Under the pieces are notes generated by a model. The model worked only from the letters and a program-made list of their open reading frames with translations. It was not told the DNA's origin and searched no databases. From Crossiella cryophila (lineage in GTDB: Bacteria; Actinomycetota; Actinomycetes; Mycobacteriales; Pseudonocardiaceae): a stretch of 64,000 nucleotides of DNA. Below, piece after piece: positions 1 through 64,000 of this stretch. Made by a program: the position numbers and the translations under genes. The stretch spans positions 7,651,501 through 7,715,500 of the forward strand of contig NZ_JACHMH010000001.1 in the NCBI RefSeq assembly GCF_014204915.1. The letters run 5' to 3'. Position 1 is the first letter of the stretch. Each line of letters opens with the position of its first letter.

Positions 1-2045
1 GTGAGCACCGGGGTGGGCGCGTGCGGGCGGACCAGTTCGGCGTAGACCTGCTCGAAGGTGGCCAGGGTGGCCTCCAGGGCGTGCCGGGTGATCAGCTTCT
101 CGCTGGCCTCGCCCATGGCGGCCCGCTGGTCAGGGTCGGCGGCCAGTTCGGCCAGGTGGCCGGTGAGCGCGTCCAGGTCGGCAGGCGGGTAGAGGTGGCC
201 GTTGACGCCGGGGTGGACCAGGTGTGGCAGGGCCATCGCGTCCGCGGCGACCACCGGCAGGCCGGCGGCCATGGCCTCCATGGTGGCCAGGCTTTGCAGT
301 TCGGCGGTGCCGGGCATGCAGAAGATGTCGTTGCGGCGGTAGGCCTGGACCAGGTCCTCATCCGAGACCACGCCGTGGAAGCGCACCCGGTCGGTGACGC
401 CCAGTTCGGCGGCCAGGCTTTCCAGGCGGGTGCGGCAGAAGCCGTCGCCGACGAGTTCGGCGCGCAGGCCGGGGATCCGGGACACCGCGTGGATCAGCTC
501 GTGCACGTTCTTCTCCGCGTCCAGGCGGCCGACGAACAGCACCGATGTGTCCACAGTGGACTTCGCGACGCGCGGTGCGGCGTAGTGCTCGATGTCGATC
601 CCGCAGGAGATCGCCCTCGGCTTGCCGGGGAAGTGGTTGGCGGTCAACAGGTTCACCGCGCGCGGGGTGGGCGCGGTGACGATCCCGGCCTCGCGGTAGA
701 CCCGGACCAGGTCGCGCCAGCCCAGCCGGGCCAGTGAGCGGCGCAGCGCGGCCGGGATCTTGAGGTAGCCGAACAGGTTCTCCGGCATGAAGTGGTTGGT
801 GGCCACCGTGGGCACCTGCCGGGCGGTGGCCGCGCGCAGCACGGCGCGGCCGACCGGGAAGTGCGACTGCACGTGCACCACGTCCGGGTCCAGCCCGGCC
901 AGCAGGTCCGCGGCCTTGCGGGTCTGCCAGGGCAGGCTGATCCGGAAGTCGGGGTGGAACGGGGTGCGCACCGAGGGCAGGTGGTGGATGGTGATGCCGC
1001 CGTCGGTCACCGTGCCCGGCTCGCCGGTGGGCGAGGGGCAGATGACGTGCACGTCGTGGCCGCGCCCGGCCAGGCCGTGCGCCAGCCGGCCGGCGAAGTT
1101 GGCCGCGCCGTTGACATCGGGCGGGAAGGTGTCCGCGCCCAGGACGATCCGCAGCCCGGACCCGGTGCGGCGTGCCGGCATCACTTGCTCCTCTGGTGCG
1201 GCGACTTCTCGTTGGTCTGGCACGGATCGGGCCAGCACCACCACGCCGCCCACGGCCAGCAGCGCGAGCGCGGCCTGTCCGACGGCGGTGGCGGGGGTGA
1301 GGTAGGCGGCCTCGCCGTAGAGCAGCAGGCCGGTGCTGACCGCGGTCAGCGGATCCAGCACGGTGATCGCGCCGACCACCACCGCGGTCGGTCCGGCGGC
1401 GTATGCCTGGTGCATCACCCAGCCGCCGACGGCCAGCAGCAGCCCGGCCTCCGCGGCGAACAGCAACCCGCCCCACTGCGGGTCGGCGGTGAAGAGCTGC
1501 CCGGTCGCGGACTTGGTGAGCACCGAGCCGAGTCCAAAAAGGACGGCGGCGGAGGCGGCGAGCACCGCGCAGCGGCCCTGGCCGCGCACCCGCAGGCCGA
1601 CCACGGCCACCAGCAGCGCGCCGAGTGCGGCCAGGTGCACCGCGCCGGGCACCACGACCGAGGTGACCACCGCGGGCGAGACGGCCAGTGCGACGAAGCC
1701 GAACACCCCGCCGCAGACCGCGAACACGGCCAGCCGCACCGGTGGCGCGATGGGCTGCCGCCGGGCGCGGGCGGTGAAGACCACGGTCAGCACCAGGCTC
1801 AGCACGCCGAGCGGCTGCACGATCACCATGGGCGCCAAGGCAAGCGCGAGCACGTGCAGGCCGCTGCCGAGGATGGCGAAGCCGGTGCCGGTGAGCCAGC
1901 CGCGCGAGCGGACCGTCCCGGCCAGGCCGCGCAGGGTGAGTTCGCCGCCGGCGTCGTGGCCGCGCACCGCGGAGTGCTGCAAGGACACCGCGGCGGCGAA
2001 CAGGCAGGCGGCCAGCAGTGCGAGGAGAACCGCTAGGGGGATCAT
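1..2045 (-). CDS. DMT-like membrane protein fused to GT4 glycosyltransferase (partial at window edge)
   Basis: One reading frame stays open from the ATG at 2045 to the left edge (at least 681 codons) and holds two parts. Residues 1-288 are a multi-pass membrane region that begins MIPLAVLLALL and resembles DMT/EamA-type transporters. From about residue 289 it continues without a stop as a GT4 glycosyltransferase: an N-terminal Rossmann half with the start LRIVLGADTFPPDVNG, a central VLFVGRLDAEKN segment, and the EX7E motif in AELQSLATMEAM near 290-330. GT4 enzymes move a sugar from a nucleotide donor, often to lipid or cell-envelope acceptors. The ATG at 1181 would start a separate glycosyltransferase, and a purine-rich GAGGAG lies just upstream of it, so internal re-initiation is possible. 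The DUF998 gene upstream ends 2 bp before this start, so the two are probably co-transcribed. The C-terminus is missing from the window. Confidence 0.75.
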   Translation of the reverse strand, partial: MIPLAVLLALLAACLFAAAVSLQHSAVRGHDAGGELTLRGLAGTVRSRGWLTGTGFAILGSGLHVLALALAPMVIVQPLGVLSLVLTVVFTARARRQPIAPPVRLAVFAVCGGVFGFVALAVSPAVVTSVVVPGAVHLAALGALLVAVVGLRVRGQGRCAVLAASAAVLFGLGSVLTKSATGQLFTADPQWGGLLFAAEAGLLLAVGGWVMHQAYAAGPTAVVVGAITVLDPLTAVSTGLLLYGEAAYLTPATAVGQAALALLAVGGVVVLARSVPDQREVAAPEEQVMPARRTGSGLRIVLGADTFPPDVNGAANFAGRLAHGLAGRGHDVHVICPSPTGEPGTVTDGGITIHHLPSVRTPFHPDFRISLPWQTRKAADLLAGLDPDVVHVQSHFPVGRAVLRAATARQVPTVATNHFMPENLFGYLKIPAALRRSLARLGWRDLVRVYREAGIVTAPTPRAVNLLTANHFPGKPRAISCGIDIEHYAAPRVAKSTVDTSVLFVGRLDAEKNVHELIHAVSRIPGLRAELVGDGFCRTRLESLAAELGVTDRVRFHGVVSDEDLVQAYRRNDIFCMPGTAELQSLATMEAMAAGLPVVAADAMALPHLVHPGVNGHLYPPADLDALTGHLAELAADPDQRAAMGEASEKLITRHALEATLATFEQVYAELVRPHAPTPVL

Positions 2046-2047
2046 GC

Positions 2048-2653
2048 TCACCGGGTGGCGCTCCGCATCAATGGGGCCAAGGAGACCAGCAGCAGTCCGT
2101 GCGCGATCAGCGCGACCCGCTGCAGCGCGCCCTGCGGCAGCGCCGGGATCACCTGGGCCAGGCCGAAGGCGGCGGCGGTGAGCAGGGTGGCCACCGCGGC
2201 CCAGCGCACCCGGCGCAGCGAGAGCACCTGGCGGCCCGCGGTGGCGAGCACGTGCGCGATCCGCAGCGCGGCCACCGGCAGGCAGGTCATGAACACCGCG
2301 CCGCCGAAGCGGTGGATCTCACCGGACACAGTGGACACCGTGCTGCTCACGTTGCCGGGGAACACCGCCACCGAGGCCAGTCCGCCCGCCCACAGCCCGA
2401 GGAAGATGCCCGCGGGCCGGTCCACCGGCAGCCGGGTCAGGATCAGCCCGCCGCCGACGAGGATGCAGAGCTGGGCGATGAGGAACAACGCGGTGGAGTG
2501 GAAGGTGTAGTCACTGACCGGGTCCCACAGCGGATCGACCTCGACGGTGTAGGCGAAGCCGAGGTAACCGACCAGCAGGGTGGCCAGGCCGAGCAGCGTG
2601 AACGCGACCGGGGCGGTGCCCGGCCGGGTGATCGTCCTGCTGGTGGTGGTCAC
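2048..2653 (-). CDS. DUF998 family integral membrane protein
   Basis: A 201-residue protein with about six predicted membrane segments. It begins with a short cytoplasmic tail (MTTTSRTITRPG), then hydrophobic stretches such as VAFTLLGLATLLVGYLGFAY and ALFLIAQLCILVGGGLIL. The layout and the VSDY and IHRFGG segments match DUF998 membrane proteins, whose function is unknown. Its stop is 2 bp before the start of the DMT-glycosyltransferase gene, which suggests one operon and possibly a shared role in the cell envelope. Family membership is judged by eye; there is no evidence for a substrate. Confidence 0.7.
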   Translation of the reverse strand: MTTTSRTITRPGTAPVAFTLLGLATLLVGYLGFAYTVEVDPLWDPVSDYTFHSTALFLIAQLCILVGGGLILTRLPVDRPAGIFLGLWAGGLASVAVFPGNVSSTVSTVSGEIHRFGGAVFMTCLPVAALRIAHVLATAGRQVLSLRRVRWAAVATLLTAAAFGLAQVIPALPQGALQRVALIAHGLLLVSLAPLMRSATR

Positions 2654-2710
2654 CTACGTGAGGGTTCGCGGCGATCATGAAGGGACGATGAGAGATCACC
2701 CGGGGTTTGG

Positions 2711-4162
2711 TTAAGAGTCCGTGGCGGGCGTGGGCAGGGTGAGCGAGACCCTGGCCCCGCCCACGGCGTTCCGGCCTGCGGTGGCGCGGCCGCCGTGCAG
2801 GGTGGCGATCTGGTCCACGATGGCCAGGCCGAGACCGGAACCGGGCAGCGCACGGGCGGTGTCGGCCCGGTAGAAGCGCTGGAAGACGTGCGGCAGGTCG
2901 GCCTCGGGGATGCCGGGGCCCTCGTCGTCGACCACGATCCGCACCTGGCCATCGCCGGTCTCCAGGGTGACCGTGACGGTGCCGCCCAGTGGACTCCACT
3001 TGGCCGCGTTGTCCAGCAGGTTCAGCACCGCCCGTTGCAGCGAGCGCGGCCTGCCGATGATCTCCGCGGAGCGCAGGTCGGTGTGGAAGAGCAGGTTGGG
3101 GGCGCGCGGGCGGACCCGTTCCACCGCGGCGGCCACCACCTCGGCCAGGTCCACCCGCTGCGCTGGTTCGGTGGAGCGGTCGGTCTTGGCCAGTTCGACC
3201 AGTTCGCTGACCAGCGAGGTCAGCTCGCCTGCCTGTACCTCCAGGTCGGTGAGCAGCCGGTCCCGGTCCTCGGCGGGCAGCACCCTGGCCGGATCGGTCT
3301 GCCGGGTGGCGTGCGCGAGCAGTTCGATGTTGTTGCGCAGGCTGGTCAGCGGGGTGCGCAGCTCGTGCCCGGCGTCCTCGACCAGGCGGCGCTGGGCGTC
3401 CCTGGAGACCGCCAGCGCGGCCAGCATCGCGTTGAACGCCTCGGCCAGCCGGGCGATCTCACCGGTGCCCTGCACGGAGATGCCCTGGTCCAGGTCCTGG
3501 GTGCGGGCCACCCGCTCGGCGCCCGCGGTGAGCGCGTCCACCGGCCGCAACGCGGTGCGGGCCACGATCAGCCCGACCCCGGCCGCCACCGCCACCCCGG
3601 CCAGGCAGACCAGGATGTGCCAGAACCCCAGCACACCCAGGGTTTCCCGCAAACCCTGGATCTCCTTGCCGACCTGCACCGCGCCGCCGTCGGGCCGGGG
3701 CGCGGTCCACACCCGGTAGAGGTCGTTGTCCAGCACCCGGTCCTCGCTGAACTCCGCGCTCGAGCGGTCGGCGACCTTGGCCGCACCCACGCTGACCGGC
3801 ACCGCCTCCTCCCGGCCTGCGAAGCGCACCGGCGTGCCGCCCGGGTCCAGGAACTGCACGAAGATGTCCCCGGTCCGGTCCGGCCGGGGCCGCCTGCCGT
3901 CGCTGTCGCCCTCGGGCCGGTCCACGTCGTGCAGCGCGTCCAGGGCGTCCTTCGGGGTGGCCCGGTCTCCGGCGAGCTGACTGTAGGAGCGCAGCTGGTT
4001 GTCGAAGTTCTGCTCCAGCTTGGCCCGCACCAGCAGCCAGGAGCCCAGTGACACCGCGGCCACCGCCACCGCGACCGCCCCGGCGACCAGCACGATCAAC
4101 CGTCCGCGCAGGGACAGCTCGCGCCAGCGGGCCGCCCGCAGCCGGGCCCACCAGGTGCTCAC
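2711..4162 (-). CDS. Sensor histidine kinase, MprB-like
   Basis: A 483-residue membrane kinase of an OmpR-type two-component system. Membrane segments lie near residues 22-46 and 178-200 and enclose an extracytoplasmic sensor region of about 130 residues. A HAMP linker follows, then the HisKA box [11 protein letters not shown] with phospho-accepting His266, the N box [11 protein letters not shown], and ATP-binding glycine motifs VDDEGPGIP and GSGLGLAIV. All catalytic motifs are intact. The start codon overlaps the stop of the response regulator gene by 4 bp (ATGA), so the pair is translated together. The domain order and length match mycobacterial MprB, an envelope-stress sensor, but the signal here is unknown. 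Confidence 0.9.
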
Positions 4163-4869
4163 AGCGGTTCCTCGCGCAGCACGTAGCCGACCCCGCGCAC
4201 GGTGTGCAGCAGGCGGGGTTCGCCCTGGGCTTCGAGTTTGCGCCGCAGGTAGCCGACGTAGACGTCCAGGCCGTTGGAGGCCGAACCGAAGTCGTAGCCC
4301 CAGACCTGCTCGAAGACCAGGGTCCGGGTGAGCACCAGCCGAGGGTGCCGCAGGAAGGTCTCCAGGATGGCGAACTCGGTCCTGGTCAGCCGCAGTTGCC
4401 GCCCGGCCCGGTTGACCTCGCGGGTGCCCGGGTGCAGCACCAGGTCGGCGAAGACCAGCGACTCCCCCGCACTCGGCGGCGGCGCGGCGTCCGGCTCGGC
4501 CGCTCCCTGCCCCGCCCGCCGCAGCATGGCCCGCACTCGGGCCAGCAGTTCCTGCAGGGCGAAGGGTTTGACCAGGTAGTCGTCGGCGCCCGCGTCCAGC
4601 CCGGCCACCCGGTCGGCGACCTCGTCGCGGGCGGTGAGCATCAGCACCGGCACGAAGTTGCCCTCGGCGCGGAGATCGCGGCAGCTGTCCAGGCCGTTGC
4701 GCACCGGCATCATCACGTCGAGGATCACGCCGTCGAACTTCTCCGCCCGGATCCGGGCCAGCGCCTCGGCGCCGTCGGCGGCCAGGGAGACGGTGTAGCC
4801 CTCGAACCGCAGCGTCCGGGACAGCGAGTCCCGCACGGCCTCCTCGTCATCCACGATCAGCAGGTGCAC
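4159..4869 (-). CDS. OmpR/MprA-like response regulator
   Basis: A 236-residue DNA-binding response regulator, partner of the kinase that follows it. The GTG at 4869 gives the normal family start [15 protein letters not shown]; the reading frame is open further upstream, but that extension has no regulator-like sequence. The receiver domain has the acidic pocket D7-D8, phospho-acceptor Asp51 in VILDVMMP, and the conserved lysine in YLVKPF. A winged-helix effector domain follows ([36 protein letters not shown]). It resembles MprA. The kinase gene overlaps its end by 4 bp. Confidence 0.92.
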
Positions 4870-4990
4870 GGATCGAGCGTAGCCGTCCGGGCTCGGCTGG
4901 TCTGAGCTGCGAGAGCGCGTGGCGGAACTGGTCGACCGGCTAGCACCAGACCGATGGCCGGGCTGAGGGCGACCCGCGGATGCACCAGCC

Positions 4991-5515
4991 TCAGCAGTGG
5001 GCGGCGAACGCCGGGCAGGGCGAAACGCAGTTCCCGTCAGGCGATGCCGACGATCGCCACCGCTCCTGGTCACCCGCCAGGAAGATCATCCGATGCTCGA
5101 CGTCGTCCGGGTGGTGGCCGTCATCCCGGTACAGGGTGGGGATGAGGGCGTCGAGCAGATGGTGCTGGATCGCGGGGCGGTCCGGGAGTCGCAGCAGGTA
5201 GACCGGGTCGGTGCCGGGGGCGGCGTAGCGGGCGCGGGCCAGGGGCGGCATCAGCGGGGTTGCCAGCACGGTGGCCAGCACACCGGCGGGTTCGGTGCGC
5301 AGGTGGTCAAGCACCGGACGCCGGCGCTTGGCGGTCAGCTACAACAGGGCCAGGGTGGACTTGCCGCCGCCGGGCTCGCCCAGGGTGGCGCTGAGCTTCT
5401 GCGCGGTGTCCGGGTCCGGGCCGTGCCAGAGCGTGCCGTCGAGGGTGGCCAGCAGGAGGCCGGGTACCACTCCGGCGCCCGCGAGCGCGAAACCCGTTGC
5501 GGTGTGCCGGGCCAT
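4991..5515 (-). pseudogene. Remnant of a NACHT-type NTPase
   Basis: From the ATG at 5515 the frame encodes a short N-terminal hydrophobic stretch and a Walker A loop GEPGGGKSTLALL, then meets an in-frame TAG at 5339-5341. The same frame goes on with RRRPVLDHLRTEPAGVLA, then LPDRPAIQHHLLDALIPTLY, segments typical of the region well downstream of the P-loop in large actinobacterial NACHT proteins. The text jumps straight from the P-loop to this distal region, so roughly two hundred residues with Walker B and the sensor motifs appear to be deleted. The C-terminus also ends early. This is the wreck of a STAND-class NTPase. Such proteins are often linked to phage defence or signalling. Confidence 0.65.
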
Positions 5516-5535
5516 GCCTGGCTTCCCTGCGGTCG

Positions 5536-5643
5536 CGGTCGAGTCAGGGCACCCTGGGAGGTGGGGTGGGCCGGGTTGGGGCGTTCCGGTGGTGGGTCAC
5601 CCGTTCGGAGACTCCGGCTCGGCCTGGCCTGGCGGCACCGCCC
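5536..5643. other. Gene-free stretch before the repeat array
   Basis: No gene, RNA or site was recognised between the NACHT remnant and the 48-bp repeat array. It is probably decayed sequence. The open frames seen here overlap the repeats and have no family resemblance. Confidence 0.4.
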
Positions 5644-5915
5644 GCGTCCTTACCGAACGGTCGGTCAGGACGCGGGCGCCCGGCTGACCTCGCGTCCCTA
5701 CCGAATGGTCAGTAGGGGCGCGGGCCTTTGACCAGACTCGCGTCTCTACCGAACGGTTGGCAGAGACACGGGCACCCGATCGACCTCGCACCTCTACCGA
5801 ACGGTCGGTCAGGGCGCGGGCCTTCGATCGACCTCGTGTGCCTACCGAACAGTTGGCAGAGACGCAGGCACCCAATCAGCCACGCACTTCTACCGAACGG
5901 TCGGTAGAGACGCGG
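5644..5915. repeat. Six tandem 48-bp palindromic repeats downstream of trpA
   Basis: The motif TACCGAACGGTCGGT, or close variants, starts at 5651, 5699, 5747, 5795, 5843 and 5891, exactly 48 bp apart each time. Every unit is centred on an inverted repeat that extends outward. In unit 1 the arms are GCGTCCTTACCGA and TCGGTCAGGACGC, with one mismatch over 13 bp and a 4-base loop. Units 3 and 5 end in GGTTGGC and the others in GGTCGGT or GGTCAGT, giving a partly alternating pattern. The array ends about 3 bp from the trpA stop codon, so it lies in the 3' flank of the trpBA transcript as a row of six potential hairpins. Frames through it encode only 16-residue repeats and are not credible proteins. 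Confidence 0.85.
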
Positions 5916-5918
5916 GTT

Positions 5919-6668
5919 TCAGGCCACCCGGTCCAGGGCCGTCCGGAAGCCGCGTACCCGTTCGGCCACCGTCGCCGCGTCGCCGCCGTCGAGGAGTTCC
6001 CGGACCAGGGCTGAGCCGACCACCACGCCGTCGGCCTCGGTGCAGATCTCGGTGGCCAGCTCCGGGGTGCTGATGCCGAATCCGGCGATCACCGGGATGG
6101 TGGCGTGTCTGCGGAGCCGGGTGACGGTGTCCTTGGCGGCGGTGGTCAGTTGGGCTTGTTCGCCGGTGGTGCGCATGGCGGTCATGGAGTAGACGAATCC
6201 CTTGCTGGCGGCGCAGATCCGGGCCAGGCGGTCGTCGGCGCAGTCGGGGGCGCCGAGCAGCACCATGCTGACTCCGGCCCGGTCGGCCGCGGCGCGGAAC
6301 TCCGCACTCTCCTCCAGTGGCAGGTCTGAGACGATCACGCCGCTGATCCCGGCCTCGACCAGACGGGCCGGGAAGTCCGGGATGCCCAGGGCGACATTGG
6401 CGTAGGTCATGGCGATCAGCGGCACACCGATATCCACTGTGGACAGTTCTTTGAGGACTGTTTCCGGGGTGGCACCGCGAGACAGGGCCGTGGCGGCGGC
6501 GCGTTGGACGACCGGGCCGTCGACCATGGGGTCGGAGAACGGGAGGCCGATCTCCAGGGCGTCGGCGCCTGCCTCGGCCATGGCCTTGGCCACGTCCAGC
6601 CAGTCCGCGGACTGGCCGCCCATCAGGTAGGGGATCAGCAGTTTGTGGTCGCGGGGCAGGGTCAGCAT
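5919..6668 (-). CDS. trpA: Tryptophan synthase alpha subunit
   Basis: A 249-residue TIM-barrel enzyme that cleaves indole-3-glycerol phosphate to indole and glyceraldehyde 3-phosphate in the last stage of tryptophan synthesis. The catalytic glutamate is in DALEIGLPFSDP and the catalytic aspartate follows in MVDGP. The phosphate-binding end is present (AGFGIST and VVVGSALV). It is slightly shorter than typical TrpA. It overlaps the end of trpB by 7 bp, as expected for the two subunits of one complex. No other trp genes are near. A six-unit palindromic array lies directly after its stop codon. Confidence 0.95.
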   Translation of the reverse strand: MLTLPRDHKLLIPYLMGGQSADWLDVAKAMAEAGADALEIGLPFSDPMVDGPVVQRAAATALSRGATPETVLKELSTVDIGVPLIAMTYANVALGIPDFPARLVEAGISGVIVSDLPLEESAEFRAAADRAGVSMVLLGAPDCADDRLARICAASKGFVYSMTAMRTTGEQAQLTTAAKDTVTRLRRHATIPVIAGFGISTPELATEICTEADGVVVGSALVRELLDGGDAATVAERVRGFRTALDRVA

Positions 6669-7846
6669 GCCAGGGTCTCCCGGATCTGGTGGACGTCCTT
6701 GTCGCCGCGACCGGACAGGGTCAGCAGCACGGTGGTTCCGGTGGGCAGCTCGGGAGTCCCTGCCGCGCGCAGGATCCAGGCCAGGGCGTGTGCGGATTCC
6801 AGGGCGGGCAGGATGCCTTCGGTCACGGCCAGGGCCCGGACGGCGGACAGGGCCTCGTCGTCGGTGACCGTGGGGTAGCGGACGCGGCCGGTGGCGGCCA
6901 GGTGCATGTGCTCGGGGCCGATGCCGGGGTAGTCCAGGCCGGCGGAGATCGAGTGTGCCTCGGCGATCTGCACGCCCTCCTGGAGGAAGTGCGAGCGGAA
7001 GCCGTGCAGGATGCCGGGGGTGCCGGTGCTGACCGCGGCGCCGCCCGCGGCCTCAACGCCGATGAGTTCGGCGGGGGTGTCCACGAAGCCGGCGAAGGTG
7101 CCTGCCGCGTTGGAGCCGCCGCCCACGCAGGCCACCACGACGTCGGGGATGCCGGTCGGCAGTAGTTCAGCGGCCTGGGCGCGAGCCTCGTCGCCGATCA
7201 CCCGTTGCAGTTCGCGCACCAGGTAGGGGTACGGGTGTGGGCCGAGTACCGAACCCAGGCAGTAGTGCGCGGTCCTGGTCTCGCTGACCCAGGCGCGCAG
7301 CGCGGCGTTGGTGGCCTCCTTCAGCGTGCCCGCCGTCCCTGGCACCCCGGCCGGGACCACCTCGGCGCCGAGCAACTCCATCCGGAAGACGTTCAGCTCC
7401 TGCCGCCGCATGTCGGTGTGTCCCATGTGGACGGTGCAATCCAGGCCGAGCAGGGCGGCGGCGGTCGCGGTGGCCACGCCGTGCTGGCCGGCGCCGGTCT
7501 CCGCGATCAGCTTGGTGCGGCCCATCCGCTTGGCCAGCAGGGCCTGACCCAGCACGTTGTTGATCTTGTGGGAGCCGGTGTGCGCGAGGTCCTCCCGCTT
7601 GAGCAGCAGCCGGATACCCAGGCGCTCCCCCAGTCGCACGCATTCGGTCAGCGGCGTCGGCCTGCCCACGTAGGTGGCCAGCAGGCGGTGGTACTCGGCG
7701 ACGAAGGCCGGGTCGTGCCACGCGTCGAGGAAAGCCTCCTCGACCTCCCGGCAGGCCGGGACCAGTGCTTCCGGCAGGAACCGGCCGCCGAAATCGCCGA
7801 AGCGACCGGTGGCGTCGGGCTGCCCCATCAGCTTGTCAGTCCTCAC
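6662..7846 (-). CDS. trpB: Tryptophan synthase beta subunit
   Basis: A 394-residue PLP enzyme that joins indole, channelled from TrpA, with L-serine to make tryptophan. The Schiff-base lysine is K94 in GSHKINNVLGQ, the PLP phosphate loop is CVGGGSNAAG, and the segment TGAGQHGVATATA is conserved. The GTG at 7846 lies inside a CTAG-rich operator-like region. An ATG at 7828 (MGQPDATGRF) has a GAGGA about ten bases upstream and is a good alternative start. A GntR-type regulator is encoded divergently 27 bp away and probably controls the pair. An isolated trpBA pair may serve a secondary pathway, but it may also be the only copy. Confidence 0.93.
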   Translation of the reverse strand: MRTDKLMGQPDATGRFGDFGGRFLPEALVPACREVEEAFLDAWHDPAFVAEYHRLLATYVGRPTPLTECVRLGERLGIRLLLKREDLAHTGSHKINNVLGQALLAKRMGRTKLIAETGAGQHGVATATAAALLGLDCTVHMGHTDMRRQELNVFRMELLGAEVVPAGVPGTAGTLKEATNAALRAWVSETRTAHYCLGSVLGPHPYPYLVRELQRVIGDEARAQAAELLPTGIPDVVVACVGGGSNAAGTFAGFVDTPAELIGVEAAGGAAVSTGTPGILHGFRSHFLQEGVQIAEAHSISAGLDYPGIGPEHMHLAATGRVRYPTVTDDEALSAVRALAVTEGILPALESAHALAWILRAAGTPELPTGTTVLLTLSGRGDKDVHQIRETLAC

Positions 7847-7850
7847 AGTT

Positions 7851-7870
7851 CTAGAACTCTAGCACTCTAG
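7851..7870. promoter_or_regulatory. CTAG-rich operator between trpB and the GntR gene
   Basis: The stretch CTAGAACTCTAGCACTCTAG contains three CTAG tetramers at 8-bp spacing and an inverted repeat. CTAG is rare in such GC-rich DNA. It sits in the 27-bp gap between divergent trpB and the GntR-family gene, touching both start regions, as expected for an autoregulatory operator. GntR/HutC proteins bind short palindromes of this size. Binding is inferred. Confidence 0.5.
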
Positions 7871-7873
7871 TCC

Positions 7874-8689
7874 GTGGATTACACTCCCCCGGTGACCGAG
7901 CAGACCACCGGCTACGACCAGCGGGTGCCGAAATACCTGGCCATCTACCGTGCGCTGGCCGCCGAGATCAGCGACGGAACCCACCAGCCGGGGGCCGCGC
8001 TACCCCCGCAGCGTCAGCTCGCCGACCGCTTCGGCGTCACCCTGATGACCGTGCGCCAGGCCCTGCGCGCACTCCAGGACGACGGCCTGGTCGAGGCCCG
8101 CCCCGGCACCGGCACCTTCGTCCGGCAGCCCGGGTTCGCCTACCACCTGAGCGGGCTGCGCAGCCTGTCCGAGGAACTCACCGGCCAGGGCCTTGAACTG
8201 CGCACCGAGGTCCTCTCCGCCGACCTGGTCAGCGCACCCGAGGAGGTGGCCGCCCGGCTCGGCCTGTCCCCCGGCACCCGGGTGCTGGCCGTGGACCGCC
8301 TGCGCAGCGCCAGCCCCGAACCCGGCGCGCCGGTGGTGCCGCTGCTGCTTCAGACCTCTTTCCTGACCGAACGGTTGGGCGGGCTGCTGGACGTGGCCGA
8401 ACTGCGCCACCACTCGCTGTACCGGCTGCTCGGCGAACGCCTGGGCCGCCCGGTGACCAGTGCCGAGGAACGACTGCAGGCGGTCGCGCTGACCGAACGC
8501 GAGGCCGCGCTGCTCGACCGACCGGTCGGTTCGCCCGCGCTGCTGAGCCGCAGGCTGAGCCGGGACGAGGCGGGCGCCCCACTGGTCGACGACCGGGCGG
8601 TGATGGTCGGCGACGGCACCGTGGTGGTGGCCGAACGCGCCGCCACCGAGGTCAGCCTCACCTACCGCACCCAGAACTCACCTGGGTAA
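7874..8689 (+). CDS. GntR/HutC-family transcriptional regulator
   Basis: A 271-residue regulator with an N-terminal winged helix (KYLAIYRALAAEISDGTHQPGAALPPQRQLADRF, then VTLMTVRQALRALQDDGLVEARPGTGTFV) and a C-terminal UTRA-type ligand-binding domain. The GTG at 7874 gives this length; a GTG at 7892 would remove only six residues, and neither has a clear ribosome-binding site, so the message may be leaderless. It is divergent from trpBA across a CTAG-rich operator, so control of trpBA and itself is likely. The effector is unknown and could be tryptophan, indole or a pathway product. Confidence 0.88.
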   Translation: MDYTPPVTEQTTGYDQRVPKYLAIYRALAAEISDGTHQPGAALPPQRQLADRFGVTLMTVRQALRALQDDGLVEARPGTGTFVRQPGFAYHLSGLRSLSEELTGQGLELRTEVLSADLVSAPEEVAARLGLSPGTRVLAVDRLRSASPEPGAPVVPLLLQTSFLTERLGGLLDVAELRHHSLYRLLGERLGRPVTSAEERLQAVALTEREAALLDRPVGSPALLSRRLSRDEAGAPLVDDRAVMVGDGTVVVAERAATEVSLTYRTQNSPG

Positions 8690-8804
8690 CCCGGTAGCGA
8701 CCCGTTCTTTGGAGTGAGTGTCGAGCAAACCGCGTACACAGCGTGTCGCTCTCCGGTATCGAGATGACCAGCCGGTCCTGTCTCGCGAAAGGAGATCGGC
8801 CGAG

Positions 8805-9392
8805 ATGAACACGCTGGGGGGCGACCGAGCCGCGCCGACACCGCATCGGAACGCGGCGGGCGGGACCGTGTTGCTGGTGGGCGAGACCCTGATGCGCCGG
8901 ACCATGACGCCACGACTGCACGACCTGCGGATCGGCCAGGTGCACCAGGCCACCTCGGCCGCGGCCGCACTGGAGTTCGCCGCACTGGCCGGGCCGTGCG
9001 CGCTGGCCGTGGTCGACCTGGTCCCGCCGGACACCGAGGGCATCCGCCTGGTCCGCGAGCTGAAATCCCGTGGCTGGCCGCAGGTGCTGGTGGTGGTCTC
9101 GCCGGAGGAACCACTGGCGGTGGCCGCGGCCTTCCAGGCGGGCGCCCAGGGTTACCTGCTGCGGCCCGGCCGCGAGGTGGCGGTGCCGGATCCGGTGTGG
9201 GAGCTGAGCAACCGGGAGATCGACGTGCTGCGGCTGGTCGCCGACGGCCGGTCCAACAAGGACATCGGCGGCGAACTCGGCCTGTCCGCGCGCACCGTGG
9301 ACACCCATCTGTGGCGGATCGGCCGCAGGCTGGGCTCCGGCGACCGCGCGCTGCTGGTCACCCTGGCGCTGCGGGCCGGGATCATCACCTGA
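8805..9392 (+). CDS. LuxR-type regulator with degenerate receiver domain
   Basis: A 195-residue protein starting at the ATG at 8805, which has AAGGAG nearby; the frame is open further upstream but without a better site. Residues 21-125 have the fold of a response-regulator receiver, with Asp71 in LAVVDLVPPD at the phospho-acceptor place. The usual acidic pair near the N-terminus is replaced by VGETL and the conserved lysine by arginine (YLLRPG), so normal phosphorylation is doubtful. A LuxR/NarL helix-turn-helix closes the protein (LSNREIDVLRLVADG, LSARTVDTHLWRIGRRL). No kinase gene is adjacent. A terminator-like hairpin follows directly. Confidence 0.85.
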   Translation: MNTLGGDRAAPTPHRNAAGGTVLLVGETLMRRTMTPRLHDLRIGQVHQATSAAAALEFAALAGPCALAVVDLVPPDTEGIRLVRELKSRGWPQVLVVVSPEEPLAVAAAFQAGAQGYLLRPGREVAVPDPVWELSNREIDVLRLVADGRSNKDIGGELGLSARTVDTHLWRIGRRLGSGDRALLVTLALRAGIIT

Positions 9393-9419
9393 CCCCCGCC
9401 GCCTACGTGACGGCGGGGG
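9393..9419 (+). terminator. GC-rich hairpin between convergent genes
   Basis: CCCCCGCCG (9393-9401) pairs perfectly with CGGCGGGGG (9411-9419) across a 9-base loop, directly behind the LuxR-type gene and before the end of the convergent membrane-protein gene. There is no T-run, as is usual in high-GC actinobacteria. It probably terminates transcripts from both sides. Confidence 0.65.
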
Positions 9420-9429
9420 CGGCGGCTCG

Positions 9430-10404
9430 TCAGCGGGTGGTGATCAGCTCGGGTTCCGGCAGTGCGGCGGGCGCCCGGCGCAGGATCACCCCGGCCAGCA
9501 CCGCGGTCCCGGCCACCAGCACCCCCAGCGCGGCCAGCGTCAGGGCGTCCGGCGCGGCGATGGACTGCCCGCGCAACGCCTGCCAGGTCACCAGCGCGAT
9601 GATCCCCGCGTAGGTCCCGGTGCCCAGCCACACCAGCCGCGAGCGGGTCAGCGGATCGGCCAGCCGCGGCCGCCGCCGGGCGGCGATGCCCAGCCCCAGC
9701 GCGAGCAGCGGCAGGGCCTGCATGGCGTGGATGCCGATGAAATGCGGGATGCGCAGGTCACCGCCGGTCAGGCTCCACCCGGTCAGCGGCATCCCCGGCC
9801 CACCGTCGGGCACGCCGACGCTGTGCGCGCCGACGGTGGGCTGATGCAGCCCCTGTTGCAGCACCTGGAGCTGGTCCGCGGTGGGACCGGTCATCAGGAA
9901 GGCCAGGCCGATGCCGACCGAGCCGAGCACGATGCCGCCGCGGATCGCCCAGGCCATCGGCCGGTCCGGCAGCCGGTCCTTGAGCAGCGCGATGCCCTGG
10001 GCCATGTTCAGCAGCCAGGCCACCGTGATCATGGCGCCCATGGTCTGGAACAGGAAGGCGTCGAACGGGGTGCCGTTGTTGAAGTGGCTGCCCTGACCGC
10101 GCACCACCTGGAAGACGATGATCACCACTTCCAGGGTGGTCAGCACCGCGATGGCGGTGGCCGTCCACCAGGTCCAGCGGCGGCGTTTCTGTTGCAGGGA
10201 CAGCATCCAGGCCCAGGTGGGCAGGTAGACCAGCAGGGACACCGAGAACTTGAGCGGTTTGCCCCAGATCGGCTCACCGCGCAGCATCCGGTCGTCCAGT
10301 GCCAGGCCGGCCAGCGACACCACGGTGGCCAGCGCCATCAACGCGGTGGCGATGAGCAACGGTCGGTGCCAGTGCCGGATCGGGAGTAAGGCAGGGCGGA
10401 ACAT
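9430..10404 (-). CDS. Multi-pass integral membrane protein, unknown function
   Basis: A 324-residue protein with about eight hydrophobic segments, for example LLIATALMALATVVSLAGLAL and FLFQTMGAMITVAWLLNMAQG, and a conserved-looking loop GEPIWGKPLKFSVSLL. I do not recognise a named family. It is divergent from a MerR regulator whose gene begins 90 bp away, with TATCGATA operator-like repeats between them, so this gene is the likely regulatory target. A role as a small-molecule or stress-response membrane protein would be a guess. Confidence 0.75.
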   Translation of the reverse strand: MFRPALLPIRHWHRPLLIATALMALATVVSLAGLALDDRMLRGEPIWGKPLKFSVSLLVYLPTWAWMLSLQQKRRRWTWWTATAIAVLTTLEVVIIVFQVVRGQGSHFNNGTPFDAFLFQTMGAMITVAWLLNMAQGIALLKDRLPDRPMAWAIRGGIVLGSVGIGLAFLMTGPTADQLQVLQQGLHQPTVGAHSVGVPDGGPGMPLTGWSLTGGDLRIPHFIGIHAMQALPLLALGLGIAARRRPRLADPLTRSRLVWLGTGTYAGIIALVTWQALRGQSIAAPDALTLAALGVLVAGTAVLAGVILRRAPAALPEPELITTR

Positions 10405-10445
10405 CTCAGACCTCCAGGCGAGAACTACTGTCTCTCTGACCGCGC

Positions 10446-10472
10446 GCTATCGATACACTAGCTATCGATAGC
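10446..10472. promoter_or_regulatory. Double TATCGATA operator between membrane gene and MerR gene
   Basis: The 8-bp palindrome TATCGATA occurs twice (10448-10455 and 10463-10470), 15 bp apart, inside a longer imperfect inverted repeat GCTATCGATAC...GCTATCGATAGC. It lies in the divergent promoter region just upstream of the MerR-type gene and is unusually AT-rich for this genome. It is a good candidate operator for that regulator. Confidence 0.5.
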
Positions 10473-10493
10473 CAAAGTATCAAGGAGGCTGCC

Positions 10494-11105
10494 GTGCGCA
10501 TCGGGGACCTGAGCAAGCTCACCGGGATCCCGGTCCCGACGATCAAGTACTACCAACGCGAGGGCCTGCTGCCCTACGGCGAACGGGCCGGCTACAACCA
10601 GGTGCACTACGCCGAGGAACACCTGCGGCGACTACGCCTGGTGCGCGCGCTGGTCGATCTCGGGCGACTGCCGATCGCCACCGCGAAACAGGTCCTCGAA
10701 GCGGTGGACGAGCCGGAGAAGGACCTGTTCAAGTCACTCGGCCAGGTGCACTACGCGATCACCGAACGGCCCGGCGACGCCGAACCCGCGACCGAACCGG
10801 TGCACGAGCTGCTCGGGCGGCTGGGCTGGCAGGTCAGCGAGGAGAACCCGTCCCTGACCGCACTGGCCGGACTGCTCGGCACGCTGACCGAGCTGGGCCA
10901 CACCGAACTGCTGACCAGACTGGACGACTACGCCGCACTGGCCGGGCAGCTCGCCGCGCTGGACGTGGGTTTCCTGGAGCAGCGGGGCAGCCAGGACGAG
11001 GTGCTGGAGTCCGCGGTGGTGATCACGCTGCTGGGCGATGTGCTGGTCTCGCTGCTGCGGCGGATGGCCCAGGAGGACCGCTCGACCCGGTTCCGGGAGT
11101 CCTGA
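10494..11105 (+). CDS. MerR-family transcriptional regulator
   Basis: A 203-residue regulator that begins with a typical MerR helix-turn-helix and wing (MRIGDLSKLTGIPVPTIKYYQREGLLP, YAEEHLRRLRLVRALVDLG). The GTG start at 10494 is preceded by AAGGAGG. The C-terminal half is a long helical effector domain without the metal-binding cysteines of MerR or CueR, so a small organic ligand is more likely. TATCGATA repeats just upstream are the probable binding site, shared with the divergent membrane-protein gene. Confidence 0.88.
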   Translation: MRIGDLSKLTGIPVPTIKYYQREGLLPYGERAGYNQVHYAEEHLRRLRLVRALVDLGRLPIATAKQVLEAVDEPEKDLFKSLGQVHYAITERPGDAEPATEPVHELLGRLGWQVSEENPSLTALAGLLGTLTELGHTELLTRLDDYAALAGQLAALDVGFLEQRGSQDEVLESAVVITLLGDVLVSLLRRMAQEDRSTRFRES

Positions 11106-11109
11106 CGGC

Positions 11110-11712
11110 TCAGCCGCGCTGGCCCTGGAGCCACTGCCCCGCCAGCCGGATCAGCTGGGAGCGGCGGCGGGTGCCGAGCTTGTCCCTGACCGCGTCCAGG
11201 TGCCGGTGCACGGTGCGCAACGCGATGCCCAGTTCCTCGGCGATCTCCCGGTTGTCGTAGCTCTTGGCCAGGCAGCGCAACACATCCAGCTCGCGCGCGG
11301 TGAGCCGGGGCCGGTCGGCCTCGGCCACGATCGCGGCGGCCAGCTCGGCCGGGAACACCGGACCGGAGCACACCGCGATGACCGCGGCGGCGAGTTCGGC
11401 CGAGGGCGCGGACTTGGCCACGTAGCCGTGCGCTCCGGCCCGGATCGCGCGCAGCACCTCGGACAGCGGGGCCTGGGAGAGCACCAGGATCCGGGTGTCC
11501 GGGCGGTCCGCACGCAGTTCGCCGACCAGGTCGACGCCGTCGTCACCGCCCAGGTGCAGGTCCAGCAACACCACCGAGGGCCGGTGCGCGCGCACGGCGT
11601 CCCTGGCCGCGGCCAGGTCCCCGGCCTCCAGCACCGTGTGCCCGGCCCTGGCCAGTCCGGCCCGCACACCCTCCCTGGTCACCGGGTGGTCGTCCACCAC
11701 CAGCACGCTCAC
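11110..11712 (-). CDS. NarL/LuxR-type response regulator
   Basis: A 200-residue response regulator. The receiver has the acidic pair D7-D8, phospho-acceptor Asp51 in VVLLDLHLGGDDG and the lysine in GYVAKSAP. The LuxR helix-turn-helix is at the C-terminus (LTARELDVLRCLAKSYDNREIAEELGIALRTVHRHL). All key residues are present, so it should work as the phosphorylated partner of the kinase whose gene overlaps its start by 4 bp (ATGA). Targets are unknown. It ends 4 bp from the convergent MerR gene. Confidence 0.9.
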   Translation of the reverse strand: MSVLVVDDHPVTREGVRAGLARAGHTVLEAGDLAAARDAVRAHRPSVVLLDLHLGGDDGVDLVGELRADRPDTRILVLSQAPLSEVLRAIRAGAHGYVAKSAPSAELAAAVIAVCSGPVFPAELAAAIVAEADRPRLTARELDVLRCLAKSYDNREIAEELGIALRTVHRHLDAVRDKLGTRRRSQLIRLAGQWLQGQRG

Positions 11713-12893
11713 GCCGACCTCCGCTCCGGCGGCAGGCTCAGCTCGACCTCGGTGCCCCGGCCCGGCCTGCCGTGGATACGGGCCACCCCGCCGAGCCGGT
11801 TCAGCCGGGCCCGCACACTCAGCAGCAGGCCGAGCCTGCCGTTGGCACGCAACGAGTCCTCGTCGAAGTCGAAGCCGATCCCGTTGTCCCGCACCACCAC
11901 CGTCACCGCACCCGCCTCCTCCAGCACACTGAGCCAGACCCGGCGGGCCCGCGCGTGCTTGACCACGTTGCTCAGCGCCTCGCGCACCGCGGCGAGCAGT
12001 TCGGCGGCCACCGCCTCGGCCACCGGCACCGGCCCGGCGGTCACCACCTGCAGGTCGAGTTCCCGGTGTTCGGCGGCCAGTCGTTCCAGCGCGGCGGTCA
12101 GCGAGACCTCGCCCTCGACCACCGGATCCGGTTGCGGCACCACCAGATTGCGCAGGTTGCGCTCCTGCCTGCGGATCTCGGCCAGCAGCGGCCGCAGGTC
12201 CCCGGCGGCCACCGGTCCGGCCGCGGCCAGGTCCGCGCCACCGCGGTGGATGGCGGCGAGTTGCTGCAGCACCTCGTCGTGGATGCGGGCGGCCAGCCGC
12301 TCCCGCTCGGCCAGCCGGGCGGCCTGGTCACCGGCGCGGGCGGCGTGCTCGGCGAGCCGGGTGAACTGGCGGGCGGCCAGGCCGACGCTGGCCCCGAGCA
12401 GCACGTGCGCCAGCGCGGTGCCGGTCAGCTCCAGAACCTCCACAAAGGACAGTTCGAGCAGCGGGGCGCCGTTGAGGGCATAGGACAACGGCAGCACCCC
12501 GGCCACCACCAGGCCCGCGCCGATACCGCCTGCCACGTGGTGCACCGCGGCCCAGGCCGCCACCGCGGCCATCGGGTAGGCCGAGGTGATCGAGGGATGG
12601 TTGGTCAGCACGTGCCCATGCGGGTGGATCAGCCCGCCCGCCAGTACCAGGCCCACCGCCAGCGTCAGATCCAGCACGAGCACCGGGATGGAACGCCGGA
12701 CCGCGGCCAGGGTCAGCCACAGCGTCCAGCCCAGGGTGACCAGCAGCGCCACCGCGGACAGCACCGGGGTGACGGACTGAGCGCCCACCCCGGCGATGAG
12801 CGCCATCCAGGCGAAGGCGAGCCAGCGATAGGCCAGCACCAGCCCCATCGGGGCCGGATGCCTGCCCATCGGGGCATCGAGGTAGCCACGCAC
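11709..12893 (-). CDS. NarX-type sensor histidine kinase
   Basis: A 394-residue kinase. About six membrane segments fill residues 20-175 and probably act as the sensor, since there is no large extracellular domain. The HisKA_3-type box ERERLAARIHDEVLQQL carries the phospho-accepting His205. The ATPase domain follows, with the N-box region VREALSNVVKHARA and the glycine motif VVRDNGIGFDF. It is translationally coupled to the response regulator downstream by an ATGA overlap. The signal cannot be predicted. Confidence 0.88.
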   Translation of the reverse strand: MRGYLDAPMGRHPAPMGLVLAYRWLAFAWMALIAGVGAQSVTPVLSAVALLVTLGWTLWLTLAAVRRSIPVLVLDLTLAVGLVLAGGLIHPHGHVLTNHPSITSAYPMAAVAAWAAVHHVAGGIGAGLVVAGVLPLSYALNGAPLLELSFVEVLELTGTALAHVLLGASVGLAARQFTRLAEHAARAGDQAARLAERERLAARIHDEVLQQLAAIHRGGADLAAAGPVAAGDLRPLLAEIRRQERNLRNLVVPQPDPVVEGEVSLTAALERLAAEHRELDLQVVTAGPVPVAEAVAAELLAAVREALSNVVKHARARRVWLSVLEEAGAVTVVVRDNGIGFDFDEDSLRANGRLGLLLSVRARLNRLGGVARIHGRPGRGTEVELSLPPERRSA

Positions 12894-12943
12894 GCTGTTT
12901 CACCCCCCAGAATTCCGGCGCGACACTACCGAAGGGGAAACAG

Positions 12944-14083
12944 ATGAGACCGGGCCTCAGCGAGATCGTCGGCGCGCAGTTCGCCTGGTGGCAGCTGGGT
13001 TTCCGGCTGCGTCGCACGATCGGGCGGCACTGTGGGCAGGGCCGGGCGCACCCTGATCAACACGTCTGGACCGTGGCCACCCGCTGGGCGCGTCAGCTGC
13101 TGGCCGCGCCGTGGTGGTGGCGGCTGACCAAGACCACGCTGGTCACCGGGTTCTCCGTGCTGGGGCTGGCGGCCACCGCGGGCACGCTGTACGAGCGGTT
13201 GTCCGCGGCCTTCGCGGTGAGCGCGGCGGTGCTGGTGGTGGTGCCGGTGGCGGTGCTCTCCGCGTGGCGGCACACCCGCCTGGCACGCGCGGTGCTGCGG
13301 CTGTGCCCACCGCTGGAGGTCAAGGCGCCCAAGGGAATGCCGGCGGTGCGGCTGGTCTCGGCCGGGCTGCTGGTGAGCCTGGCGGCGACCTCGCTGGTGT
13401 TCGTGGTGTGGCAGGAGCACACCGCGGTGCACGGCTGTGCCAACCGACCGGTTGAGCCGGAGGCGCACCGCTGGTGGGTGACGCGCGGCGGTCGGGACGG
13501 GGTGGGCTGTCCGCTCGGCGGGGTCGAGCGGACCGCCCAGGGCGAGCTGGCGGTGCGGACCGAGCGGGGGGTGGTGCTGACCAGGGCACCCGCGCTCGGC
13601 CTGGTCACCGTGTCGGCGGACCTGTTCGACGCCTGGCAGGCCAGTGGCGGGGCGGCCGGGCCGCTCGGCGGGCAGATCGAACTCCAGTCCGCCGACGGCG
13701 CCAGCGAGTACGTCAACTTCAGCGGCGGGCACCTGGTGCGCGCGCCCGGCCAGTCACCCCGGCTGGTGCGCGACCGGCCCTACCTGCGCACCCTGGAGGT
13801 GGGGGTGTGCGTCGGGCCGGACCGGCCGTGCCTGGTGCGGGCCAGCCGGATCGGAGGGACGATCCGGCTGGGCTGGCACTGGGGCAACGCCGATGCCTAC
13901 AACGTCTCCTGGTGGTCGGAGGGCGGCTTCGACGTGGTCGGCACCGAGGTGGCCGGGACCGAGTTCACCGTCACCGGCATCGATCCCGGCCGCGCCTACG
14001 GCATCGGTTTGCAGGCCTGCGACAAACAGTTCCTGCGGAAATCCCGCTGCACCCAGAAAGCGGAATACATCGTCAGGCCGTGA
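12944..14083 (+). CDS. Membrane-anchored protein with LGFP-like and fibronectin-like extracellular part
   Basis: A 379-residue protein. Two membrane segments (near 66-90 and 90-115) and a third near 140-160 precede an extracytoplasmic C-terminal region. That region has a segment GVGCPLGGVERTAQGELAVRT that resembles LGFP repeats of actinobacterial wall proteins, and later GGQIELQSADGASEYVNFSGG. The last 90 residues (RLGWHWGNADAYNVSWW, TEFTVTGIDPGRAYGIGLQAC) look like a fibronectin type III-like fold with cysteines. The ATG at 12944 has GAAGGGG upstream. A role at the cell wall is likely but unproven. It abuts the convergent lectin gene with no spacer. Confidence 0.7.
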   Translation: MRPGLSEIVGAQFAWWQLGFRLRRTIGRHCGQGRAHPDQHVWTVATRWARQLLAAPWWWRLTKTTLVTGFSVLGLAATAGTLYERLSAAFAVSAAVLVVVPVAVLSAWRHTRLARAVLRLCPPLEVKAPKGMPAVRLVSAGLLVSLAATSLVFVVWQEHTAVHGCANRPVEPEAHRWWVTRGGRDGVGCPLGGVERTAQGELAVRTERGVVLTRAPALGLVTVSADLFDAWQASGGAAGPLGGQIELQSADGASEYVNFSGGHLVRAPGQSPRLVRDRPYLRTLEVGVCVGPDRPCLVRASRIGGTIRLGWHWGNADAYNVSWWSEGGFDVVGTEVAGTEFTVTGIDPGRAYGIGLQACDKQFLRKSRCTQKAEYIVRP

Positions 14084-14611
14084 TCAGACCACGGCCTTCC
14101 ACTGCTGGTTGTTCCCGCCCCAGCAACCGGACTGGATGATGTCCGTGCCGTGCGTCTTGGCGGCGTCCTTGACGTCCAGGCATTTGCCGCCGGTGTGGGT
14201 GGGCAGGAATTCCCGGTAGCCGTCGCTGGTCTCCCGCTGCCACCAGCGCTGGTTGGTCCGGCGCTCACAGTTGGCCTGGAGCACGTTCGCCCCGGAGTGG
14301 GTGCCAGCCCAGGCCACGTCCAGACACTTGTCGCCGCTGTGGCGGGGCCGGATCTCGTAGACGTTGCCGCCCACGTGGTTGACGTCCCACCGCTGGTGCG
14401 CGCCGCCGGTGCAGTTGGCCAGGCGGACATCGGCGGCGTGCTGGGTGCTGGCGTCCACGACCTCCATGCACATGGTGGGCGCGTGCCTGGGCACGAGCTG
14501 CACGTTCTCGTAGTCACCGGCCGCGTTCGCGGTGCCAGCGGACAGCAGTCCCATGGTGGTCATCAGCATTCCGGTGGCCAGAGCGGCGGCGGCTGTTCTG
14601 CGATTGCGCAT
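14084..14611 (-). CDS. Secreted ricin-type beta-trefoil lectin protein
   Basis: A 175-residue protein with a Sec signal peptide (MRNRRTAAAALATGMLMTTM, predicted cleavage after TANAA) and a single ricin B-type beta-trefoil domain. Three QxW-type repeats are visible: HQRW, NQRW and NQQW, each preceded by a CLDV or CMEV strand. Such domains bind sugars, often galactose or xylan type. There is no catalytic domain, so it is a stand-alone secreted lectin. Confidence 0.9.
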   Translation of the reverse strand: MRNRRTAAAALATGMLMTTMGLLSAGTANAAGDYENVQLVPRHAPTMCMEVVDASTQHAADVRLANCTGGAHQRWDVNHVGGNVYEIRPRHSGDKCLDVAWAGTHSGANVLQANCERRTNQRWWQRETSDGYREFLPTHTGGKCLDVKDAAKTHGTDIIQSGCWGGNNQQWKAVV

Positions 14612-14764
14612 GTTCTCTCCTTGGTTCGTCCTGCCGCCACAGCTTGCCGAGTGTCACCGGGGCGCCAACACGTCCAGGAATTCCCAATTCCGCTGGGTAT
14701 GTTTACCCACGCCGCCGGAAAACTCGCTGGACGCCCACCCGGTCTTCCCGGTGTGATCAGCCCA

Positions 14765-15655
14765 ATGGATATCGACGAAACGCTGGTGCGCGAGCTGGTC
14801 GCGGCGCAGTTCCCGCACTGGGCGGACCTGCCGGTGACCCGGGTGGCCAAACCGGGGGTGGACAACGCGACGCTGCGGCTGGGCGCGGACATGTCGGTGC
14901 GGCTGCCCCGGTTCGAGCGCTGGATCGGCCAGGTGCACCGCGAACAACGCTGGCTGCCGGTGCTCGCGCCACGACTGCCACTGCCGGTGCCGATCCCCCT
15001 GGCGCAGGGCGAACCCAGCGCGGCCTACCCGTATCCGTGGTCGGTCTACCGCTGGCTCGACGGCGACCGCGCCGACCAGGTCCCGCTCGACCTGCGCCTG
15101 GCGGCCCTCGACCTGGCCGAGTTCCTTCTTGCCCTGCAAGCGATCGAGACCACCGATGGCCCGCCACCGGAGTGGAGCAACGGTTTCCGCGGCGTGGACC
15201 TGGCCGATCCGCGCGACTCCCCCGTGGTCGCCAACCGCCTGGAATCCCGGATCGCGGCCCTGCATGGCCTGACCGACACCGACGCGCTCACCGAGGTGTG
15301 GCGGGCCGGACTGGCCGCCCCGGCCTGGGACCGGCCGCCGGTGTGGGTGCACGGCGACCCGGACCCCGGCAACCTCCTGGCCACCGACGGCAGGCTGTCC
15401 GCGGTGATCGACTTCGGCACCCTCGCCGTCGGCGATCCGGCTGTCGACCTGATCCCGGCCTGGACCTGCTTCGACGCCGATTCCCGGGCGGTGTTCCGCG
15501 AGCGGCTCGGCGTGGACGCGGCGACCTGGGCGCGCGGCCGGGTGTGGGGGCTCTCCGGAGTGCTGCCCTCGCCGGAGACCCTGGCCCCCGACCACCCCGG
15601 CTCGGTTGTGGCGCACCGCAAACTGGCCGGGATCATCGCGGACCTGCGCGGCTAG
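14765..15655 (+). CDS. Aminoglycoside phosphotransferase (APH) family protein
   Basis: A 296-residue kinase-fold enzyme. The Brenner motif is VWVHGDPDPGNLL, with catalytic aspartate and metal-binding asparagine, followed by the DFG-like VIDFGTLAVGDPAVDL. The N-terminal nucleotide-binding part has DNATLRLGADMSVRLPR. The ATG at 14765 gives MDIDETL; a GTG at 14753 would add four residues. APH-family members phosphorylate aminoglycosides, macrolides or small metabolites, and neighbours do not specify the substrate. Its end overlaps the convergent DUF4185 gene by 4 bp. Confidence 0.85.
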   Translation: MDIDETLVRELVAAQFPHWADLPVTRVAKPGVDNATLRLGADMSVRLPRFERWIGQVHREQRWLPVLAPRLPLPVPIPLAQGEPSAAYPYPWSVYRWLDGDRADQVPLDLRLAALDLAEFLLALQAIETTDGPPPEWSNGFRGVDLADPRDSPVVANRLESRIAALHGLTDTDALTEVWRAGLAAPAWDRPPVWVHGDPDPGNLLATDGRLSAVIDFGTLAVGDPAVDLIPAWTCFDADSRAVFRERLGVDAATWARGRVWGLSGVLPSPETLAPDHPGSVVAHRKLAGIIADLRG

Positions 15656-17160
15656 AGCGGGTCCAGCGACACGTCGTCGAGCTGCACCCAGGTGTCCTTG
15701 CCGTCCAGGGCCCAGACTCCGCCGAAGACCTCGATCTCACTGCTGTCGGCGAGGAAATCGACCTCCAGCCGGGTGTAGTCGCCGAGCTGGCCGAACTTGC
15801 GCTCGGCCAGCACACCGGCGTCCCGCCGCACGCCGAAGTAGCCGTCGGTGGTGCTCGCCGAACTCCGCACCCAACCGGACAGTCGGTAGCGCTGTCCCGG
15901 CCGCACCGCGAGCCGCTGCGACACCGCGTGCCAACCGCTGGTCTCCCGCACCCAGGCGTTGTTCGCCCCGGTACGCGCCAGACCGGCGCCGTAGTCGATG
16001 CCGCCCTTGCCGGTGATCGTCCACGGACCGGCGCCCGCACCGGCCGGACGGTCCTCGAAACCGCCGTCGGACAACAGGTTCGGCGCCGGCAACGCCTGGT
16101 CCAGGCGCAGCCGCATGAGCTTGGAGTGGTAGGGACCCCACTGCGACATGACGAAGAAAACCTCGTTGCTGTCGGCGCTGTCCGGGTGCAGGAACGCGCC
16201 GTAGAGCGCCGGGAAATCGGTGCCGCGCACCACCACCCGGCCGCCGGTCCACGGTCCGGTCGGGGCGGGCGCGGTGCGCAGCACGATCGCGGCCCGGCTC
16301 TCGTCGAGGGTCAGCGCCACCCAGCGCCGCAGCACCGTGTTGTACTGCACCGACAACTCGCCGACCTGGCCGCCGAAGACCGGGATCGCCCGGTCCAGGC
16401 CGCCGAGCCGCCAGCCGTCGGCTGTCCAGTACTCATAGACACCCAGGTCCAGCACCCGGTGCTCCGGCACCCTGGCCAGATGCGCGGCGCCGAAACGGCC
16501 ATTCGGCGTGCCGAACAGGTAGACATGGCCGCCGTGCTTGGCGAACGCGCCGAGCTGGAACCGGGCCCCGCCACCGGAGTTCGGCCAGCGCAGCGCCGGA
16601 TCCTTGACCCAGGTGCGGCCGCCGTCCTCGGAGTAGGCGAGCCCGGCGTAGTTCGTGGTCCACGGCCCCCAGCTCCTGATCGACATGTAGTGCACGACGT
16701 CCCTGGTGCCCGTGGCCACCCCGGCGGTCGGGATGACGGTGATCTCCGAGACCGCCGGATCGCGGTGCAGCAGCTCCGCGGCGTGCCCAGGCCGGTCGGT
16801 GATCATCGAATCGATGTTCAGGCCGTCGGCCAGGTTGGAGTCGGTGGAGTGGGCCAGCACGTTGAACCGCCAGTCCGCGGTCTCCGGCCCGGCCCCGTGA
16901 CCACCCCAGCCCGCGCCGTAGGTGTCGCCGAACATGATCGCGGTCCGGCCCCGGCCGTCCCGCCACATGATGCCCAGATCAGTGGCGTGCACCGCGAAGC
17001 GTTCCCTGGTCCTGTTGATGTCGTCGGCGCCCTGACCTGCGAGGAGCGCGACCGTATTGGCAACGGTTAGCGCCGGTACTGCCGCTGCCGGAACGATGAT
17101 CGCCATGCCCAGCACCAGCCCGGTCACCAGCACCGCGATACCGCGGCGGTTCATCCCCAT
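15652..17160 (-). CDS. Secreted DUF4185 protein with carbohydrate-binding-like C-terminus
   Basis: A 502-residue secreted protein. After a signal peptide (NRRGIAVLVTGLVLGMAIIV) the main domain, residues 50-340, has repeated beta-propeller-like segments (DLGIMWRDG, AIMFGDTYGAGWGGHG, GLAYSEDGGRTWVKDPALRW, NEVFFVMSQWGPYHSKLM) typical of DUF4185. The last 140 residues (NLLSDGGFEDR, GQRYRLSGWVRSS, VQLDDVSLDPL) look like a CBM-type jelly-roll. The combination suggests binding or cleavage of extracellular polysaccharide. The ATG at 17160 was chosen; one at 17154 or 17169 changes the signal peptide only slightly. Confidence 0.8.
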   Translation of the reverse strand: MGMNRRGIAVLVTGLVLGMAIIVPAAAVPALTVANTVALLAGQGADDINRTRERFAVHATDLGIMWRDGRGRTAIMFGDTYGAGWGGHGAGPETADWRFNVLAHSTDSNLADGLNIDSMITDRPGHAAELLHRDPAVSEITVIPTAGVATGTRDVVHYMSIRSWGPWTTNYAGLAYSEDGGRTWVKDPALRWPNSGGGARFQLGAFAKHGGHVYLFGTPNGRFGAAHLARVPEHRVLDLGVYEYWTADGWRLGGLDRAIPVFGGQVGELSVQYNTVLRRWVALTLDESRAAIVLRTAPAPTGPWTGGRVVVRGTDFPALYGAFLHPDSADSNEVFFVMSQWGPYHSKLMRLRLDQALPAPNLLSDGGFEDRPAGAGAGPWTITGKGGIDYGAGLARTGANNAWVRETSGWHAVSQRLAVRPGQRYRLSGWVRSSASTTDGYFGVRRDAGVLAERKFGQLGDYTRLEVDFLADSSEIEVFGGVWALDGKDTWVQLDDVSLDPL

Positions 17161-17271
17161 GGCGCCCATCCTGGCCCATGCCGGACCCGCCGCGGGTGCT
17201 CTGTCACCGAGGGCTGGAGGCTGACCAGCACAATCCGCACCACGGCGCCGCCAAGACTGGGGGTTGAGGCA

Positions 17272-17562
17272 ATGCCACGACGGGAACGACCACTTGATCC
17301 GGGCGACAGCGACCTGCTTCGTTTCGCCACCGACCTGCGACGACTGCGCGAGAAGGCGGGCGGGCCGAGTTACCGGGCCATGGCCACCCGGGCGCACTAC
17401 TCCGCGGCCAGCCTGTCCGAGGCCGCGGGCGGCCGCAGACTGCCCACCCGCAGCCTGACCCTGGCCTACGTCCGGGTCTGCGGCGGGAACCTGGCGGAGT
17501 GGGAGCAACGCTGGCGGCGGCTGGTCTCGGGCGCCTGCCCGGTGCGCAGGCCCTGCTGCTGA
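17272..17562 (+). CDS. Short XRE-like helix-turn-helix protein
   Basis: A 96-residue protein with an XRE-type helix-turn-helix (LRRLREKAGGPSYRAMATRAHYSAASLSEAAGGRRLP, then LAYVRVCGGNLAEWEQRW). This domain is usually the N-terminus of much larger actinobacterial signalling proteins with NB-ARC or WD40 parts. Here it stops right after the domain, so it is either a stand-alone DNA-binding protein or a truncated remnant. It is convergent with, and abuts, the large membrane-bound binding-protein gene. Confidence 0.6.
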   Translation: MPRRERPLDPGDSDLLRFATDLRRLREKAGGPSYRAMATRAHYSAASLSEAAGGRRLPTRSLTLAYVRVCGGNLAEWEQRWRRLVSGACPVRRPCC

Positions 17563-20358
17563 TCAGCAGTTCGGCGAGCCCCACGGCCGCGGCCCGTGCC
17601 CGCCGACCGGCACCTTGACGATGAACTGGCAGCGCGGCACCTCGTCCAGGTTGTGCACGTTGCCCACGGTGAGGATGGCGGCCGGGCGGGTGGTGCCGGT
17701 GCGGGACTCGTGGAAGTTCACCCGGCCCGAGGCGCCCTGGAAATCGCCGAGCTGGGTGAGTTCCTGGGCGATGGCACCGCGGTGCGGCAGGTGGTCGGCG
17801 GCCTCGGCCGAGCGGCCACCACGTGGATCGGGCACCCGGTCGCGGATCTGGTTGCGTTCCACCGCGGCCAGGAACAGACCGGCCGCGTCATAGGCCAGGC
17901 CGATGCGTTCACCTGGCCAGGGCAGGTGCTCGCCCTTGGTCGCTTCCCTGGCGAAGGCGGCCACCGCCTCCGCACCCGGACCGCCCTGGGTCAGGTTGCG
18001 GAAGGTGCGGTAACCGGCGCAGAAGGTGTTCAGCGGCTGGGTCGCCTCCGGCCCGCCGCTGGCCACCCCCGCCACCAGCGATTCGGGCGCGCCACCGTTG
18101 CGGCAGGACCGCCCGGCCAGCACGATCCGGGTCCCCATCGACACATAGGACACCGCGACCTGGTTGAACTCATCCCGCCGGCGCAGCTCGGCCTGGGAGA
18201 CGAACCTGGCCACGCTGTCCGCGCCGATCACGGTGGGGCGGTTGAGATCGCACTGCTCGACCACCTCGCGCAGGAACTCCGGGAAGTCGTACTCCCGGCC
18301 CACGAAGAAGGCGATCCGGTCCTGCCCGCACTCGATCCGGACCTCGCCGACCCGCCGCTCCCACGGCCGTTGCGCGCCGCGGTCCGGGCCCAGTGCCTTG
18401 GCGGTCAGCGTGACCAGGCTTTCCAGGTAGTTGTCGGAAAGCCTCGGGTGGTAGATGGTCACCGGCTTGCCCGCCCAGCGCGCGTACTCCGCGATCAGCT
18501 CGGCCTCCACCTGGTTGCCGGGCACGATCTGGAAGTACAGCGGCGAGCGGTCCGGCAGCGCGTCCCCGGTCAGCGTGGTGGCCACCACCGGCACGCCGAG
18601 GTTGCCGATCGCGCCGATGGCGCTCTCGGTGGCCGGCACGGTCAGGCCCATGCCGACCACGCCGAGCACGGTCTGATCCGCCCGCAGCAGTTCGGCCAGC
18701 AGCTCGTCCACCACGGTGCGGGCCGCGGTCATCTTGTCCCCGCCGTTGGCCACCACGATCCGCAGCAACGGTTTGACCTGGTCCTTGTGGTTGTGCTGGC
18801 GCTGCCGGATGAGCAGCCCCTCCAGCTCCTCGGAGGTGGAGGCGTCGGTGCCGGCCTCCGCGCCGGGGTGGGTCAGGTCGGCGAAGTAGACCAGGGAGAC
18901 CAGCGGCCGCCGCGGGTTCTCCGCGTGCAGGCTCTTGGCCAGCTCGTTCTGCTCGAACAGGGCACGTTGCGCGGCCAGCAGCCGGTCGTCCCGGCCGAAG
19001 ACCTGGGCGGCGGAATCGCTGTAGCCAACGCAGGTCGCCTCCGCGGGCAGCCAGCGCACCGCCACCCCGGTCGAGGCGGTCACCGGCAGGCAGTCGCCCT
19101 GCCAGCGCACCAGCAGCGACTCCGCGCCCAGCAGGCTCGCCGCGACCAGCAGCACGGTCAGCGCGGCCGCGATGACCAGCCGCCGCGCGGCCAGCGGGGG
19201 TTTGCGTGGCCGGACGACCTGTTCGTGCCAGGCGGATTCGTCGGCCTCCAGCAGTGGTTCGTCCGCGCCGGGCAGCCGCAGGAAGACGAACCGGGCGTCC
19301 TCGCGCAGGGACTGCCTGCGCCGGGGCAGCTCGTGGTACCAGCGGTCCACCTCCACCTTGGCCCGGCTGACCGGCGCGGGCCTGGTCCCGTCCGGAAACC
19401 CGGCGGGTTTGGCGTCGGCGGTGGCCACCACGAACAGCGGATCGTGCGCGGTGGACTCGTTGCGCACGTCGTTGATCAGCCGCAGCAGCTCCCAGCCGCC
19501 GTTGTCCTCGGTGATCCCCTCCAGCAGCAGCACCACGTACGCGGTGCGCCGCCAGCGCCGGGGCCGCAGCCGCAGCGGCCGGTAGGCCCGGCGCAGGTCC
19601 TCCAGGAAGGCGTGCACCAGCAGCTTCTTGAGCTGGTCCAGGTTCTCCTCGTCCCGGCGGCCGGGGGTGAGGCGTTCGGCGAACCCGGCGAAGCTGGTGG
19701 AGTGGCCGGGCACCATGAACGGCTGCTTCATCAGCCAGCGCGGCACCGCGCCGAAGGGCCACACGCCGTGGCTCCACAGCCGGAACCGGACCGGCCGGTG
19801 CCAGGCCACCAGCAGGAAGGTCAGCGCCTGCAACCACCACGGCACGGCGTCGCCGGGGCCGGGCTGCTGCTGGGCGTGCGGGCGGCCGGTGGCGCCGTAC
19901 CAGTCATGCAGGGACTCCAGCACCCGCGCGCGGCTGCCGCGACCGGCGGCCGGCTGGTGGCAGGTGAGCCAGTCGGCCAGGCCGTAGTGCCGGAACCGGC
20001 TCAGCCTGGCGCCGAAGCGGTCCGCCTCCAGCAGGTGCCACAGCTCGTCCAGCAGCGGCAACAGCGGCGGTTCGCGATCCTCGGCGGCGCGCTCGACCCT
20101 GGCCCGCACCCTGGCCTCGGTGGCGGCCACGTCGATCCGGGCGTGCCGCACCCTGGGCGGTCCGGCGGCGTGCAGCCAGGTCTCCAGGCCGGTCTGGGTG
20201 TTCCAGTCCGCGCTGCCGCGCAGCAGGCACAGGAACGGGGTCGGCCGGTCGCCCCGGATCTCCCCTGACCTGCGGCGGAACCGCCAGCGCGGGCGGTCCA
20301 GCAGCCGGGCGACCTGGGTCAGCAGCGCGTGCAGGCCACGAAAGGACGGAGTTGCCAC
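17563..20358 (-). CDS. Large membrane protein with NTPase-like cytoplasmic part and periplasmic-binding domain
   Basis: A 931-residue protein in three parts. Residues 1-400 are cytoplasmic and contain segments (FLCLLRGSADWNTQTGLETWLH, YVVLLLEGITEDNGGWELLRLINDV) that recall degenerate P-loop NTPase regions, although no intact Walker A is visible. A single membrane helix follows near 410-430 (RLVIAAALTVLLVAASLLGA). The rest is an extracytoplasmic type I periplasmic-binding domain of the branched-chain amino acid receptor type (VLGVVGMGLTVPATESAIGAIGNLGVPVV, LAYDAAGLFLAAVE). The GTG at 20358 has GGGGAG upstream and was preferred to the open frame extending 33 bp further. Ligand-sensing across the membrane is inferred. 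No permease or ABC genes are next to it. Confidence 0.75.
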   Translation of the reverse strand: MATPSFRGLHALLTQVARLLDRPRWRFRRRSGEIRGDRPTPFLCLLRGSADWNTQTGLETWLHAAGPPRVRHARIDVAATEARVRARVERAAEDREPPLLPLLDELWHLLEADRFGARLSRFRHYGLADWLTCHQPAAGRGSRARVLESLHDWYGATGRPHAQQQPGPGDAVPWWLQALTFLLVAWHRPVRFRLWSHGVWPFGAVPRWLMKQPFMVPGHSTSFAGFAERLTPGRRDEENLDQLKKLLVHAFLEDLRRAYRPLRLRPRRWRRTAYVVLLLEGITEDNGGWELLRLINDVRNESTAHDPLFVVATADAKPAGFPDGTRPAPVSRAKVEVDRWYHELPRRRQSLREDARFVFLRLPGADEPLLEADESAWHEQVVRPRKPPLAARRLVIAAALTVLLVAASLLGAESLLVRWQGDCLPVTASTGVAVRWLPAEATCVGYSDSAAQVFGRDDRLLAAQRALFEQNELAKSLHAENPRRPLVSLVYFADLTHPGAEAGTDASTSEELEGLLIRQRQHNHKDQVKPLLRIVVANGGDKMTAARTVVDELLAELLRADQTVLGVVGMGLTVPATESAIGAIGNLGVPVVATTLTGDALPDRSPLYFQIVPGNQVEAELIAEYARWAGKPVTIYHPRLSDNYLESLVTLTAKALGPDRGAQRPWERRVGEVRIECGQDRIAFFVGREYDFPEFLREVVEQCDLNRPTVIGADSVARFVSQAELRRRDEFNQVAVSYVSMGTRIVLAGRSCRNGGAPESLVAGVASGGPEATQPLNTFCAGYRTFRNLTQGGPGAEAVAAFAREATKGEHLPWPGERIGLAYDAAGLFLAAVERNQIRDRVPDPRGGRSAEAADHLPHRGAIAQELTQLGDFQGASGRVNFHESRTGTTRPAAILTVGNVHNLDEVPRCQFIVKVPVGGHGPRPWGSPNC

Positions 20359-20452
20359 CGGCTTACTCCCCGTTCCTGGGTCGCCACCCACCGTGACGAC
20401 CTGGAGAAGGGGGAGTCTAGGTGCGCTGCTCCGCGCTGTACCCGGTTTGGCA

Positions 20453-22435
20453 TCAACCGCCCACGTGGATGACCGGCCGGCGGGCCGGGTCCTCCTCCGC
20501 GGTGCGCAGGATCTCGCGCACCACCGGCGGGGTGTCGCCCTGGCCGAGGATCAGGTAGCGGAACAGGTGGCCGAGCGGGCTGCCCTCGCTCCACTCGAAG
20601 TGGCAGTGCGGGCGTTCCCCGGTGGCATCGCGCAGGGCCAGCAGGATGGCCGCGATCGCGTTCGGCGCGGCCGGACTTTCCACCCGCATCACCCGGTGGC
20701 CGTCGATGTCCACGCCGCGGACCCTGAGCACCTCGCTGAAGTCGGATGGATCGACCACGTCGATCTCCAGGAAGATCACGTCGGCGGCGCCGGGCAGCGG
20801 GTTGAGGCCGCGCTGCTCGCGTTCCTTGGCCGAGTACTCGGCGTCGTCCCCGCCCTGGCGCTTGTTGGCGATGATGTTGAGCTGGCCGTCGTGCTCGATG
20901 GAGTCGGCGATGAACTTCCGCGCGGCCTCGTCGAACTCGATGTGCTCGACCCGCAGTTCGGTGGTGCGCGAGATCCGGGAGATCAGCGAGACCACGATGA
21001 TGCCGAGGATGAACAGCGCCGAGATGGCGATGCCGTCCGGCTTGCGGATCACGTTCTCCACCAGGGCATAGACGAGGACCAGGGTGAGCACGGTGAACCC
21101 GGCCGCGGCCCGCTTCTGCCTGCGCCGCCAGGCCGAGATGGCCACCGCGACCGCGCCGGAGACCATCATGGCCAGGATCCCGGTGGCGTAGGCGCCTGCC
21201 TGCTTGTTGACATCGGCGTTGAACGCGATGGTGATGATCACGCTGATCAGCGTGTAGACCAGCACCACCGGCCGCACCGCACGACCCCATTCCGGGGCCA
21301 TGCCGTAGGCGGGCAGGTACCGCGGCACGATGTTGATCAGACCGGCCATCGCGGAGGCGCCGGCGAACCACAGGATCAGGATGCTGCTGATGTCATAGGC
21401 GGTGCCGAACAGCTCGCCGAGTTCCTGGTGCGCCAGGTAGGCCATGGCGCGGCCGTTGGCGGGGCCGCCGGGCTTGAACGCCTCGTGCGGGATGAGCACC
21501 GTGGTGATCAGGCTGGTGGCCAGCAGGTAGACGGACATGATCAGCGCGGCGGCGGTGAGCAGCTTGCGGGTGTTGCGGATCCGGTCCCACAGCCGCTCCT
21601 GCTCGGTCTTCCCGTCCGCGGCGACCAGCGGCATCATGCTGACCCCGGTCTCGAACCCGGACAGGCCCAGCACCAGCGAGGGGAAGGCGATCAGGGCCGG
21701 GCCGATGATGCCGGTGAAGCCGCCCTGGCCGGAGGTCAGCGCGTCGAACCACCGGTCAAGGACCTCGGGGTGGGTGAACACATCCACCAGGCCGACCACC
21801 GAGACCACCGCGTTGAGCAGCAGGAACACCGCTACCAGGGGGATGGCCACGCCGACGGCCTCGCTGAAGCCGAGCAGGAAGACGAAGCCGAGGATGAGCA
21901 GCAGGCCGATGGTGATGGGCACCGCCAGGCCGTGCAGGGCCTCGCTGAGGTAGGGGTTCTCCAGCACGTGCACGGTGGCATCGGCCGAGGACAGGGTGAT
22001 GGTGACGATCCAGGAGGTCACCACGAAACCCAGTAGCACCAGCACGAATATCTTGCCCCGCCAGAACGGCAGCAGGTCCTCCAGCATGGCCACCGAGCCC
22101 TGGCCGTGCGGGCTCTCCGCGGCGACCCTGCGGTACATCGGCAGCATGCCGAGCAGGGTCAGCGCCACGATCACCAGCGTGGCCAGCGGGGAGAGCCAGC
22201 CCGCGGAGAGCACCGCGATGCCGGGCAGGTAGGACAGCGTGGAGAAGTAGTCGACGCCGGTCAGGCACATGACCTTCCACCAGGACTGCGGGGTGGCGTG
22301 CGCCTCGTCCGCCTCCGGGCCCACCGGGGCGACCCGCTTGGCCAGCAGCCAGCGGCTGACCTTGCCGCGGGGGTGCTGTGGGGGCACCGGACTGTCCATC
22401 CGGTCCGGGATCGTGACCCGCTCGCCGCCGCTCAT
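20453..22435 (-). CDS. APC-superfamily amino acid permease with C-terminal cytoplasmic domain
   Basis: A 660-residue transporter with about twelve membrane helices in the first 480 residues, starting [23 protein letters not shown], an APC-type first helix, and including [19 protein letters not shown] hydrophilic C-terminal domain of about 170 residues ([53 protein letters not shown]) follows and may be regulatory. The ATG at 22435 has GGAGGGG upstream. It probably takes up amino acids or related cations by proton symport. The substrate is unknown. Confidence 0.85.
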
Positions 22436-22665
22436 CCGTGCATCCCCTCCACCGTCTCCGCCCCGTGCTCGCGCGCCGTGACCATGCCAGGAAGGAGATC
22501 CCCGCGCAGCACCGGGCCGGTCATTGACCGCTATGTCCGGTGCCTCCCGATTGCTGATATGAACACTTCGTGCGCAGTTCACCCGATCGTGTCCACACCA
22601 TGTGATTCTCAGCGAGTGGTAGCGCCAACCCTGCGGCGCTGCGCTTGGGGAGAGGACACCCAATC

Positions 22666-23859
22666 GTGCGTCCCTGGCATTCGATCGCCGTACTGATCGC
22701 CACCGTCACGGTGGCTACCGGACTCATCGCGCAGGCCCCCGCCGCCACCGGCGCGGCGCCCGCCATCACGGTGGCCCAGGCCATCGGCCAGCAGACCGGG
22801 GCCGCGGCCACCGTGCGCGGCTACGTGGTCGGCCAGCCCACCGCGACCAGCACCGTGCTGCGGGCGAACTTCCCCAACGACTACGCCCTGGCCCTGGCCG
22901 ACACCGCGGGCCAGAGCAACACCGGCCAGATGCTCTACGTGCAGATCAGCTCCGGCTACCGATCGGCATGGGGCCTCAAGACCAACCCCGGCCTGCTGGG
23001 CAGGCAGATCGAGGTGACCGGCCCGCTCAGCGCCTACTTCGCGCACCCGGGCCTGACCTCGCCGACCGGCTTCGCCTTCGCCGGCGCCCAGCCGACCACC
23101 AGCACCGGCCCGACCACCAGCACCAGTGCGGGCCCGACCAGCACCAGCAACGGCGGCGGCCCCGGCGAGTACGACAGCACCTATTACAAGAGCGCCATCG
23201 GCCGCACCGGCCCCGCACTCAAGGCCGAGCTGCACTCGATCATCAAGTCCCAGACCAAGCTCAGCTACGACCAGGTGTGGGACGCGCTCAAGGCCACCGA
23301 CCAGGATCCGGCCAAGCCCGACAACGTGATCCTGCTGTACTCCGGCCGCTCGCAGAGCAAGAACGGCAACGGCGGCAACCCGAACGACTGGAACCGGGAA
23401 CACGTCTGGGCCAAGTCGCACGGCGATTTCGGCACCGCCACCGGCCCCGGCACCGACCTGCACCACCTGCGCCCCGAGGACGTCTCGGTCAACGCCGACC
23501 GCGGCAACAAGGACTTCGACCAGGGCGGCTCCCCCGCCAACGAGGCCCCCGGCAGCTACACCGACAGCGATTCCTGGGAGCCCCGCAACGAGGTCAAGGG
23601 CGACGTGGCCCGGATGATCTTCTACATGGCGGTGCGCTACGAGGGCGGCGACGGCTTCGCCAACCTGGAGATCAACGACAACGTCAACAACGGCAGCAAC
23701 CCCTACCAGGGCCGCCTGTCCGTCCTGCGCCAGTGGAACGCCCAGGACCCACCGGACGCCTTCGAGAAGCGCCGCAACCAGGTGATCTACGAGACCTACC
23801 AGCGCAACCGCAACCCCTTCATCGACCACCCGGAATGGGTCAGCTCGATCTGGGGCTGA
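22666..23859 (+). CDS. Secreted endonuclease I (EndA/NucM family)
   Basis: A 397-residue secreted nuclease. A signal peptide ([19 protein letters not shown]) is followed by an OB-fold-like domain of about 110 residues ([24 protein letters not shown]), a Thr/Ser/Pro linker, and the endonuclease I domain. The catalytic region [17 protein letters not shown] carries the metal-site histidine, with [20 protein letters not shown] following. Enzymes of this type cut single- and double-stranded nucleic acid and often serve nutrient recovery. The GTG at 22666 with GAGAGGA upstream was chosen. Confidence 0.92.
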
Positions 23860-23874
23860 GTCCCGGGATTCTCG

Positions 23875-23899
23875 GCAGCCGGGTGACCGACCCGGCTGC
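23875..23899 (+). terminator. Hairpin after the endonuclease gene
   Basis: GCAGCCGGGT (23875-23884) pairs perfectly with ACCCGGCTGC (23890-23899) over a 5-base loop and is followed by TAGTTTCC. It lies just behind the endonuclease stop codon and 12 bp before the SpoOM-like gene, so it probably ends the upstream transcript. Confidence 0.6.
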
Positions 23900-23911
23900 T
23901 AGTTTCCGTTC

Positions 23912-25072
23912 GTGTTCAAGAAGATGCTCGGCGCCTTCGGTCTCGGCGGCCCCACCGCCACCACCGTGCCGCACACCCAGGAGATCGAACCCGGCCAGAC
24001 CCTCACCGGCCAGGTACACCTCCAGGGCGGCAACACCGACACCGAGATCACCCAGGTAGCGCTGGTACTGGTCACCGTGGTCACGGTGGACGGCCCCGAA
24101 CAGCGGATCATCGGCGAGTTCCAGCGAGTGACGCTGCCCCAGGCAGTCCAGCTCCCCGCAGGCCAACAACTCACCCTGCCCTTCACCATCCCGATGCCCT
24201 GGGAAACCCCGATCACCGCGGTAGGCCCCGCGCTGCTGCCGGACGTCGCGGTCGAACTGCGCACCGAGCTGATCACCAGCGGCGCACCGGTCAAGGTCGA
24301 TCCGGTGTCGCTGCTGGTGCAGCCGATGGCCGGACAGGACCGGGTGCTGGACGCGGTGGGTGAGCTGGGGCTGCAGTTCCGCAACGCCGAGGTGGTGGCG
24401 GGGCGGGTGCCGGAGGCTGCGCAGGAGCTGGGGTTCTTTCAGCGGTGGTTCTTCTATCCGCCGGTGGGGCTGGCGGGGCGGTTGAACGAGGTTGAGGTGG
24501 CTTTTGTGGCTGGGGGTGGGGGGTTGGTGGTGTCGTTGATCGCGGATCGGCGGGTGTTGGGGGCGGCACGGTATTCGCTGGGGCGGGATGAGGCGGCGGC
24601 GATGGAGTGGGGGGCGGTGCTTGGGGAGTGGCTCGCGGGGGTGGCGGCTGGGGCTGGGGTCGGAGTGCCGGGGGCTGGGGTCGCGGGCGGACCGGGGATG
24701 GCGGCCGGGGCTGGGGTGCTGGGAGCGGGGGTCGGGGTCGCGGGAAATGAGGGCGGGAGCGGGCCGGGTCCGGCTGCTGGGGCTGGGATGGCGAGCGGAT
24801 CGGCGATGGCGAGCGGGGCTGGGATGGCGTCCGGTGCTGGGGTGGGTCCGGCGGTGGGCGGGGGTCAGCCCGGTGTGGCTGCTCCGGGCGGGTATACGCC
24901 GGTTTACGAGCAGCAGCAGGGTTATCCGGGGCAGCCGGGACATCCTGGGCAGCCGAATGAGCAGGGGTCGCGGGGGTCCGGCGTGGGCAAGATCGTGGCG
25001 GCCGGTGCGGCGGGCGTGGTCGGCGGGCTGATCATCAACGAGATGCTGGACGACGACCTGGATGTGCTCTAG
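23912..25072 (+). CDS. SpoOM-like (sporulation-control) protein with low-complexity tail
   Basis: A 386-residue protein. Residues 1-230 match the SpoOM/arrestin-like fold, beginning MFKKMLGAFGLGGP and including IEPGQTLTGQVHLQGG and FQRWFFYPPVGLAG. In Bacillus Spo0M influences sporulation; actinobacterial homologues are common but little studied. A Gly/Ala/Met-rich low-complexity stretch (about 245-315) and a Gln/Pro-rich segment follow, and then a glycine-zipper-like hydrophobic C-terminus (VAAGAAGVVGGLIINEML). Third-position composition in the tail differs from the first half, which fits repeat expansion. Confidence 0.82.
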   Translation: MFKKMLGAFGLGGPTATTVPHTQEIEPGQTLTGQVHLQGGNTDTEITQVALVLVTVVTVDGPEQRIIGEFQRVTLPQAVQLPAGQQLTLPFTIPMPWETPITAVGPALLPDVAVELRTELITSGAPVKVDPVSLLVQPMAGQDRVLDAVGELGLQFRNAEVVAGRVPEAAQELGFFQRWFFYPPVGLAGRLNEVEVAFVAGGGGLVVSLIADRRVLGAARYSLGRDEAAAMEWGAVLGEWLAGVAAGAGVGVPGAGVAGGPGMAAGAGVLGAGVGVAGNEGGSGPGPAAGAGMASGSAMASGAGMASGAGVGPAVGGGQPGVAAPGGYTPVYEQQQGYPGQPGHPGQPNEQGSRGSGVGKIVAAGAAGVVGGLIINEMLDDDLDVL

Positions 25073-25468
25073 CAGTCCGGCTCCTAGGGCGAGGCCGACA
25101 TCGTGCTGCCGGCGCGTGGTCGCGACCTGATCGCTGGCACGTTGATGCTCCCGATTGCCTCGGGCACGCGTCGAGGAGGCCGTTCGCCTGGCGCGGCCAA
25201 TCAGCTGCATGAACGCCTGGGCCTTCGCTCGGGCGAGGTCCCGAACGACGTGCCGCCCCGGCTGAGTCTTTGACAGCAGCGCGTTCCCCGGCGACGACCT
25301 CCGTGGCGTGGCTGACGTGCTCGAGGGTTTGTTCGACTGGCGGGCTTGAGCGTTCGTCAGGGTGGGCTGGCGGGTGGAGCCGGTTGAACGCCGCGGCGAA
25401 GTGCGCGCGGTGGGGTGTTCGGGGTACCCGGGTTGGTTGGGGTGGGGGTGGGGCGATATTGGTAGGGC
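25073..25468. other. Intergenic region of about 400 bp, no gene recognised
   Basis: I see no gene, RNA or clear regulatory site here. Open frames on both strands lack family resemblance and good start sites. The composition is somewhat less GC-rich than the flanking genes, and it could be decayed sequence. It includes the promoter region of the NCS2 permease. Confidence 0.5.
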
Positions 25469-26761
25469 ATGACTAACGTGCATCCGGTCGATGAGCGGCT
25501 TGGCGCTGGGCGGCTGGCGGTGCTGGGTTTGCAGCACGTGTTGGTGTTGTATGCCGGGGCGGTGGCGGCGCCGGTGGTGCTGGCGGCGGGGTTGGGGTTG
25601 TCGACGGCGGATCTGGTCTACCTGGTGGCGACTGATCTGTTGTTGTGTGGGTTGGGCACCCTGTTGCAGTCGCTGGGGGTGTGGAAGGTCGGCGTGCGGA
25701 TGCCGATGGTGCTGGGGGCGGCGTTCACCAGTGTCGCGCCGATGTTGGTGATCGCGCAGGGGCATGACATCCGGACCATGTATGGGGCCCTGCTGGTTTC
25801 CGGGGTGTTCATGGTGCTGGCGGCGCCGTTGTTCGGGCGGTTGTTGCGGTTCTTCCCGCCGGTGGTGATGGGGACCGCGATCACGTTGATCGGGATCCAG
25901 CTGGTGCCGGTGGCGGCGGGGATGATCGTGGGGGTCAATCCGGCCGCGCCCGGCTTTGGCAGCCCTGGGGCCATTGGGCTGGCGCTGGTCGTGGTGGTTG
26001 TTGTGGTTGCGGTGCACCGGTTCTTGCCGGGTGGGGTGCGGCAGTTGTCGATCCTGATCGGGCTCCTGGTGGGTACCGGGGTCGCGGTGGGGTTGGGGCT
26101 GGTTGATCTGGGGGCGGTTTTCCGGGGGCCGGTGGTGGGGTTCCCTGAGCCGTTCCACTTTGGACTGCCGAGCTTTGAGTGGTCGGCGATCCTGTCTTTG
26201 ATCATTATTCAGATCGTGATCATGGTGGAGTGTGCCGGGCAGGTGCAGGCGGTGGGGACCGCGGTGGACAAGCCGGTGGGGCCCTCGGATGTAGCCGCCA
26301 GCCTGCGTGCCGATGGGCTGATCACCATGCTGGCCAGTGTGTTCCAGTCGTTCATGTACGTCACCTACGCACAGAACATCGGCATGGTGAGTGTGACCAA
26401 GGTGCGCAGTCGCTACGTCACGGCGGTGGCGGGTGGGATCGCGTTGACGTTGAGCTTCTTTCCGTTCATGGGGCGGGTTGTGTCGGTGGTGCCGCAGCCG
26501 GTACTGGGTGGGGCCGCGTTGGTGATGGTGGCGACCGTTGCCCTGGTGGGGGTGCGGATTCTGTCCACTGTGGACCTTCAGGATGGGCGGAATCTGGTGG
26601 TGGTGGCCGTTTCACTGGGGGTGGGGTTGTTGCCTACGGTGCAGCCTGCGTTCTACAGCCAGTTTCCGCCTTCGGCTCAGTTGTTCCTGAGCAGCAGTGT
26701 GGCAACCGGGACCGTGGTCGCGTTCGTGCTGAACCTGGTTCTGCCTCAGCGTAAGGACTGA
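25469..26761 (+). CDS. NCS2-family nucleobase permease (xanthine/uric acid type)
   Basis: A 430-residue permease with 12-14 membrane segments. The NCS2/NAT signature is YAQNIGMVSVTKVRSRYV, with the Q-N-x-G-x4-T pattern typical of xanthine and uric acid transporters; the upstream MVECAGQVQAVG carries the conserved glutamate of helix 8. The N-terminal LGLQHVLVLYAGAVAAPVVL is also a family hallmark. It should import purine bases with protons. Its 3' end overlaps the convergent SRPBCC gene by 16 bp. GT-rich codon use sets it slightly apart from its neighbours. Confidence 0.92.
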   Translation: MTNVHPVDERLGAGRLAVLGLQHVLVLYAGAVAAPVVLAAGLGLSTADLVYLVATDLLLCGLGTLLQSLGVWKVGVRMPMVLGAAFTSVAPMLVIAQGHDIRTMYGALLVSGVFMVLAAPLFGRLLRFFPPVVMGTAITLIGIQLVPVAAGMIVGVNPAAPGFGSPGAIGLALVVVVVVVAVHRFLPGGVRQLSILIGLLVGTGVAVGLGLVDLGAVFRGPVVGFPEPFHFGLPSFEWSAILSLIIIQIVIMVECAGQVQAVGTAVDKPVGPSDVAASLRADGLITMLASVFQSFMYVTYAQNIGMVSVTKVRSRYVTAVAGGIALTLSFFPFMGRVVSVVPQPVLGGAALVMVATVALVGVRILSTVDLQDGRNLVVVAVSLGVGLLPTVQPAFYSQFPPSAQLFLSSSVATGTVVAFVLNLVLPQRKD

Positions 26762-27243
26762 GCCACCAGGTCCAGGGCGTGCAGGGACTCCTGCATGCCG
26801 GCCTCCATGCCGGTCTCCAGGATCAGGTCGCGCAGGGCCTTGTCCGGGTGGTCGACCAGCAGGTGCAGGTGGGTGCGGTCGCCCTCGCCGGTGAAGGTGT
26901 AGGTGCACAGCACGGGCGGCTCGGGTTCAGGCACGCCGGACTGTTCGTACACCTCGGTGCACACGACCCGCTCCTCGGGCACGATCTCGCGGTACTCGCC
27001 GTGGAAGGCGACCTCGAAGCCGCCGTTGGCGATCATGACGTAGCGCCACTGGCCGCCGACCCGCAGATCGATCTCGGCCGAGGTGACCTGGCCGCGCTGA
27101 CCCGCCCACCAGCGTTTGACCAGTTCGGGCGTTGTCCATGCCTTGTACACCAGGTGCCGGGGCGCGTTGAACTCGCGCGTGATCAGCATCTGGGTGTCAC
27201 TGGGCAGCGTCAGCACCGCCGTGTGGTTCGCCGTCGTGCTCAT
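26746..27243 (-). CDS. SRPBCC (AHSA1-like) domain protein
   Basis: A 165-residue single-domain protein with the START/Bet v 1-like fold: ITREFNAPRHLVYKAWTTPELVKRWW at the N-terminus and LHLLVDHPDKALRDLILETGMEAGMQESLHAL at the C-terminus. Such proteins bind hydrophobic ligands in a cavity and are frequently paired with ArsR regulators, as here: the ArsR gene overlaps its start by 47 bp. No enzymatic role is evident. Confidence 0.92.
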   Translation of the reverse strand: MSTTANHTAVLTLPSDTQMLITREFNAPRHLVYKAWTTPELVKRWWAGQRGQVTSAEIDLRVGGQWRYVMIANGGFEVAFHGEYREIVPEERVVCTEVYEQSGVPEPEPPVLCTYTFTGEGDRTHLHLLVDHPDKALRDLILETGMEAGMQESLHALDLVAQSLR

Positions 27244-27574
27244 CCTCTTCCTCCTTCATCTCCGCCAGGACCTCGTCCAGCAGCTCGAAGCGCTCTTCCC
27301 ACAGCTGTTCATAGCGCCGCACCCAGTCGTGGATGGGTTTGAGCGGCCCGCCGTTCATCCGGTACAGCCGCTGCCGCCCCTCGTCACGCACGTCGACCAG
27401 GCCGACCTCGCGCAGCACGCGCAGGTGCTTGGACACCTGGGGCTGCGCCAGACCGAGCGCGCTGACCAGGTCGTTCACCGCTCGCTCACCGCCGGAGAGC
27501 AGGTCGAGGATCTCCCGCCGCCGGGGTTCGGCTATCGCGTTGAACGCGTCTGTGGTCGTTGCCGCTCGCGCCAT
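27197..27574 (-). CDS. ArsR-family transcriptional regulator
   Basis: A 125-residue winged-helix repressor (FNAIAEPRRREILDLLSGGERAVNDLVSALGLAQPQVSKHLRVLREVGLVDVRDEGRQRLYRM). The metal-binding cysteines of ArsR or SmtB are absent, so it belongs to the metal-independent subgroup usually encoded with SRPBCC proteins. It overlaps the SRPBCC gene by 47 bp, an unusually long overlap that ensures co-expression. Autoregulation is likely. Confidence 0.92.
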   Translation of the reverse strand: MARAATTTDAFNAIAEPRRREILDLLSGGERAVNDLVSALGLAQPQVSKHLRVLREVGLVDVRDEGRQRLYRMNGGPLKPIHDWVRRYEQLWEERFELLDEVLAEMKEEEDEHDGEPHGGADAAQ

Positions 27575-27604
27575 GGGGCCATCGTATACCCATATGAGAA
27601 TAGG

Positions 27605-29335
27605 TCAAGCTGGGAGGCAGGCGCGGGCGATGGCGTCCGCGTCGGCCAGGATCACCGAGGCGGCGAAGGGGCGGATGCCTGCCGCGGTCAGCCAGTGCGC
27701 GCCCTCGGTGGGCACGCCGAAGGCGAACCGGCGCGGGTGCACTCCCCCGGCGGCGTCGAGCAGGTGACAGGGACGCCTGGTCACCGCCAGGCCGCCGGTG
27801 ACCAGGTGCCCGCCCTCGGCCAGCGGCAGCCGGTGCAGCGCGGCCTCGCCCCGCTCGAACAGGTTGCGCAGCAACGGATCCCGGGTGCGGCGCAGATCGG
27901 GCACGGGCAGCCGGGCCTCCACCAGCGCGCGTACCGGGTGCGCCTCGGGCAGCGCGGAGTGGATCACGAACTCCCCCGGCTCGCAGGCCACCCGCATCCG
28001 CGGCCCGACCACCTCCACCACCCCGGCCCTGATCAGCGCGCCCAGCTCCTCGACCCGTTCCAGTGGCGGTCCGACGGCCAGGAACGCGTTGAGCGGGTTG
28101 AACCAGTCGCGCAGTTCACTCCGCCAGGACTCCGCGGTCAGCCCGCCGTGCTCGACCAGCTCACGCAGCTCGTTGCGCAGGTCCCGCAGCACGTCCAGGG
28201 CGGCCTTGCGCGGCCCGGACCGGTTGCCCCGCCTGGCGTGCAGCACGTCGTCGTCCACATAGGACAGTAGCCAGTCCCGGTAGGTGCGCGCGCTGCCGAG
28301 GTGCCCTGGCGTGGACGGGTCGGCCAGCCGGTGCCAGTCCCAGGGCGGCGGCTCGGCCAGCCCGGACCGCGCCAGGTAGGTGCCGTGGTAGACCGCGCGC
28401 ACCTCGCGATCGAGTTCGGGCCAGATGTCCTCGCGGAAGCGCAGCGGGGTGCCGCCGCCGGCCCGTGCCCGCAGTTTGGCCACCCGTTCCGCGGTCAGGA
28501 ACACCGGTTCATGGCGTCCGGCCGCACCCTTCTGGTTGACCGCGCGGGCGTGGTGCGGCACCCCGCGCCGGCAGCCCGCGACCAGCCGTGGTTCACGCCC
28601 TGATTCGTGGTAGCGCAACCGCCCGCCCTGTTCCCGGCTGAACCGCCCGCCGCGGCCGACGGTGAGCAGCGAGAGGTAGTCGAAGAAGCACAAACCCATG
28701 CCGCGCAAGGCAACCGCCTGTCCCGGCGCGAGCACGTCCAGGTCCACCTCGGCCGGATTTCCCGGCGGCACATAGGTCAGCCCGTACCGCCGGGCGAACT
28801 CGGCCAGCGCCAGCTCGGTCCGATCGGGTCGCTGACCGAGGTGTCCCTGGGCCAGCACCACCGCGTCCAGTCCACTCAGGACGGTGCCGTCGGCGAGGTG
28901 GACCCGTTGCCGCCCATCGGCTTCCGCGCTCAGGTCGACCGCGAGCACCGGGTGGCGCCGGAAGCCCACGTCGGCGGGCGCGGTGCCGATGACCTGCCGC
29001 AGGAACCAGTCGAGGTAGCGGCCGTAACACGCTCGGGAGGCGTAGGTCCCCGGCGGCAGCCCGGCCCATTCGGCCAGGCTCGGGCCGGGACGGATCGGAC
29101 CGGCGCAATCAACCGTCCGGTCGGTGAACATGCTGACCTGCTCGGCCACCGTGTTCATCACCAGCAGCGGGGACACCCCGGTGTGCCAGGTCCGCCCGCC
29201 CGAACCCAGGTGCGGGTCCACCAGGTACACGCTCAGCCGTCTACCGACCGGTCGGTTGGCGCACAGGCGTTCCAGCACCGCGAGGCCGCGCGGACCAAGG
29301 CCGATGAGACAGATCCGGATCTCCTGCGCATGCAC
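27605..29335 (-). CDS. FAD/NAD(P)-binding protein of the NAD_binding_9 type
   Basis: A 576-residue protein whose N-terminus has the dinucleotide-binding loop ICLIGLGPRGLAVLERLC and later ADGTVLSGLDAVVLAQGH, a second Rossmann segment. It matches the large FAD/NAD(P)-binding family that carries out hydroxylations or oxidations in natural-product pathways. The GTG at 29335 with GGAGG a few bases upstream is preferred over the open frame extending 66 bp further. The 14-bp palindrome ACCGACCGGTCGGT lies within its 5' coding part (29243-29256). It is close to the cluster at 30-48 kb and could belong to it, but it is oriented away from it. Confidence 0.8.
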   Translation of the reverse strand: MHAQEIRICLIGLGPRGLAVLERLCANRPVGRRLSVYLVDPHLGSGGRTWHTGVSPLLVMNTVAEQVSMFTDRTVDCAGPIRPGPSLAEWAGLPPGTYASRACYGRYLDWFLRQVIGTAPADVGFRRHPVLAVDLSAEADGRQRVHLADGTVLSGLDAVVLAQGHLGQRPDRTELALAEFARRYGLTYVPPGNPAEVDLDVLAPGQAVALRGMGLCFFDYLSLLTVGRGGRFSREQGGRLRYHESGREPRLVAGCRRGVPHHARAVNQKGAAGRHEPVFLTAERVAKLRARAGGGTPLRFREDIWPELDREVRAVYHGTYLARSGLAEPPPWDWHRLADPSTPGHLGSARTYRDWLLSYVDDDVLHARRGNRSGPRKAALDVLRDLRNELRELVEHGGLTAESWRSELRDWFNPLNAFLAVGPPLERVEELGALIRAGVVEVVGPRMRVACEPGEFVIHSALPEAHPVRALVEARLPVPDLRRTRDPLLRNLFERGEAALHRLPLAEGGHLVTGGLAVTRRPCHLLDAAGGVHPRRFAFGVPTEGAHWLTAAGIRPFAASVILADADAIARACLPA

Positions 29336-29657
29336 CGGGGGCCTCCACAAACGAATGCGGGAATGGCGCCGATTCTGTGCGGCGGTGAGTGAACGCGTCA
29401 ATTGCCCCAGTCACACCGGGGCCGACTCACACCGAAAGCATGAGGGACTACTCCGGTCGAGTCGCCACCAGCCGTGGTTCGTCTCACGCAAGGCCACCAG
29501 AGCAACCGGTTACCGGCACTGACCAGTCGATCAGGTGTCACTGGGATTAACCCGGTCAAAAATAGCGACCCGCTGGTAACGTCGAAATCAGGCGGAGCGG
29601 CTGACCACGCTGGTCAATTGACTCGTGGACAATTTTGCGAAACACAGGAGATTTCCC

Positions 29658-29963
29658 ATGCGCAGGGCTGCACTGACCCTTGCCGCCGTATTGGCGGCCG
29701 GCGCCGCACTGACCGGAACCGCACAGGCCACCCCGGCGATCGGCGAGGTGATCGTCTACACCGTGGACACCTTGCCGGTGGTGGTCTTCGACAACCCCAC
29801 GGGCTGCAAGAAGATCCCGCTCGGCGCGCACGTGCTGATCAACCGGACGAACAGGCCGGTGGAGATCTATGCGAACCCGATGTGCCTGCCCGTCCCGATC
29901 CTGATCCTCGAGGAGGACACCGGCGCACACGCACCACCGGCCGCCGGTTCGTTCCGGGTCTAG
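29658..29963 (+). CDS. Small secreted protein, unknown function
   Basis: A 101-residue protein with a clear signal peptide (MRRAALTLAAVLAAGAALTG, cleavage expected after TAQA). The mature part of about 77 residues has two cysteines (NPTGCKK and NPMCLPV), which could form one disulfide. CAGGAG precedes the ATG. I do not recognise the family. It lies 34 bp before the nucleotide-sugar dehydrogenase gene in the same direction. Confidence 0.7.
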   Translation: MRRAALTLAAVLAAGAALTGTAQATPAIGEVIVYTVDTLPVVVFDNPTGCKKIPLGAHVLINRTNRPVEIYANPMCLPVPILILEEDTGAHAPPAAGSFRV

Positions 29964-29997
29964 CCACCACCCCATCCATGCAGCTAGGAGCCATCTC

Positions 29998-31254
29998 GTG
30001 CGGTTGGACCTTGTCGTCATCGGGCTGGGTTACGTCGGGCTGCCGCTGGCGCGGCTGGCCGGCGCGGCCGGTCTGTCCGTGGCCGGATACGACCTCTCCC
30101 CGACCGTCGTCGACAACCTCGGCCGCGGCCGGTCGAGCACGCCCGATGTGGCCCCGGCGGAGGTCGCGGCCATGCTCGCGGCCGGTTTCCAGGCCACCAC
30201 CGACCCGGCCGTGCTCGACGCCGCCGACACCGTGGTGATCTGCGTGCCGACCGGTCTGACCAGCGACGGAGACCCAGACCTCGGCCACGTCCGAGCCGCC
30301 GCGCACACGGTGGCCTGCCGGTTGCGGCCCGGGATGCTGGTGGTGCTGGAGTCCACCAGCTACCCGGGCACCACCGACGAGGTGCTGCGGCCGATCCTGG
30401 AACGGGGTTCGGGCCTGCGCGCCGGGGAGGACTTCCACCTCGGGTTCTCCCCGGAGCGCATCGACCCGGGAAACCGCAGGTACGGGCCACGGAACACACC
30501 CAAGGTGGTCAGCGGGCACACCCCGCTGTGCGCCAAGCACGTGGCCGCGTTCTACCAGGATCTGGTGGACACGGTGATCGTCGCCAGCGGCACCCGCGAG
30601 GCTGAGATGGCCAAACTGCTGGAGAACACCCATCGGCTGGTGAACATCGCGCTGGTCAACGAGGTCGCGGTGTTCTGCCGTCAGCTCGGCATCGACGTGT
30701 GGGACGTGCTGCACTGCGCGGCCACCAAGCCCTATGGTTACGCTCCGTTCACCCCGGGCCCCGGCGTGGGCGGCCACTGCATCCCGGTCGACCCGCGCTA
30801 CCTGCTCAGCAAGGCCGAATCGGCGGGTTTCACCTTCTCCCTGGTCAACGCCGCACTCCAGGTCACCGAGCGGATGCCGGAGTACATCGCGGACCGGGCG
30901 GTGGAGCTGCTGGCCGAGGCAGGCGGACTGGCCGGAGCCGAGGTTCTGCTACTAGGAGTGACCTACAAGCCGGATGTGCCGGATCTGCGTGGCTCGCCCG
31001 CGTTCGCGGTGGCCGAGGCACTGCGGCGGCGCGGCGCCGACCTGCGCTTCCATGATCCGTTCGCCGCGGAATTCGTCGTCGCGGGCGCCCCGGTGCCCAG
31101 GGAACTGGACCTGGCCGCGGGGCTGGGCCGGGCCGATCTGACGATTCTGCTGCAGAACCACCGCTGTTATCAGCCGAACCGGTTGGCCCGTGCCGCCCGG
31201 CTGTTGTTCGACACCCGCGGCACGGTGCCGGGAGGGAGTGTGGCGCACCTGTGA
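29998..31254 (+). CDS. Nucleotide-sugar dehydrogenase (UDP-glucose/ManNAc dehydrogenase family)
   Basis: A 418-residue NAD-dependent enzyme that oxidises the C6 hydroxyl of a nucleotide sugar to the uronic acid in two steps. The NAD loop is VIGLGYVGLPLARLAG, the catalytic cysteine is C261 in GPGVGGHCIPVDPRYL, and the central helix segment has EAEMAKLLENTHRLVNIALVNE. The C-terminal UDP-binding domain starts LLLGVTYKPDVPDLRGSP. It is closer in style to WecC-type UDP-N-acetylmannosamine dehydrogenases than to UDP-glucose enzymes, but this is only by eye. It may supply a sugar to the cluster further right, or to envelope polymers. Confidence 0.9.
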   Translation: MRLDLVVIGLGYVGLPLARLAGAAGLSVAGYDLSPTVVDNLGRGRSSTPDVAPAEVAAMLAAGFQATTDPAVLDAADTVVICVPTGLTSDGDPDLGHVRAAAHTVACRLRPGMLVVLESTSYPGTTDEVLRPILERGSGLRAGEDFHLGFSPERIDPGNRRYGPRNTPKVVSGHTPLCAKHVAAFYQDLVDTVIVASGTREAEMAKLLENTHRLVNIALVNEVAVFCRQLGIDVWDVLHCAATKPYGYAPFTPGPGVGGHCIPVDPRYLLSKAESAGFTFSLVNAALQVTERMPEYIADRAVELLAEAGGLAGAEVLLLGVTYKPDVPDLRGSPAFAVAEALRRRGADLRFHDPFAAEFVVAGAPVPRELDLAAGLGRADLTILLQNHRCYQPNRLARAARLLFDTRGTVPGGSVAHL

Positions 31255-31407
31255 CGGCTCGTATGTGACATTTTGCGCATTCGATCGAAGTTTCACGCGT
31301 ACTGATTGGCCAGGTGCCCACCTGGTTTCGACTGTTCTACGTTTGACTCATCAGCGAGTCTTCGCCTTCTTGCTGTTCTCTTATCGAGGAGAGGGAGTTC
31401 GAGTTCC

Positions 31408-31944
31408 ATGACAACCGCCGTGAAGAACGAGCGCCAGATCCAGCGTTTCAAGAAGTGGGATGTCAACGGGAACGGCCGTATCGAGCGGTCCGACTACGAG
31501 GCGGAGGCCAGGCGCATCATCAACGCGTTCGGCGAGAACGAGACCAGCCCACGCGGGCGGGCGGTGCTGGACGCGTTCATCGGCATGTTCGAGTACCAGG
31601 CCACCGAGGCCGGGGTCGGGGCGCACGGGTCGCTGACCGAACAGCAGTTCCTCGACGTGAACGAGAAGCTGATGTTCCGGGACGGCGATGTCGGCTTCAG
31701 CAGGTTGCTGCGCCCGACCATCCGGGCCATCGTCGACCTGTGTGACACCGACGGCGACGGCGAGGTGAACCCGGCCGAGTTCAAGAAATGGATGAAGGCG
31801 ATCGGGGTGCCGGTCTCCGACGCGGACGCCTCCTTCCGGGCCATCGACAGCAACGGCAACGGCTCGCTGTCGGTGGAGGAACTGGTGAACGCGGTGCGTG
31901 ACTTCCACAACGGCACCCTGGACGTGCCGCTGCTGGGCAGCTGA
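31408..31944 (+). CDS. Calerythrin-like EF-hand calcium-binding protein
   Basis: A 178-residue cytoplasmic protein of the calerythrin type. Canonical calcium loops are DVNGNGRIERSDYE, DTDGDGEVNPAEF and DSNGNGSLSVEEL; a degenerate hand lies in the middle (FRDGDVGFSR). Length and domain order match calerythrin of Saccharopolyspora. The ATG at 31408 is preceded by GAGGAGAGGGAG. It probably buffers or senses calcium. A strong terminator follows. Confidence 0.92.
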   Translation: MTTAVKNERQIQRFKKWDVNGNGRIERSDYEAEARRIINAFGENETSPRGRAVLDAFIGMFEYQATEAGVGAHGSLTEQQFLDVNEKLMFRDGDVGFSRLLRPTIRAIVDLCDTDGDGEVNPAEFKKWMKAIGVPVSDADASFRAIDSNGNGSLSVEELVNAVRDFHNGTLDVPLLGS

Positions 31945-31956
31945 TCCGCACACCGC

Positions 31957-31990
31957 GAGGCCCCCGGGAATGGTGATTCCCGGGGGCCTC
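31957..31990. terminator. Strong bidirectional hairpin terminator
   Basis: GAGGCCCCCGGGAA (31957-31970) pairs perfectly over 14 bp with TTCCCGGGGGCCTC (31977-31990) across a 6-base loop. It lies between the convergent EF-hand gene and the leftward biosynthetic operon and should end transcription from both sides. Confidence 0.85.
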
Positions 31991-31999
31991 GGCCTGTGT

Positions 32000-32428
32000 T
32001 CAGCGGCGGGCCAGCTGCGGGATCACCGCGGGTTGCCGGACGAACCGCACGGCCTGTTCCGGCCGCAGGTCGAGGTCCTCGCCGCTGACCGGGACCGGGG
32101 CGGCGATGAGGATGTTGTAGTGGTTGGGGAAGTGGCAGGCGTCGAAGCCGAGCACGGTGCCGATGTGGTGGTGGCCGATCCACACCTCGTCGCCGCGGTC
32201 GATCACGCCTGCGTCGGTGATCTCGGCGAAGCCCAGGAAACCGACCCGGTCGATCCGGCTGCCGGGCGCGGTGTCCTGGTGGTCGGTGCTGACCAGCTCG
32301 TGCACCTCGCCGCGGCGCACGCACCGGCTGGCGTGCTCCTCCAGGCGCATGCCGCGGTCGGTCCGCTTGTGCAGCAGCACTTTCACCAGCACGCCACCGA
32401 TGTTCCGCTTGGGGCCGTTCTCCCGCAT
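32000..32428 (-). CDS. DUF6917-like small protein in biosynthetic operon
   Basis: A 142-residue protein starting at the ATG at 32428, one base into the stop of the oxidoreductase gene (TGATG), so translation is coupled. It contains VKVLLHKRTDRGMRLEEHASRCVRRGEVHELV and FLGFAEITDAGVIDRGDEVWIG, and resembles the DUF6917 family, which has no known activity. It is the last gene of the leftward operon. A small non-catalytic or lyase-like role is possible, but nothing in it reveals a catalytic site. Confidence 0.6.
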   Translation of the reverse strand: MRENGPKRNIGGVLVKVLLHKRTDRGMRLEEHASRCVRRGEVHELVSTDHQDTAPGSRIDRVGFLGFAEITDAGVIDRGDEVWIGHHHIGTVLGFDACHFPNHYNILIAAPVPVSGEDLDLRPEQAVRFVRQPAVIPQLARR

Positions 32429-33348
32429 CAACGCTCCTGACCGCTCGGTAGGGAAAGTTCCGCCTGGTAGACCTCGTGTACCAGGGACAGCGCGGCCAGG
32501 CCGTCCGCCTGGTCGCCGCCGGTGCGCACCAGGTGGGTGAATTCGCGCAGCACGCCGAGGTATTCGTGCCAGAGCGAGCCCTTGAACTCGCTGTGCCCGG
32601 CGAGCATGTCCGCGTGCAGCACCTGTCCGTCGGCCAGGGTGACCCACACGTCCTTGGTCTCCCCTTCATACGACCAGTCGAGTTCGACCTCGGCCGGGAC
32701 GCCGGTGGCCGAGCGCAGGCGGACCAGGGCCTGCCGGTCGACGCCGGTCTCGTCCCGCCGGACGTCGGCGCCGGTCAGTTCGACCGGGCCGAGGAACTGG
32801 CGGACCAGGTCGAAGGCGTTGGGCCCGTTGTCGGCCACGCAGCCGCCGCCGCAGCGGGCCGGGTCCAGGTACCAGCGATCCCGGCCCACGTGGTCCTCGA
32901 TGCGTTCCAGGTAGCGCACCCGCAGCGCGGTGATCGGCGGCAGCGACGGCAGTCGTTCCAGCAGGGCGCGCACGGTGGCGTTGTAGCGCCGGTGGAAGGC
33001 GGTGAACAGCGGCAACCCGGCCGCGCGGGCCTGCGCGGTGAGGGCCCGGCCGTCGGCGAGGGTGGTGGCCACCGGCTTCTCCACGCAGACCGGCAGGCCG
33101 AGGGAAAGCGCGTCCCGGCTGACCAGGACGTGCGCGTCGTTGGGCACGGTGACCACCACCGCGTCCAGGCCGGGCCGGGTGAGCAGGCCGAGATGACTGG
33201 TGTGGCAGGGCACCTGACCCCGGTGCGGGGCAAGGGCGTCCGGGTCCCGGTCGCACACCCCGCCCAGTTCGATGCCGTCGATCTCCTTGATCGCGGCCAG
33301 GTAGAACCGGGAGATCACCCCGAGTCCGATCACACCGACGCGCATCAC
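32428..33348 (-). CDS. Gfo/Idh/MocA-family oxidoreductase (1)
   Basis: A 306-residue NAD(P)-dependent dehydrogenase. The Rossmann loop is RVGVIGLGVISRFYLAAI, and the family motif around the catalytic lysine is LPVCVEKPVATTL. The second domain has GGGCVADNGPNAFDLVRQFLG, with an asparagine where many relatives have a histidine. Members oxidise or reduce sugar or inositol hydroxyls. It sits between the Ldh2-type gene (4-bp overlap) and the DUF6917-like gene, and a second, different Gfo/Idh gene heads the operon, so two oxidation steps on a polyol or sugar are likely. Confidence 0.85.
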   Translation of the reverse strand: MMRVGVIGLGVISRFYLAAIKEIDGIELGGVCDRDPDALAPHRGQVPCHTSHLGLLTRPGLDAVVVTVPNDAHVLVSRDALSLGLPVCVEKPVATTLADGRALTAQARAAGLPLFTAFHRRYNATVRALLERLPSLPPITALRVRYLERIEDHVGRDRWYLDPARCGGGCVADNGPNAFDLVRQFLGPVELTGADVRRDETGVDRQALVRLRSATGVPAEVELDWSYEGETKDVWVTLADGQVLHADMLAGHSEFKGSLWHEYLGVLREFTHLVRTGGDQADGLAALSLVHEVYQAELSLPSGQER

Positions 33349-34433
33349 AGCCTCCCGATGCCGAGCAGTTCGGCGACCTCGTTGAGTTCGGCGTGCAGGG
33401 CCGGTGGTATCGGCACGCCGTCACGCAGGTGACTCGCGGCGCGTTCGCCCTCGTGCCAGCCGGGATAGCGCACGCCACTCTCCGATGTGGACGGACAGTC
33501 CAGCAGTGCGCCGAAGACCTCGGCGCTCTGGCGCTGGAAGGACTTGCCGTGCCGGAGCGCACCGGGGGCGATGGCGATGGCCGCGTAACCGATGTCGTCG
33601 TCCCGGCCGCGGTCGCCGCTGTAGGCGTCCCGGCTGGGTCCGTTGCCCGCACCGGAGACCAGCGCGCCGAGCACCTCCACCACCAGGCCGAGCCCGAATC
33701 CCTTGTAGCCACCGGTTTCCGGGTCGCCGCCGAGCCAGCGCAACTGGGCCTCGCCGCGATCGAACGCGGCCGGATCGGTGACCGGGTTTCCGTCCACATC
33801 GGACAGCCAGCCGGGCGGGATGGACTCGCCTGCGCGAGCGGCGGCGCGGATGCGGCCGGTGGGGACCACGGTGGTGCTCATGTCCAGCACGAACGGGTGG
33901 CCCGCACCGGCCGGGGCGGCCACGCTGAGCGGGTTGGTGCCGAGCATGGCGACCGTGCCGCCGGGTGGGGGTGCGATCCGCTGGCCGCCGCAGTTCCCGG
34001 CCAGCAGGCCGATCATGCCGTGCCGGGCGGCCAGCGCGGTGTGGTGCCCCGCGCAGCCGAAGTGGGTGGCGCCGCGGACCGAGACCAGGCCGATGCCGTG
34101 TGTCCGGGCCCGGTCGACCGCGTTGTCCATCGCCTCGGTGGCCTGCCACAGGCCGAGCGCGCGGCGGGCGTCGACCAGGGCGGCGGCGCCGAGGTCGGTG
34201 AGCACCACGGGTTCGGCCGCCGGGTCGGCCCGGCCGTCCTGGAACAGCGGCAGGTACAGGCGGGTGAGGTTGGCCAGGCCGTGCGAGGTCAGCCCGGTCA
34301 GGTCGCCGTGGCAGAGCGCGGCGGCCGACGCACGGGCCCGGCCCGGGGGCAGGCCGAGGGCGTGGAACACCTCGGTTGTCCAGCCCAGCAGGTCCACTGT
34401 GGACACCCGGGCGGCGACGCCGGTGGTGGTCAT
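33345..34433 (-). CDS. Ldh2/malate-lactate dehydrogenase family oxidoreductase
   Basis: A 362-residue NAD(P)-dependent enzyme of the Ldh2/DpkA superfamily. Characteristic segments are ASAAALCHGDLTGLTSHGL, GIGLVSVRGATHFGCAGHH with the catalytic histidine, MLGTNPLSVAAPAG and GGYKGFGLGLVVEVL. The family reduces 2-oxo acids or cyclic imines such as piperideine-2-carboxylate. It overlaps its neighbours by 4 bp on both sides, placing it in the middle of the leftward operon. Given the M20 peptidase and two aminotransferases in the cluster, an imine- or 2-oxo-acid-reducing step is plausible. Confidence 0.85.
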   Translation of the reverse strand: MTTTGVAARVSTVDLLGWTTEVFHALGLPPGRARASAAALCHGDLTGLTSHGLANLTRLYLPLFQDGRADPAAEPVVLTDLGAAALVDARRALGLWQATEAMDNAVDRARTHGIGLVSVRGATHFGCAGHHTALAARHGMIGLLAGNCGGQRIAPPPGGTVAMLGTNPLSVAAPAGAGHPFVLDMSTTVVPTGRIRAAARAGESIPPGWLSDVDGNPVTDPAAFDRGEAQLRWLGGDPETGGYKGFGLGLVVEVLGALVSGAGNGPSRDAYSGDRGRDDDIGYAAIAIAPGALRHGKSFQRQSAEVFGALLDCPSTSESGVRYPGWHEGERAASHLRDGVPIPPALHAELNEVAELLGIGRL

Positions 34434-35701
34434 GGGGCTCCGATCTCGGTGGCGAAGGCGAGCAGCAGGCGGCGGACGGTGTGGGCGAACTCGTCCAGGT
34501 CGGCCAGGTCGGCGAACTCCCCGGCGGCGTGCGCGTTGTTGCCGTCCAGGGTGCCGGGGCCGAGGACCACGGTGGCGGTGTCCGGGACCCCGGCCAGCCA
34601 GATCGCGTCGCAGGTGAACGCGGGCGCCTCGGCGGGCCAGCGCGGGATGTCCAGGCCGGTCAACAGGTTCTCCGCCCACGGGTCGGCGCCGGTGAGCGCG
34701 GGAAGGCCGCGTTTGTGCCACTCCAGGCTGGTGATGACCTCGGCGTCGGCGGCGGTGCGGGCGAACTGGCGGCTGCGCGCGAACCGGCGGCGGAAGGCGG
34801 CCAGGCCCTCCCGCACCGCGGTGGTGACCGCGTCCTCGAGGTGGGCGGCGGAGGCGGGTTCGGCGTAGGAGAGGTTGAGCAGCAGGCGGCCGGAGCCGTA
34901 GACCCGGTTGTGCAGGCGGCCGGTGTGCAGTCCGGCCACGCACACCTCGCCGTCGGTGTGCCGGGAGTCGAGCGCCTCGGCCAGGTGCTGGGCCAGGAAT
35001 CCGAGCAGCACGGTCGCGTTGTGCCCGGCGTAGGGGGTGTCGTCGATGGCGTCCTGTCCGTCGACCCGCACGCAGGCGGTCATCGCGGCGGTGGCCCTTG
35101 GCAGGTAGCGGCCGCCGGTGGGTTCGCAGAAGACGTTGAGCCGCCCGACATAGCCGGCCTCCACCAGTGGCCGGGTGCCGATGGTGCCCAGTGCGCCGCC
35201 CTCCTCGCCGGAGACCGCCTGCACCAGCACGCCGATGTCCTTGCCCAGCCTGGGTTCCACGGCCCTGGCTTCTCTGATCCCGGCCAGCAGGGCCACGGCA
35301 GGACCCTTGGCGTCGATCGCGCCGCGGCCGCGGAAGCGCCGGCCGTCGAAGGCGACAGGTTCGATCCCGGCCACGGTGTCCAGGTGCACGTTGAACATCA
35401 CTGTGCGGGCCCTGGGTTGTTCCGGGCCGAGCCGCAGCACCAGACTGGGTTGGCAGGCGAGGAAAGCCGGATCCTCGGCGGCGGCGCGGACCACGCTGGG
35501 CACGTCCGGTCGCCGGGCCGATTCGGGATCGGCCGGGGCGTGCCGCACGGTGTCCAGGCCGAACTCGGCGGCGGCCTCGGCGTAGACCCGCTGGGCGTCC
35601 CACAGCCGGGGCGGCGGGCCGGTGTCCTCGATCTCCAGGGGTCCGGCGGTGGGGAGTTCGAGCAGGTCGAGCAGCAGCCAGTGGTCAGCGGGTCGCAGCA
35701 C
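34430..35701 (-). CDS. M20-family metallopeptidase/deacylase
   Basis: A 423-residue zinc-dependent amidohydrolase of the ArgE/DapE type. Metal-site segments are VMFNVHLDTVAG (His and Asp), RGRGAIDAKGPAVALLAGI, VQAVSGEEGGALGT (the catalytic Glu-Glu pair) and VFCEPTGG. Such enzymes remove an acyl group from N-acyl amino acids or amino sugars. In this operon it may release a protecting group near the end of a pathway. It overlaps the upstream TIM-barrel gene by 17 bp and the dehydrogenase gene by 4 bp. Confidence 0.87.
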   Translation of the reverse strand: MLRPADHWLLLDLLELPTAGPLEIEDTGPPPRLWDAQRVYAEAAAEFGLDTVRHAPADPESARRPDVPSVVRAAAEDPAFLACQPSLVLRLGPEQPRARTVMFNVHLDTVAGIEPVAFDGRRFRGRGAIDAKGPAVALLAGIREARAVEPRLGKDIGVLVQAVSGEEGGALGTIGTRPLVEAGYVGRLNVFCEPTGGRYLPRATAAMTACVRVDGQDAIDDTPYAGHNATVLLGFLAQHLAEALDSRHTDGEVCVAGLHTGRLHNRVYGSGRLLLNLSYAEPASAAHLEDAVTTAVREGLAAFRRRFARSRQFARTAADAEVITSLEWHKRGLPALTGADPWAENLLTGLDIPRWPAEAPAFTCDAIWLAGVPDTATVVLGPGTLDGNNAHAAGEFADLADLDEFAHTVRRLLLAFATEIGAP

Positions 35702-36518
35702 GGCCGCTCATCTCGTTGTGCAGCAGGGTTTCCAGCGCGAGCCCGGCCTGGTGGAAGGACTCGGCCTGATCTCCCGTCGTACGCAGGCTTTCGTGCGGTA
35801 CCAGGGACAGATGTGGTTCCAGGGACAGGGATCCGGTGTAGCCGTGCTCGAGCAGCAGGCGCAGGCAGTCGGCCACCCTGGCCTCGCCCGCGCCGGGCAC
35901 GGTGTAGACCGGTCCGGCCAGGGCGTCCTTGACGTGCACGTGCGCGACGTGCTCGACGATCTGGGTGAGCACCTGGTAGGCGTCGTACCCGGCGGAGATG
36001 CCATTGCCGGTGTCGAACAACAGCTTCAGCGCCGGGGAGTCCACTTCGGACAGCAACTGGAGCATGTTCGCCGCGCTGGAACCCGCCCAGCCCGAGCAGT
36101 TCTCGTGCAGCAACACGATCCCGGCGGACTCGGCCAGCTTGGCCAGCACCCTGGTCCGGTCGATCACCCGCCGCCGCCAGCTGGATTCGGGCAGGCCGTC
36201 GTTGGGGTAGGACATGATCCGCACGTACCGGCAGTCCAGCCGGTGACAGTGTTCGATCAGCCGGTCCAGCTCGGCCAGGTCCGCGGCCAGGGGGGTGCTG
36301 ATCGGGCGGGACCAGTTGCCGATCCGCGAGGCCAGGCAGACCACCTCGATCCCGTCCAGGCGCAGCCGGTCCGGGGCCAGGTCGGCCAGCCACACCCCGT
36401 CCACGGTGCGCAGTTCGATCTCCTGCCAGCCCAGCCGCCGGATCGCGGCCAGCTGACCGGGCAGGTCCGGCGCGGCCTCATCGCCGATCCCGGTGCGGCG
36501 CAACGGTTCAGCCGACAT
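35685..36518 (-). CDS. Sugar phosphate isomerase/epimerase-like TIM-barrel protein
   Basis: A 277-residue AP-endonuclease-2/IolE-type TIM barrel. Typical strand ends are LGWQEIELRTVDG, YVRIMSYPND, IVLLHENCSGW with the metal-site Glu, LLFDTGNG, VAHVHVKDAL with His, and SLSLEPHLS. These residues fit a divalent-metal isomerase, epimerase or dehydratase acting on sugars or inosose. Next to a Gfo/Idh gene this recalls inositol-type pathways, but the substrate is open. Confidence 0.82.
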   Translation of the reverse strand: MSAEPLRRTGIGDEAAPDLPGQLAAIRRLGWQEIELRTVDGVWLADLAPDRLRLDGIEVVCLASRIGNWSRPISTPLAADLAELDRLIEHCHRLDCRYVRIMSYPNDGLPESSWRRRVIDRTRVLAKLAESAGIVLLHENCSGWAGSSAANMLQLLSEVDSPALKLLFDTGNGISAGYDAYQVLTQIVEHVAHVHVKDALAGPVYTVPGAGEARVADCLRLLLEHGYTGSLSLEPHLSLVPHESLRTTGDQAESFHQAGLALETLLHNEMSGRAATR

Positions 36519-37554
36519 GGATCGGCAGCTCGGCGGTGCGCGCGGGCGGGATCAGCGGTGGTTCGGGTTCGGTGAGTCCGGCGCGGGCCTTGGCCTCGGC
36601 GAGCAGCCGCACCACCTCGCACTGCAGCACCAGCGAGGTGGTGGAGGGGGCCTGGCGCTGGTAGCGGCGGTAGGTGTGCAGCAGGAACGCGGTCAGCGAA
36701 TCGTCGGGGAAGCTCAGGTTGACCACCCGTTCCGGGGTGCGCACGCTGAGCTGGGCGTGGTGGTCGTCGGCGCTGACCGGGTAGTGCCCGACCGCCTCGC
36801 CGCCGTCGAAACTGAGGGTGATCCGGCGTTCGCGCACCGGGGAGGTCAGCGAGGAGCTGATCTCGGTGCGCACCCCGCCACCGTGTTGCAGGGTGAGCCA
36901 GGCGCCGCCGAGGCCGACCCTGGTGCGGCCCTCGCTGACCAGGTCGGTGGCGCCGGAGTCGACGAGTTCGGCCCGCCCGGCCAGCCGCAGTGCGACGCCG
37001 ACGGAATGCGGGAGTTCCACGTCGAAGGCGGTGGGGTGCCCGGTGGAGGCCAGCGAGCGGCGGAACCGGGATTTGTGCTGGGCCACGCTGATCCGGCGCA
37101 GCGTGCCGAGCTGACCGCCGCGGACCAGGTCCTCCAGTCGCTGGGTGAGCGCGCTGGACTGCCACTGGGCCACCACCACCAGGTCGAGCCAGCGGCGTTG
37201 CCGTACCTCGGACAGTCTTGCCAGGTCGGCGATGCTGGTGGCCAGCGGCTTCTCCACGATGATCTTGCGGAAGCCGTGGTCGGCGAGTTCGGCGAGCAGG
37301 GTCGGCCTGCTGGTCGGCGGCGTGCACAGGTGCACCACGGCCCGGATCGGTTCGAGCTGGGCGGCGGCCTCGGCGATGCTGCCCGCGATAACCACCCCGG
37401 CGGGGGCGGTCTCCGGCGCGGAGGTGTCGCAGGCGATCACCGGTCCCGGGTCGAACAGTCGTGGGTGCTCACCGGACTCCCTGGCCCGCAACAGGATCGG
37501 CAGGTGCAGTTCGGCACCGGCCCGGCCCAGTCCCACGACAAAGGTCTGCAACAT
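36508..37554 (-). CDS. Gfo/Idh/MocA-family oxidoreductase (2)
   Basis: A 348-residue dehydrogenase and the first gene of the leftward operon. The Rossmann loop is QTFVVGLGRAGAELHLPI, the lysine motif is IIVEKPLATSIADL, and the substrate-side segment is HPTAFDVELPHSVGVALRL with a central histidine. It differs clearly from the other Gfo/Idh protein of the operon, so the two are not a recent duplication. It overlaps the TIM-barrel gene by 11 bp. Confidence 0.83.
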   Translation of the reverse strand: MLQTFVVGLGRAGAELHLPILLRARESGEHPRLFDPGPVIACDTSAPETAPAGVVIAGSIAEAAAQLEPIRAVVHLCTPPTSRPTLLAELADHGFRKIIVEKPLATSIADLARLSEVRQRRWLDLVVVAQWQSSALTQRLEDLVRGGQLGTLRRISVAQHKSRFRRSLASTGHPTAFDVELPHSVGVALRLAGRAELVDSGATDLVSEGRTRVGLGGAWLTLQHGGGVRTEISSSLTSPVRERRITLSFDGGEAVGHYPVSADDHHAQLSVRTPERVVNLSFPDDSLTAFLLHTYRRYQRQAPSTTSLVLQCEVVRLLAEAKARAGLTEPEPPLIPPARTAELPIHVG

Positions 37555-37757
37555 GTTCTACCCGTTCACCCCGAAAACGGCGGGCCCGAATAGCGGACCC
37601 CGGACAGCAGCAAGAAGCCGACCGACATCGGTTGCCGGACGACAAATTGGCGATAGTGACCCCTTTGCACATTCACGCTCCGTGGAAGCGCTGTCAAGGC
37701 GGAAATCGGCACCGCTACCAGATGAGGTGAATCTTTCTCCGAGTGTGCGATCGGCTC
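37555..37757. other. Divergent control region of the biosynthetic cluster
   Basis: This is the bulk of the 264-bp gap between the two divergent operons. It is visibly less GC-rich than the flanking genes, consistent with promoters for both sides. No regulator gene is present inside the cluster, so control probably comes from elsewhere. No convincing operator palindrome was found. Confidence 0.45.
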
Positions 37758-37785
37758 TCGACAAGCCAGGCGTGATTCCTACGCT
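37758..37785 (+). promoter_or_regulatory. Candidate promoter of the rightward biosynthetic operon
   Basis: TCGACA (37758-37763), a 16-bp spacer and TACGCT (37780-37785) resemble a sigma-70-type promoter, 33 bp before the GTG start of the first aminotransferase gene. Pattern matches of this kind are weak in GC-rich DNA. Confidence 0.3.
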
Positions 37786-37818
37786 CAGTCGCGGGCATCA
37801 ACACTGAGAGTAGCGGAG

Positions 37819-39015
37819 GTGGGCGTCCTGAGCAGCCCTGTGCAAGCGGGTATTTCGCATTCCGCGCTGGTTCCGTTTTTCACCCAATCCGCGACGTTCG
37901 AGCAGCTCTGGCCGCTGATCAGCGAACGGGTCGAGCGAGTTGTTTCACACGGCAAGTACTCACATGGTCGTCAGGTCGCCGAACTGGAACAGGCTCTGTG
38001 CGCCTATACCGGCGCCCGGTACGCACTGGGAGTGAACAGCGGCACCGACGCGCTGGTGCTGTTGCTGCGGGCCGCCGGGCTGCGACCGGGCGATGAGGTG
38101 CTGGTGCCGGCGTTCACCTTCATCGCCACCGCCTCGGCGGTGGTGCTGGCCGGGGGCAGGCCGGTGTTCACCGACATCGAACCGGCCAGTTACGCGATGG
38201 ACCCGGCCGCACTGGCCGCCGCGATCACCCCCCGCTGCCGGTTCGTGCTGCCGGTGCACCTGTTCCACCAGCTCGCGGACCTGGACGCGCTCGGCGCGGT
38301 GGCCGGGCGGGCCGGGCTGACCATGATCGAGGACAGCGCGGAGGCCATCGGCATGCGCTGGGACGGCAGGCACGCCGGGCTGTTCGGCGCGGGCGGGGTG
38401 CTCTCCTTCTTCCCGACCAAGACTTTGGGCGCGCTGGGCGATGCCGGGGCGGTGCTGACCGACGACCCGCGGATCGCCGACCGGGTGGCCGCGCTGCGCC
38501 ACCACGGCCGGGGCGGGCGCACGCTGGACCATTTCCCTGGCATCGCCAACGAAACCGGGCTGTCCGGGTGCAACAGCAAGATGGACGATCTGCAGGCCGC
38601 GGTGCTGCTGGCCAAGCTCACCCGGCTCGATGCGGACATAGCTCGACGCGGTGAACTGGCCGCCGCTTATTCGGCCCAGTTGTCCCGTATTTCCGGGATA
38701 ACCCGGCTACCTACGGTAGTAAAAAGAAATGCGGACACGACCGAGGCGTACTACGTATACCTGATCGAGGTAGACGACCGGGATGAGTTGGCCGGTTACC
38801 TGGCCAACCGCGGTGTGGAAACCGAGATCTACTACCCCACCCCGCTGCATCTCCAGCCCTGTTTCGCCCACCTGGGGCATCGGCCGGGTGACTTCCCGGT
38901 GGCCGAGGCGGCCTGCCGGCGCGCGCTGGCCCTGCCGCTGTACCCGGACCTGACCGAGGCGCAGGTGGACCGGGTGTGCGCGGTGATCGGCGAGTTCTAC
39001 TCCGGGAGCGCGTGA
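37819..39015 (+). CDS. DegT/DnrJ/EryC1/StrS aminotransferase (1)
   Basis: A 398-residue PLP-dependent sugar aminotransferase. The PLP lysine is K201 in SFFPTKTLGALGDAGAVLTDD; other hallmarks are VNSGTDALVLLLRA, EVLVPAFTFIATASAVVLAGG and MIEDSAEAIGMRWDG. Members transfer an amino group from glutamate or glutamine to keto-sugars or keto-cyclitols. The GTG at 37819 has GCGGAG directly upstream. It is the first gene of the rightward operon and is followed by a second DegT gene in TGATG overlap. Confidence 0.9.
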   Translation: MGVLSSPVQAGISHSALVPFFTQSATFEQLWPLISERVERVVSHGKYSHGRQVAELEQALCAYTGARYALGVNSGTDALVLLLRAAGLRPGDEVLVPAFTFIATASAVVLAGGRPVFTDIEPASYAMDPAALAAAITPRCRFVLPVHLFHQLADLDALGAVAGRAGLTMIEDSAEAIGMRWDGRHAGLFGAGGVLSFFPTKTLGALGDAGAVLTDDPRIADRVAALRHHGRGGRTLDHFPGIANETGLSGCNSKMDDLQAAVLLAKLTRLDADIARRGELAAAYSAQLSRISGITRLPTVVKRNADTTEAYYVYLIEVDDRDELAGYLANRGVETEIYYPTPLHLQPCFAHLGHRPGDFPVAEAACRRALALPLYPDLTEAQVDRVCAVIGEFYSGSA

Positions 39016-40145
39016 TGGTGCCCTTCTTCCCCGACGACCTGTTCACCGCCGACCGCGAGGTGCTCCTGGACCTGCTCTACGAGCTGGGCACCGGGCCGTC
39101 GCAGCGGTTCATCCTGGGTGAGCACACCGCCCGGTTCGAGCGGGAACTGCGTGAGCAGCTCGGCGCGGCGGACGTGGTCGCGTGTTCGAGTGGCACCTCG
39201 GCGCTGACGATGTTGTTGCACGCCATGGAGGTCGGGCCGGGCGATGAGGTGATCACGCCCGCCTTCGGTTGCGCGCCACTGGCCGCCACCGTGGTCAACC
39301 TGGGTGCGCGGCCGGTGTTCGCCGACATCGACCCGGTCACCATGACCATGGACCCCGAACACGCCGAACGGCTGATCTCACCGCGTACCAAGGTGTTGAT
39401 GCCCGCGCACATGTTCTCCGCGATGGCCGACATGCCCGCCTTCACCGATCTCGCGGCCCGGCACGGGCTGCGGCTGCTGGAGGACTCCGCGGTCGCCCAG
39501 GGCGGGGTCCTGGACGGGCGGCCCGCCGGACTGTGGGGTGAGGCGGGGGTGTACTCCTTCGTCCAGGTCAAGACCTTCGGCAGCATTGGCGAGGGCGGGG
39601 CGGTGGTGACCAAGGATCCCGAACTGGGCCGGGCGGTGCGGATGCTGCGCAACCACGGCCAGGACGGCCGGACCCGGTTCCGGCACCACCGGATCGGCTA
39701 CAACAGCCGGTTCGACGAGCTGATGGCGTTGTTCCAGCTGCACCGGCTGCCGGGTCTGCCCGCGCGGCTGGAACGGCGGGCACACATCGCCGCCTACTAC
39801 AACGCCCGGTTCGAACCCCTTGCCGAGCAAGGGATCCAGCCCCCACCGGGCGGCCGCAACGGGCGCTGCTACTACGTGTACTGCCTGCGTGCGCGAGGCC
39901 GGGACGAACTGCAGCAGCACCTGGCGCGCCAGGGTGTGGGCACGCACGTCTACTACCCCCGGCCGCTGCCGCGTCAACCCGCTTTCGCCGCCTGTGCGAG
40001 GGGTTCCTGGCCGCGGGCCGAGCTGGCCAGTCAGGAGATCCTGGCGCTGCCGATCTATCCGCACCTCACCGACACCCAGGTCGAGCGGATCGCCGACGCC
40101 GTCTGCTCGTTCGTGCCTGCCCCGGCCCCGGCTGGCACCCGATGA
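39015..40145 (+). CDS. DegT/DnrJ/EryC1/StrS aminotransferase (2)
   Basis: A 376-residue PLP enzyme of the same superfamily. The PLP lysine is K186 in SFVQVKTFGSIGEGGAVVTKD, and SSGTSALTMLLHAMEVGPGDEVITPAFGCAP is conserved. It is distinct enough from the first enzyme to suggest a different substrate. A pair of DegT enzymes in tandem points to two amination steps, or to one transaminase with a DegT-like partner. Its start overlaps the previous stop (TGATG). Confidence 0.88.
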   Translation: MVPFFPDDLFTADREVLLDLLYELGTGPSQRFILGEHTARFERELREQLGAADVVACSSGTSALTMLLHAMEVGPGDEVITPAFGCAPLAATVVNLGARPVFADIDPVTMTMDPEHAERLISPRTKVLMPAHMFSAMADMPAFTDLAARHGLRLLEDSAVAQGGVLDGRPAGLWGEAGVYSFVQVKTFGSIGEGGAVVTKDPELGRAVRMLRNHGQDGRTRFRHHRIGYNSRFDELMALFQLHRLPGLPARLERRAHIAAYYNARFEPLAEQGIQPPPGGRNGRCYYVYCLRARGRDELQQHLARQGVGTHVYYPRPLPRQPAFAACARGSWPRAELASQEILALPIYPHLTDTQVERIADAVCSFVPAPAPAGTR

Positions 40146-41095
40146 AGGGAGACCGCGTGCGCACCGTCGCCCTGCCGGCCGAAGGCAGACTGCGCACCTA
40201 CGCGCGACTGTCCAAACTGGACATCTTCGACTACTACCTGAGCCTGCCCCTGGTGCTCACCCTGCTGCCGATCAGCCTGCTCGCCGAACCCGGGATCCTG
40301 GTGCTGCTGGGGCTTTTCCTGGCCGGGGAGATCATCCTGATGGCCTCGCTGGTGGCCTTCGACGACCTGACCGGGTACCGCGACGGCAGCGACGCGATCA
40401 ACTACGGCCCGGACGCGCCCGCCCGCCGGATGCTCCGGAAACCCTTGGTGGCCGGGACGTTGACCGAACACCAGGTGCTGCGGTTCGCCTGGGGCGCGTT
40501 CCTCGTCGGGGCGCTGTGCTGGGCGGGCGCGGTGTGGCTGGCGCCCGCGCCGCCACTGTGGGCGCTGGTGCTCACCGGGGTGATGCTGGTGCTGTACCCG
40601 CAGTACTCCTACGGGCTCAAGCTCAGCTACATCGGCTGCCAGGAGTTCTACCTGGCCTTCATCGGCTGGGTGCTGGTGCTGGCCCCGCTCGGCCTTGCCG
40701 GGGGTGAGCTGACCGGGTTCACCGTGGTGCAGGCGCTGCTGTTCGGGTTGGGGCCGTTGCTGTTCGGGGTGTACTCCAACACCAACGACGTGCGCGGGGA
40801 CCGGAGCGTCGGGCGGATCACGGTGGCCACCAAGACCAGCGTCGAGGGCAACCGGCTGTTCGTGCTCGCGCTGACCCTGGCCGAGATGGCGCTGATCGTC
40901 GGCTCCTCGGCGCTGGAGATCGCGCCCTGGTGGTTCGCTTTCGCGTTGGCACCGACGTTGATCCTGCGTGCGCTGCAGTTCGGGCAGGGCTTCCGGGACT
41001 GCGACATCCTGCGTGCCCGCAGGCTCGGCATCCACGTGCACCGGATCACCGTGGCGCTGCTGATCGTGATCAACCTGGTGGTGCGGCAGTCATGA
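40142..41095 (+). CDS. UbiA-family prenyltransferase
   Basis: A 317-residue integral membrane enzyme with about eight or nine helices. The first Asp-rich motif is VAFDDLTGYRDGSDAINYG and the second is YSNTNDVRGDRSVGRITVATK, both with the aspartates needed to hold magnesium and a prenyl diphosphate. UbiA enzymes attach isoprenoid chains to aromatic or other acceptors. It overlaps its neighbours by 4 bp on each side. An acceptor made by the cluster is implied, but no aromatic-acid synthase is visible. Confidence 0.88.
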   Translation: MKGDRVRTVALPAEGRLRTYARLSKLDIFDYYLSLPLVLTLLPISLLAEPGILVLLGLFLAGEIILMASLVAFDDLTGYRDGSDAINYGPDAPARRMLRKPLVAGTLTEHQVLRFAWGAFLVGALCWAGAVWLAPAPPLWALVLTGVMLVLYPQYSYGLKLSYIGCQEFYLAFIGWVLVLAPLGLAGGELTGFTVVQALLFGLGPLLFGVYSNTNDVRGDRSVGRITVATKTSVEGNRLFVLALTLAEMALIVGSSALEIAPWWFAFALAPTLILRALQFGQGFRDCDILRARRLGIHVHRITVALLIVINLVVRQS

Positions 41096-42396
41096 GCCCT
41101 GACCTGGATGTGGCCGTGGTCGGCGCGGGCATCGCCGGCCTGACCCTGGCGCACACGTTGCGGCAGCAGGGGCGCTCGGTGCGGGTGTTCGAGGCCGCTG
41201 ACCACGTGGGTGGGCGGATGGCCTCCGTGCGCCGGGACGGGTACCTCATCGACACCGGGGCCGAGCAGATATCCGACCGCGGCTACGACCAGACCTGGCG
41301 ACTGCTGCACGAGCTGGGCGTGGATTCCGTTGCGGTGCCGAAGGTTTCCGTCGGGATCGGGATGTGGCGGGACGGCCGCGCGCACGCCGGGGTGGCGCAT
41401 CCACGTGGGGTGCTCACCGGGGCTGGGCTCTCACCGCGGGCCCGGCTGGATCTGGTGCGGTTGATGGCCACCGGGGCTCGCCGGGCCGGAGTGTCCACAG
41501 TGGCCGAATTCAGCGAGCGGTACCACCCGGACATCGGCGCGTACCTGCTGCAGCCGGTCACCGGCGGGTTCTTCGGCTGGCACCAGGACCGGTCGGCGGT
41601 GGCCCCGTTCCTGGACCTGCTGCGGATGGTCGGGCCGTCCACCGGATGGCGCACCTACCGCGATGGCATGGACACCCTGGCCCGCCTGCTGGCCACCCAG
41701 CTGGAGGTGACCACCGGCTGCGCGGTGCGGGAGGTGCTGTCGGGCAACGGATCCGCGCGCCTGGGCACCGACGCGGGCACGTTCACCGCGCGCACGGTCG
41801 CGCTGTGCCTGCCCGCGCCACAGGCCAGGGCGATCCACCTGAACCCGCCCGCCGCCGAACAGTCCTATCTGGACGCCTGCACCTACACGCCGATGCTCAA
41901 GGTGAGCTGCCTACTGGACCGGCCGCTCGGACCGGCCTGCGCACGCGAGCTGTACTGCCTGCTGCTGCCCGAGATCGAGGACGGCGTGCTCGGCGGGATC
42001 GTGGTCGATCACGCCAAACACCGCGGTCGCGCGCCACACGGCAAGGGCCTGCTGACGCTGCTCGCGGCACCCCGGGCCATCCCGGATCTCCTTGACGCGC
42101 CGGAGGAACTTCTCACCGGCACACTGACCACGGCCGCCGAGCGGTACGTGCCCGGCCTGGCCTCGGCGCTGATCTCCGCGCACAGTCACCGGTTCCGGCA
42201 CGGACTGCCCGAAGTCACCCCGGCCGCGCTGCGCCTGCAACCGGCCTTCCACCGGCGGCCGCCCGGACCGGTGGAGTACGCGGGCGACTGGATCCTGTTG
42301 CGCCCCAACAGCGAGGCCGCCATCCAGAGCGCGCTGCTGGCCGCCAGGCGGATCCAGGCCACCACCACACTGACCTTGCGGAGGGAACCGGCGTGA
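41092..42396 (+). CDS. FAD-dependent oxidoreductase (amine oxidase/protoporphyrinogen oxidase-like)
   Basis: A 434-residue flavoprotein. The FAD loop is VAVVGAGIAGLTLAHTLRQQG, followed by VFEAADHVGGRMASVRRDGYLIDTGAEQI, typical of the amine-oxidase/phytoene-desaturase superfamily. The C-terminal FAD segment (EYAGDWILLRPNSEAAIQSALLAARRI) is present. It directly follows the UbiA gene (4-bp overlap), so it may oxidise or reduce the prenylated product. The substrate is uncertain. Confidence 0.85.
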   Translation: MSPDLDVAVVGAGIAGLTLAHTLRQQGRSVRVFEAADHVGGRMASVRRDGYLIDTGAEQISDRGYDQTWRLLHELGVDSVAVPKVSVGIGMWRDGRAHAGVAHPRGVLTGAGLSPRARLDLVRLMATGARRAGVSTVAEFSERYHPDIGAYLLQPVTGGFFGWHQDRSAVAPFLDLLRMVGPSTGWRTYRDGMDTLARLLATQLEVTTGCAVREVLSGNGSARLGTDAGTFTARTVALCLPAPQARAIHLNPPAAEQSYLDACTYTPMLKVSCLLDRPLGPACARELYCLLLPEIEDGVLGGIVVDHAKHRGRAPHGKGLLTLLAAPRAIPDLLDAPEELLTGTLTTAAERYVPGLASALISAHSHRFRHGLPEVTPAALRLQPAFHRRPPGPVEYAGDWILLRPNSEAAIQSALLAARRIQATTTLTLRREPA

Positions 42397-43958
42397 GACC
42401 GCACGACATGGGTGTGCTCTTCGACGAGTGCGCCGAACGCGGCATCCGGACCATCGTGCACCTGGACCGGCCGTTCGACCTGGCTCCCGGCACCAGCCAC
42501 GACCTGCCCGCACTGGCCGGGCTGGTGCGCACCGCCGCGGGCTGGCTGGCCGCCGCCGGACTGCGCAGGGGCGAACGGGTGGCCATCCTCAAGGACAACC
42601 ACTGGGACTACGATCTGCTTGCCTGCGCGGCGATCCGGCTCGGCGCGGTGCCCGCGCTGCTGTCCGGCCAGCTGCCGCCGGAGACGGTCGAGGTGCTGCT
42701 CAAACGCCTCGACCCGGCCCTGCTGGTCAGCAACGGCCGCCACCTCGCCGTCGGTGACCTGCCCGCGCTGGCCCGGCGCACACTCACCCTGGACCACGGC
42801 CCCAAGGGTGTGCTCACCCTGGACGACGTGCGCGGGCACAGCGCACCCGGCCCGCAGCGGCGCTCCGCCGACGCGCCGCTGGTCATCAACCACACCTCGG
42901 GCACCACCGGGCTGCCCAAGCTGGTCACCCACTCCACCAGGACGATCATCGGGCGGCTGGCCCGGTTCGAGGCGATCCGCTGGCCGGTGATCGGCACCCG
43001 GCGCACCGACACGGTGGCCAGCGCCAGCTCCTTCGCACACGGCCGCACCTTCTGCTGGACCGCCAGCGTGCTCTGCCTGGCCCCGGAGAAGATCCTCATC
43101 CTCAGCGGCGAACACGACCGCGAACTCCTCGAACAGCATCCGCCGAGCCTGCTGGAGGCACTGCCCTCCTGGTACGTGCGGCACCAGCACCTCACCGCGG
43201 AGCCCGCCAACCCGTTCCGGCGGGTGCGGCTGTTCGTCAGCACCTACGACGCCATGCACCCGCCGACCGTGCGCGCCTACCTGCACGCCTCCCGGCGCAA
43301 CCGTCCACTGTGGATGCAGGGCTGGGGGCAGACCGAGACCGGGCCGCTCACCTTCCGCTTCCTCACCCGCAAAGCCCTGGCCCACAGCCATGATCCGGAA
43401 CCCACCACCCGGAACCTCGGCCACCCGCTGCCGGGACGAACCCGGCTGCGGGTGGTCGATCCCAGCACCTTCGCCCCGCTGCCGCCAGGGCACACCGGGC
43501 TGGTGCTGGCCCGCACCAAGGCCCGCTGCCTGGACTACGTCGGCGAGCCGGATCGGTTCGCGGCCAAGGACACCGCGGGCTGGTGGAACACCGGCGACCT
43601 GGGCAGGCAGACCCGCTCCGGCGCGATCCTGTTCCTGGACCGCGAGGTCGACCGCACCCCCGAACTGAGCTGCGTGCGCACCGAGGACCTCCTGGAGGAA
43701 CGGCTGCCCGAGGTACTGGAGGCCGTTGTGCTCGGCGTGCTCGGGCAGCCGCCGATCCCGGTGCTGGTCACCGCGGACGGCACCCTGGACGCCTTCGCCT
43801 GGAAACGCGCCCTGCGTGACCTGCCGCCGCTGGCCGACCCGGTCGCGCTCACCTGGGCGCAGGTGCCACGCACCGGCACCGGCAAGGTCCGGCGTCAGGA
43901 ACTTCTCGACCGACTGGTCGGTAGGGCCGCACGGCACGGCAGCGGGCGGTGGACGTGA
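42393..43958 (+). CDS. AMP-dependent acyl-CoA synthetase/ligase (1)
   Basis: A 521-residue ANL-superfamily adenylating enzyme. The P-loop is VINHTSGTTGLPKLVTH and the second core motif is QGWGQTETGPLTF. The C-terminal lysine is present in PRTGTGKVRRQELLD, so both half-reactions should work. It activates a carboxylic acid as the acyl-AMP and then probably the CoA thioester. The start GTG overlaps the previous TGA. The acid is unknown. Confidence 0.87.
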   Translation: MRPHDMGVLFDECAERGIRTIVHLDRPFDLAPGTSHDLPALAGLVRTAAGWLAAAGLRRGERVAILKDNHWDYDLLACAAIRLGAVPALLSGQLPPETVEVLLKRLDPALLVSNGRHLAVGDLPALARRTLTLDHGPKGVLTLDDVRGHSAPGPQRRSADAPLVINHTSGTTGLPKLVTHSTRTIIGRLARFEAIRWPVIGTRRTDTVASASSFAHGRTFCWTASVLCLAPEKILILSGEHDRELLEQHPPSLLEALPSWYVRHQHLTAEPANPFRRVRLFVSTYDAMHPPTVRAYLHASRRNRPLWMQGWGQTETGPLTFRFLTRKALAHSHDPEPTTRNLGHPLPGRTRLRVVDPSTFAPLPPGHTGLVLARTKARCLDYVGEPDRFAAKDTAGWWNTGDLGRQTRSGAILFLDREVDRTPELSCVRTEDLLEERLPEVLEAVVLGVLGQPPIPVLVTADGTLDAFAWKRALRDLPPLADPVALTWAQVPRTGTGKVRRQELLDRLVGRAARHGSGRWT

Positions 43959-44737
43959 GCGCCCCGGTCTTCTCCGACAACCGCAGCGAACACGCCCTCG
44001 ACCAGCATCGATGCCTGTCCGAGGCCTACGACCCGATCACCAGGTCACGGCTGGCCGCGGCCGGGGTCGGCAGTGGCTGGCGGTGCCTGGAGGTCGGCGC
44101 GGGCAACGGCAGCATCGCGGCCTGGCTGGCCGAACGGGTCGGCCCGGACGGCTGGGTGCTGGCCACCGACCTGGAACCCCGGCACCTCACCTGCCGGCCC
44201 CGGCTGTCCGTGCTGCGCCACGACATCCGGTACGACCCACTGCCAAGCAACGCCTTCGACCTGGTGCACGCCCGCCAGGTGCTGCCACTGCTGCCGGACC
44301 GGCTTTCCGTGCTGCACCGGCTGATCGGCGCGTTGCGGCCCGGCGGGGTGCTGCAACTCGACGACCTCGACCTCGGCTACGGACCCGCGCTGCTCACCCC
44401 GGACCAGCGCTCGGCCGAGCTGTACGCGAGATTCCTGGCCGCCAAGGCCGAGGTGATGTCCGCGACCGGCGCCGACGGCAGCTGGGGCAGCCGGGTGGCG
44501 ACCGCGATGCGGGAAGCCGGACTCGTCGAGGTCGACCCGGTGCCGCACCTGAGCCAGTGGCGGCCGGACTCACCGGGGCTGCGGCTCCAGCTCAACCACA
44601 CCTACCGATTGCGAGAACCCTTGCTGGCCGCCGGCCTGACCGAAGACGACCTCACCGACCTGCGCGCGCTGCTCACCGATCCCGGCTTCCGCGCCGCCTC
44701 CTGCGTGTTCTACTCGGTGCAGGGACGGCGACCGTGA
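43955..44737 (+). CDS. SAM-dependent methyltransferase
   Basis: A 260-residue class I methyltransferase. The SAM-binding glycine motif is CLEVGAGNGSIAAWLAERVG, with the acidic motif II VLATDLEPRHLT and motif FDLVHARQVLPLLPD. GTG at 43955 overlaps the stop of the preceding synthetase (GTGA); GTG at 43949 would add two residues. It could O-, N- or C-methylate the product or an intermediate. It does not resemble UbiE or UbiG closely enough to assign. Confidence 0.85.
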   Translation: MSAPVFSDNRSEHALDQHRCLSEAYDPITRSRLAAAGVGSGWRCLEVGAGNGSIAAWLAERVGPDGWVLATDLEPRHLTCRPRLSVLRHDIRYDPLPSNAFDLVHARQVLPLLPDRLSVLHRLIGALRPGGVLQLDDLDLGYGPALLTPDQRSAELYARFLAAKAEVMSATGADGSWGSRVATAMREAGLVEVDPVPHLSQWRPDSPGLRLQLNHTYRLREPLLAAGLTEDDLTDLRALLTDPGFRAASCVFYSVQGRRP

Positions 44738-46413
44738 GCCCGGTGCGGCTGGACACCGAGGCCGCCGCCGCGCGCATCCTGGCCTGGCGGCAACTCCAGA
44801 CCCTGGGGGTGGAGGGGCAGGACGCGGACTGCGTGGTGGACTGGGCCGGGCCGGTGGCCGCGCCGCTGCTGGACGAGACCACCGTGCAGGCCGCCTGCGG
44901 GATCGCGCACGTGCACGGCCGCCGCTACGGCAGGCCCACCATGCTGAACGTGGACTACGCCACGGTGCTGGCCGGAGTCCTTGGCGCGCAAGGGGTCCTG
45001 GCCGTCATGGTGGCCCGGTACCGTGGGCTGCGGCTGCGCAGGGTGGAGACCTCGGTGGCCCAGGCCGCGTTGCTGTCGGTGTCGCAGTACCTGGCCGCGC
45101 GCACCGCGGTGGACGACTGGACCGAACCCCTGCACCCCGGCGGGCCGCCGTTCGTGGCGGGTGACGGGGTGCGGTTCGAGGTGGAGACCTTCGAAGCCGA
45201 GCGCTGGCACCGGTTCTGGACCGTGCTGGCCGCCGAACCGGAGGCGATCCGGACCGGCTGGCGGCCGTTCCAGCACCGCTACGCCACCGCCACCTGCCCA
45301 CTGCCCGAACCGCTGTTCCGGGCCGCGAACCGGGTGTCCTTCGGCGCGGTGCACGCCGCCGCCGACCTCACCGGGGTCAGCGTGCTGCGGCTCAACCCGG
45401 CCGGGCACAGCCTGGCCGACCTGCCACCCTGGCGGATCACCCCACTGGGACCCGCGGCCCGACCGACCGGTCGGTTGGCGCGCGAGAAGCCACTGGACGG
45501 CCTGGTCGTGGTCGAGGCCGGGCGGCGGTTGCAGGGGCCGATGGCCGGGCACCTGCTGCGCCTGCTCGGCGCCAGGGTGATCCGGCTGGAGCCCCGCGGC
45601 GGTGACCTGCTGCGCGGCATGCCGCCGATGGCCGGGGACACCTCGGCCCGATTCCGTGCCATCAACGACGGCAAACACGTAGTCGAGGTCGACCTGCACG
45701 CCCGATCCGGGCGCTCGGAACTGCTGGAGATGATCACCGGCGCGGACGTGTTCCTGCACAACTGGGCGCCCGGCAAGGCCGCGCAACTCCGGCTGGACGC
45801 CGAGGACCTGGCCAAGGTGCGCCCCGGCCTGGTCTACGCCTGGGCCTCCGGCTGGGGCGACCACCTCGGCGACCGCCCGCCACTGGGCACCGACTTCATG
45901 GTGCAGGCCTACAGCGGACTCGCCGCCGAGGTCCGCCCGGCCAGGGAACCCGCGGCGCCCTCGCTGATGACCCTCACCGACGTGCTCGGCGGACTGGTCA
46001 GCGCCCAGGGCGTGCTCGCCGGACTGCTGGCCCGCTTCCGCGAGGGCCGCGGCCGCCGGGTCGACTCCTCACTGCTCTCCGCGGCAGCCGTGCTGCGCCG
46101 GATGCCACGCACCCCGCGCCGCGAACCACTGTCCACATTGGACGGTTGGCTGGCCGTGTCGGCCGATCCCCGGCACAGCGCCAGGATCGCCAAGGCATTC
46201 GACCTGCCCGACCCGCCCGGCTACGCCCACCTCGCGGTGCGCTGCGCCCAGCAGTCCACCAGCCACTGGCTGGAGCGGCTGACCGCGGTCGGCGTGCCCG
46301 CGGTGCGGGTGTGCACCGACCTCGCCGAACTGCCCGCCGATCCCCGCTTCGGCGCGGTGCTGCGTCCGCACGACGGTTTCGCCACCCCTGCCCCGCCCTG
46401 GGAGTTCTCGTGA
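44734..46413 (+). CDS. CaiB/BaiF-type CoA-transferase with partly duplicated domain
   Basis: A 559-residue protein with one complete and one partial class III CoA-transferase domain. The complete domain is the C-terminal half from about residue 254 (LDGLVVVEAGRRLQGPMAGHLLRLLGARVI); it has the aspartate region LGTDFMVQAYSGLAAEV typical of the catalytic Asp site. The N-terminal 240 residues begin at the equivalent point of another copy (LLDETTVQAACGIAHVHG) and continue to its end, so this copy lacks its own Rossmann part. The enzyme would move CoA between carboxylic acids. It lies between two adenylating enzymes, suggesting exchange of an activated acyl group. The palindrome ACCGACCGGTCGGT lies at 45462-45475 between the two halves. 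Confidence 0.85.
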   Translation: MSPVRLDTEAAAARILAWRQLQTLGVEGQDADCVVDWAGPVAAPLLDETTVQAACGIAHVHGRRYGRPTMLNVDYATVLAGVLGAQGVLAVMVARYRGLRLRRVETSVAQAALLSVSQYLAARTAVDDWTEPLHPGGPPFVAGDGVRFEVETFEAERWHRFWTVLAAEPEAIRTGWRPFQHRYATATCPLPEPLFRAANRVSFGAVHAAADLTGVSVLRLNPAGHSLADLPPWRITPLGPAARPTGRLAREKPLDGLVVVEAGRRLQGPMAGHLLRLLGARVIRLEPRGGDLLRGMPPMAGDTSARFRAINDGKHVVEVDLHARSGRSELLEMITGADVFLHNWAPGKAAQLRLDAEDLAKVRPGLVYAWASGWGDHLGDRPPLGTDFMVQAYSGLAAEVRPAREPAAPSLMTLTDVLGGLVSAQGVLAGLLARFREGRGRRVDSSLLSAAAVLRRMPRTPRREPLSTLDGWLAVSADPRHSARIAKAFDLPDPPGYAHLAVRCAQQSTSHWLERLTAVGVPAVRVCTDLAELPADPRFGAVLRPHDGFATPAPPWEFS

Positions 46414-48044
46414 GCTGGACCTCGAACAACGGCATCGTGCTGCGTGATCTGGTGCCACACGCGCTGCGCAGGCAGTGGGTCCGCGAGGGCCACTGCCCCG
46501 ACCTGGACGTCTACGCCGCCTTCAGCAGGCAGGTCCGCGCCCGGCCGTGCCGGATCGCGGTCAGCGACGAACTCGGCAGCCTGGACTACACCGACCTGGA
46601 CCGGGAGGTGCGCCGGATCGCCACCGCGTTGCGCGCGGCCGGACTGGGCCAGCGGGACATCATCGGCATCCAGCTGCCCAACGGCCGCAAGGCGGTGGCC
46701 GCCGAACTCGCGGTGGCCGCCCTGGGCGGTGTGTCCCTGCCCTACCCGTACAGCCGCGGCGCCCGGGATTCGGCCAGTCTGCTCGGCCGCGCCAGAGCCG
46801 CCGCGCTGATCACCCTGCCCCGCCCCGACCTGCCCACGCTGTGCCCGGTCTTCGTCTTCGGCCCGGCCCCCGACGGCTGCGTCTCACTGGACCACGCCCG
46901 GATCCCGGTCGGGCCGTGGCTGCCCGCGGTGATCGACCCGGACGGTCCCGCGCGCATCCTGGTCACCTCCGGCACCGAGGCCGAACCGAAGATGATCGCC
47001 TACTCGCACAACGCCTTCCTCGGCGGCCGGGCCCGCTACGTGCGCTCGCTGCACACCGGCGAGGGCCCGATGCGCAACCTGGTGCTGGCGCCGCTGTCCT
47101 CCTCCTACGGCTCCCTCGGCGTCCCGGTCACCCTGGCCGCGCTCGGCGGAACCCTGATCACCCAACCGGGATTCGACCCGGCGGACGCCCTCCGGCTGAT
47201 CACCGAACAACGCCCGACCCACCTCTTCGCCGTGCCCACCATGCTGCGCCGCCTGGTCAGCCAACCCCGACAGTCCACAGAGGACACCAGTTCACTGCGC
47301 GCGGTGGTGTCCAGCTCGGCCGCGTTCCCGCCCAGCCTGCTGCCGGAGTGCCGGAAACGGCTGGCGGACAACGTGATCACCGTGTACGGCTCGGCCGACG
47401 GGGTCAACTGCCACACCGCCCGCACCGGCATCTCCCCCGCCACCGGCACCGGCCTGCCCGACCCGGCCGTCGCCCACCTGCAGATCCGCTCCCCCGGCGG
47501 CAGACTGCTCCCCCGCGGCGAGGAGGGCGAGATCATCGCACTGGGCCCGATGACCCCGCTGTGCTACGTCGCCGACCCCGGCCTCGACGCCGCCTACCGA
47601 CTGGACGGTTGGGTGCGCACCGGCGACCTTGGCCAGCTGGACCGCAACGGCTGCCTGCACGTCTCCGGCAGACTCAAGCAGATCGTCAACCGCGGCGGCC
47701 TCAACATCAGCCCCGCCGAGGTCGAGCAGCACCTGGGCGCGCATCCGGACATCGCGGAGGTGGCCTGCGTGCCGGTGCCCGACCCGGAACTGGGCGAACG
47801 CCTGGCCGCCTGCCTGGTCCAGCACCCAGGCACCGAACCACTGACCCTGGCGGCGCTGGCGGGGTACCTGGAACGGGAACGGGGGCTGGAGCGGCGGAAG
47901 TTGCCGGAGGTGTTGCTGTCGCTGACGGAGTTGCCGTTGGGGCCGACCGGGAAGGTGTGCAGGCACACCCTGAGCGCCCTGGCCGCCGACCGCCCAGCGC
48001 CACCACCGCCCCGGCAACCGCTGGGCGAACCCGCGCGCAGGTGA
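46410..48044 (+). CDS. AMP-dependent acyl-CoA synthetase/ligase (2)
   Basis: A 544-residue ANL-superfamily enzyme. The P-loop is ILVTSGTEAEPKMIAYSH, the aspartate hinge segment is GWVRTGDLGQLDRNGCLHVSGRLKQIVNRGG, and the C-terminal lysine lies in LPLGPTGKVCRH. It is unlike the first ligase in the operon, so it should activate a different acid or use a different acceptor. A start GTG overlaps the previous stop. It is the last clear biosynthetic enzyme gene of the operon. Confidence 0.87.
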   Translation: MSWTSNNGIVLRDLVPHALRRQWVREGHCPDLDVYAAFSRQVRARPCRIAVSDELGSLDYTDLDREVRRIATALRAAGLGQRDIIGIQLPNGRKAVAAELAVAALGGVSLPYPYSRGARDSASLLGRARAAALITLPRPDLPTLCPVFVFGPAPDGCVSLDHARIPVGPWLPAVIDPDGPARILVTSGTEAEPKMIAYSHNAFLGGRARYVRSLHTGEGPMRNLVLAPLSSSYGSLGVPVTLAALGGTLITQPGFDPADALRLITEQRPTHLFAVPTMLRRLVSQPRQSTEDTSSLRAVVSSSAAFPPSLLPECRKRLADNVITVYGSADGVNCHTARTGISPATGTGLPDPAVAHLQIRSPGGRLLPRGEEGEIIALGPMTPLCYVADPGLDAAYRLDGWVRTGDLGQLDRNGCLHVSGRLKQIVNRGGLNISPAEVEQHLGAHPDIAEVACVPVPDPELGERLAACLVQHPGTEPLTLAALAGYLERERGLERRKLPEVLLSLTELPLGPTGKVCRHTLSALAADRPAPPPPRQPLGEPARR

Positions 48045-48115
48045 GGCAGGTGCGGCTTGGGCGCCCCCACCAAATTCAGTTGCCGCCCACCTCACCCCCA
48101 GCGCACCCTCCCGAC

Positions 48116-48217
48116 ATGACCGAAACCACGACACTGCTGTCCCGACCCGCCGACCGACCGGCCGGTAGGCAGCAGCGCACCCGCCTCGCCTGGAGGCCGA
48201 TCCTCTCCCGGTCATGA
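48116..48217 (+). CDS. Candidate 33-residue micro-ORF coupled to the LysE gene
   Basis: An ATG at 48116 opens a 33-codon frame that ends in TGA at 48215-48217, overlapping the ATG of the LysE-type gene by 4 bp. The peptide is basic and Arg-rich (begins MTETTTLLSRPADRPAGRQQ). It contains the palindrome ACCGACCGGCCGGT in its middle. It could be a translation leader for the exporter, but no good ribosome-binding site precedes it and chance is a fair alternative. Confidence 0.25.
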   Translation: MTETTTLLSRPADRPAGRQQRTRLAWRPILSRS

Positions 48218-48834
48218 CCGAGGCGCTGGTCGCCGGACTGCTCGCGGGCTATGGCATCGCCATACCGGTCGGCGCGGTCGCGACCTACCTAGTCGCCCTC
48301 TCCGCCCGCACCAGCCTGCGCATCGGCGCCGCCGCCGCACTGGGCGTCGCGGCCGCCGACGGCCTGTACGCCATGCTGGCCGTACTCGGCGGAGCCGCGC
48401 TCACCGACCTGCTCCGGCCGATCGCCGAACCACTGCGCTGGGCCTCGGTGCTCATCCTGGTGGCACTGGCGATCCGGACCGCCTGGTCCGCGCTGCGCCG
48501 GTTCCGGGCAGGCCAGGACCCGGCTTCCACGGAATCACCGCCGAGACCGGGCCGGGCGTTCGTGCTGTTGCTGGGCATCACGGTGCTCAACCCGACCACG
48601 GTGGTCTACTTCTCCGCCTTGGTGCTGGGGCGCTCCGGCGCCACGGCCACCGGGTGGAGCGCGGTGGTGTTCGTACTGGCCGCCTTCCTCGCCTCGGCGA
48701 GCTGGCAACTGGTACTCGCCACCGGCGGCAGCCTGCTGGGCCGGATCCTCACCGGCCCACGCGGCCGCCTGGCAACCGCCCTGGCCTCAGCAACATTGAT
48801 CACCGGCCTGGCAGTCAACCTGGCCCTCACCTGA
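48214..48834 (+). CDS. LysE/RhtB-family exporter
   Basis: A 206-residue membrane protein with six helices and the family hallmarks LLAGYGIAIPVGAVATYLVAL, LRIGAAAALGVAAADGLYA and LLGITVLNPTTVVYFSALV. LysE-type proteins export amino acids or similar small zwitterionic compounds. Its place directly after the operon, 170 bp behind the second ligase, makes it a candidate exporter of the product or an amino acid intermediate. Confidence 0.87.
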   Translation: MTEALVAGLLAGYGIAIPVGAVATYLVALSARTSLRIGAAAALGVAAADGLYAMLAVLGGAALTDLLRPIAEPLRWASVLILVALAIRTAWSALRRFRAGQDPASTESPPRPGRAFVLLLGITVLNPTTVVYFSALVLGRSGATATGWSAVVFVLAAFLASASWQLVLATGGSLLGRILTGPRGRLATALASATLITGLAVNLALT

Positions 48835-48856
48835 CACCCCAACCCACCCACCCCGC

Positions 48857-48944
48857 GTGTTGGCCGTTGTCGTACGGAGTGTTGGCCGTTCTTGTACGCC
48901 GTGTTGGCCGTTGTGGGACGGGTCGTTGGCCGTTGTTGTACGGC
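48857..48944. repeat. Four tandem 22-bp units, left array
   Basis: Four copies of a 22-bp unit with core TTGGCCGTTNTNGTACG start at 48857, 48879, 48901 and 48923. They are in perfect register with small substitutions. A companion array of the same unit in inverted orientation lies at 49649-49714, on the other side of the hairpin region. Confidence 0.85.
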
Positions 48945-49011
48945 CGCAGGCCGCAGGCCGCAGGCCGGGGGTTGGGGTTTGGGGTTGGGGGTAAAACCCA
49001 CGACGAGGGTT

Positions 49012-49161
49012 CTCGCGTGTTCTCCGTACGGCCTGGAGCTTGCTGACCGCGCCCCGAGGAGCGGCCCCTGCAACCTGCCGCCGCCCTAGCCTCCCAAGGT
49101 GACGGGGGCCGCTCCTCGGGGTGTGGTTGGCTTGCGGAAGGCCGTGCGGAGAACACGCGAG
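49012..49161. repeat. Long interrupted inverted repeat (hairpin 1)
   Basis: Two nested pairs of arms form one hairpin. The outer arms at 49012-49033 (begins CTCGCGTGTTCTCC) and 49140-49161 match with one mismatch over 22 bp. The inner arms at 49052-49068 (CCCCGAGGAGCGGCCCC) and 49105-49121 match perfectly over 17 bp. The 25-bp loop element at 49071-49095 is repeated in inverted orientation at 49496-49520. The flanks are G-rich (GGGGTTTGGGGTTGGGGG at 48975-48992), with three copies of CCGCAGG at 48944-48964. Confidence 0.85.
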
Positions 49162-49255
49162 CCCTCGGAGCCACGCTGGGTCTTGAGTCGGCAACCCAAA
49201 CCCCGCCCCGCAACCTGCTTGCCCGGCTCTTGACTTGCCCTCCCCCCTCCGGTGG

Positions 49256-49370
49256 TCTGCCCGGCCGGCGAGGCCATCTTTTTCGCTCTTGATCTTTGCG
49301 TTGTTGGCCTCTGTTGCTGAGGTACCCGAACGACAGTCAAGATCAAGATCGTCCTCGCCGGACGGGCAGA
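49256..49370. repeat. Central inverted repeat (hairpin 2)
   Basis: Arms at 49256-49273 (TCTGCCCGGCCGGCGAGG) and 49353-49370 match over 18 bp with one mismatch. Weaker similarity continues on both sides, with TCTTGATCTT-type stretches inside and TTGACTT/AAGTCAA segments outside. It lies in the middle of the composite element. The composition here is less GC-rich than around it. Confidence 0.7.
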
Positions 49371-49428
49371 AATCAAAGGATGGGGGGGAAAGTCAAAGAC
49401 AAGAGCAAAGATGAAGAGCAGTGCTCGT

Positions 49429-49580
49429 GCGGTTCCCCCATCCCCGTCAGCCTTCCGATACCAAACCACATCCCGGGCACGCAGACCGTGCGGTTGGGAG
49501 GCTAGGGCGGCGGCAGGTTGCGGTCTGCGCACCCGGGATGTGGTGTGTCCTCTCCAGGCTGACGGGGATGGGGGAACCGC
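49429..49580. repeat. Long interrupted inverted repeat (hairpin 3)
   Basis: Outer arms at 49429-49453 and 49556-49580 match perfectly over 25 bp (begins GCGGTTCCCCCATCC). Inner arms at 49465-49488 and 49521-49544 match over 24 bp with two mismatches (begins ACCACATCCCGGG). The loop contains, at 49496-49520, the exact reverse complement of the 25-bp loop element of hairpin 1. The stem sequences of the two hairpins differ, so only the loop core is shared. Confidence 0.88.
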
Positions 49581-49648
49581 TCGGGGAGTGTTGAAAAGCC
49601 ACCCCGTCTGCTTGTGTCCGGGCTTCGCCCGCACGCAGTCGCCCAAGG

Positions 49649-49714
49649 CGTACAACAACGGCCAACGTGGTGTACGACAACGGCCAACACTCCGTACAAG
49701 AACGGCCAACACGC
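49649..49714. repeat. Three tandem 22-bp units, right array (inverted)
   Basis: Three copies of the 22-bp unit of the left array, in reverse orientation (core CGTACAANAACGGCCAA), start at 49649, 49671 and 49693. The two arrays bound the hairpin region symmetrically. The right one ends 14 bp before the convergent-side gene of unknown function. Confidence 0.85.
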
Positions 49715-49727
49715 CGGTAGGGGTTGG

Positions 49728-50711
49728 TCAGTCCTTCATCTTCAGGCCGAGGGACTTGCGGATGGTGCGGTAGTCCAGTTTGTCGTAGCGGTAGCCGATG
49801 TAGCTCCACGGCAGCCCGTCGGTGACGCTGCGCGCGCTCACCCTGGACAGGTGGTCGCGGGCGCGTTCGCGTTCCCCTGCCAGGTAAAGCCCCACGCCGA
49901 GCAGGTGGTGTGCCTCGATGTTGCGGTGGTGGGGGCGCAGGCCGGCCAGCCAGTTGTCGCTGATCCGCACCAGTTGTGCGCTGATGTGCGGGCGGCCGAA
50001 GTAGTCCAGCGGTTCGGCGTCGTTGCCCATCATGACCTCCAGGTGCGCGGCCACGGTCAGCGCGCTCAGTGGTTCCCCCGGCGGGGCGGATTGGGCGACC
50101 TCGTTGGTGAACTCGAGCACCTCGCGGTCGCTGCCCTGCCACTTCTCGCACAGCACCTGGACCCGGGAGTAGTGCGCGCCGTAGTGGAACGGGTCTCGGT
50201 CGGTCAGCTCCTGCCAGACCTCGTCCATCTCGTCCCGGCTGACCTGCAGACCCAGTCCGCGCCACTGCAGCTTGTCCCATGGCACCGGGTCGGCCGGGCG
50301 CAGTTCGGCGGCGTGCATCAGCGGGTCGTAGGCGCCGCCGAGGATGAACCAGAACTGCTCGAACTGCTCCCGGCTGACCTGGTCGGCGGTGGCCCCGGTG
50401 CGCACCTTCCAGGCGTGCTGGATCCGGGTGGCGCCCAGCAGTAGCTGCAGGTCGGCGTCGTCGGGGTTGGCGGCGGCGATCTTGCCCAGCTCGTCGACGT
50501 TGCGGACCAGGATCTTGCTGATCTTGCCGATCCGGTCGGCGCGCAGCTCGTTGTCGCCCTGGGTGGCCGCGGCCAGCTTCCAGGCGACCTCCAGGTCACC
50601 CTTGTACAGGTCGTGCTCGGCGGCCTTGAAGTCCGGGTCGGGCTGGCCCGCGTCGGTGCTGATGCCGATGTCGCGCAGGACACGCATGATCATCATGAAT
50701 TTGCTGGGCAC
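49728..50711 (-). CDS. Hypothetical TPR-like cytoplasmic protein
   Basis: A 327-residue soluble protein, all-helical by eye. Segments such as KGDLEVAWKLAAATQGDNELRAD, NPDDADLQLLLGATRI, DPFHYGAHYSRVQVLCEKWQG and AHHLLGVGLYLAGERERARDHL fit a DUF4034-like or TPR-like arrangement. I do not recognise a named family with certainty. It is the downstream partner of the M16-like gene (28-bp gap), so it may act with it. Confidence 0.7.
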   Translation of the reverse strand: MPSKFMMIMRVLRDIGISTDAGQPDPDFKAAEHDLYKGDLEVAWKLAAATQGDNELRADRIGKISKILVRNVDELGKIAAANPDDADLQLLLGATRIQHAWKVRTGATADQVSREQFEQFWFILGGAYDPLMHAAELRPADPVPWDKLQWRGLGLQVSRDEMDEVWQELTDRDPFHYGAHYSRVQVLCEKWQGSDREVLEFTNEVAQSAPPGEPLSALTVAAHLEVMMGNDAEPLDYFGRPHISAQLVRISDNWLAGLRPHHRNIEAHHLLGVGLYLAGERERARDHLSRVSARSVTDGLPWSYIGYRYDKLDYRTIRKSLGLKMKD

Positions 50712-50738
50712 GGCGTTTCTCCAGGCGCGAGAAGGGGT

Positions 50739-52295
50739 TCAGTGACGCTTGATGCGGGCGCGCAGGCGGCTCCAGGAGCTGGTCCTGACCTGCCGGGGGA
50801 TGTCCTGGTCGGCCCGAGGGGGTTTGGGCACCACCACCCCTGGCGGCACCCCGCGGTCGATCAGGTCGGGCAGCGCGGCCCCGTACTTCCACAGCGTGGG
50901 CTCGATCCGCAGGTGCAGTCCGTCCCGGCCGATCAGGTGCCGGGCGCCGTCCGGCCAGGCCAGCATCGCGGCGCAGTCGGCGAACCGGATGGTGATGAAC
51001 TCCGGCCCGCTGATCAGGCTGATCCCGGTCGGCCCGACGCACAGCCGCGGCCTGCCGGTGGTGGCGGGCCCGAACGGGTTCTGCTCACCGGGCTGGGCGG
51101 ATTCGATGGGCAGCAGGATCTCGCCCTCGACCCGGCCGGTGGAGGTGTGCGGCGCGGCGACGTAGCGATCGCCCGCGGGGGTGTGGCCCTCGGGGACCAT
51201 GAGCAGGATGTTGTCCCGCACCGTGATCCCGACGTCCTGGATGTCCTCGGCGCACAGGGTTTCCAGCTCGGCCTCGACCGAGGCGATGGTGGGTGGTTCG
51301 GCGCCGAACAGCTCGGCGTGCGCGGCGCCCACCGGCAGTCCGGCCCTGATCCGCGGGTCCAGCAGCGGGGCCCGGCGCAGTTCGATCAGCTCGGCCACCT
51401 CGTGTTCCTTGGGCGGCAGCTCGGCCAGCCAGTCGATCACCTCGGTGAAACCGCGGACCAGTCGCGAGTGGACGGAGGACAGGCCGTCGGCGAAGGCGGT
51501 GATCTCGGCCAGGTACGCGTCCCGCCGGTCATAGGTCGCGGTCTGGCTGTAGCTGATCCCCTCCGCCGTGCGCAGGCTCTGGAACAGCCTGCGCTGCAAC
51601 AGATCCGCGTAGGCGGTGGCCGCGGTGGAGCGTTCCACCACACTGCTGGCGGCCACCCCGTTGAGGCTGGCGTTGAAGTAGGCGGGGGTGCGGCGCAGCG
51701 TGCTGGTGGGCTCCGGGGTCGGCACCCTCGGTCCGGCGGGCAGTTCCAGCCGCAGGCCGTCCGGGGGCGGGCCGCCGATGAGCCACATCGCCGCGTTGCC
51801 GCTGGTGAACCAGGCCCGCGCCCAGGCCCTGACCTCCTCCGGACTGTGCAGGCCGACGCCGAACTCGTCGTAGCCGCTGAGGCCATAGGTGGCCGCGCCG
51901 TAACGCCAGATGGCCAGCGAGGACTGGATGTCCCGGCTGCGGCCGTCGGCCTCGGTGAGCAGGAGCTGATTCTCCGCGGGGATGCGGTCCACCGGCAGGT
52001 CGGCCAGTGCGGCGCACAGGCTGGCGAAGAAGTCGCGCACGTGCTCGGCGTCGCCGTGGGTGAGGAAGGTGGTCAGGGTGGCGTCGACGCTGCCGTTGGA
52101 CTGGTCGTGCCTGGCCCCGGCCTGGTGCAGGGCGAGGTGTTCGACCAGGTGGGTGATGCCGCGCCGGGCGAGCCGCTCATCGGCGTGGCCGACCCGGAAC
52201 ACCAGGCCCGCGGTCAACTCGCCTTCGTGCTCGGACCAGAACACCGGCACACCGTCGATCTCGGTGCGAACCCACTCCACCCCGTGACTCCCCAT
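50739..52295 (-). CDS. M16-family metallopeptidase-like protein
   Basis: A 518-residue protein with the inverted zinc motif HLVEH in RRGITHLVEHLALHQ near residue 50, as in pitrilysin-type M16 peptidases, and a possible distal Glu in ENQLLLTEADGRS. The second half resembles the non-catalytic M16 C-terminal domain (AYFNASLNGVAASSVVERS, RLFQSLRTAEGISYSQTA). Single-chain actinobacterial members often process secreted or modified peptides, but no precursor is adjacent. It lies in an operon-like pair with the hypothetical gene downstream. Confidence 0.75.
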   Translation of the reverse strand: MGSHGVEWVRTEIDGVPVFWSEHEGELTAGLVFRVGHADERLARRGITHLVEHLALHQAGARHDQSNGSVDATLTTFLTHGDAEHVRDFFASLCAALADLPVDRIPAENQLLLTEADGRSRDIQSSLAIWRYGAATYGLSGYDEFGVGLHSPEEVRAWARAWFTSGNAAMWLIGGPPPDGLRLELPAGPRVPTPEPTSTLRRTPAYFNASLNGVAASSVVERSTAATAYADLLQRRLFQSLRTAEGISYSQTATYDRRDAYLAEITAFADGLSSVHSRLVRGFTEVIDWLAELPPKEHEVAELIELRRAPLLDPRIRAGLPVGAAHAELFGAEPPTIASVEAELETLCAEDIQDVGITVRDNILLMVPEGHTPAGDRYVAAPHTSTGRVEGEILLPIESAQPGEQNPFGPATTGRPRLCVGPTGISLISGPEFITIRFADCAAMLAWPDGARHLIGRDGLHLRIEPTLWKYGAALPDLIDRGVPPGVVVPKPPRADQDIPRQVRTSSWSRLRARIKRH

Positions 52296-52380
52296 ACGCG
52301 CATACCCCGATCGGGGCCGCGCGCACTATACGACGTGCTGACGCGGCCGCGCGAGTGGTTCGCGGACGGGTATCCCCGGT

Positions 52381-53817
52381 TTACGTGACATTCATCAGGT
52401 CCAGCGCGCTGTGCTGGCGGGCGGCGTCGGCCCGGTCGAACGGCCCGGCCCAGCGCAGGCCGTAGGTGTCCAGCGTGCTCCGGTTCCGGGCGTACGCCGA
52501 ATCGGCCTGTCTGCGCAGGTAGGAGCGGTAGGGATGGCCGGGCAGGACCTGGTCGAGGGCGCCGAGTCCGCGCACGTAGGCGCCCTTGAACGAGGGGCCG
52601 TCCGGGTCGCAGTCGTTGTTGGGTTCGCAGGGTTCGCGCAGGATGCCGCCGGGGTTGAGCGCGGTGCTGGCAGTGGAGGCGTCGGCCAGCCCGCGGGCGC
52701 GGGCCAGCAGCGCGGGATCGCCGGTGGCGCGGTGCAGTTCGACCAGCGCGTCCAAGATGACGCCCTGGTTGTAGGTCCACGCGGGTTTGCCGTCGTTGCG
52801 GCAGGTGGCCATGTTCACGCCGTCGTTGACCAGCCCGGCGCTGTTGATCATTCCGGTGCCCTGGAACCAGGTCCAGCCCGCGCGGGCCCGGTCGCGGTAG
52901 GCGGTGTCGCCGGGGATCCGGTTGTGCAGGGCGGCGTTGAGCTGGATGTAGAGCGAGTTGGTGATCGCGTTCTTCACCCGCCGGTCGGTCTTCCAGTACA
53001 CGCCACCGCCGCAGACGCCGTCCCAGTACGCGTGCATGTGTTCGGCGTCGACGCGGGCGGTGCGCAGGTAGCGGCGGTCGCCGGTGAGGTCGTAGGCGGC
53101 GATCCAGGCCATCCCCCACCAGCCGGTGTCGTCCAGGAACTCGTTGCGGAACTCGCCGAGCGCGGCCTCGCGGTTGCGGTCGTAGGTGGTGGCGATGGCG
53201 TACCGGTAACTGTCCATTCCGGACACCCGGATGTTGTCGATGATCGCGGTGAGCGCGTTGGCCGAGTTCCACCAGCCGCTGGTGTCGAACAGGCCGGTGT
53301 CCCGGTTGTAGAACTGCATCAGCGCGGTGGCCGCCGCGGTGCGCCGGTCGTGGGCGTTCCAGGTGGTGCGGGCCCAGGCGGTGCAGGCGATCTCGGGGCG
53401 GTCCTTGACCTTCGCGCAGGCGCGCAGCGCGCCTACCCCTCGGTTGGCCCAGTCGTCGACGTTGTACATCAGGGTGCGCCGGCCCGCGCGGCCGGCGGGC
53501 ACGGCGGTGTTGCCCAGGCGTCCGGTCCAGGTGCGGCCGCCGTCGAAGGAGCGGTCCAGCCAGACCTCGTCACCGGGGGCGGCGGCGTCCAGGGCGGCCC
53601 AGCCCATGGCGTCAGTGTCGTTGAAGTGCAAGGAGATCCGGCGGCCGAACAGGGTGACGTGCAGTGTCGCGCGGTCGCGCGGGGCCAGGGCGGGGTCGCG
53701 GGCGTCGCAGTGCCGGTTGCACACGGCGGCGGCAGCGGCGCTGGCGGCGGACGCTGGCGGGGTCATGGTCAGCAGGGTCGCGGTGATCAGGGCGGCGGTC
53801 AACGCCGGGCGCAGCAT
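52381..53817 (-). CDS. Secreted glycoside hydrolase family 76 (alpha-1,6-mannanase-like)
   Basis: A 478-residue secreted enzyme. A signal peptide ([20 protein letters not shown]) is followed by a 100-residue N-terminal region and an (alpha/alpha)6-barrel. The GH76 catalytic Asp pair is in [18 protein letters not shown], with [24 protein letters not shown] and [13 protein letters not shown] downstream. GH76 enzymes cut alpha-1,6-linked mannan, as in fungal walls or mycobacterial-type lipomannan. No transport genes are adjacent. Confidence 0.9.
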
Positions 53818-53899
53818 GGTGACCTCCCGGACCGGGCGCTCCGGCAGGGTAGGGCGCGGCCGGGTCCAGCTCGAACGTAGGCCGGGTCGGCGCGGGGCG

Positions 53900-54370
53900 T
53901 CAACGGCCGGAATCGGTCAGTCGGACCGGAATCCGTTCCGCGACAAGGGCTACCGACTTCCCCGCCGGCCCGAAGTGGTTCAGTCCGGGTAACGGGATCG
54001 GCGTGACCGCGGGCAGCACCGGCGCGGTGACGGTGGCGAATCCGGGCAACCGGTCCTGCTGGGCGGCGATCTGCTCGTGCTCGGCCGGGTTGGCCGCTCG
54101 GTCGGGACGGGGCTGGTGGGCACGCCCGGCTCGTAGACCGCGATCCGCTCGAAGGCCGGGGAGCGGCGGGCGTCTCCAGGGCGATGAGCCCGCCGTGGCG
54201 GTGGCCGAACACCAGCCGGGCCCCGGTCTCCGCGAGCAGGTCCGCCACCTCGGTGTCCAGGCTGTAGCCGGGTCCCTGCTGGGCGGTGTGCGGCGCGCGG
54301 CCGAGCATGATGAGTCCGGGGCCGCTACCGACCGTTCGGTAGGCGACGGGTGCGGCGGTTATCGCGACTC
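53900..54370 (-). pseudogene. Decayed alpha/beta hydrolase remnant
   Basis: The frame near 54360 starts like an alpha/beta hydrolase (VAYRTVGSGPGLIMLGRAP) and reaches a nucleophile-elbow-like LVFGHRHGGLIALE. The serine is replaced by histidine in GHRHGG. The text then breaks into other frames, with pieces such as RIAVYEPGVPTSPVP and LPGLNHFGPAGKSVALVAERI, the usual C-terminal region. Frameshifts and an internal deletion are therefore present. The palindrome CTACCGACCGTTCGGTAG at 54325-54342 covers the AYRTVG codons. Confidence 0.6.
54325..54342. repeat. Dispersed 18-bp palindrome, copy in hydrolase remnant
   Basis: CTACCGACCGTTCGGTAG is the exact reverse complement of the centre of unit 6 of the 48-bp array at 5890-5907, nearly 48 kb away. 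It lies at the 5' end of the hydrolase remnant. Confidence 0.75.
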
Positions 54371-54606
54371 CGGTTCGTCCAGGGTGGTCAGCCGATGCTC
54401 CAGCAGCTGTTGCCCGGCGACGACCAGTTCCCGGCCCGTGCCGGTGCGGCGGAGCCCGCGGCGGCGGCCGCTGCCCGGCTCGGCCTGGACCGCCGGTCAA
54501 CCGGCCTCGGCCGGCGCCGGCTGGGTGGTCGCCTCCAGGGTCAGGGCGAGGAACCGCGGTAGGACACCTCGTGTTCGGCCCGCTGGATCCGGTCGACCGC
54601 CAGCAT
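54371..54606 (-). pseudogene. Decayed LysR-like regulator remnant
   Basis: An ATG at 54606 starts a short frame MLAVDRIQRAEHEVSYRGSS that stops soon. Further pieces in other frames (LEATTQPAPAEAG and SGRRRGLRRTGTGRELVVAG followed by QQLLEHRLTTLDEPE) look like parts of a LysR-type winged helix. The frame is broken more than once. It lies head to tail with the hydrolase remnant, so both may be remains of one lost locus. Confidence 0.4.
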
Positions 54607-54640
54607 GCGCACCTACCGACCGTTCGGTAGATACGCATGC
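54603..54640. repeat. Extended 38-bp palindrome with 18-bp core
   Basis: The same 18-bp core (54613-54630) is enclosed here by GCATGCG (54603-54609) and CGCATGC (54634-54640), giving a 38-bp interrupted palindrome. It lies just behind the modC stop codon and could act as the terminator of the mod operon, or be a mobile repeat. Confidence 0.7.
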
Positions 54641-54653
54641 GTGACCGGGTTGG

Positions 54654-55703
54654 TCAGGCCGGGTAGGTGCGGGTTTCGGTGGCCTTGAGGGCGGCCCAGA
54701 GGGTGTCGCCGGGGGTGAGGCGGAGTTCGGCGATGGTGGCGGTGGTGACGTCGGCGAGCACCGGTGGGTCGCCGAGCAGGCGGACCCGGGTGGTGTGGCC
54801 GTGGGCCTCGATGCCGTCCACGGTCACCGGCCACACGTTGCGCGGGCTGCCGCCGGGTTTGTCCCGGTGCAGGCCGACCGCGGAGGGCGGGAAGGCCACG
54901 TGCACCTGGCCGGTGGCGGGTTCGGCGATGGTGAGGCTGCCGCCGGACTCCAGGGTGACGGTGCCGCCGTCGGCGTGGCCGCGGTGCAGGTTGAGGCCGA
55001 CCAGGTTGGCCACGTAGTCGGTGCGCGGGCGTTGCGCGACCTCCAGGGGCGGGCCTTCCTGGACGATCCGGCCGTGTTCCAGGATGACCAGGCGGTCGGC
55101 GAGCACCATGGCGTCGAGGGGGTCGTGGGTGACCAGCAGGGTGTGGCCGGGGTAGTCGCGCAGGTGGCGGCCGAGGTCGGCGCGCACCTGCAACCGGGTG
55201 CGGGCGTCCAGGGCGGCCAGGGGTTCGTCCAGCAGCAGCAGGTCCGGGCTGGTGGCCAGGGCGCGGGCGAGGGCGACCCGCTGGGCCTGGCCGCCGGAGA
55301 GGGCGCGCGGGCGGGTGTTCGAGTGTTCGGCCAGGCCCACCCGGTCCAGCCAGCGGGTGGCCGCGGCGCGGGCCTCGGCGCGGCGGATTCCCCTGGCGCG
55401 CAGGCCGAAGGCCACGTTCTCCAGTGCGGAGAGGTGCCCGAAAAGAAGGTAGTCCTGGAAGACCACGCCGATCGGGCGGTGTTCGGCCGGGCGGAACACC
55501 TTGGGCGGCTGGTCCCAGAGTGTGTCGCCGAGCCGGATGTGCCCGTCGGTCAACGGAAGCAGCCCGGCCAGTGTGCGCAACGCGGTGGTCTTGCCCGCGC
55601 CGTTGGGGCCGAGCAGGGCGATGACCTCGCCGGGTTCGATGGTGAGCGGGAGGTCGAGGCGGAACTCGCCGCGGGTGAGCCGGAGGTCGGCATGCAGGGT
55701 CAT
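54654..55703 (-). CDS. modC: Molybdate ABC transporter, ATP-binding protein
   Basis: A 349-residue ATPase that powers molybdate import. The Walker A loop is ALLGPNGAGKTTALRTL, the signature motif is ALSGGQAQRVALARAL, Walker B is LLLLDEPLAALD, and the switch histidine is in LLVTHDPLDA. A C-terminal TOBE-type domain (residues about 285-349) is present, as in ModC of other bacteria. It overlaps modB by 4 bp. The ATG at 55703 was chosen over the longer open frame, which has no sensible start. Confidence 0.93.
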   Translation of the reverse strand: MTLHADLRLTRGEFRLDLPLTIEPGEVIALLGPNGAGKTTALRTLAGLLPLTDGHIRLGDTLWDQPPKVFRPAEHRPIGVVFQDYLLFGHLSALENVAFGLRARGIRRAEARAAATRWLDRVGLAEHSNTRPRALSGGQAQRVALARALATSPDLLLLDEPLAALDARTRLQVRADLGRHLRDYPGHTLLVTHDPLDAMVLADRLVILEHGRIVQEGPPLEVAQRPRTDYVANLVGLNLHRGHADGGTVTLESGGSLTIAEPATGQVHVAFPPSAVGLHRDKPGGSPRNVWPVTVDGIEAHGHTTRVRLLGDPPVLADVTTATIAELRLTPGDTLWAALKATETRTYPA

Positions 55704-56497
55704 GTGGCTCCGTTGATCCACCGGTCGCGCAGCAGGGCGAGTACCGCGACGGAGACCAGCAGCAGCACCAGGCTGAGCACGATGGCCGCCTCGGGTTCGG
55801 TTTCCAGGGCGAGGTAGACGGCCAGTGGCATGGTGGTGGTGCGGCCGGGGAAGTTGCCGGCGAAGGTGATGGTGGCGCCGAACTCGCCGAGGGCGCGGGC
55901 CCAGCACAGCACCGCGCCGGCGATGACGCCGGGCAGGATCGAGGGCAGGGTGACCCGCCGGAAGGTCAGCCACCGGGACGCGCCGAGCGTGGCGGCGGCT
56001 TCCTCCAGTCTGCCGTCCCCGGCGCGCAGCGCGCCCTCCACCGAGATGACCAGGAACGGCAGTGCGACAAAGGCTTCGGCGAGCACGACGCCCGCGGTGG
56101 TGAACGGCAGCGAGATGCCGAACCACTCGTCGAGGTACTGCCCGATCACCCCGCGTCGCCCGAGCACGAGCAGCAGTGCGACGCCGCCGACCACCGGTGG
56201 CAGCACCAGCGGCACGGTGACCAGGGCCCGGATCAGTCCGCGCCCCGGCAGGTCACCCCTGGCCAGCAACCAGGCCAGCGGGATGCCCAGCACCAGACAG
56301 ATCAGGGTGGCCAGGGTCGCGCACAGCAATGAGAGCTGTAGTGCCGCACCGATTTCCGGGCTGAACAGCTGCTCGGGCAGCCTGGCCCAGGGCGCGCGCA
56401 CGAGCAGCCCGAGCAGCGGCACGAGCAGGAAGGCCAGGCCGAGCAGCGCCGGGACGACCAGCAGCGCCGGGCGGCGGCGGGCGACGTGCCGGGTCAC
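55700..56497 (-). CDS. modB: Molybdate ABC transporter, permease
   Basis: A 265-residue permease with six membrane helices. The cytoplasmic EAA loop that contacts the ATPase is EEAAATLGASRWLTFRRVTLPSI, and the C-terminal WARALGEFGATITFAGNFPG is typical of ModB. It lies between modA and modC with 4-bp overlaps on both sides, the classical modABC arrangement. Confidence 0.94.
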   Translation of the reverse strand: MTRHVARRRPALLVVPALLGLAFLLVPLLGLLVRAPWARLPEQLFSPEIGAALQLSLLCATLATLICLVLGIPLAWLLARGDLPGRGLIRALVTVPLVLPPVVGGVALLLVLGRRGVIGQYLDEWFGISLPFTTAGVVLAEAFVALPFLVISVEGALRAGDGRLEEAAATLGASRWLTFRRVTLPSILPGVIAGAVLCWARALGEFGATITFAGNFPGRTTTMPLAVYLALETEPEAAIVLSLVLLLVSVAVLALLRDRWINGAT

Positions 56498-57258
56498 GGA
56501 CCGTCGAACCCGGCTTCGGCGAGCACCGCCCGGCCCTTGTCCGAGCGCACGTGGTCGACGAAAGCCTTGGCACCACTGGCATTAGGCGCCTTGGCCAGGG
56601 CGGCCAGCGGGTAGTCGTTGATCGCCTGATCGGCCTCGGCGAAGGTGATCCCCTCCACCTCGGCGCCCGCGGAACGCACGTCGGTCCGGTAGACCAGCGC
56701 GGCGTCCACCTCACCTAGACGCACCTTGGTCAGCACCGCCTTGACGTCCTGTTCGAGGGTGTCCGGCTGCCCGGTGACCTTGGCCGCCTGCAACACCTTC
56801 TTGGTCGCCGCCCCGCACGGCACCTGCTCGGCGCACAACGCGATCTTCAGCTCGGCCCGCCCGAAGTCGGCCAGCCCGGTGATCCTGGCCGGATTGCCCT
56901 TGGGCACCGCGATCTGCAACCTGTTACGGGCGAAGGTCACCGGCGTCTCGGTGACCGTCCTGGTGTCGGTGACCTGCTTCATGTTGGCAGGCGCCGCCGA
57001 GGCGAAGACGTCCGCCGGCGCGCCCTGGTTGAGCTGCTGGGCCAGTGCCGAGGAGCCACCGAAGTTGAAGGTCACCTTGACGCCGGGGTTGGCCGCCTCG
57101 AAGTCCTTGCCCAGCTTGGTGAATGACTCGGTCAGCGAGGCCGCCGCGAACACGGTCACCGCCCCACTGACACCACCCGGCCCGGCCGGCGGCGGCGCCG
57201 GGGTCGACCCGCAACCCGCGAGGACCAGCAACGCCACCAGGGGAACAACCCGCCGCAT
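56494..57258 (-). CDS. modA: Molybdate-binding lipoprotein
   Basis: A 254-residue binding protein with a lipoprotein signal peptide (VVPLVALLVLAGCGS, lipidated Cys16). The ModA fold starts VTVFAAASLTESFTKLGKDF, with anion-binding residues in FNFGGSSALAQQL and in DVFASAAPANM. It should bind molybdate or tungstate outside the membrane and pass it to ModB. Its start directly follows the stop of the MerR/TOBE gene. Confidence 0.94.
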   Translation of the reverse strand: MRRVVPLVALLVLAGCGSTPAPPPAGPGGVSGAVTVFAAASLTESFTKLGKDFEAANPGVKVTFNFGGSSALAQQLNQGAPADVFASAAPANMKQVTDTRTVTETPVTFARNRLQIAVPKGNPARITGLADFGRAELKIALCAEQVPCGAATKKVLQAAKVTGQPDTLEQDVKAVLTKVRLGEVDAALVYRTDVRSAGAEVEGITFAEADQAINDYPLAALAKAPNASGAKAFVDHVRSDKGRAVLAEAGFDGP

Positions 57259-57657
57259 TCATGCCTCCGGAATCTCGACAACGACATGGGTGGACTTGAT
57301 CGAGGCGACCGCGACGCTGCCCACCTCCAGACCCAGCTCGTCCGCTGCCTCACGGCTCATCAGCGACACCACCCGGAACGGCCCGGCCTGCAACTCCACC
57401 TGCGCCATCACCCCGTCCTTGACCACCCGGGTGACGATCCCGCGCATCCGGTTGCGCGCCGAGGCCGCCACCGTCGCCCCCGGCTCCGGCGTCTCCGCCA
57501 GCCGCCGCGCGAACTCCGCCAGCTCCCGCCCCTCGATCGCCTTACGCCCGTTAGCCCCCACCACCACGGGCAGCCGCCCCTGCTCCACCCACCGGCGCAC
57601 GGTGTCGTCGGAGACACCCAGCAGCGCGGCGGCTTCACTGATCCGCAGATTCGGCAT
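57259..57657 (-). CDS. MerR-type HTH and TOBE domain protein (molybdate-responsive regulator)
   Basis: A 132-residue protein with an N-terminal excisionase/MerR-like helix-turn-helix (LRISEAAALLGVSDDTVRRWVEQGRLPVV) and a C-terminal TOBE (mop) domain (ASARNRMRGIVTRVVKDGVMAQVELQAG, GSVAVASIKSTHVVVEIP). TOBE domains bind molybdate, so this is a small one-component molybdate sensor in place of ModE. It is directly upstream of modA and read in the same direction, so autoregulation of the mod operon is likely. Confidence 0.9.
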   Translation of the reverse strand: MPNLRISEAAALLGVSDDTVRRWVEQGRLPVVVGANGRKAIEGRELAEFARRLAETPEPGATVAASARNRMRGIVTRVVKDGVMAQVELQAGPFRVVSLMSREAADELGLEVGSVAVASIKSTHVVVEIPEA

Positions 57658-57998
57658 GCCGGGGACTCTACATCCGCATCCACAGCACCCAGAGCAGGTA
57701 ATGAACTCGTTCGCGGATCCGCACCGGACCGTTGCCACGCTGTGCCCCAGCTACCAACTCCGGCCAACTCGGTGTACGAGATCGGCACACACTCAGGTGT
57801 CGGAGTCCCTGCCGGGCCGGAACCCGCCGCGCGGGGTGATCACCAAAGCGTGAGGTCGCGAAATGTCTCATTGGTCTGATTGCGCCCTCAGTTTCCGAGC
57901 CCGCATCTTTTCCACGTCGAATCAACAACCACAGGCCGATTCCAATGATAGCCTGACAGACAGGCAGTCAACGTCCTTTGATTCGGGGGGATCAAGCG
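57658..57998. other. Divergent promoter region, no gene recognised
   Basis: About 340 bp between the mod operon and the LuxR gene. It is clearly richer in A and T than the surroundings near 57,880-57,970, as expected for promoters of divergent transcripts. An 86-codon frame on the minus strand has no family likeness. No clear operator or RNA element was seen. Confidence 0.5.
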
Positions 57999-58646
57999 AT
58001 GGAATTGCGGCCACTTGCCCTGATCATGGTAGGCCGATGGTCAGACTCGATCATCGACCACGTGGAACGACAAACCGAGGTCGAACTGACCTGCGCCCGA
58101 GCCCACCCTCGCGCTCTCCGCACCGCGATAGCCAGACAGAGAGGTACCTGGCTCCTGGTGGGCGACCGACTGAGCGAATCAACCGTCGAGACACTGGTGC
58201 ACGACGCGTGGGAAATCCAGAATGATCTTCGACTTGCCCTTCTGGGCTCCCCCGACGATCAACTCCGATGTCAGCGCTGGGTACAGCGAGGGTGCCGCAT
58301 CTACCTATCCCCCACGGTGACCGGAGAACGACTTCTGCGCAGCCTCACGCTGGCCGAGGACGGATTTTTCATCCTGGATGAGAAGTTCCAGCGAAACACC
58401 GGAGTGCTACGGCCTGTTCGAGAAAGCCTGACCGCCCGGGAGACCGATGTCCTCGAACTCCTCTCCTGCGGTTTGACAAACAGCCTCATCGCCCAGGAGT
58501 TGTTCCTCTCACGCAGCACCGTCGAGTTCCACATCAAGCGGATATTCGGAAAGCTCGGAGTGAGCAACCGGACCGAGGCAGCGGTCCGAGCTCGCGAGCT
58601 GGAGCTGGGACCCGAGCGGCCTTACGCCGCCGGCCTGACCCCCTGA
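57999..58646 (+). CDS. LuxR-type regulator with atypical N-terminal domain
   Basis: A 215-residue regulator. The C-terminal LuxR helix-turn-helix is clear (LTARETDVLELLSCGLTNSLIAQELFLSRSTVEFHIKRIFGKLGVSNRTEAAV). The N-terminal 130 residues have a receiver-like pattern without the usual acidic pair, so it is unlikely to be a normal phosphorylated regulator. Codons are less GC-rich in third positions than neighbours, a sign of transfer. It is the leftmost gene that may belong to the RiPP-type region. Confidence 0.82.
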   Translation: MELRPLALIMVGRWSDSIIDHVERQTEVELTCARAHPRALRTAIARQRGTWLLVGDRLSESTVETLVHDAWEIQNDLRLALLGSPDDQLRCQRWVQRGCRIYLSPTVTGERLLRSLTLAEDGFFILDEKFQRNTGVLRPVRESLTARETDVLELLSCGLTNSLIAQELFLSRSTVEFHIKRIFGKLGVSNRTEAAVRARELELGPERPYAAGLTP

Positions 58647-59356
58647 ACGACCCTCACCAGAGGAAACATCAGCACCTGCACCCCTGAGCGGCGAACCTCG
58701 ACCAGTCCGGCTCGCTGCGCGTCCTCGGCGTACTCAGCAGTCTTGGCGAAATCAACGACCACAAATCTTCCCCCCGGACGCAACACCCGGAATATCTCCC
58801 GAAAGGTCGCCGCCCGCCGTTCCCGGTCCGAGATGTTGTGAATCGCCAGCGACGCGGTGATGAGGTCGTACGATCCATCCGCGAACGGCAGATCACTCAT
58901 GTCGCCATCCACGAGGCGAACGCGCTCGGACACCCCGAGCCGCCGCGCGTTTTCCAGACAATTCTCCCGGCTGCTGCCACCCTGGTCCTGGTTTCGCCAG
59001 AGATCAATGCCCGTACCCGACCCGCGCGTTGCCCGAACCACGGCACCCAGCAGCATAAGGCCACGCCCGCAGCCGAGATCAAGGATGTCCTCGTCGCCAC
59101 GGAACTGGATCTCATCGAAAATCCGGTCCCGTAGTAGAATCTTCCCTCGCCGGGAGGAGTAGGCCATTGCCGCGGCGAAGGCGACTCCGACAAGCAGGAC
59201 AAGCACACCAACAGCGTCGATGAGCAGACTGGAGAAGTGGACACCCAACCCCAGCGCCACCGCCCCGAACACCGCGACGACGAGGAAAACGTAGACCACG
59301 GGCGGCGCATCCAGGCCGTAGTCCGGCTGCCGAATGATCGAACCCCGAGCACTCAT
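58622..59356 (-). CDS. Membrane-anchored class I methyltransferase
   Basis: A 244-residue protein. Two N-terminal membrane helices (VVYVFLVVAVFGAVALGLGV and LIDAVGVLVLLVGVAFAAAM) lead into a SAM-dependent methyltransferase with DILDLGCGRGLMLLGAV, the acidic loop GTGIDLWRNQDQ, and SYDLITASLAIHNISD. The ATG at 59356 has GGGGGAC nearby; the frame is open further upstream but without methyltransferase-like sequence. Its end overlaps the convergent LuxR gene by 25 bp. It could modify a RiPP or lipid product. Confidence 0.83.
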   Translation of the reverse strand: MSARGSIIRQPDYGLDAPPVVYVFLVVAVFGAVALGLGVHFSSLLIDAVGVLVLLVGVAFAAAMAYSSRRGKILLRDRIFDEIQFRGDEDILDLGCGRGLMLLGAVVRATRGSGTGIDLWRNQDQGGSSRENCLENARRLGVSERVRLVDGDMSDLPFADGSYDLITASLAIHNISDRERRAATFREIFRVLRPGGRFVVVDFAKTAEYAEDAQRAGLVEVRRSGVQVLMFPLVRVVQGVRPAA

Positions 59357-59438
59357 GGACCGTCCCCCGATAATGCGGCTAGGCTGATGCCGACACCGCG
59401 ACTTTACACTGCAAAGCTGAGGCTGGCCAGGAGTGAGC

Positions 59439-60092
59439 ATGACCGAGCCGGAACGCCCCGCCCTGACCAGGGACCGAATCGTCGCGGCGGCATTGCGCCT
59501 GGTCGAGGCCGACGGGCTGGACAAGCTCAGCGTCCGGAAACTGGGCGCGGCACTCGGGGTGGAGGGCATGGCGATCTACCACCACATTCCGAACAAGGAC
59601 GCCCTGCTCCAGGCTTTGGTCGATCGGGTGAACAGCCTGGAGGACACCCCGGTGCCCGAGGAACTCCCCTGGCGGGACCGGCTCCGCGCGCACTACCAGC
59701 GATTCCGCCGGGTGGTCCGCAGCCATCCGAACCTCGCGCAACTCGTGCTGACCCGCCCGGCCCGCGACAAGCGTTCGGCCGACGCCACCGAGGCTCAGTG
59801 CCGGGCCCTGGCGGCCGGCGGACTGGCCGGCCCGGCACTGCTGCTCGCCCACCGCACCATCGGCAGTTACGTGGTCGGCTTCCTCTCGATCGAGGTGCGC
59901 GCCGCACTCGGTGATCAGGGCCAGTCGCCCTCGGTCCAGCTGAACCTCGCCGAGGACTACCCGTTCCTGTCCGGCCTCTACGCCGTGGACGACAGCCTCA
60001 GTTGGGACGAGCAGTTCGACGCCGGCCTCAGCCTGCTGTTCGACGCGGTGGCGGCACTCGGCGGCAAGGACCCGCGGCGGCAGCCCGGCTGA
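59439..60092 (+). CDS. TetR-family transcriptional regulator
   Basis: A 217-residue regulator with the TetR helix-turn-helix (LTRDRIVAAALRLVEADGLDKLSVRKLGAALGVEGMAIYHHIPNKDALLQALVDRV) and a TetR_C-like ligand domain. The ATG at 59439 has AGGAG upstream; a GTG at 59433 is less likely. It probably represses the neighbouring methyltransferase gene or the hydrolase-to-YcaO genes, whose transcription runs toward it. The effector is unknown. Confidence 0.88.
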   Translation: MTEPERPALTRDRIVAAALRLVEADGLDKLSVRKLGAALGVEGMAIYHHIPNKDALLQALVDRVNSLEDTPVPEELPWRDRLRAHYQRFRRVVRSHPNLAQLVLTRPARDKRSADATEAQCRALAAGGLAGPALLLAHRTIGSYVVGFLSIEVRAALGDQGQSPSVQLNLAEDYPFLSGLYAVDDSLSWDEQFDAGLSLLFDAVAALGGKDPRRQPG

Positions 60093-60116
60093 GGCCGGAC
60101 CACCGCCGGGGCGCGG

Positions 60117-61151
60117 TCACAGCGCCGCGATCCAGGCCTGCGCGCCGGCGTAGAAGTCAGCGGAGTTGCGATGCAGGTTCAGCGCGTGTCCCGAATCAGG
60201 CAGCAGCACCGTACTCAGCCGGGCGCCACCGGTGAAGAGCCTGCTCTCGTACTCGCGAACCTCATCGGCTGAAGAACACCGCAGCCACTGGCCACCACAG
60301 AACAGCTGATCCTGCTGCCCGAGCGCGATGAGCACCGGCGTCTTCACCGCTGCGGCGAGCCGGATGTCATAGGCGCTGCCGAGCGAGGTCTGCTCACCCG
60401 TGGTCGTGGTGCTCTTGTCCGCCTCGTCCCTGGCGATGACAGACGGCACGGCGTTGCCCGGGTTGAAGAAGAACTCGCTCCGGCTGCCCGCCCTGGTCGT
60501 CAGATAACCCTCGGGCGGGTTGGCCGGGCCGGTCACCGGATCGTCCTTCGCCGCCACCAGGGTCTTGCCGAACTCGGCCAGTTTGGGGCCGGCCGCGTGG
60601 GCGTACCCGGACAGGACGACCCCGGTCACCTCGGGCCTGCGGGTCGCGACCGCGAGCGCGATCCCCGCGCCGAAGGAGTGCCCCACAAGCACGATCCGCT
60701 GATAGCGCTGCCCACGCACACCGGCGAGTACCTTGGCCACCACCTGCTCGACCGCGACAACCTGTGCGTCGAACCCGACCTTGTCCGCCGCCGGACGATC
60801 ACTGTTCCCGGTGCCGAGCCGGTCCAGCGCCAGGGTGGCCAGCCCGGCGTTGTTGGCGCTCCGCTGGTAGGACGGGCCGCTGCCGTCCGGACTGGTGGTC
60901 CAGTAGTGCCGGTCGTAGGTGAGGCCGCCCAGCAACAACTGCACTGTGGCCACCACACCGGCCGGGCGGCACAGCTCCCCCCTCAGGGACGTCCTGCCCA
61001 GTCCCGGTGGCTCGGTCTCGATGGTGATCTCCTGGCACGCCACCGGTCTTGGCCGCCCGCCCGGCTGCGCCGCGGTCGCGGGAATTCCCGCGCCGGCAGC
61101 ACAGGCCACGGCGAGCAGGGCGGTGACGGTGGTTCGAACTACTCCGCGCAC
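60117..61151 (-). CDS. Secreted alpha/beta hydrolase
   Basis: A 344-residue hydrolase with a signal peptide (MRGVVRTTVTALLAVACAAG, AxA site at ATAA). The nucleophile elbow is VLVGHSFGAGIALAV, the acid lies in LIALGQQDQLFCGG, and the catalytic His is in LLPDSGHALNLH. The triad is complete, with a disulfide-like Cys pair in FCGGQWLRCSS. It is the last gene in the leftward group that includes LLM, CPBP and YcaO genes, and it could hydrolyse an ester or peptide outside the cell. Confidence 0.85.
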   Translation of the reverse strand: MRGVVRTTVTALLAVACAAGAGIPATAAQPGGRPRPVACQEITIETEPPGLGRTSLRGELCRPAGVVATVQLLLGGLTYDRHYWTTSPDGSGPSYQRSANNAGLATLALDRLGTGNSDRPAADKVGFDAQVVAVEQVVAKVLAGVRGQRYQRIVLVGHSFGAGIALAVATRRPEVTGVVLSGYAHAAGPKLAEFGKTLVAAKDDPVTGPANPPEGYLTTRAGSRSEFFFNPGNAVPSVIARDEADKSTTTTGEQTSLGSAYDIRLAAAVKTPVLIALGQQDQLFCGGQWLRCSSADEVREYESRLFTGGARLSTVLLPDSGHALNLHRNSADFYAGAQAWIAAL

Positions 61152-61180
61152 AGTACGTCCTTTCTCTGTTCTCCAGGAGG

Positions 61181-62257
61181 TCAGCCCGCGAGTGCCGGAA
61201 GGACCTCGTCGATGAACCGGCGCAGGCTGGTCTCGGCCACCTGGCCGGTCACCCCACCGAAATCGACCTGCCAGAGGAAGCAGTCGGCGGTGAGTTCCGC
61301 CCTGACCTCCGACACCCGGTCGACCACGCGTTCAACACTTCCGACCACGGCGCCACCGGACTCCCGGAGTGCCCGCACGTCGAGCCCGCGGATGGCGGTC
61401 GCCATACCGGTGTAGCCCTGGTAGTCGGCGGATCTGGTCGATCGCCACGAGTCCGTCGCCTCCGCCCACACCTCCAGGTACTCGCCCAGCAGCGCGTCAC
61501 CGGTCCTGGCCGCCTCCACCTCGGTCGCACCGACGTAGAGCGGCAGACTGGCGGCGACGCGAGGGCTCCGGCCAGTGCTCCCGTGGTTGTCCTCGAACGC
61601 CTCCCGGTAGACCTCGATGTGGTCCCGCATCTCCGCCAGGGAGGACAGTGTCGGAGTGACGAGCAGGCCAAAACCCTGCTCACCGAGCCAGGCGAAGCTC
61701 TGCCGAGACCGGACCGCGGCGCCCCAGACCGGCGGATGCGGCGGCTGGACCGGTCGGGGCAGGCTCGTGGCGTCCTGGTAGGAGAAGAACGGAGTGCGTT
61801 CACTCACGCCCTGTTCCGTCCACAACCGCAGCACCGCCTTGATCGTCGCCTCGTACCTCGCCCTGCTCTCGTCCATGCGGACGCCGAATGTCTCGAACTC
61901 ATAGGGCAGGTAGGCGCGGGCGAACCCGACGTCGAGCCGGCCACCGCTGAGGGCATCGACCATCGCGGTCTCGGCCGCGAGCTGGACGGGGTGGTGAAAG
62001 GCGGGGAGCAGACAGCCGGTCATCAGGCGGATCCGCCTGGTCCGCGCGGCCACCGCGGCCAGGAAGGTGAGCGGATTCGGGCAGTACCCGCCGTAGGGAT
62101 GCAGGTAGTGCTCGGTCATCTTGACGTGGCTGAGGCCAGCCTGGTCGGCGAGCGAACTCAGGGTGAGCACGTCGCGGAAGTACTCCTCAGCCGAACGTCG
62201 CGCCGGCCTGCAGTCAGGCAGGAACGAGATTCCGTGTTCCACAGGACTGGCCTCCAC
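61181..62257 (-). CDS. LLM-class (luciferase-like) flavin-dependent oxidoreductase
   Basis: A 358-residue flavin enzyme of the bacterial luciferase-like fold, using FMN or F420. Typical segments are EYFRDVLTLSSLADQAGLSHVKMTEHYL, RIRLMTGCLLPAFHHPVQLAAETAMVDALSGGRLDVGFARAY and PPVWGAAVRSRQSFAWLGEQGFG. The GTG at 62257 overlaps the CPBP stop by one base. LLM enzymes often tailor peptides and other natural products; near YcaO a dehydrogenation or oxidation of a ring or side chain is plausible, but unproven. Confidence 0.87.
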   Translation of the reverse strand: MEASPVEHGISFLPDCRPARRSAEEYFRDVLTLSSLADQAGLSHVKMTEHYLHPYGGYCPNPLTFLAAVAARTRRIRLMTGCLLPAFHHPVQLAAETAMVDALSGGRLDVGFARAYLPYEFETFGVRMDESRARYEATIKAVLRLWTEQGVSERTPFFSYQDATSLPRPVQPPHPPVWGAAVRSRQSFAWLGEQGFGLLVTPTLSSLAEMRDHIEVYREAFEDNHGSTGRSPRVAASLPLYVGATEVEAARTGDALLGEYLEVWAEATDSWRSTRSADYQGYTGMATAIRGLDVRALRESGGAVVGSVERVVDRVSEVRAELTADCFLWQVDFGGVTGQVAETSLRRFIDEVLPALAG

Positions 62258-63054
62258 TAGATCACCGCGAACAGGAAGAAGACGAGGTGGGCGACGACCA
62301 GGGGCAGCAACTCGGGCACCTGCCAGGCGAGCAGGCCGTGCACGACCCCCATCACCAACGCGCCGACCACCGGGAACATCGCCGCCCGCCAGGAGGACAT
62401 GAAGAACACCTGCATCCCGACGAAGAGCACGGTCGAGGCGAGGATGGCGACCACCGGACCCGCCGGGCGAAAGGTGTTGAGCAGGATTCCCCTGAACACC
62501 ACCTCCTCACAGCCGACCTGGAGGCTGACCACGCAGACCGCCGCGGGCAGGGGCAGCACCTGGAGCGTGGCGAAGTGGTGCCGGAGCCAACCACCCCGGC
62601 CCACGGCGAGCCAGCTCTTGACCGTGGCCGGGCCAGACCGCGGCGAGTCCGTCGCGCCGGAGGGGCGGCTCCCCGAGAGCGCCCGCCGCCGGTTCCAGCG
62701 CAGGGACGCCTCGATGAGCAGTCGGCAGAGGAAGGAGGCCAGCGCCATCTCGCCGATGCCGAGTAAGGCGCCCAGCACTATCAGGGTCGGTGACACGCTG
62801 CCGAGACCGGCTTCGGCCAGCGAGATTCCGGTGACCCCCAGGAGAATGACCACCACGGCGAGATGGCTGACGGCGGCGGCCATCAGCTCCAGCACCCCGC
62901 CGACCTCACTCCGGTCGTACCGGCTCACGAAGTTCACCCGCTGCGCGAGCCGCTGGGCGCCGGCGAAGAGCCACTGCTTGCAGTAGCGGTAGTACAGCAC
63001 CACGAATGCCGCTGCCAGCAGGAACTTCCCCAGCCACGGCAATGCGGCGCTCAT
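62257..63054 (-). CDS. CPBP-family intramembrane metalloprotease (1)
   Basis: A 265-residue membrane protein of the CAAX protease/bacteriocin-processing (CPBP, Abi) family. The first catalytic motif is VGCEEVVFRGILLNTF, with the Glu-Glu pair and Arg; a second motif with histidine lies in VHGLLAWQVPE and AHLVFFLFAVI. About seven membrane segments are present. The start overlaps the second CPBP gene by 4 bp. Such proteins may cleave leader peptides of RiPPs or protect the producer. Confidence 0.85.
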   Translation of the reverse strand: MSAALPWLGKFLLAAAFVVLYYRYCKQWLFAGAQRLAQRVNFVSRYDRSEVGGVLELMAAAVSHLAVVVILLGVTGISLAEAGLGSVSPTLIVLGALLGIGEMALASFLCRLLIEASLRWNRRRALSGSRPSGATDSPRSGPATVKSWLAVGRGGWLRHHFATLQVLPLPAAVCVVSLQVGCEEVVFRGILLNTFRPAGPVVAILASTVLFVGMQVFFMSSWRAAMFPVVGALVMGVVHGLLAWQVPELLPLVVAHLVFFLFAVI

Positions 63055-63842
63055 CGGAGGACCTGCCGCGTCCGGGGCAGATCCGGCGCCAGCCGCTGGC
63101 ACCGCCAGACGTGCAGGTTGAACAGCGCGTGCGCGAGCGCCGGGGCGAGCACGGCTCCAGTGGTCAGAGCCAGCCCCAGTGCGACCGCGGCCAGCGGGAG
63201 TTTGGCCAGCACCTGGTCCCAGCCGAAGAACACGTGCGTCAGCGCGAACAGCACGGTGACCGCCACGGCGCCCAGCCACTGCGTGCCCTCGGGCAACAAC
63301 TGGGTGAGGCGGATCAGCAGCCCGCGGAAGACGATCTCCTCCAACACCGCCACACCCAGCAGCCAGCCGAGCCCGACCCGATAGTCCTCGGCGCTGGGCG
63401 CGAAGCTGCCGGTGACCTTGAAGATCCCGATCGTGCGGCGCCGGGCCGCCTGATCCCCCAACGGGACCGGCCGGACCCGGTGCACCCCCTCGCCCCCACC
63501 GCGCACGGCCCGTCGGCGTGTGTTCCCGCCACGGCGGCCGGACAGTCCACGCAGGATCGCACCGTCCGCCCAGATCACCGCCACTCCCCCGGCGAGCCCG
63601 AGCGGCACCGCCAGCAGGGTCGCGCCGATGCTGCTGGTCAGGATCCCGGCGGGCCCGAGCAGGAGCAGACCGCAGCCGCAGAGCACGGCCATGGTGACCA
63701 CGTGCGCGGGCAGGAAGCCGACGCCGAAACGTTCCAGCCACCTCGTGCGCAGGTGGGCGGCGAGCGTCAGGCAGCCCATCCCCAACAGGGCTAGCACGGC
63801 GAGGGCATACGCCTGCTGCTCAGGGGTAAGGGTGTGGATCAT
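63051..63842 (-). CDS. CPBP-family intramembrane metalloprotease (2)
   Basis: A 263-residue membrane protein with CPBP motifs LEEIVFRGLLIRL (catalytic Glu-Glu and Arg), ALTHVFFGWDQ (His) and LAHALFNLHV (His and Asn), so it looks catalytically complete. It has about eight membrane segments. It lies between the first CPBP gene and the YcaO gene, overlapping them by 4 and 23 bp. It is not a close copy of the first. Two CPBP proteins in one operon are unusual and could work as a heteromer. Confidence 0.85.
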   Translation of the reverse strand: MIHTLTPEQQAYALAVLALLGMGCLTLAAHLRTRWLERFGVGFLPAHVVTMAVLCGCGLLLLGPAGILTSSIGATLLAVPLGLAGGVAVIWADGAILRGLSGRRGGNTRRRAVRGGGEGVHRVRPVPLGDQAARRRTIGIFKVTGSFAPSAEDYRVGLGWLLGVAVLEEIVFRGLLIRLTQLLPEGTQWLGAVAVTVLFALTHVFFGWDQVLAKLPLAAVALGLALTTGAVLAPALAHALFNLHVWRCQRLAPDLPRTRQVLR

Positions 63843-64000
63843 GATGCTGGAACCCCCCGTAGGCGGCGAATCGAGGATGGGCGGCCGCGGGCGCGCCAGG
63901 CAGCGGGAGGCTGAGGGTGTCCGGGGACCAGACCCGGCTGACCCGGAAACCGAGCTGCCGGATGTCCACCGTGGTCAGATCGGCGTGGTAGAGCCGTTTG
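63820..64000 (-). CDS. YcaO-family protein, C-terminal end only (partial at window edge)
   Basis: The last 60 codons of a gene that continues beyond the right edge. The frame reads TVDIRQLGFRVSRVWSPDTL, the usual YcaO strand-and-loop, then HPRFAAYGG and the C-terminal DPHPYP, which fits the PxPxP motif that azoline-forming YcaO cyclodehydratases use at their active site. Such enzymes turn Cys, Ser or Thr of a precursor peptide into thiazolines or oxazolines with ATP. The stop overlaps the CPBP gene by 23 bp. The precursor, dehydrogenase and other genes would lie to the right. Confidence 0.65.
   Translation of the reverse strand, partial: KRLYHADLTTVDIRQLGFRVSRVWSPDTLSLPLPGAPAAAHPRFAAYGGFQHHDPHPYP

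What the first reader, a model, noticed from the sequence alone, without database searches (positions are those of the whole stretch)
48857..49714. An 860-bp palindromic composite: inverted 22-bp arrays around three long hairpins
Four 22-bp units point one way at the left edge and three point the other way at the right edge. Between them are three large hairpins with stems of 17-25 bp (49012-49161, 49256-49370, 49429-49580). The first and third have different stems but the same 25-bp element in their loops, in opposite orientation, so the two loops are perfectly complementary and could kiss in RNA or pair after cruciform extrusion. I know of no catalogued element with this layout. It is not coding, and it follows the biosynthetic operon directly. 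It may be a mobile non-autonomous element, a recombination or replication site, or a structured RNA.
Basis: partly seen in the sequence, partly recalled or inferred. Interest (0 to 1): 0.8.

Follow-up and report, generated by a model that had tools for sequence, protein, structure and literature searches.

The report
Dispersed twin-hairpin mobile DNA repeat
This stretch is one of dozens of copies of an apparently undescribed bacterial repeat made of two large hairpin units set tail to tail, and single units of the same kind ride on conjugative elements that replicate by a rolling circle, so it may be a new sort of miniature mobile DNA that works through single-stranded DNA.

Summary
The structure is real and not unique. 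The host is a Crossiella. Its chromosome holds at least 101 copies of one hairpin unit: 37 inverted tail-to-tail pairs like this one and 27 singles.

Hairpins 1 and 3 are the two units of a pair. Hairpin 2 is their two conserved foot motifs (CTGCCCGNCCGGCGAGG) facing each other. Stems change by compensatory substitution (29 of 36 pairs across 36 chosen units). Loops are shuffled cassettes, perfectly complementary in only 1 of 36 full copies, this one, so conserved loop kissing is not supported.

Units occur in 37 of 249 genomes of the family and in none of 395 other genomes drawn from the phylum. Of 18 low-copy places fetched, 10 lie within 13 kb of RepSA, the rolling-circle initiator of pSAM2-type integrative conjugative elements (AICEs); 9 of 9 checked share the strand of rep/tra.

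Most likely it is a non-autonomous mobile element spread through folded single-stranded DNA, REPIN-like, perhaps derived from an AICE origin. Copies are homogenised within species. The enzyme is unproven: the host has no RepSA and one disrupted Y1 transposase.

The parts
48856..48942 (+). left 22-bp array, four units
49647..49712 (-). right 22-bp array, three units in the opposite orientation
48975..49312 (+). unit A (class I), approximate extent from leader to the CTTGATC after the foot
   Evidence: copy alignment, unit comparison; ends approximate
49016..49157 (+). hairpin of unit A as matched by covariance model R1 (G000 7700516-7700657)
49070..49097 (+). loop cassette of unit A
49257..49273 (+). 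foot motif of unit A, CTGCCCGGCCGGCGAGG
49286..49294 (+). CTCTTGATC after the foot of unit A
   Evidence: position; significance inferred
49353..49369 (-). foot motif of unit B, CTGCCCGTCCGGCGAGG
49435..49574 (-). hairpin of unit B (class II) as matched by R1 (G000 7700935-7701074)
49494..49521 (-). loop cassette of unit B
49340..49632 (-). unit B, approximate extent, with its leader mini-hairpin CGGGCTTCGCCCG at 49619-49631
   Evidence: ends approximate

Best explanation
A non-autonomous dispersed mobile element. The basic unit is about 300-340 bp: leader, a 130-145-nt hairpin with a conserved internal loop (GCCTGG on its 5' side), a linker of about 50-100 nt, and a conserved foot. Units stand alone or as inverted tail-to-tail pairs; this finding is one pair lying between inverted 22-bp arrays downstream of a gene. 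SHOWN: the unit, its conserved architecture, copy number, family range, lineage-specific presence at orthologous sites, within-species homogenisation, and single units at a recurrent position and strand on RepSA AICEs of other genera. INFERRED: hairpin and foot are read as folded single-stranded DNA by a rolling-circle type (HUH) enzyme, AICE RepSA being the leading candidate; on AICEs the unit serves replication (for example as a single-strand origin or an aid to the double-strand origin), and on Crossiella chromosomes it became a repeat copied through single-stranded DNA at replication forks.
For: 101 distinct units in G000, 37 pairs all '+-' with 244-283 bp between hairpins. Compensatory change in 35 of 45 pairs over 33 units, 285 cells against 87.5 +- 7.6 in shuffles, and in 29 of 36 pairs over 36 units. 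10 of 10 G000 sites with both flanks found in G001 lack the pair there. 10 of 18 low-copy places within 13 kb of RepSA; strand shared with rep/tra in 9 of 9. Class II units point with the replication fork in 44 of 64, p = 0.0037.
Against: G000 has no RepSA. RepSA also occurs in 5 of 8 genomes chosen as without units, and several RepSA loci in unit-bearing genomes have no unit near. 0 of 96 core loci with about 3-kb flanks and 0 of 8 high-copy 20-kb regions hold the AICE genes searched for. No clean target duplication was seen, because whole intergenic regions have turned over. Six sites are shared across the genus, so many copies are old. Fork bias is moderate (dimers alone 26 of 37, p = 0.02). 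Matching stem changes can arise by template switching in palindromes without selection (recalled). No transcription or single-stranded DNA data.
Confidence: 0.5

Rival explanations
1. A structured RNA family: units are transcribed and copies are paralogous RNA genes, or 3'-end stabilisers or terminators of upstream genes.
For: Strong compensatory change. Contexts are mostly 3' of a gene: 44 convergent, 39 tandem, 7 divergent, 7 edge of 97 places.
Against: No Rfam family reached its gathering score in the window. Loops are freely shuffled. Pairs put the same unit on both strands. Sites differ between close species.
Confidence: 0.15
2. A MITE moved by an ordinary transposase encoded elsewhere in the genome.
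For: Many copies, intergenic, lineage-specific presence.
Against: No terminal inverted repeats with target duplication could be defined; solos and pairs coexist. A transposase other than Y1 was not searched for.
Confidence: 0.12
3. Chromosome-organising or fork-related sites whose sequence is tied to a DNA-binding protein of each species.
For: Dimers absent within 0.5 Mb of dnaA and 1.1 Mb of the opposite point (limits chosen after looking); fork bias; within-species homogeneity.
Against: Four of 27 solos lie in the dimer-free zone opposite dnaA. Most tested sites differ between the two closest species. AICE location is not explained.
Confidence: 0.08
4. Old, immobile repeats kept alike only by gene conversion, with differences between species due to loss.
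For: Six sites shared genus-wide, one of them by one flank only. The best paralog beats the ortholog in 20 of 21 pairs.
Against: 10 of 10 readable G000 sites lack the pair in the closest species, which would need many losses; G000 also has more copies than were seen in G001.
Confidence: 0.12

Closest known systems
REPINs / BIMEs with REP-associated tyrosine transposases (RAYTs)
   Same: Intergenic, many copies, inverted doublets predicted to fold in single-stranded DNA, singlets and doublets coexist (abstract of PMC3116915 seen)
   Different: Units of about 300-340 bp instead of short REPs (20-40 bp, abstract start of PMC3733652 in listing); no Y1 match in G002, G003 and G004, one disrupted in G000, one open frame plus two pieces in G001; link to RepSA AICEs
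Single-strand origins (sso) of rolling-circle plasmids and ICEs, e.g. sso1 of ICEBs1
   Same: Strand-specific site on an element that replicates by rolling circle (abstract of PMC4595007 seen); fixed strand relative to rep/tra here
   Different: No sso activity tested; no similarity to a known sso searched; dispersed on chromosomes in many copies
pSAM2-type AICEs
   Same: Units of low-copy hosts lie on elements with RepSA, FtsK-type Tra, integrase and tRNA neighbours
   Different: The chromosomal pairs carry none of these genes
IS200/IS605-type and other single-stranded DNA elements
   Same: Hairpins and a replication-strand bias (abstract start of PMC6006769 in listing)
   Different: No Y1 transposase in most host genomes tested; paired internal hairpins

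Membership tests
REPIN / RAYT system | inverted doublets of a hairpin-forming unit in extragenic space, with singlets | tested here: met
   37 pairs all tail to tail, 27 solos; contexts (own ORF caller)
REPIN / RAYT system | short (20-40 bp) tagged palindromes | tested here: not met
   hairpin alone is 130-145 nt
REPIN / RAYT system | a RAYT (Y1 transposase) in the genome | tested here: not met
   PF01797 in 2 of 5 Crossiella genomes: one disrupted in G000; an open frame and two pieces in G001; none in G002, G003, G004
sso of a rolling-circle element | lies on a rolling-circle element in one orientation | tested here: met
   for low-copy units: 10 of 18 near RepSA, 9 of 9 same strand as rep/tra; not for the chromosomal pairs
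sso of a rolling-circle element | promotes second-strand synthesis | not testable with these tools
   needs a plasmid assay
MITE | terminal inverted repeats and target-site duplication | tested here: inconclusive
   intergenic turnover hides the junctions
Known RNA families including self-splicing introns | match to a curated Rfam model | tested here: not met
   0 matches at gathering score in the window
Integron attC sites | integron integrase and cassettes | not tested
   considered only because attC sites also act as folded single strands (recalled)

The most novel reading that the evidence does not exclude
A hairpin-plus-foot origin part of RepSA AICEs escaped, doubled into tail-to-tail pairs and became a genome-wide repeat copied through single-stranded DNA at forks: an independent invention of the REPIN way of life with a rolling-circle replication initiator in place of a RAYT, kept uniform within each species by continuing conversion or refilling of sites.
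Probability: 0.27. Interest if true: 0.88.

Novelty: new variant of a known kind. Interest (0 to 1): 0.74.

Why it matters
If true, it adds a family-wide class of very large, two-storey hairpin elements to bacterial mobile DNA, links chromosomal repeats to conjugative elements, and gives a natural system to test how repeats spread and stay uniform through single-stranded DNA. It also explains many unannotated intergenic stretches in antibiotic producers such as Crossiella and Actinosynnema. I found no description of it in the listings of the paper searches (open-licence PMC papers only; most subscription journals are not held).

Tried and rejected
Kissing loops: rejected as a conserved feature. 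RAYT/Y1 transposase as the general mover: absent from 3 of 5 Crossiella genomes. A link to the neighbouring operon: contexts vary. A gene shared next to low-copy units within 1.5 kb: none printed for 26 loci; the AICE link appeared only with 20-kb regions. General-hairpin artefact of the model: R2 hit 0 of 395 other genomes drawn from the phylum at E <= 1e-4 (stricter filters, 8 candidates scored per genome, 375 of the genomes not listed, so weak relatives could be lost). Plasmid and phage collections: no match to the L226 unit. A foot-pattern scan gave 36 stretches: 10 in Crossiella sp. S99.2, 16 in Actinosynnema pretiosum, and 10 scattered single hits in other groups that I did not examine.

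Selections. One search scored 40 of 258 candidates and one search scored 150 of 23745, so copy numbers are lower bounds; 101 of the 149 matches are distinct places and the others are the same hairpins on the other strand. A1 (33 units) and A2 (36 units) were hand-picked. In one search, 4 of 123 hits look like chance. Of 16 sites sent, both flanks were found in G001 for 9; the other 7 gave one flank or none. Of the low-copy places, 18 were fetched; those of G075, G150, G154, G155, G161, G165, G178, G247 and G253 and second places of G114, G119 and G203 were not. Of 27 solos in G000, 20 were read and 4 earlier. L206-L214 were fetched but their sequences not read.

Full report
WHAT IS THERE. The described layout is present at 48857-49714. 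In the host genome (G000, 10.06 Mb, one contig) BLAST with the 873-bp element gave 36 copies of most of the core, this one included, at 81-93% identity to it, plus 4 partial ones. Relative G001 has contigs of the same lengths as Crossiella sp. S99.2 records, so the genus is Crossiella.

ANATOMY. The copy alignment, the comparison of unit A with the reverse of unit B and the solo units show that the three hairpins are two units set tail to tail. Each has a leader, a hairpin of about 130-145 nt, a linker of about 50-100 nt and a foot CTGCCCGNCCGGCGAGG. In the 20 solos read, [CT]TTGA[CT] follows the foot within about 10 nt in 20 of 20. The middle hairpin is the two feet pairing. A motif scan found the same plan with at least four different stem sequences: classes I and II in G000 and G001, III in G002 and G004, IV in Actinosynnema. 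GCCTGG at the internal loop is invariant in 33 of 33 aligned units. In several other genera the internal loop folds into two mini-hairpins, which makes a four-way junction.

STRUCTURE CONSERVED, LOOPS NOT. In 33 units, 35 of 45 pairs changed on both sides, with 285 such cells against 87.5 +- 7.6 in shuffles and 17-59 with slid partners; the outer stem is 99.8% paired. One of the five measures, further pair types, did not exceed the shuffles (64 against 63.0). In 36 units from across the family, 29 of 36 predicted pairs changed on both sides. Matching changes in palindromes can also come from template switching (recalled), so this alone does not prove selection. Loops are a small set of cassettes: 1 of 36 full copies has perfectly complementary loops, and within-copy (0.716) equals between-copy matching (0.712).

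NUMBER AND ARRANGEMENT. Model R1 finds 101 distinct units in G000: 37 pairs and 27 solos; all 37 pairs are '+-' with 244-283 bp between hairpins. The 20 solos read are all class II. Dimers are absent within 0.5 Mb of dnaA and 1.1 Mb of the opposite point, while 4 of 27 solos lie in the latter zone (limits chosen after looking). Class II units point with the fork in 44 of 64 (p = 0.0037; three solos not read are counted as class II); dimers alone 26 of 37 (p = 0.02); solos 18 of 27. In G002 class I points against the fork in 20 of 24, not independent of G000 where sites are shared. Strand is unrelated to the neighbouring gene in tandem contexts of G000 (7 of 16 the same, counted).

PLACES AND EVOLUTION. 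Of 97 core places in four species, 44 are convergent, 39 tandem, 7 divergent and 7 at an edge (own ORF caller). Six sites are shared between the G000/G001 and G002/G004 pairs of species, one of them by one flank only. Nine G000 sites have at least part of a core at the same place in G001, but 10 of 10 other G000 sites with both flanks found lack it there; flanks are about 88-97% identical and the gap mostly holds other 22-mer arrays. In a tree of 81 class I regions, G000, G001 and G002+G004 each form their own group; between the two pairs of species, orthologs are 0.72-0.78 identical, while copies within G000 average 0.901. At orthologous sites of the closer pairs the flanks are 96.0% (15 pairs) and 94.9% (6 pairs) identical but the hairpin region 0.885 and 0.872; the best paralog in the same genome (0.907-0.983) beats the ortholog in 20 of 21, though the ortholog is still the closest copy in the other species in 5 of 21. 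So copies are homogenised within species, or sites are refilled.

RANGE. R1 hits 37 of 249 genomes of the family, 15 of 46 by genus in the tally line, with at least 9 matches of 12 scored in some and one or two in others. R2 hits no other genome of 396 drawn from the phylum. The foot follows the hairpin in most of the 26 loci examined. Actinosynnema pretiosum has 17 exact foot matches in 16 stretches, including one inverted pair.

LINK TO AICEs. In L253 the order is integrase, RepSA (PF20199, E 5.9e-150), FtsK-type Tra, GntR-UTRA, DUF218, unit. L254 and L261 are compact versions ending near tRNA-Lys and tRNA-Arg. Nine of 18 fetched low-copy places hold rep or tra within the 20-kb region; with a tenth (G227, RepSA 13 kb away) and RepSA coordinates, 10 of 18 lie within about 13 kb of RepSA. 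A rough chance rate of 1.5% per place gives P of about 2e-14. Unit and rep/tra share the strand in 9 of 9; these AICEs are partly related to each other. The 10 RepSA matches score 461-521 bits, the higher of two score groups. Controls: 0 of 96 core loci (about 3-kb flanks) and 0 of 8 regions of 20 kb from high-copy hosts hold the genes searched. Against a simple story, G000 has no RepSA, several RepSA loci have no unit near, and 5 of 8 unit-free genomes tested have RepSA.

INTERPRETATION. Best supported is a non-autonomous mobile repeat that acts as folded single-stranded DNA, analogous to REPINs (abstract of PMC3116915) but with far larger units and mostly without a Y1 transposase. AICEs are its vehicle in other genera, and RepSA, described as a rolling-circle initiator that nicks the double-strand origin (passages of PMC3218068), is the leading candidate enzyme. 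ICEBs1 shows that an ICE can carry an sso (abstract of PMC4595007). The CTTGATC after the foot resembles, from memory, the nick site of pC194-family origins; this was not tested.

Noticed in passing
window 48856-48942 and 49647-49712; L034, L035, L045, L046, L052, L053: The 22-bp arrays are a system of their own: they stand alone, often just after stop codons, in Crossiella G003 and, as 21-22-bp variants, in other genera of the family. In G000 they alternate R-F-core-R-F with a GAGGGTTTCAACCCTC mini-hairpin in some R-F gaps.
   Followed up: partly
L197-L205 (G001 sites): At orthologous sites the gene flanks are well conserved but arrays and core are replaced by other arrays, e.g. 22-mers like GAGTTGGCCCAACTGGTACGCC: very fast intergenic turnover.
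   Followed up: partly
L232, L233, L231, L241: Downstream of some low-copy units a conserved stretch of about 52 bp recurs (L231 2824-2875 with L232 1880-1932, 92%), with translations such as MKKRNS; nature unknown.
   Followed up: no
window 48942-48969: A short tandem GGCCGCA repeat follows the left array.
   Followed up: no
window 48214-48834 and 49728-50711: Flanking convergent genes: a LysE-type translocator (PF01810) and a 327-aa protein without a Pfam match.
   Followed up: no
G000:C1:6800204-6800452 and G001:C2:48901-49143: Y1 transposase matches: one with a TGA inside in G000, one in an open frame of 301 aa in G001; relation to the repeat not examined.
   Followed up: no
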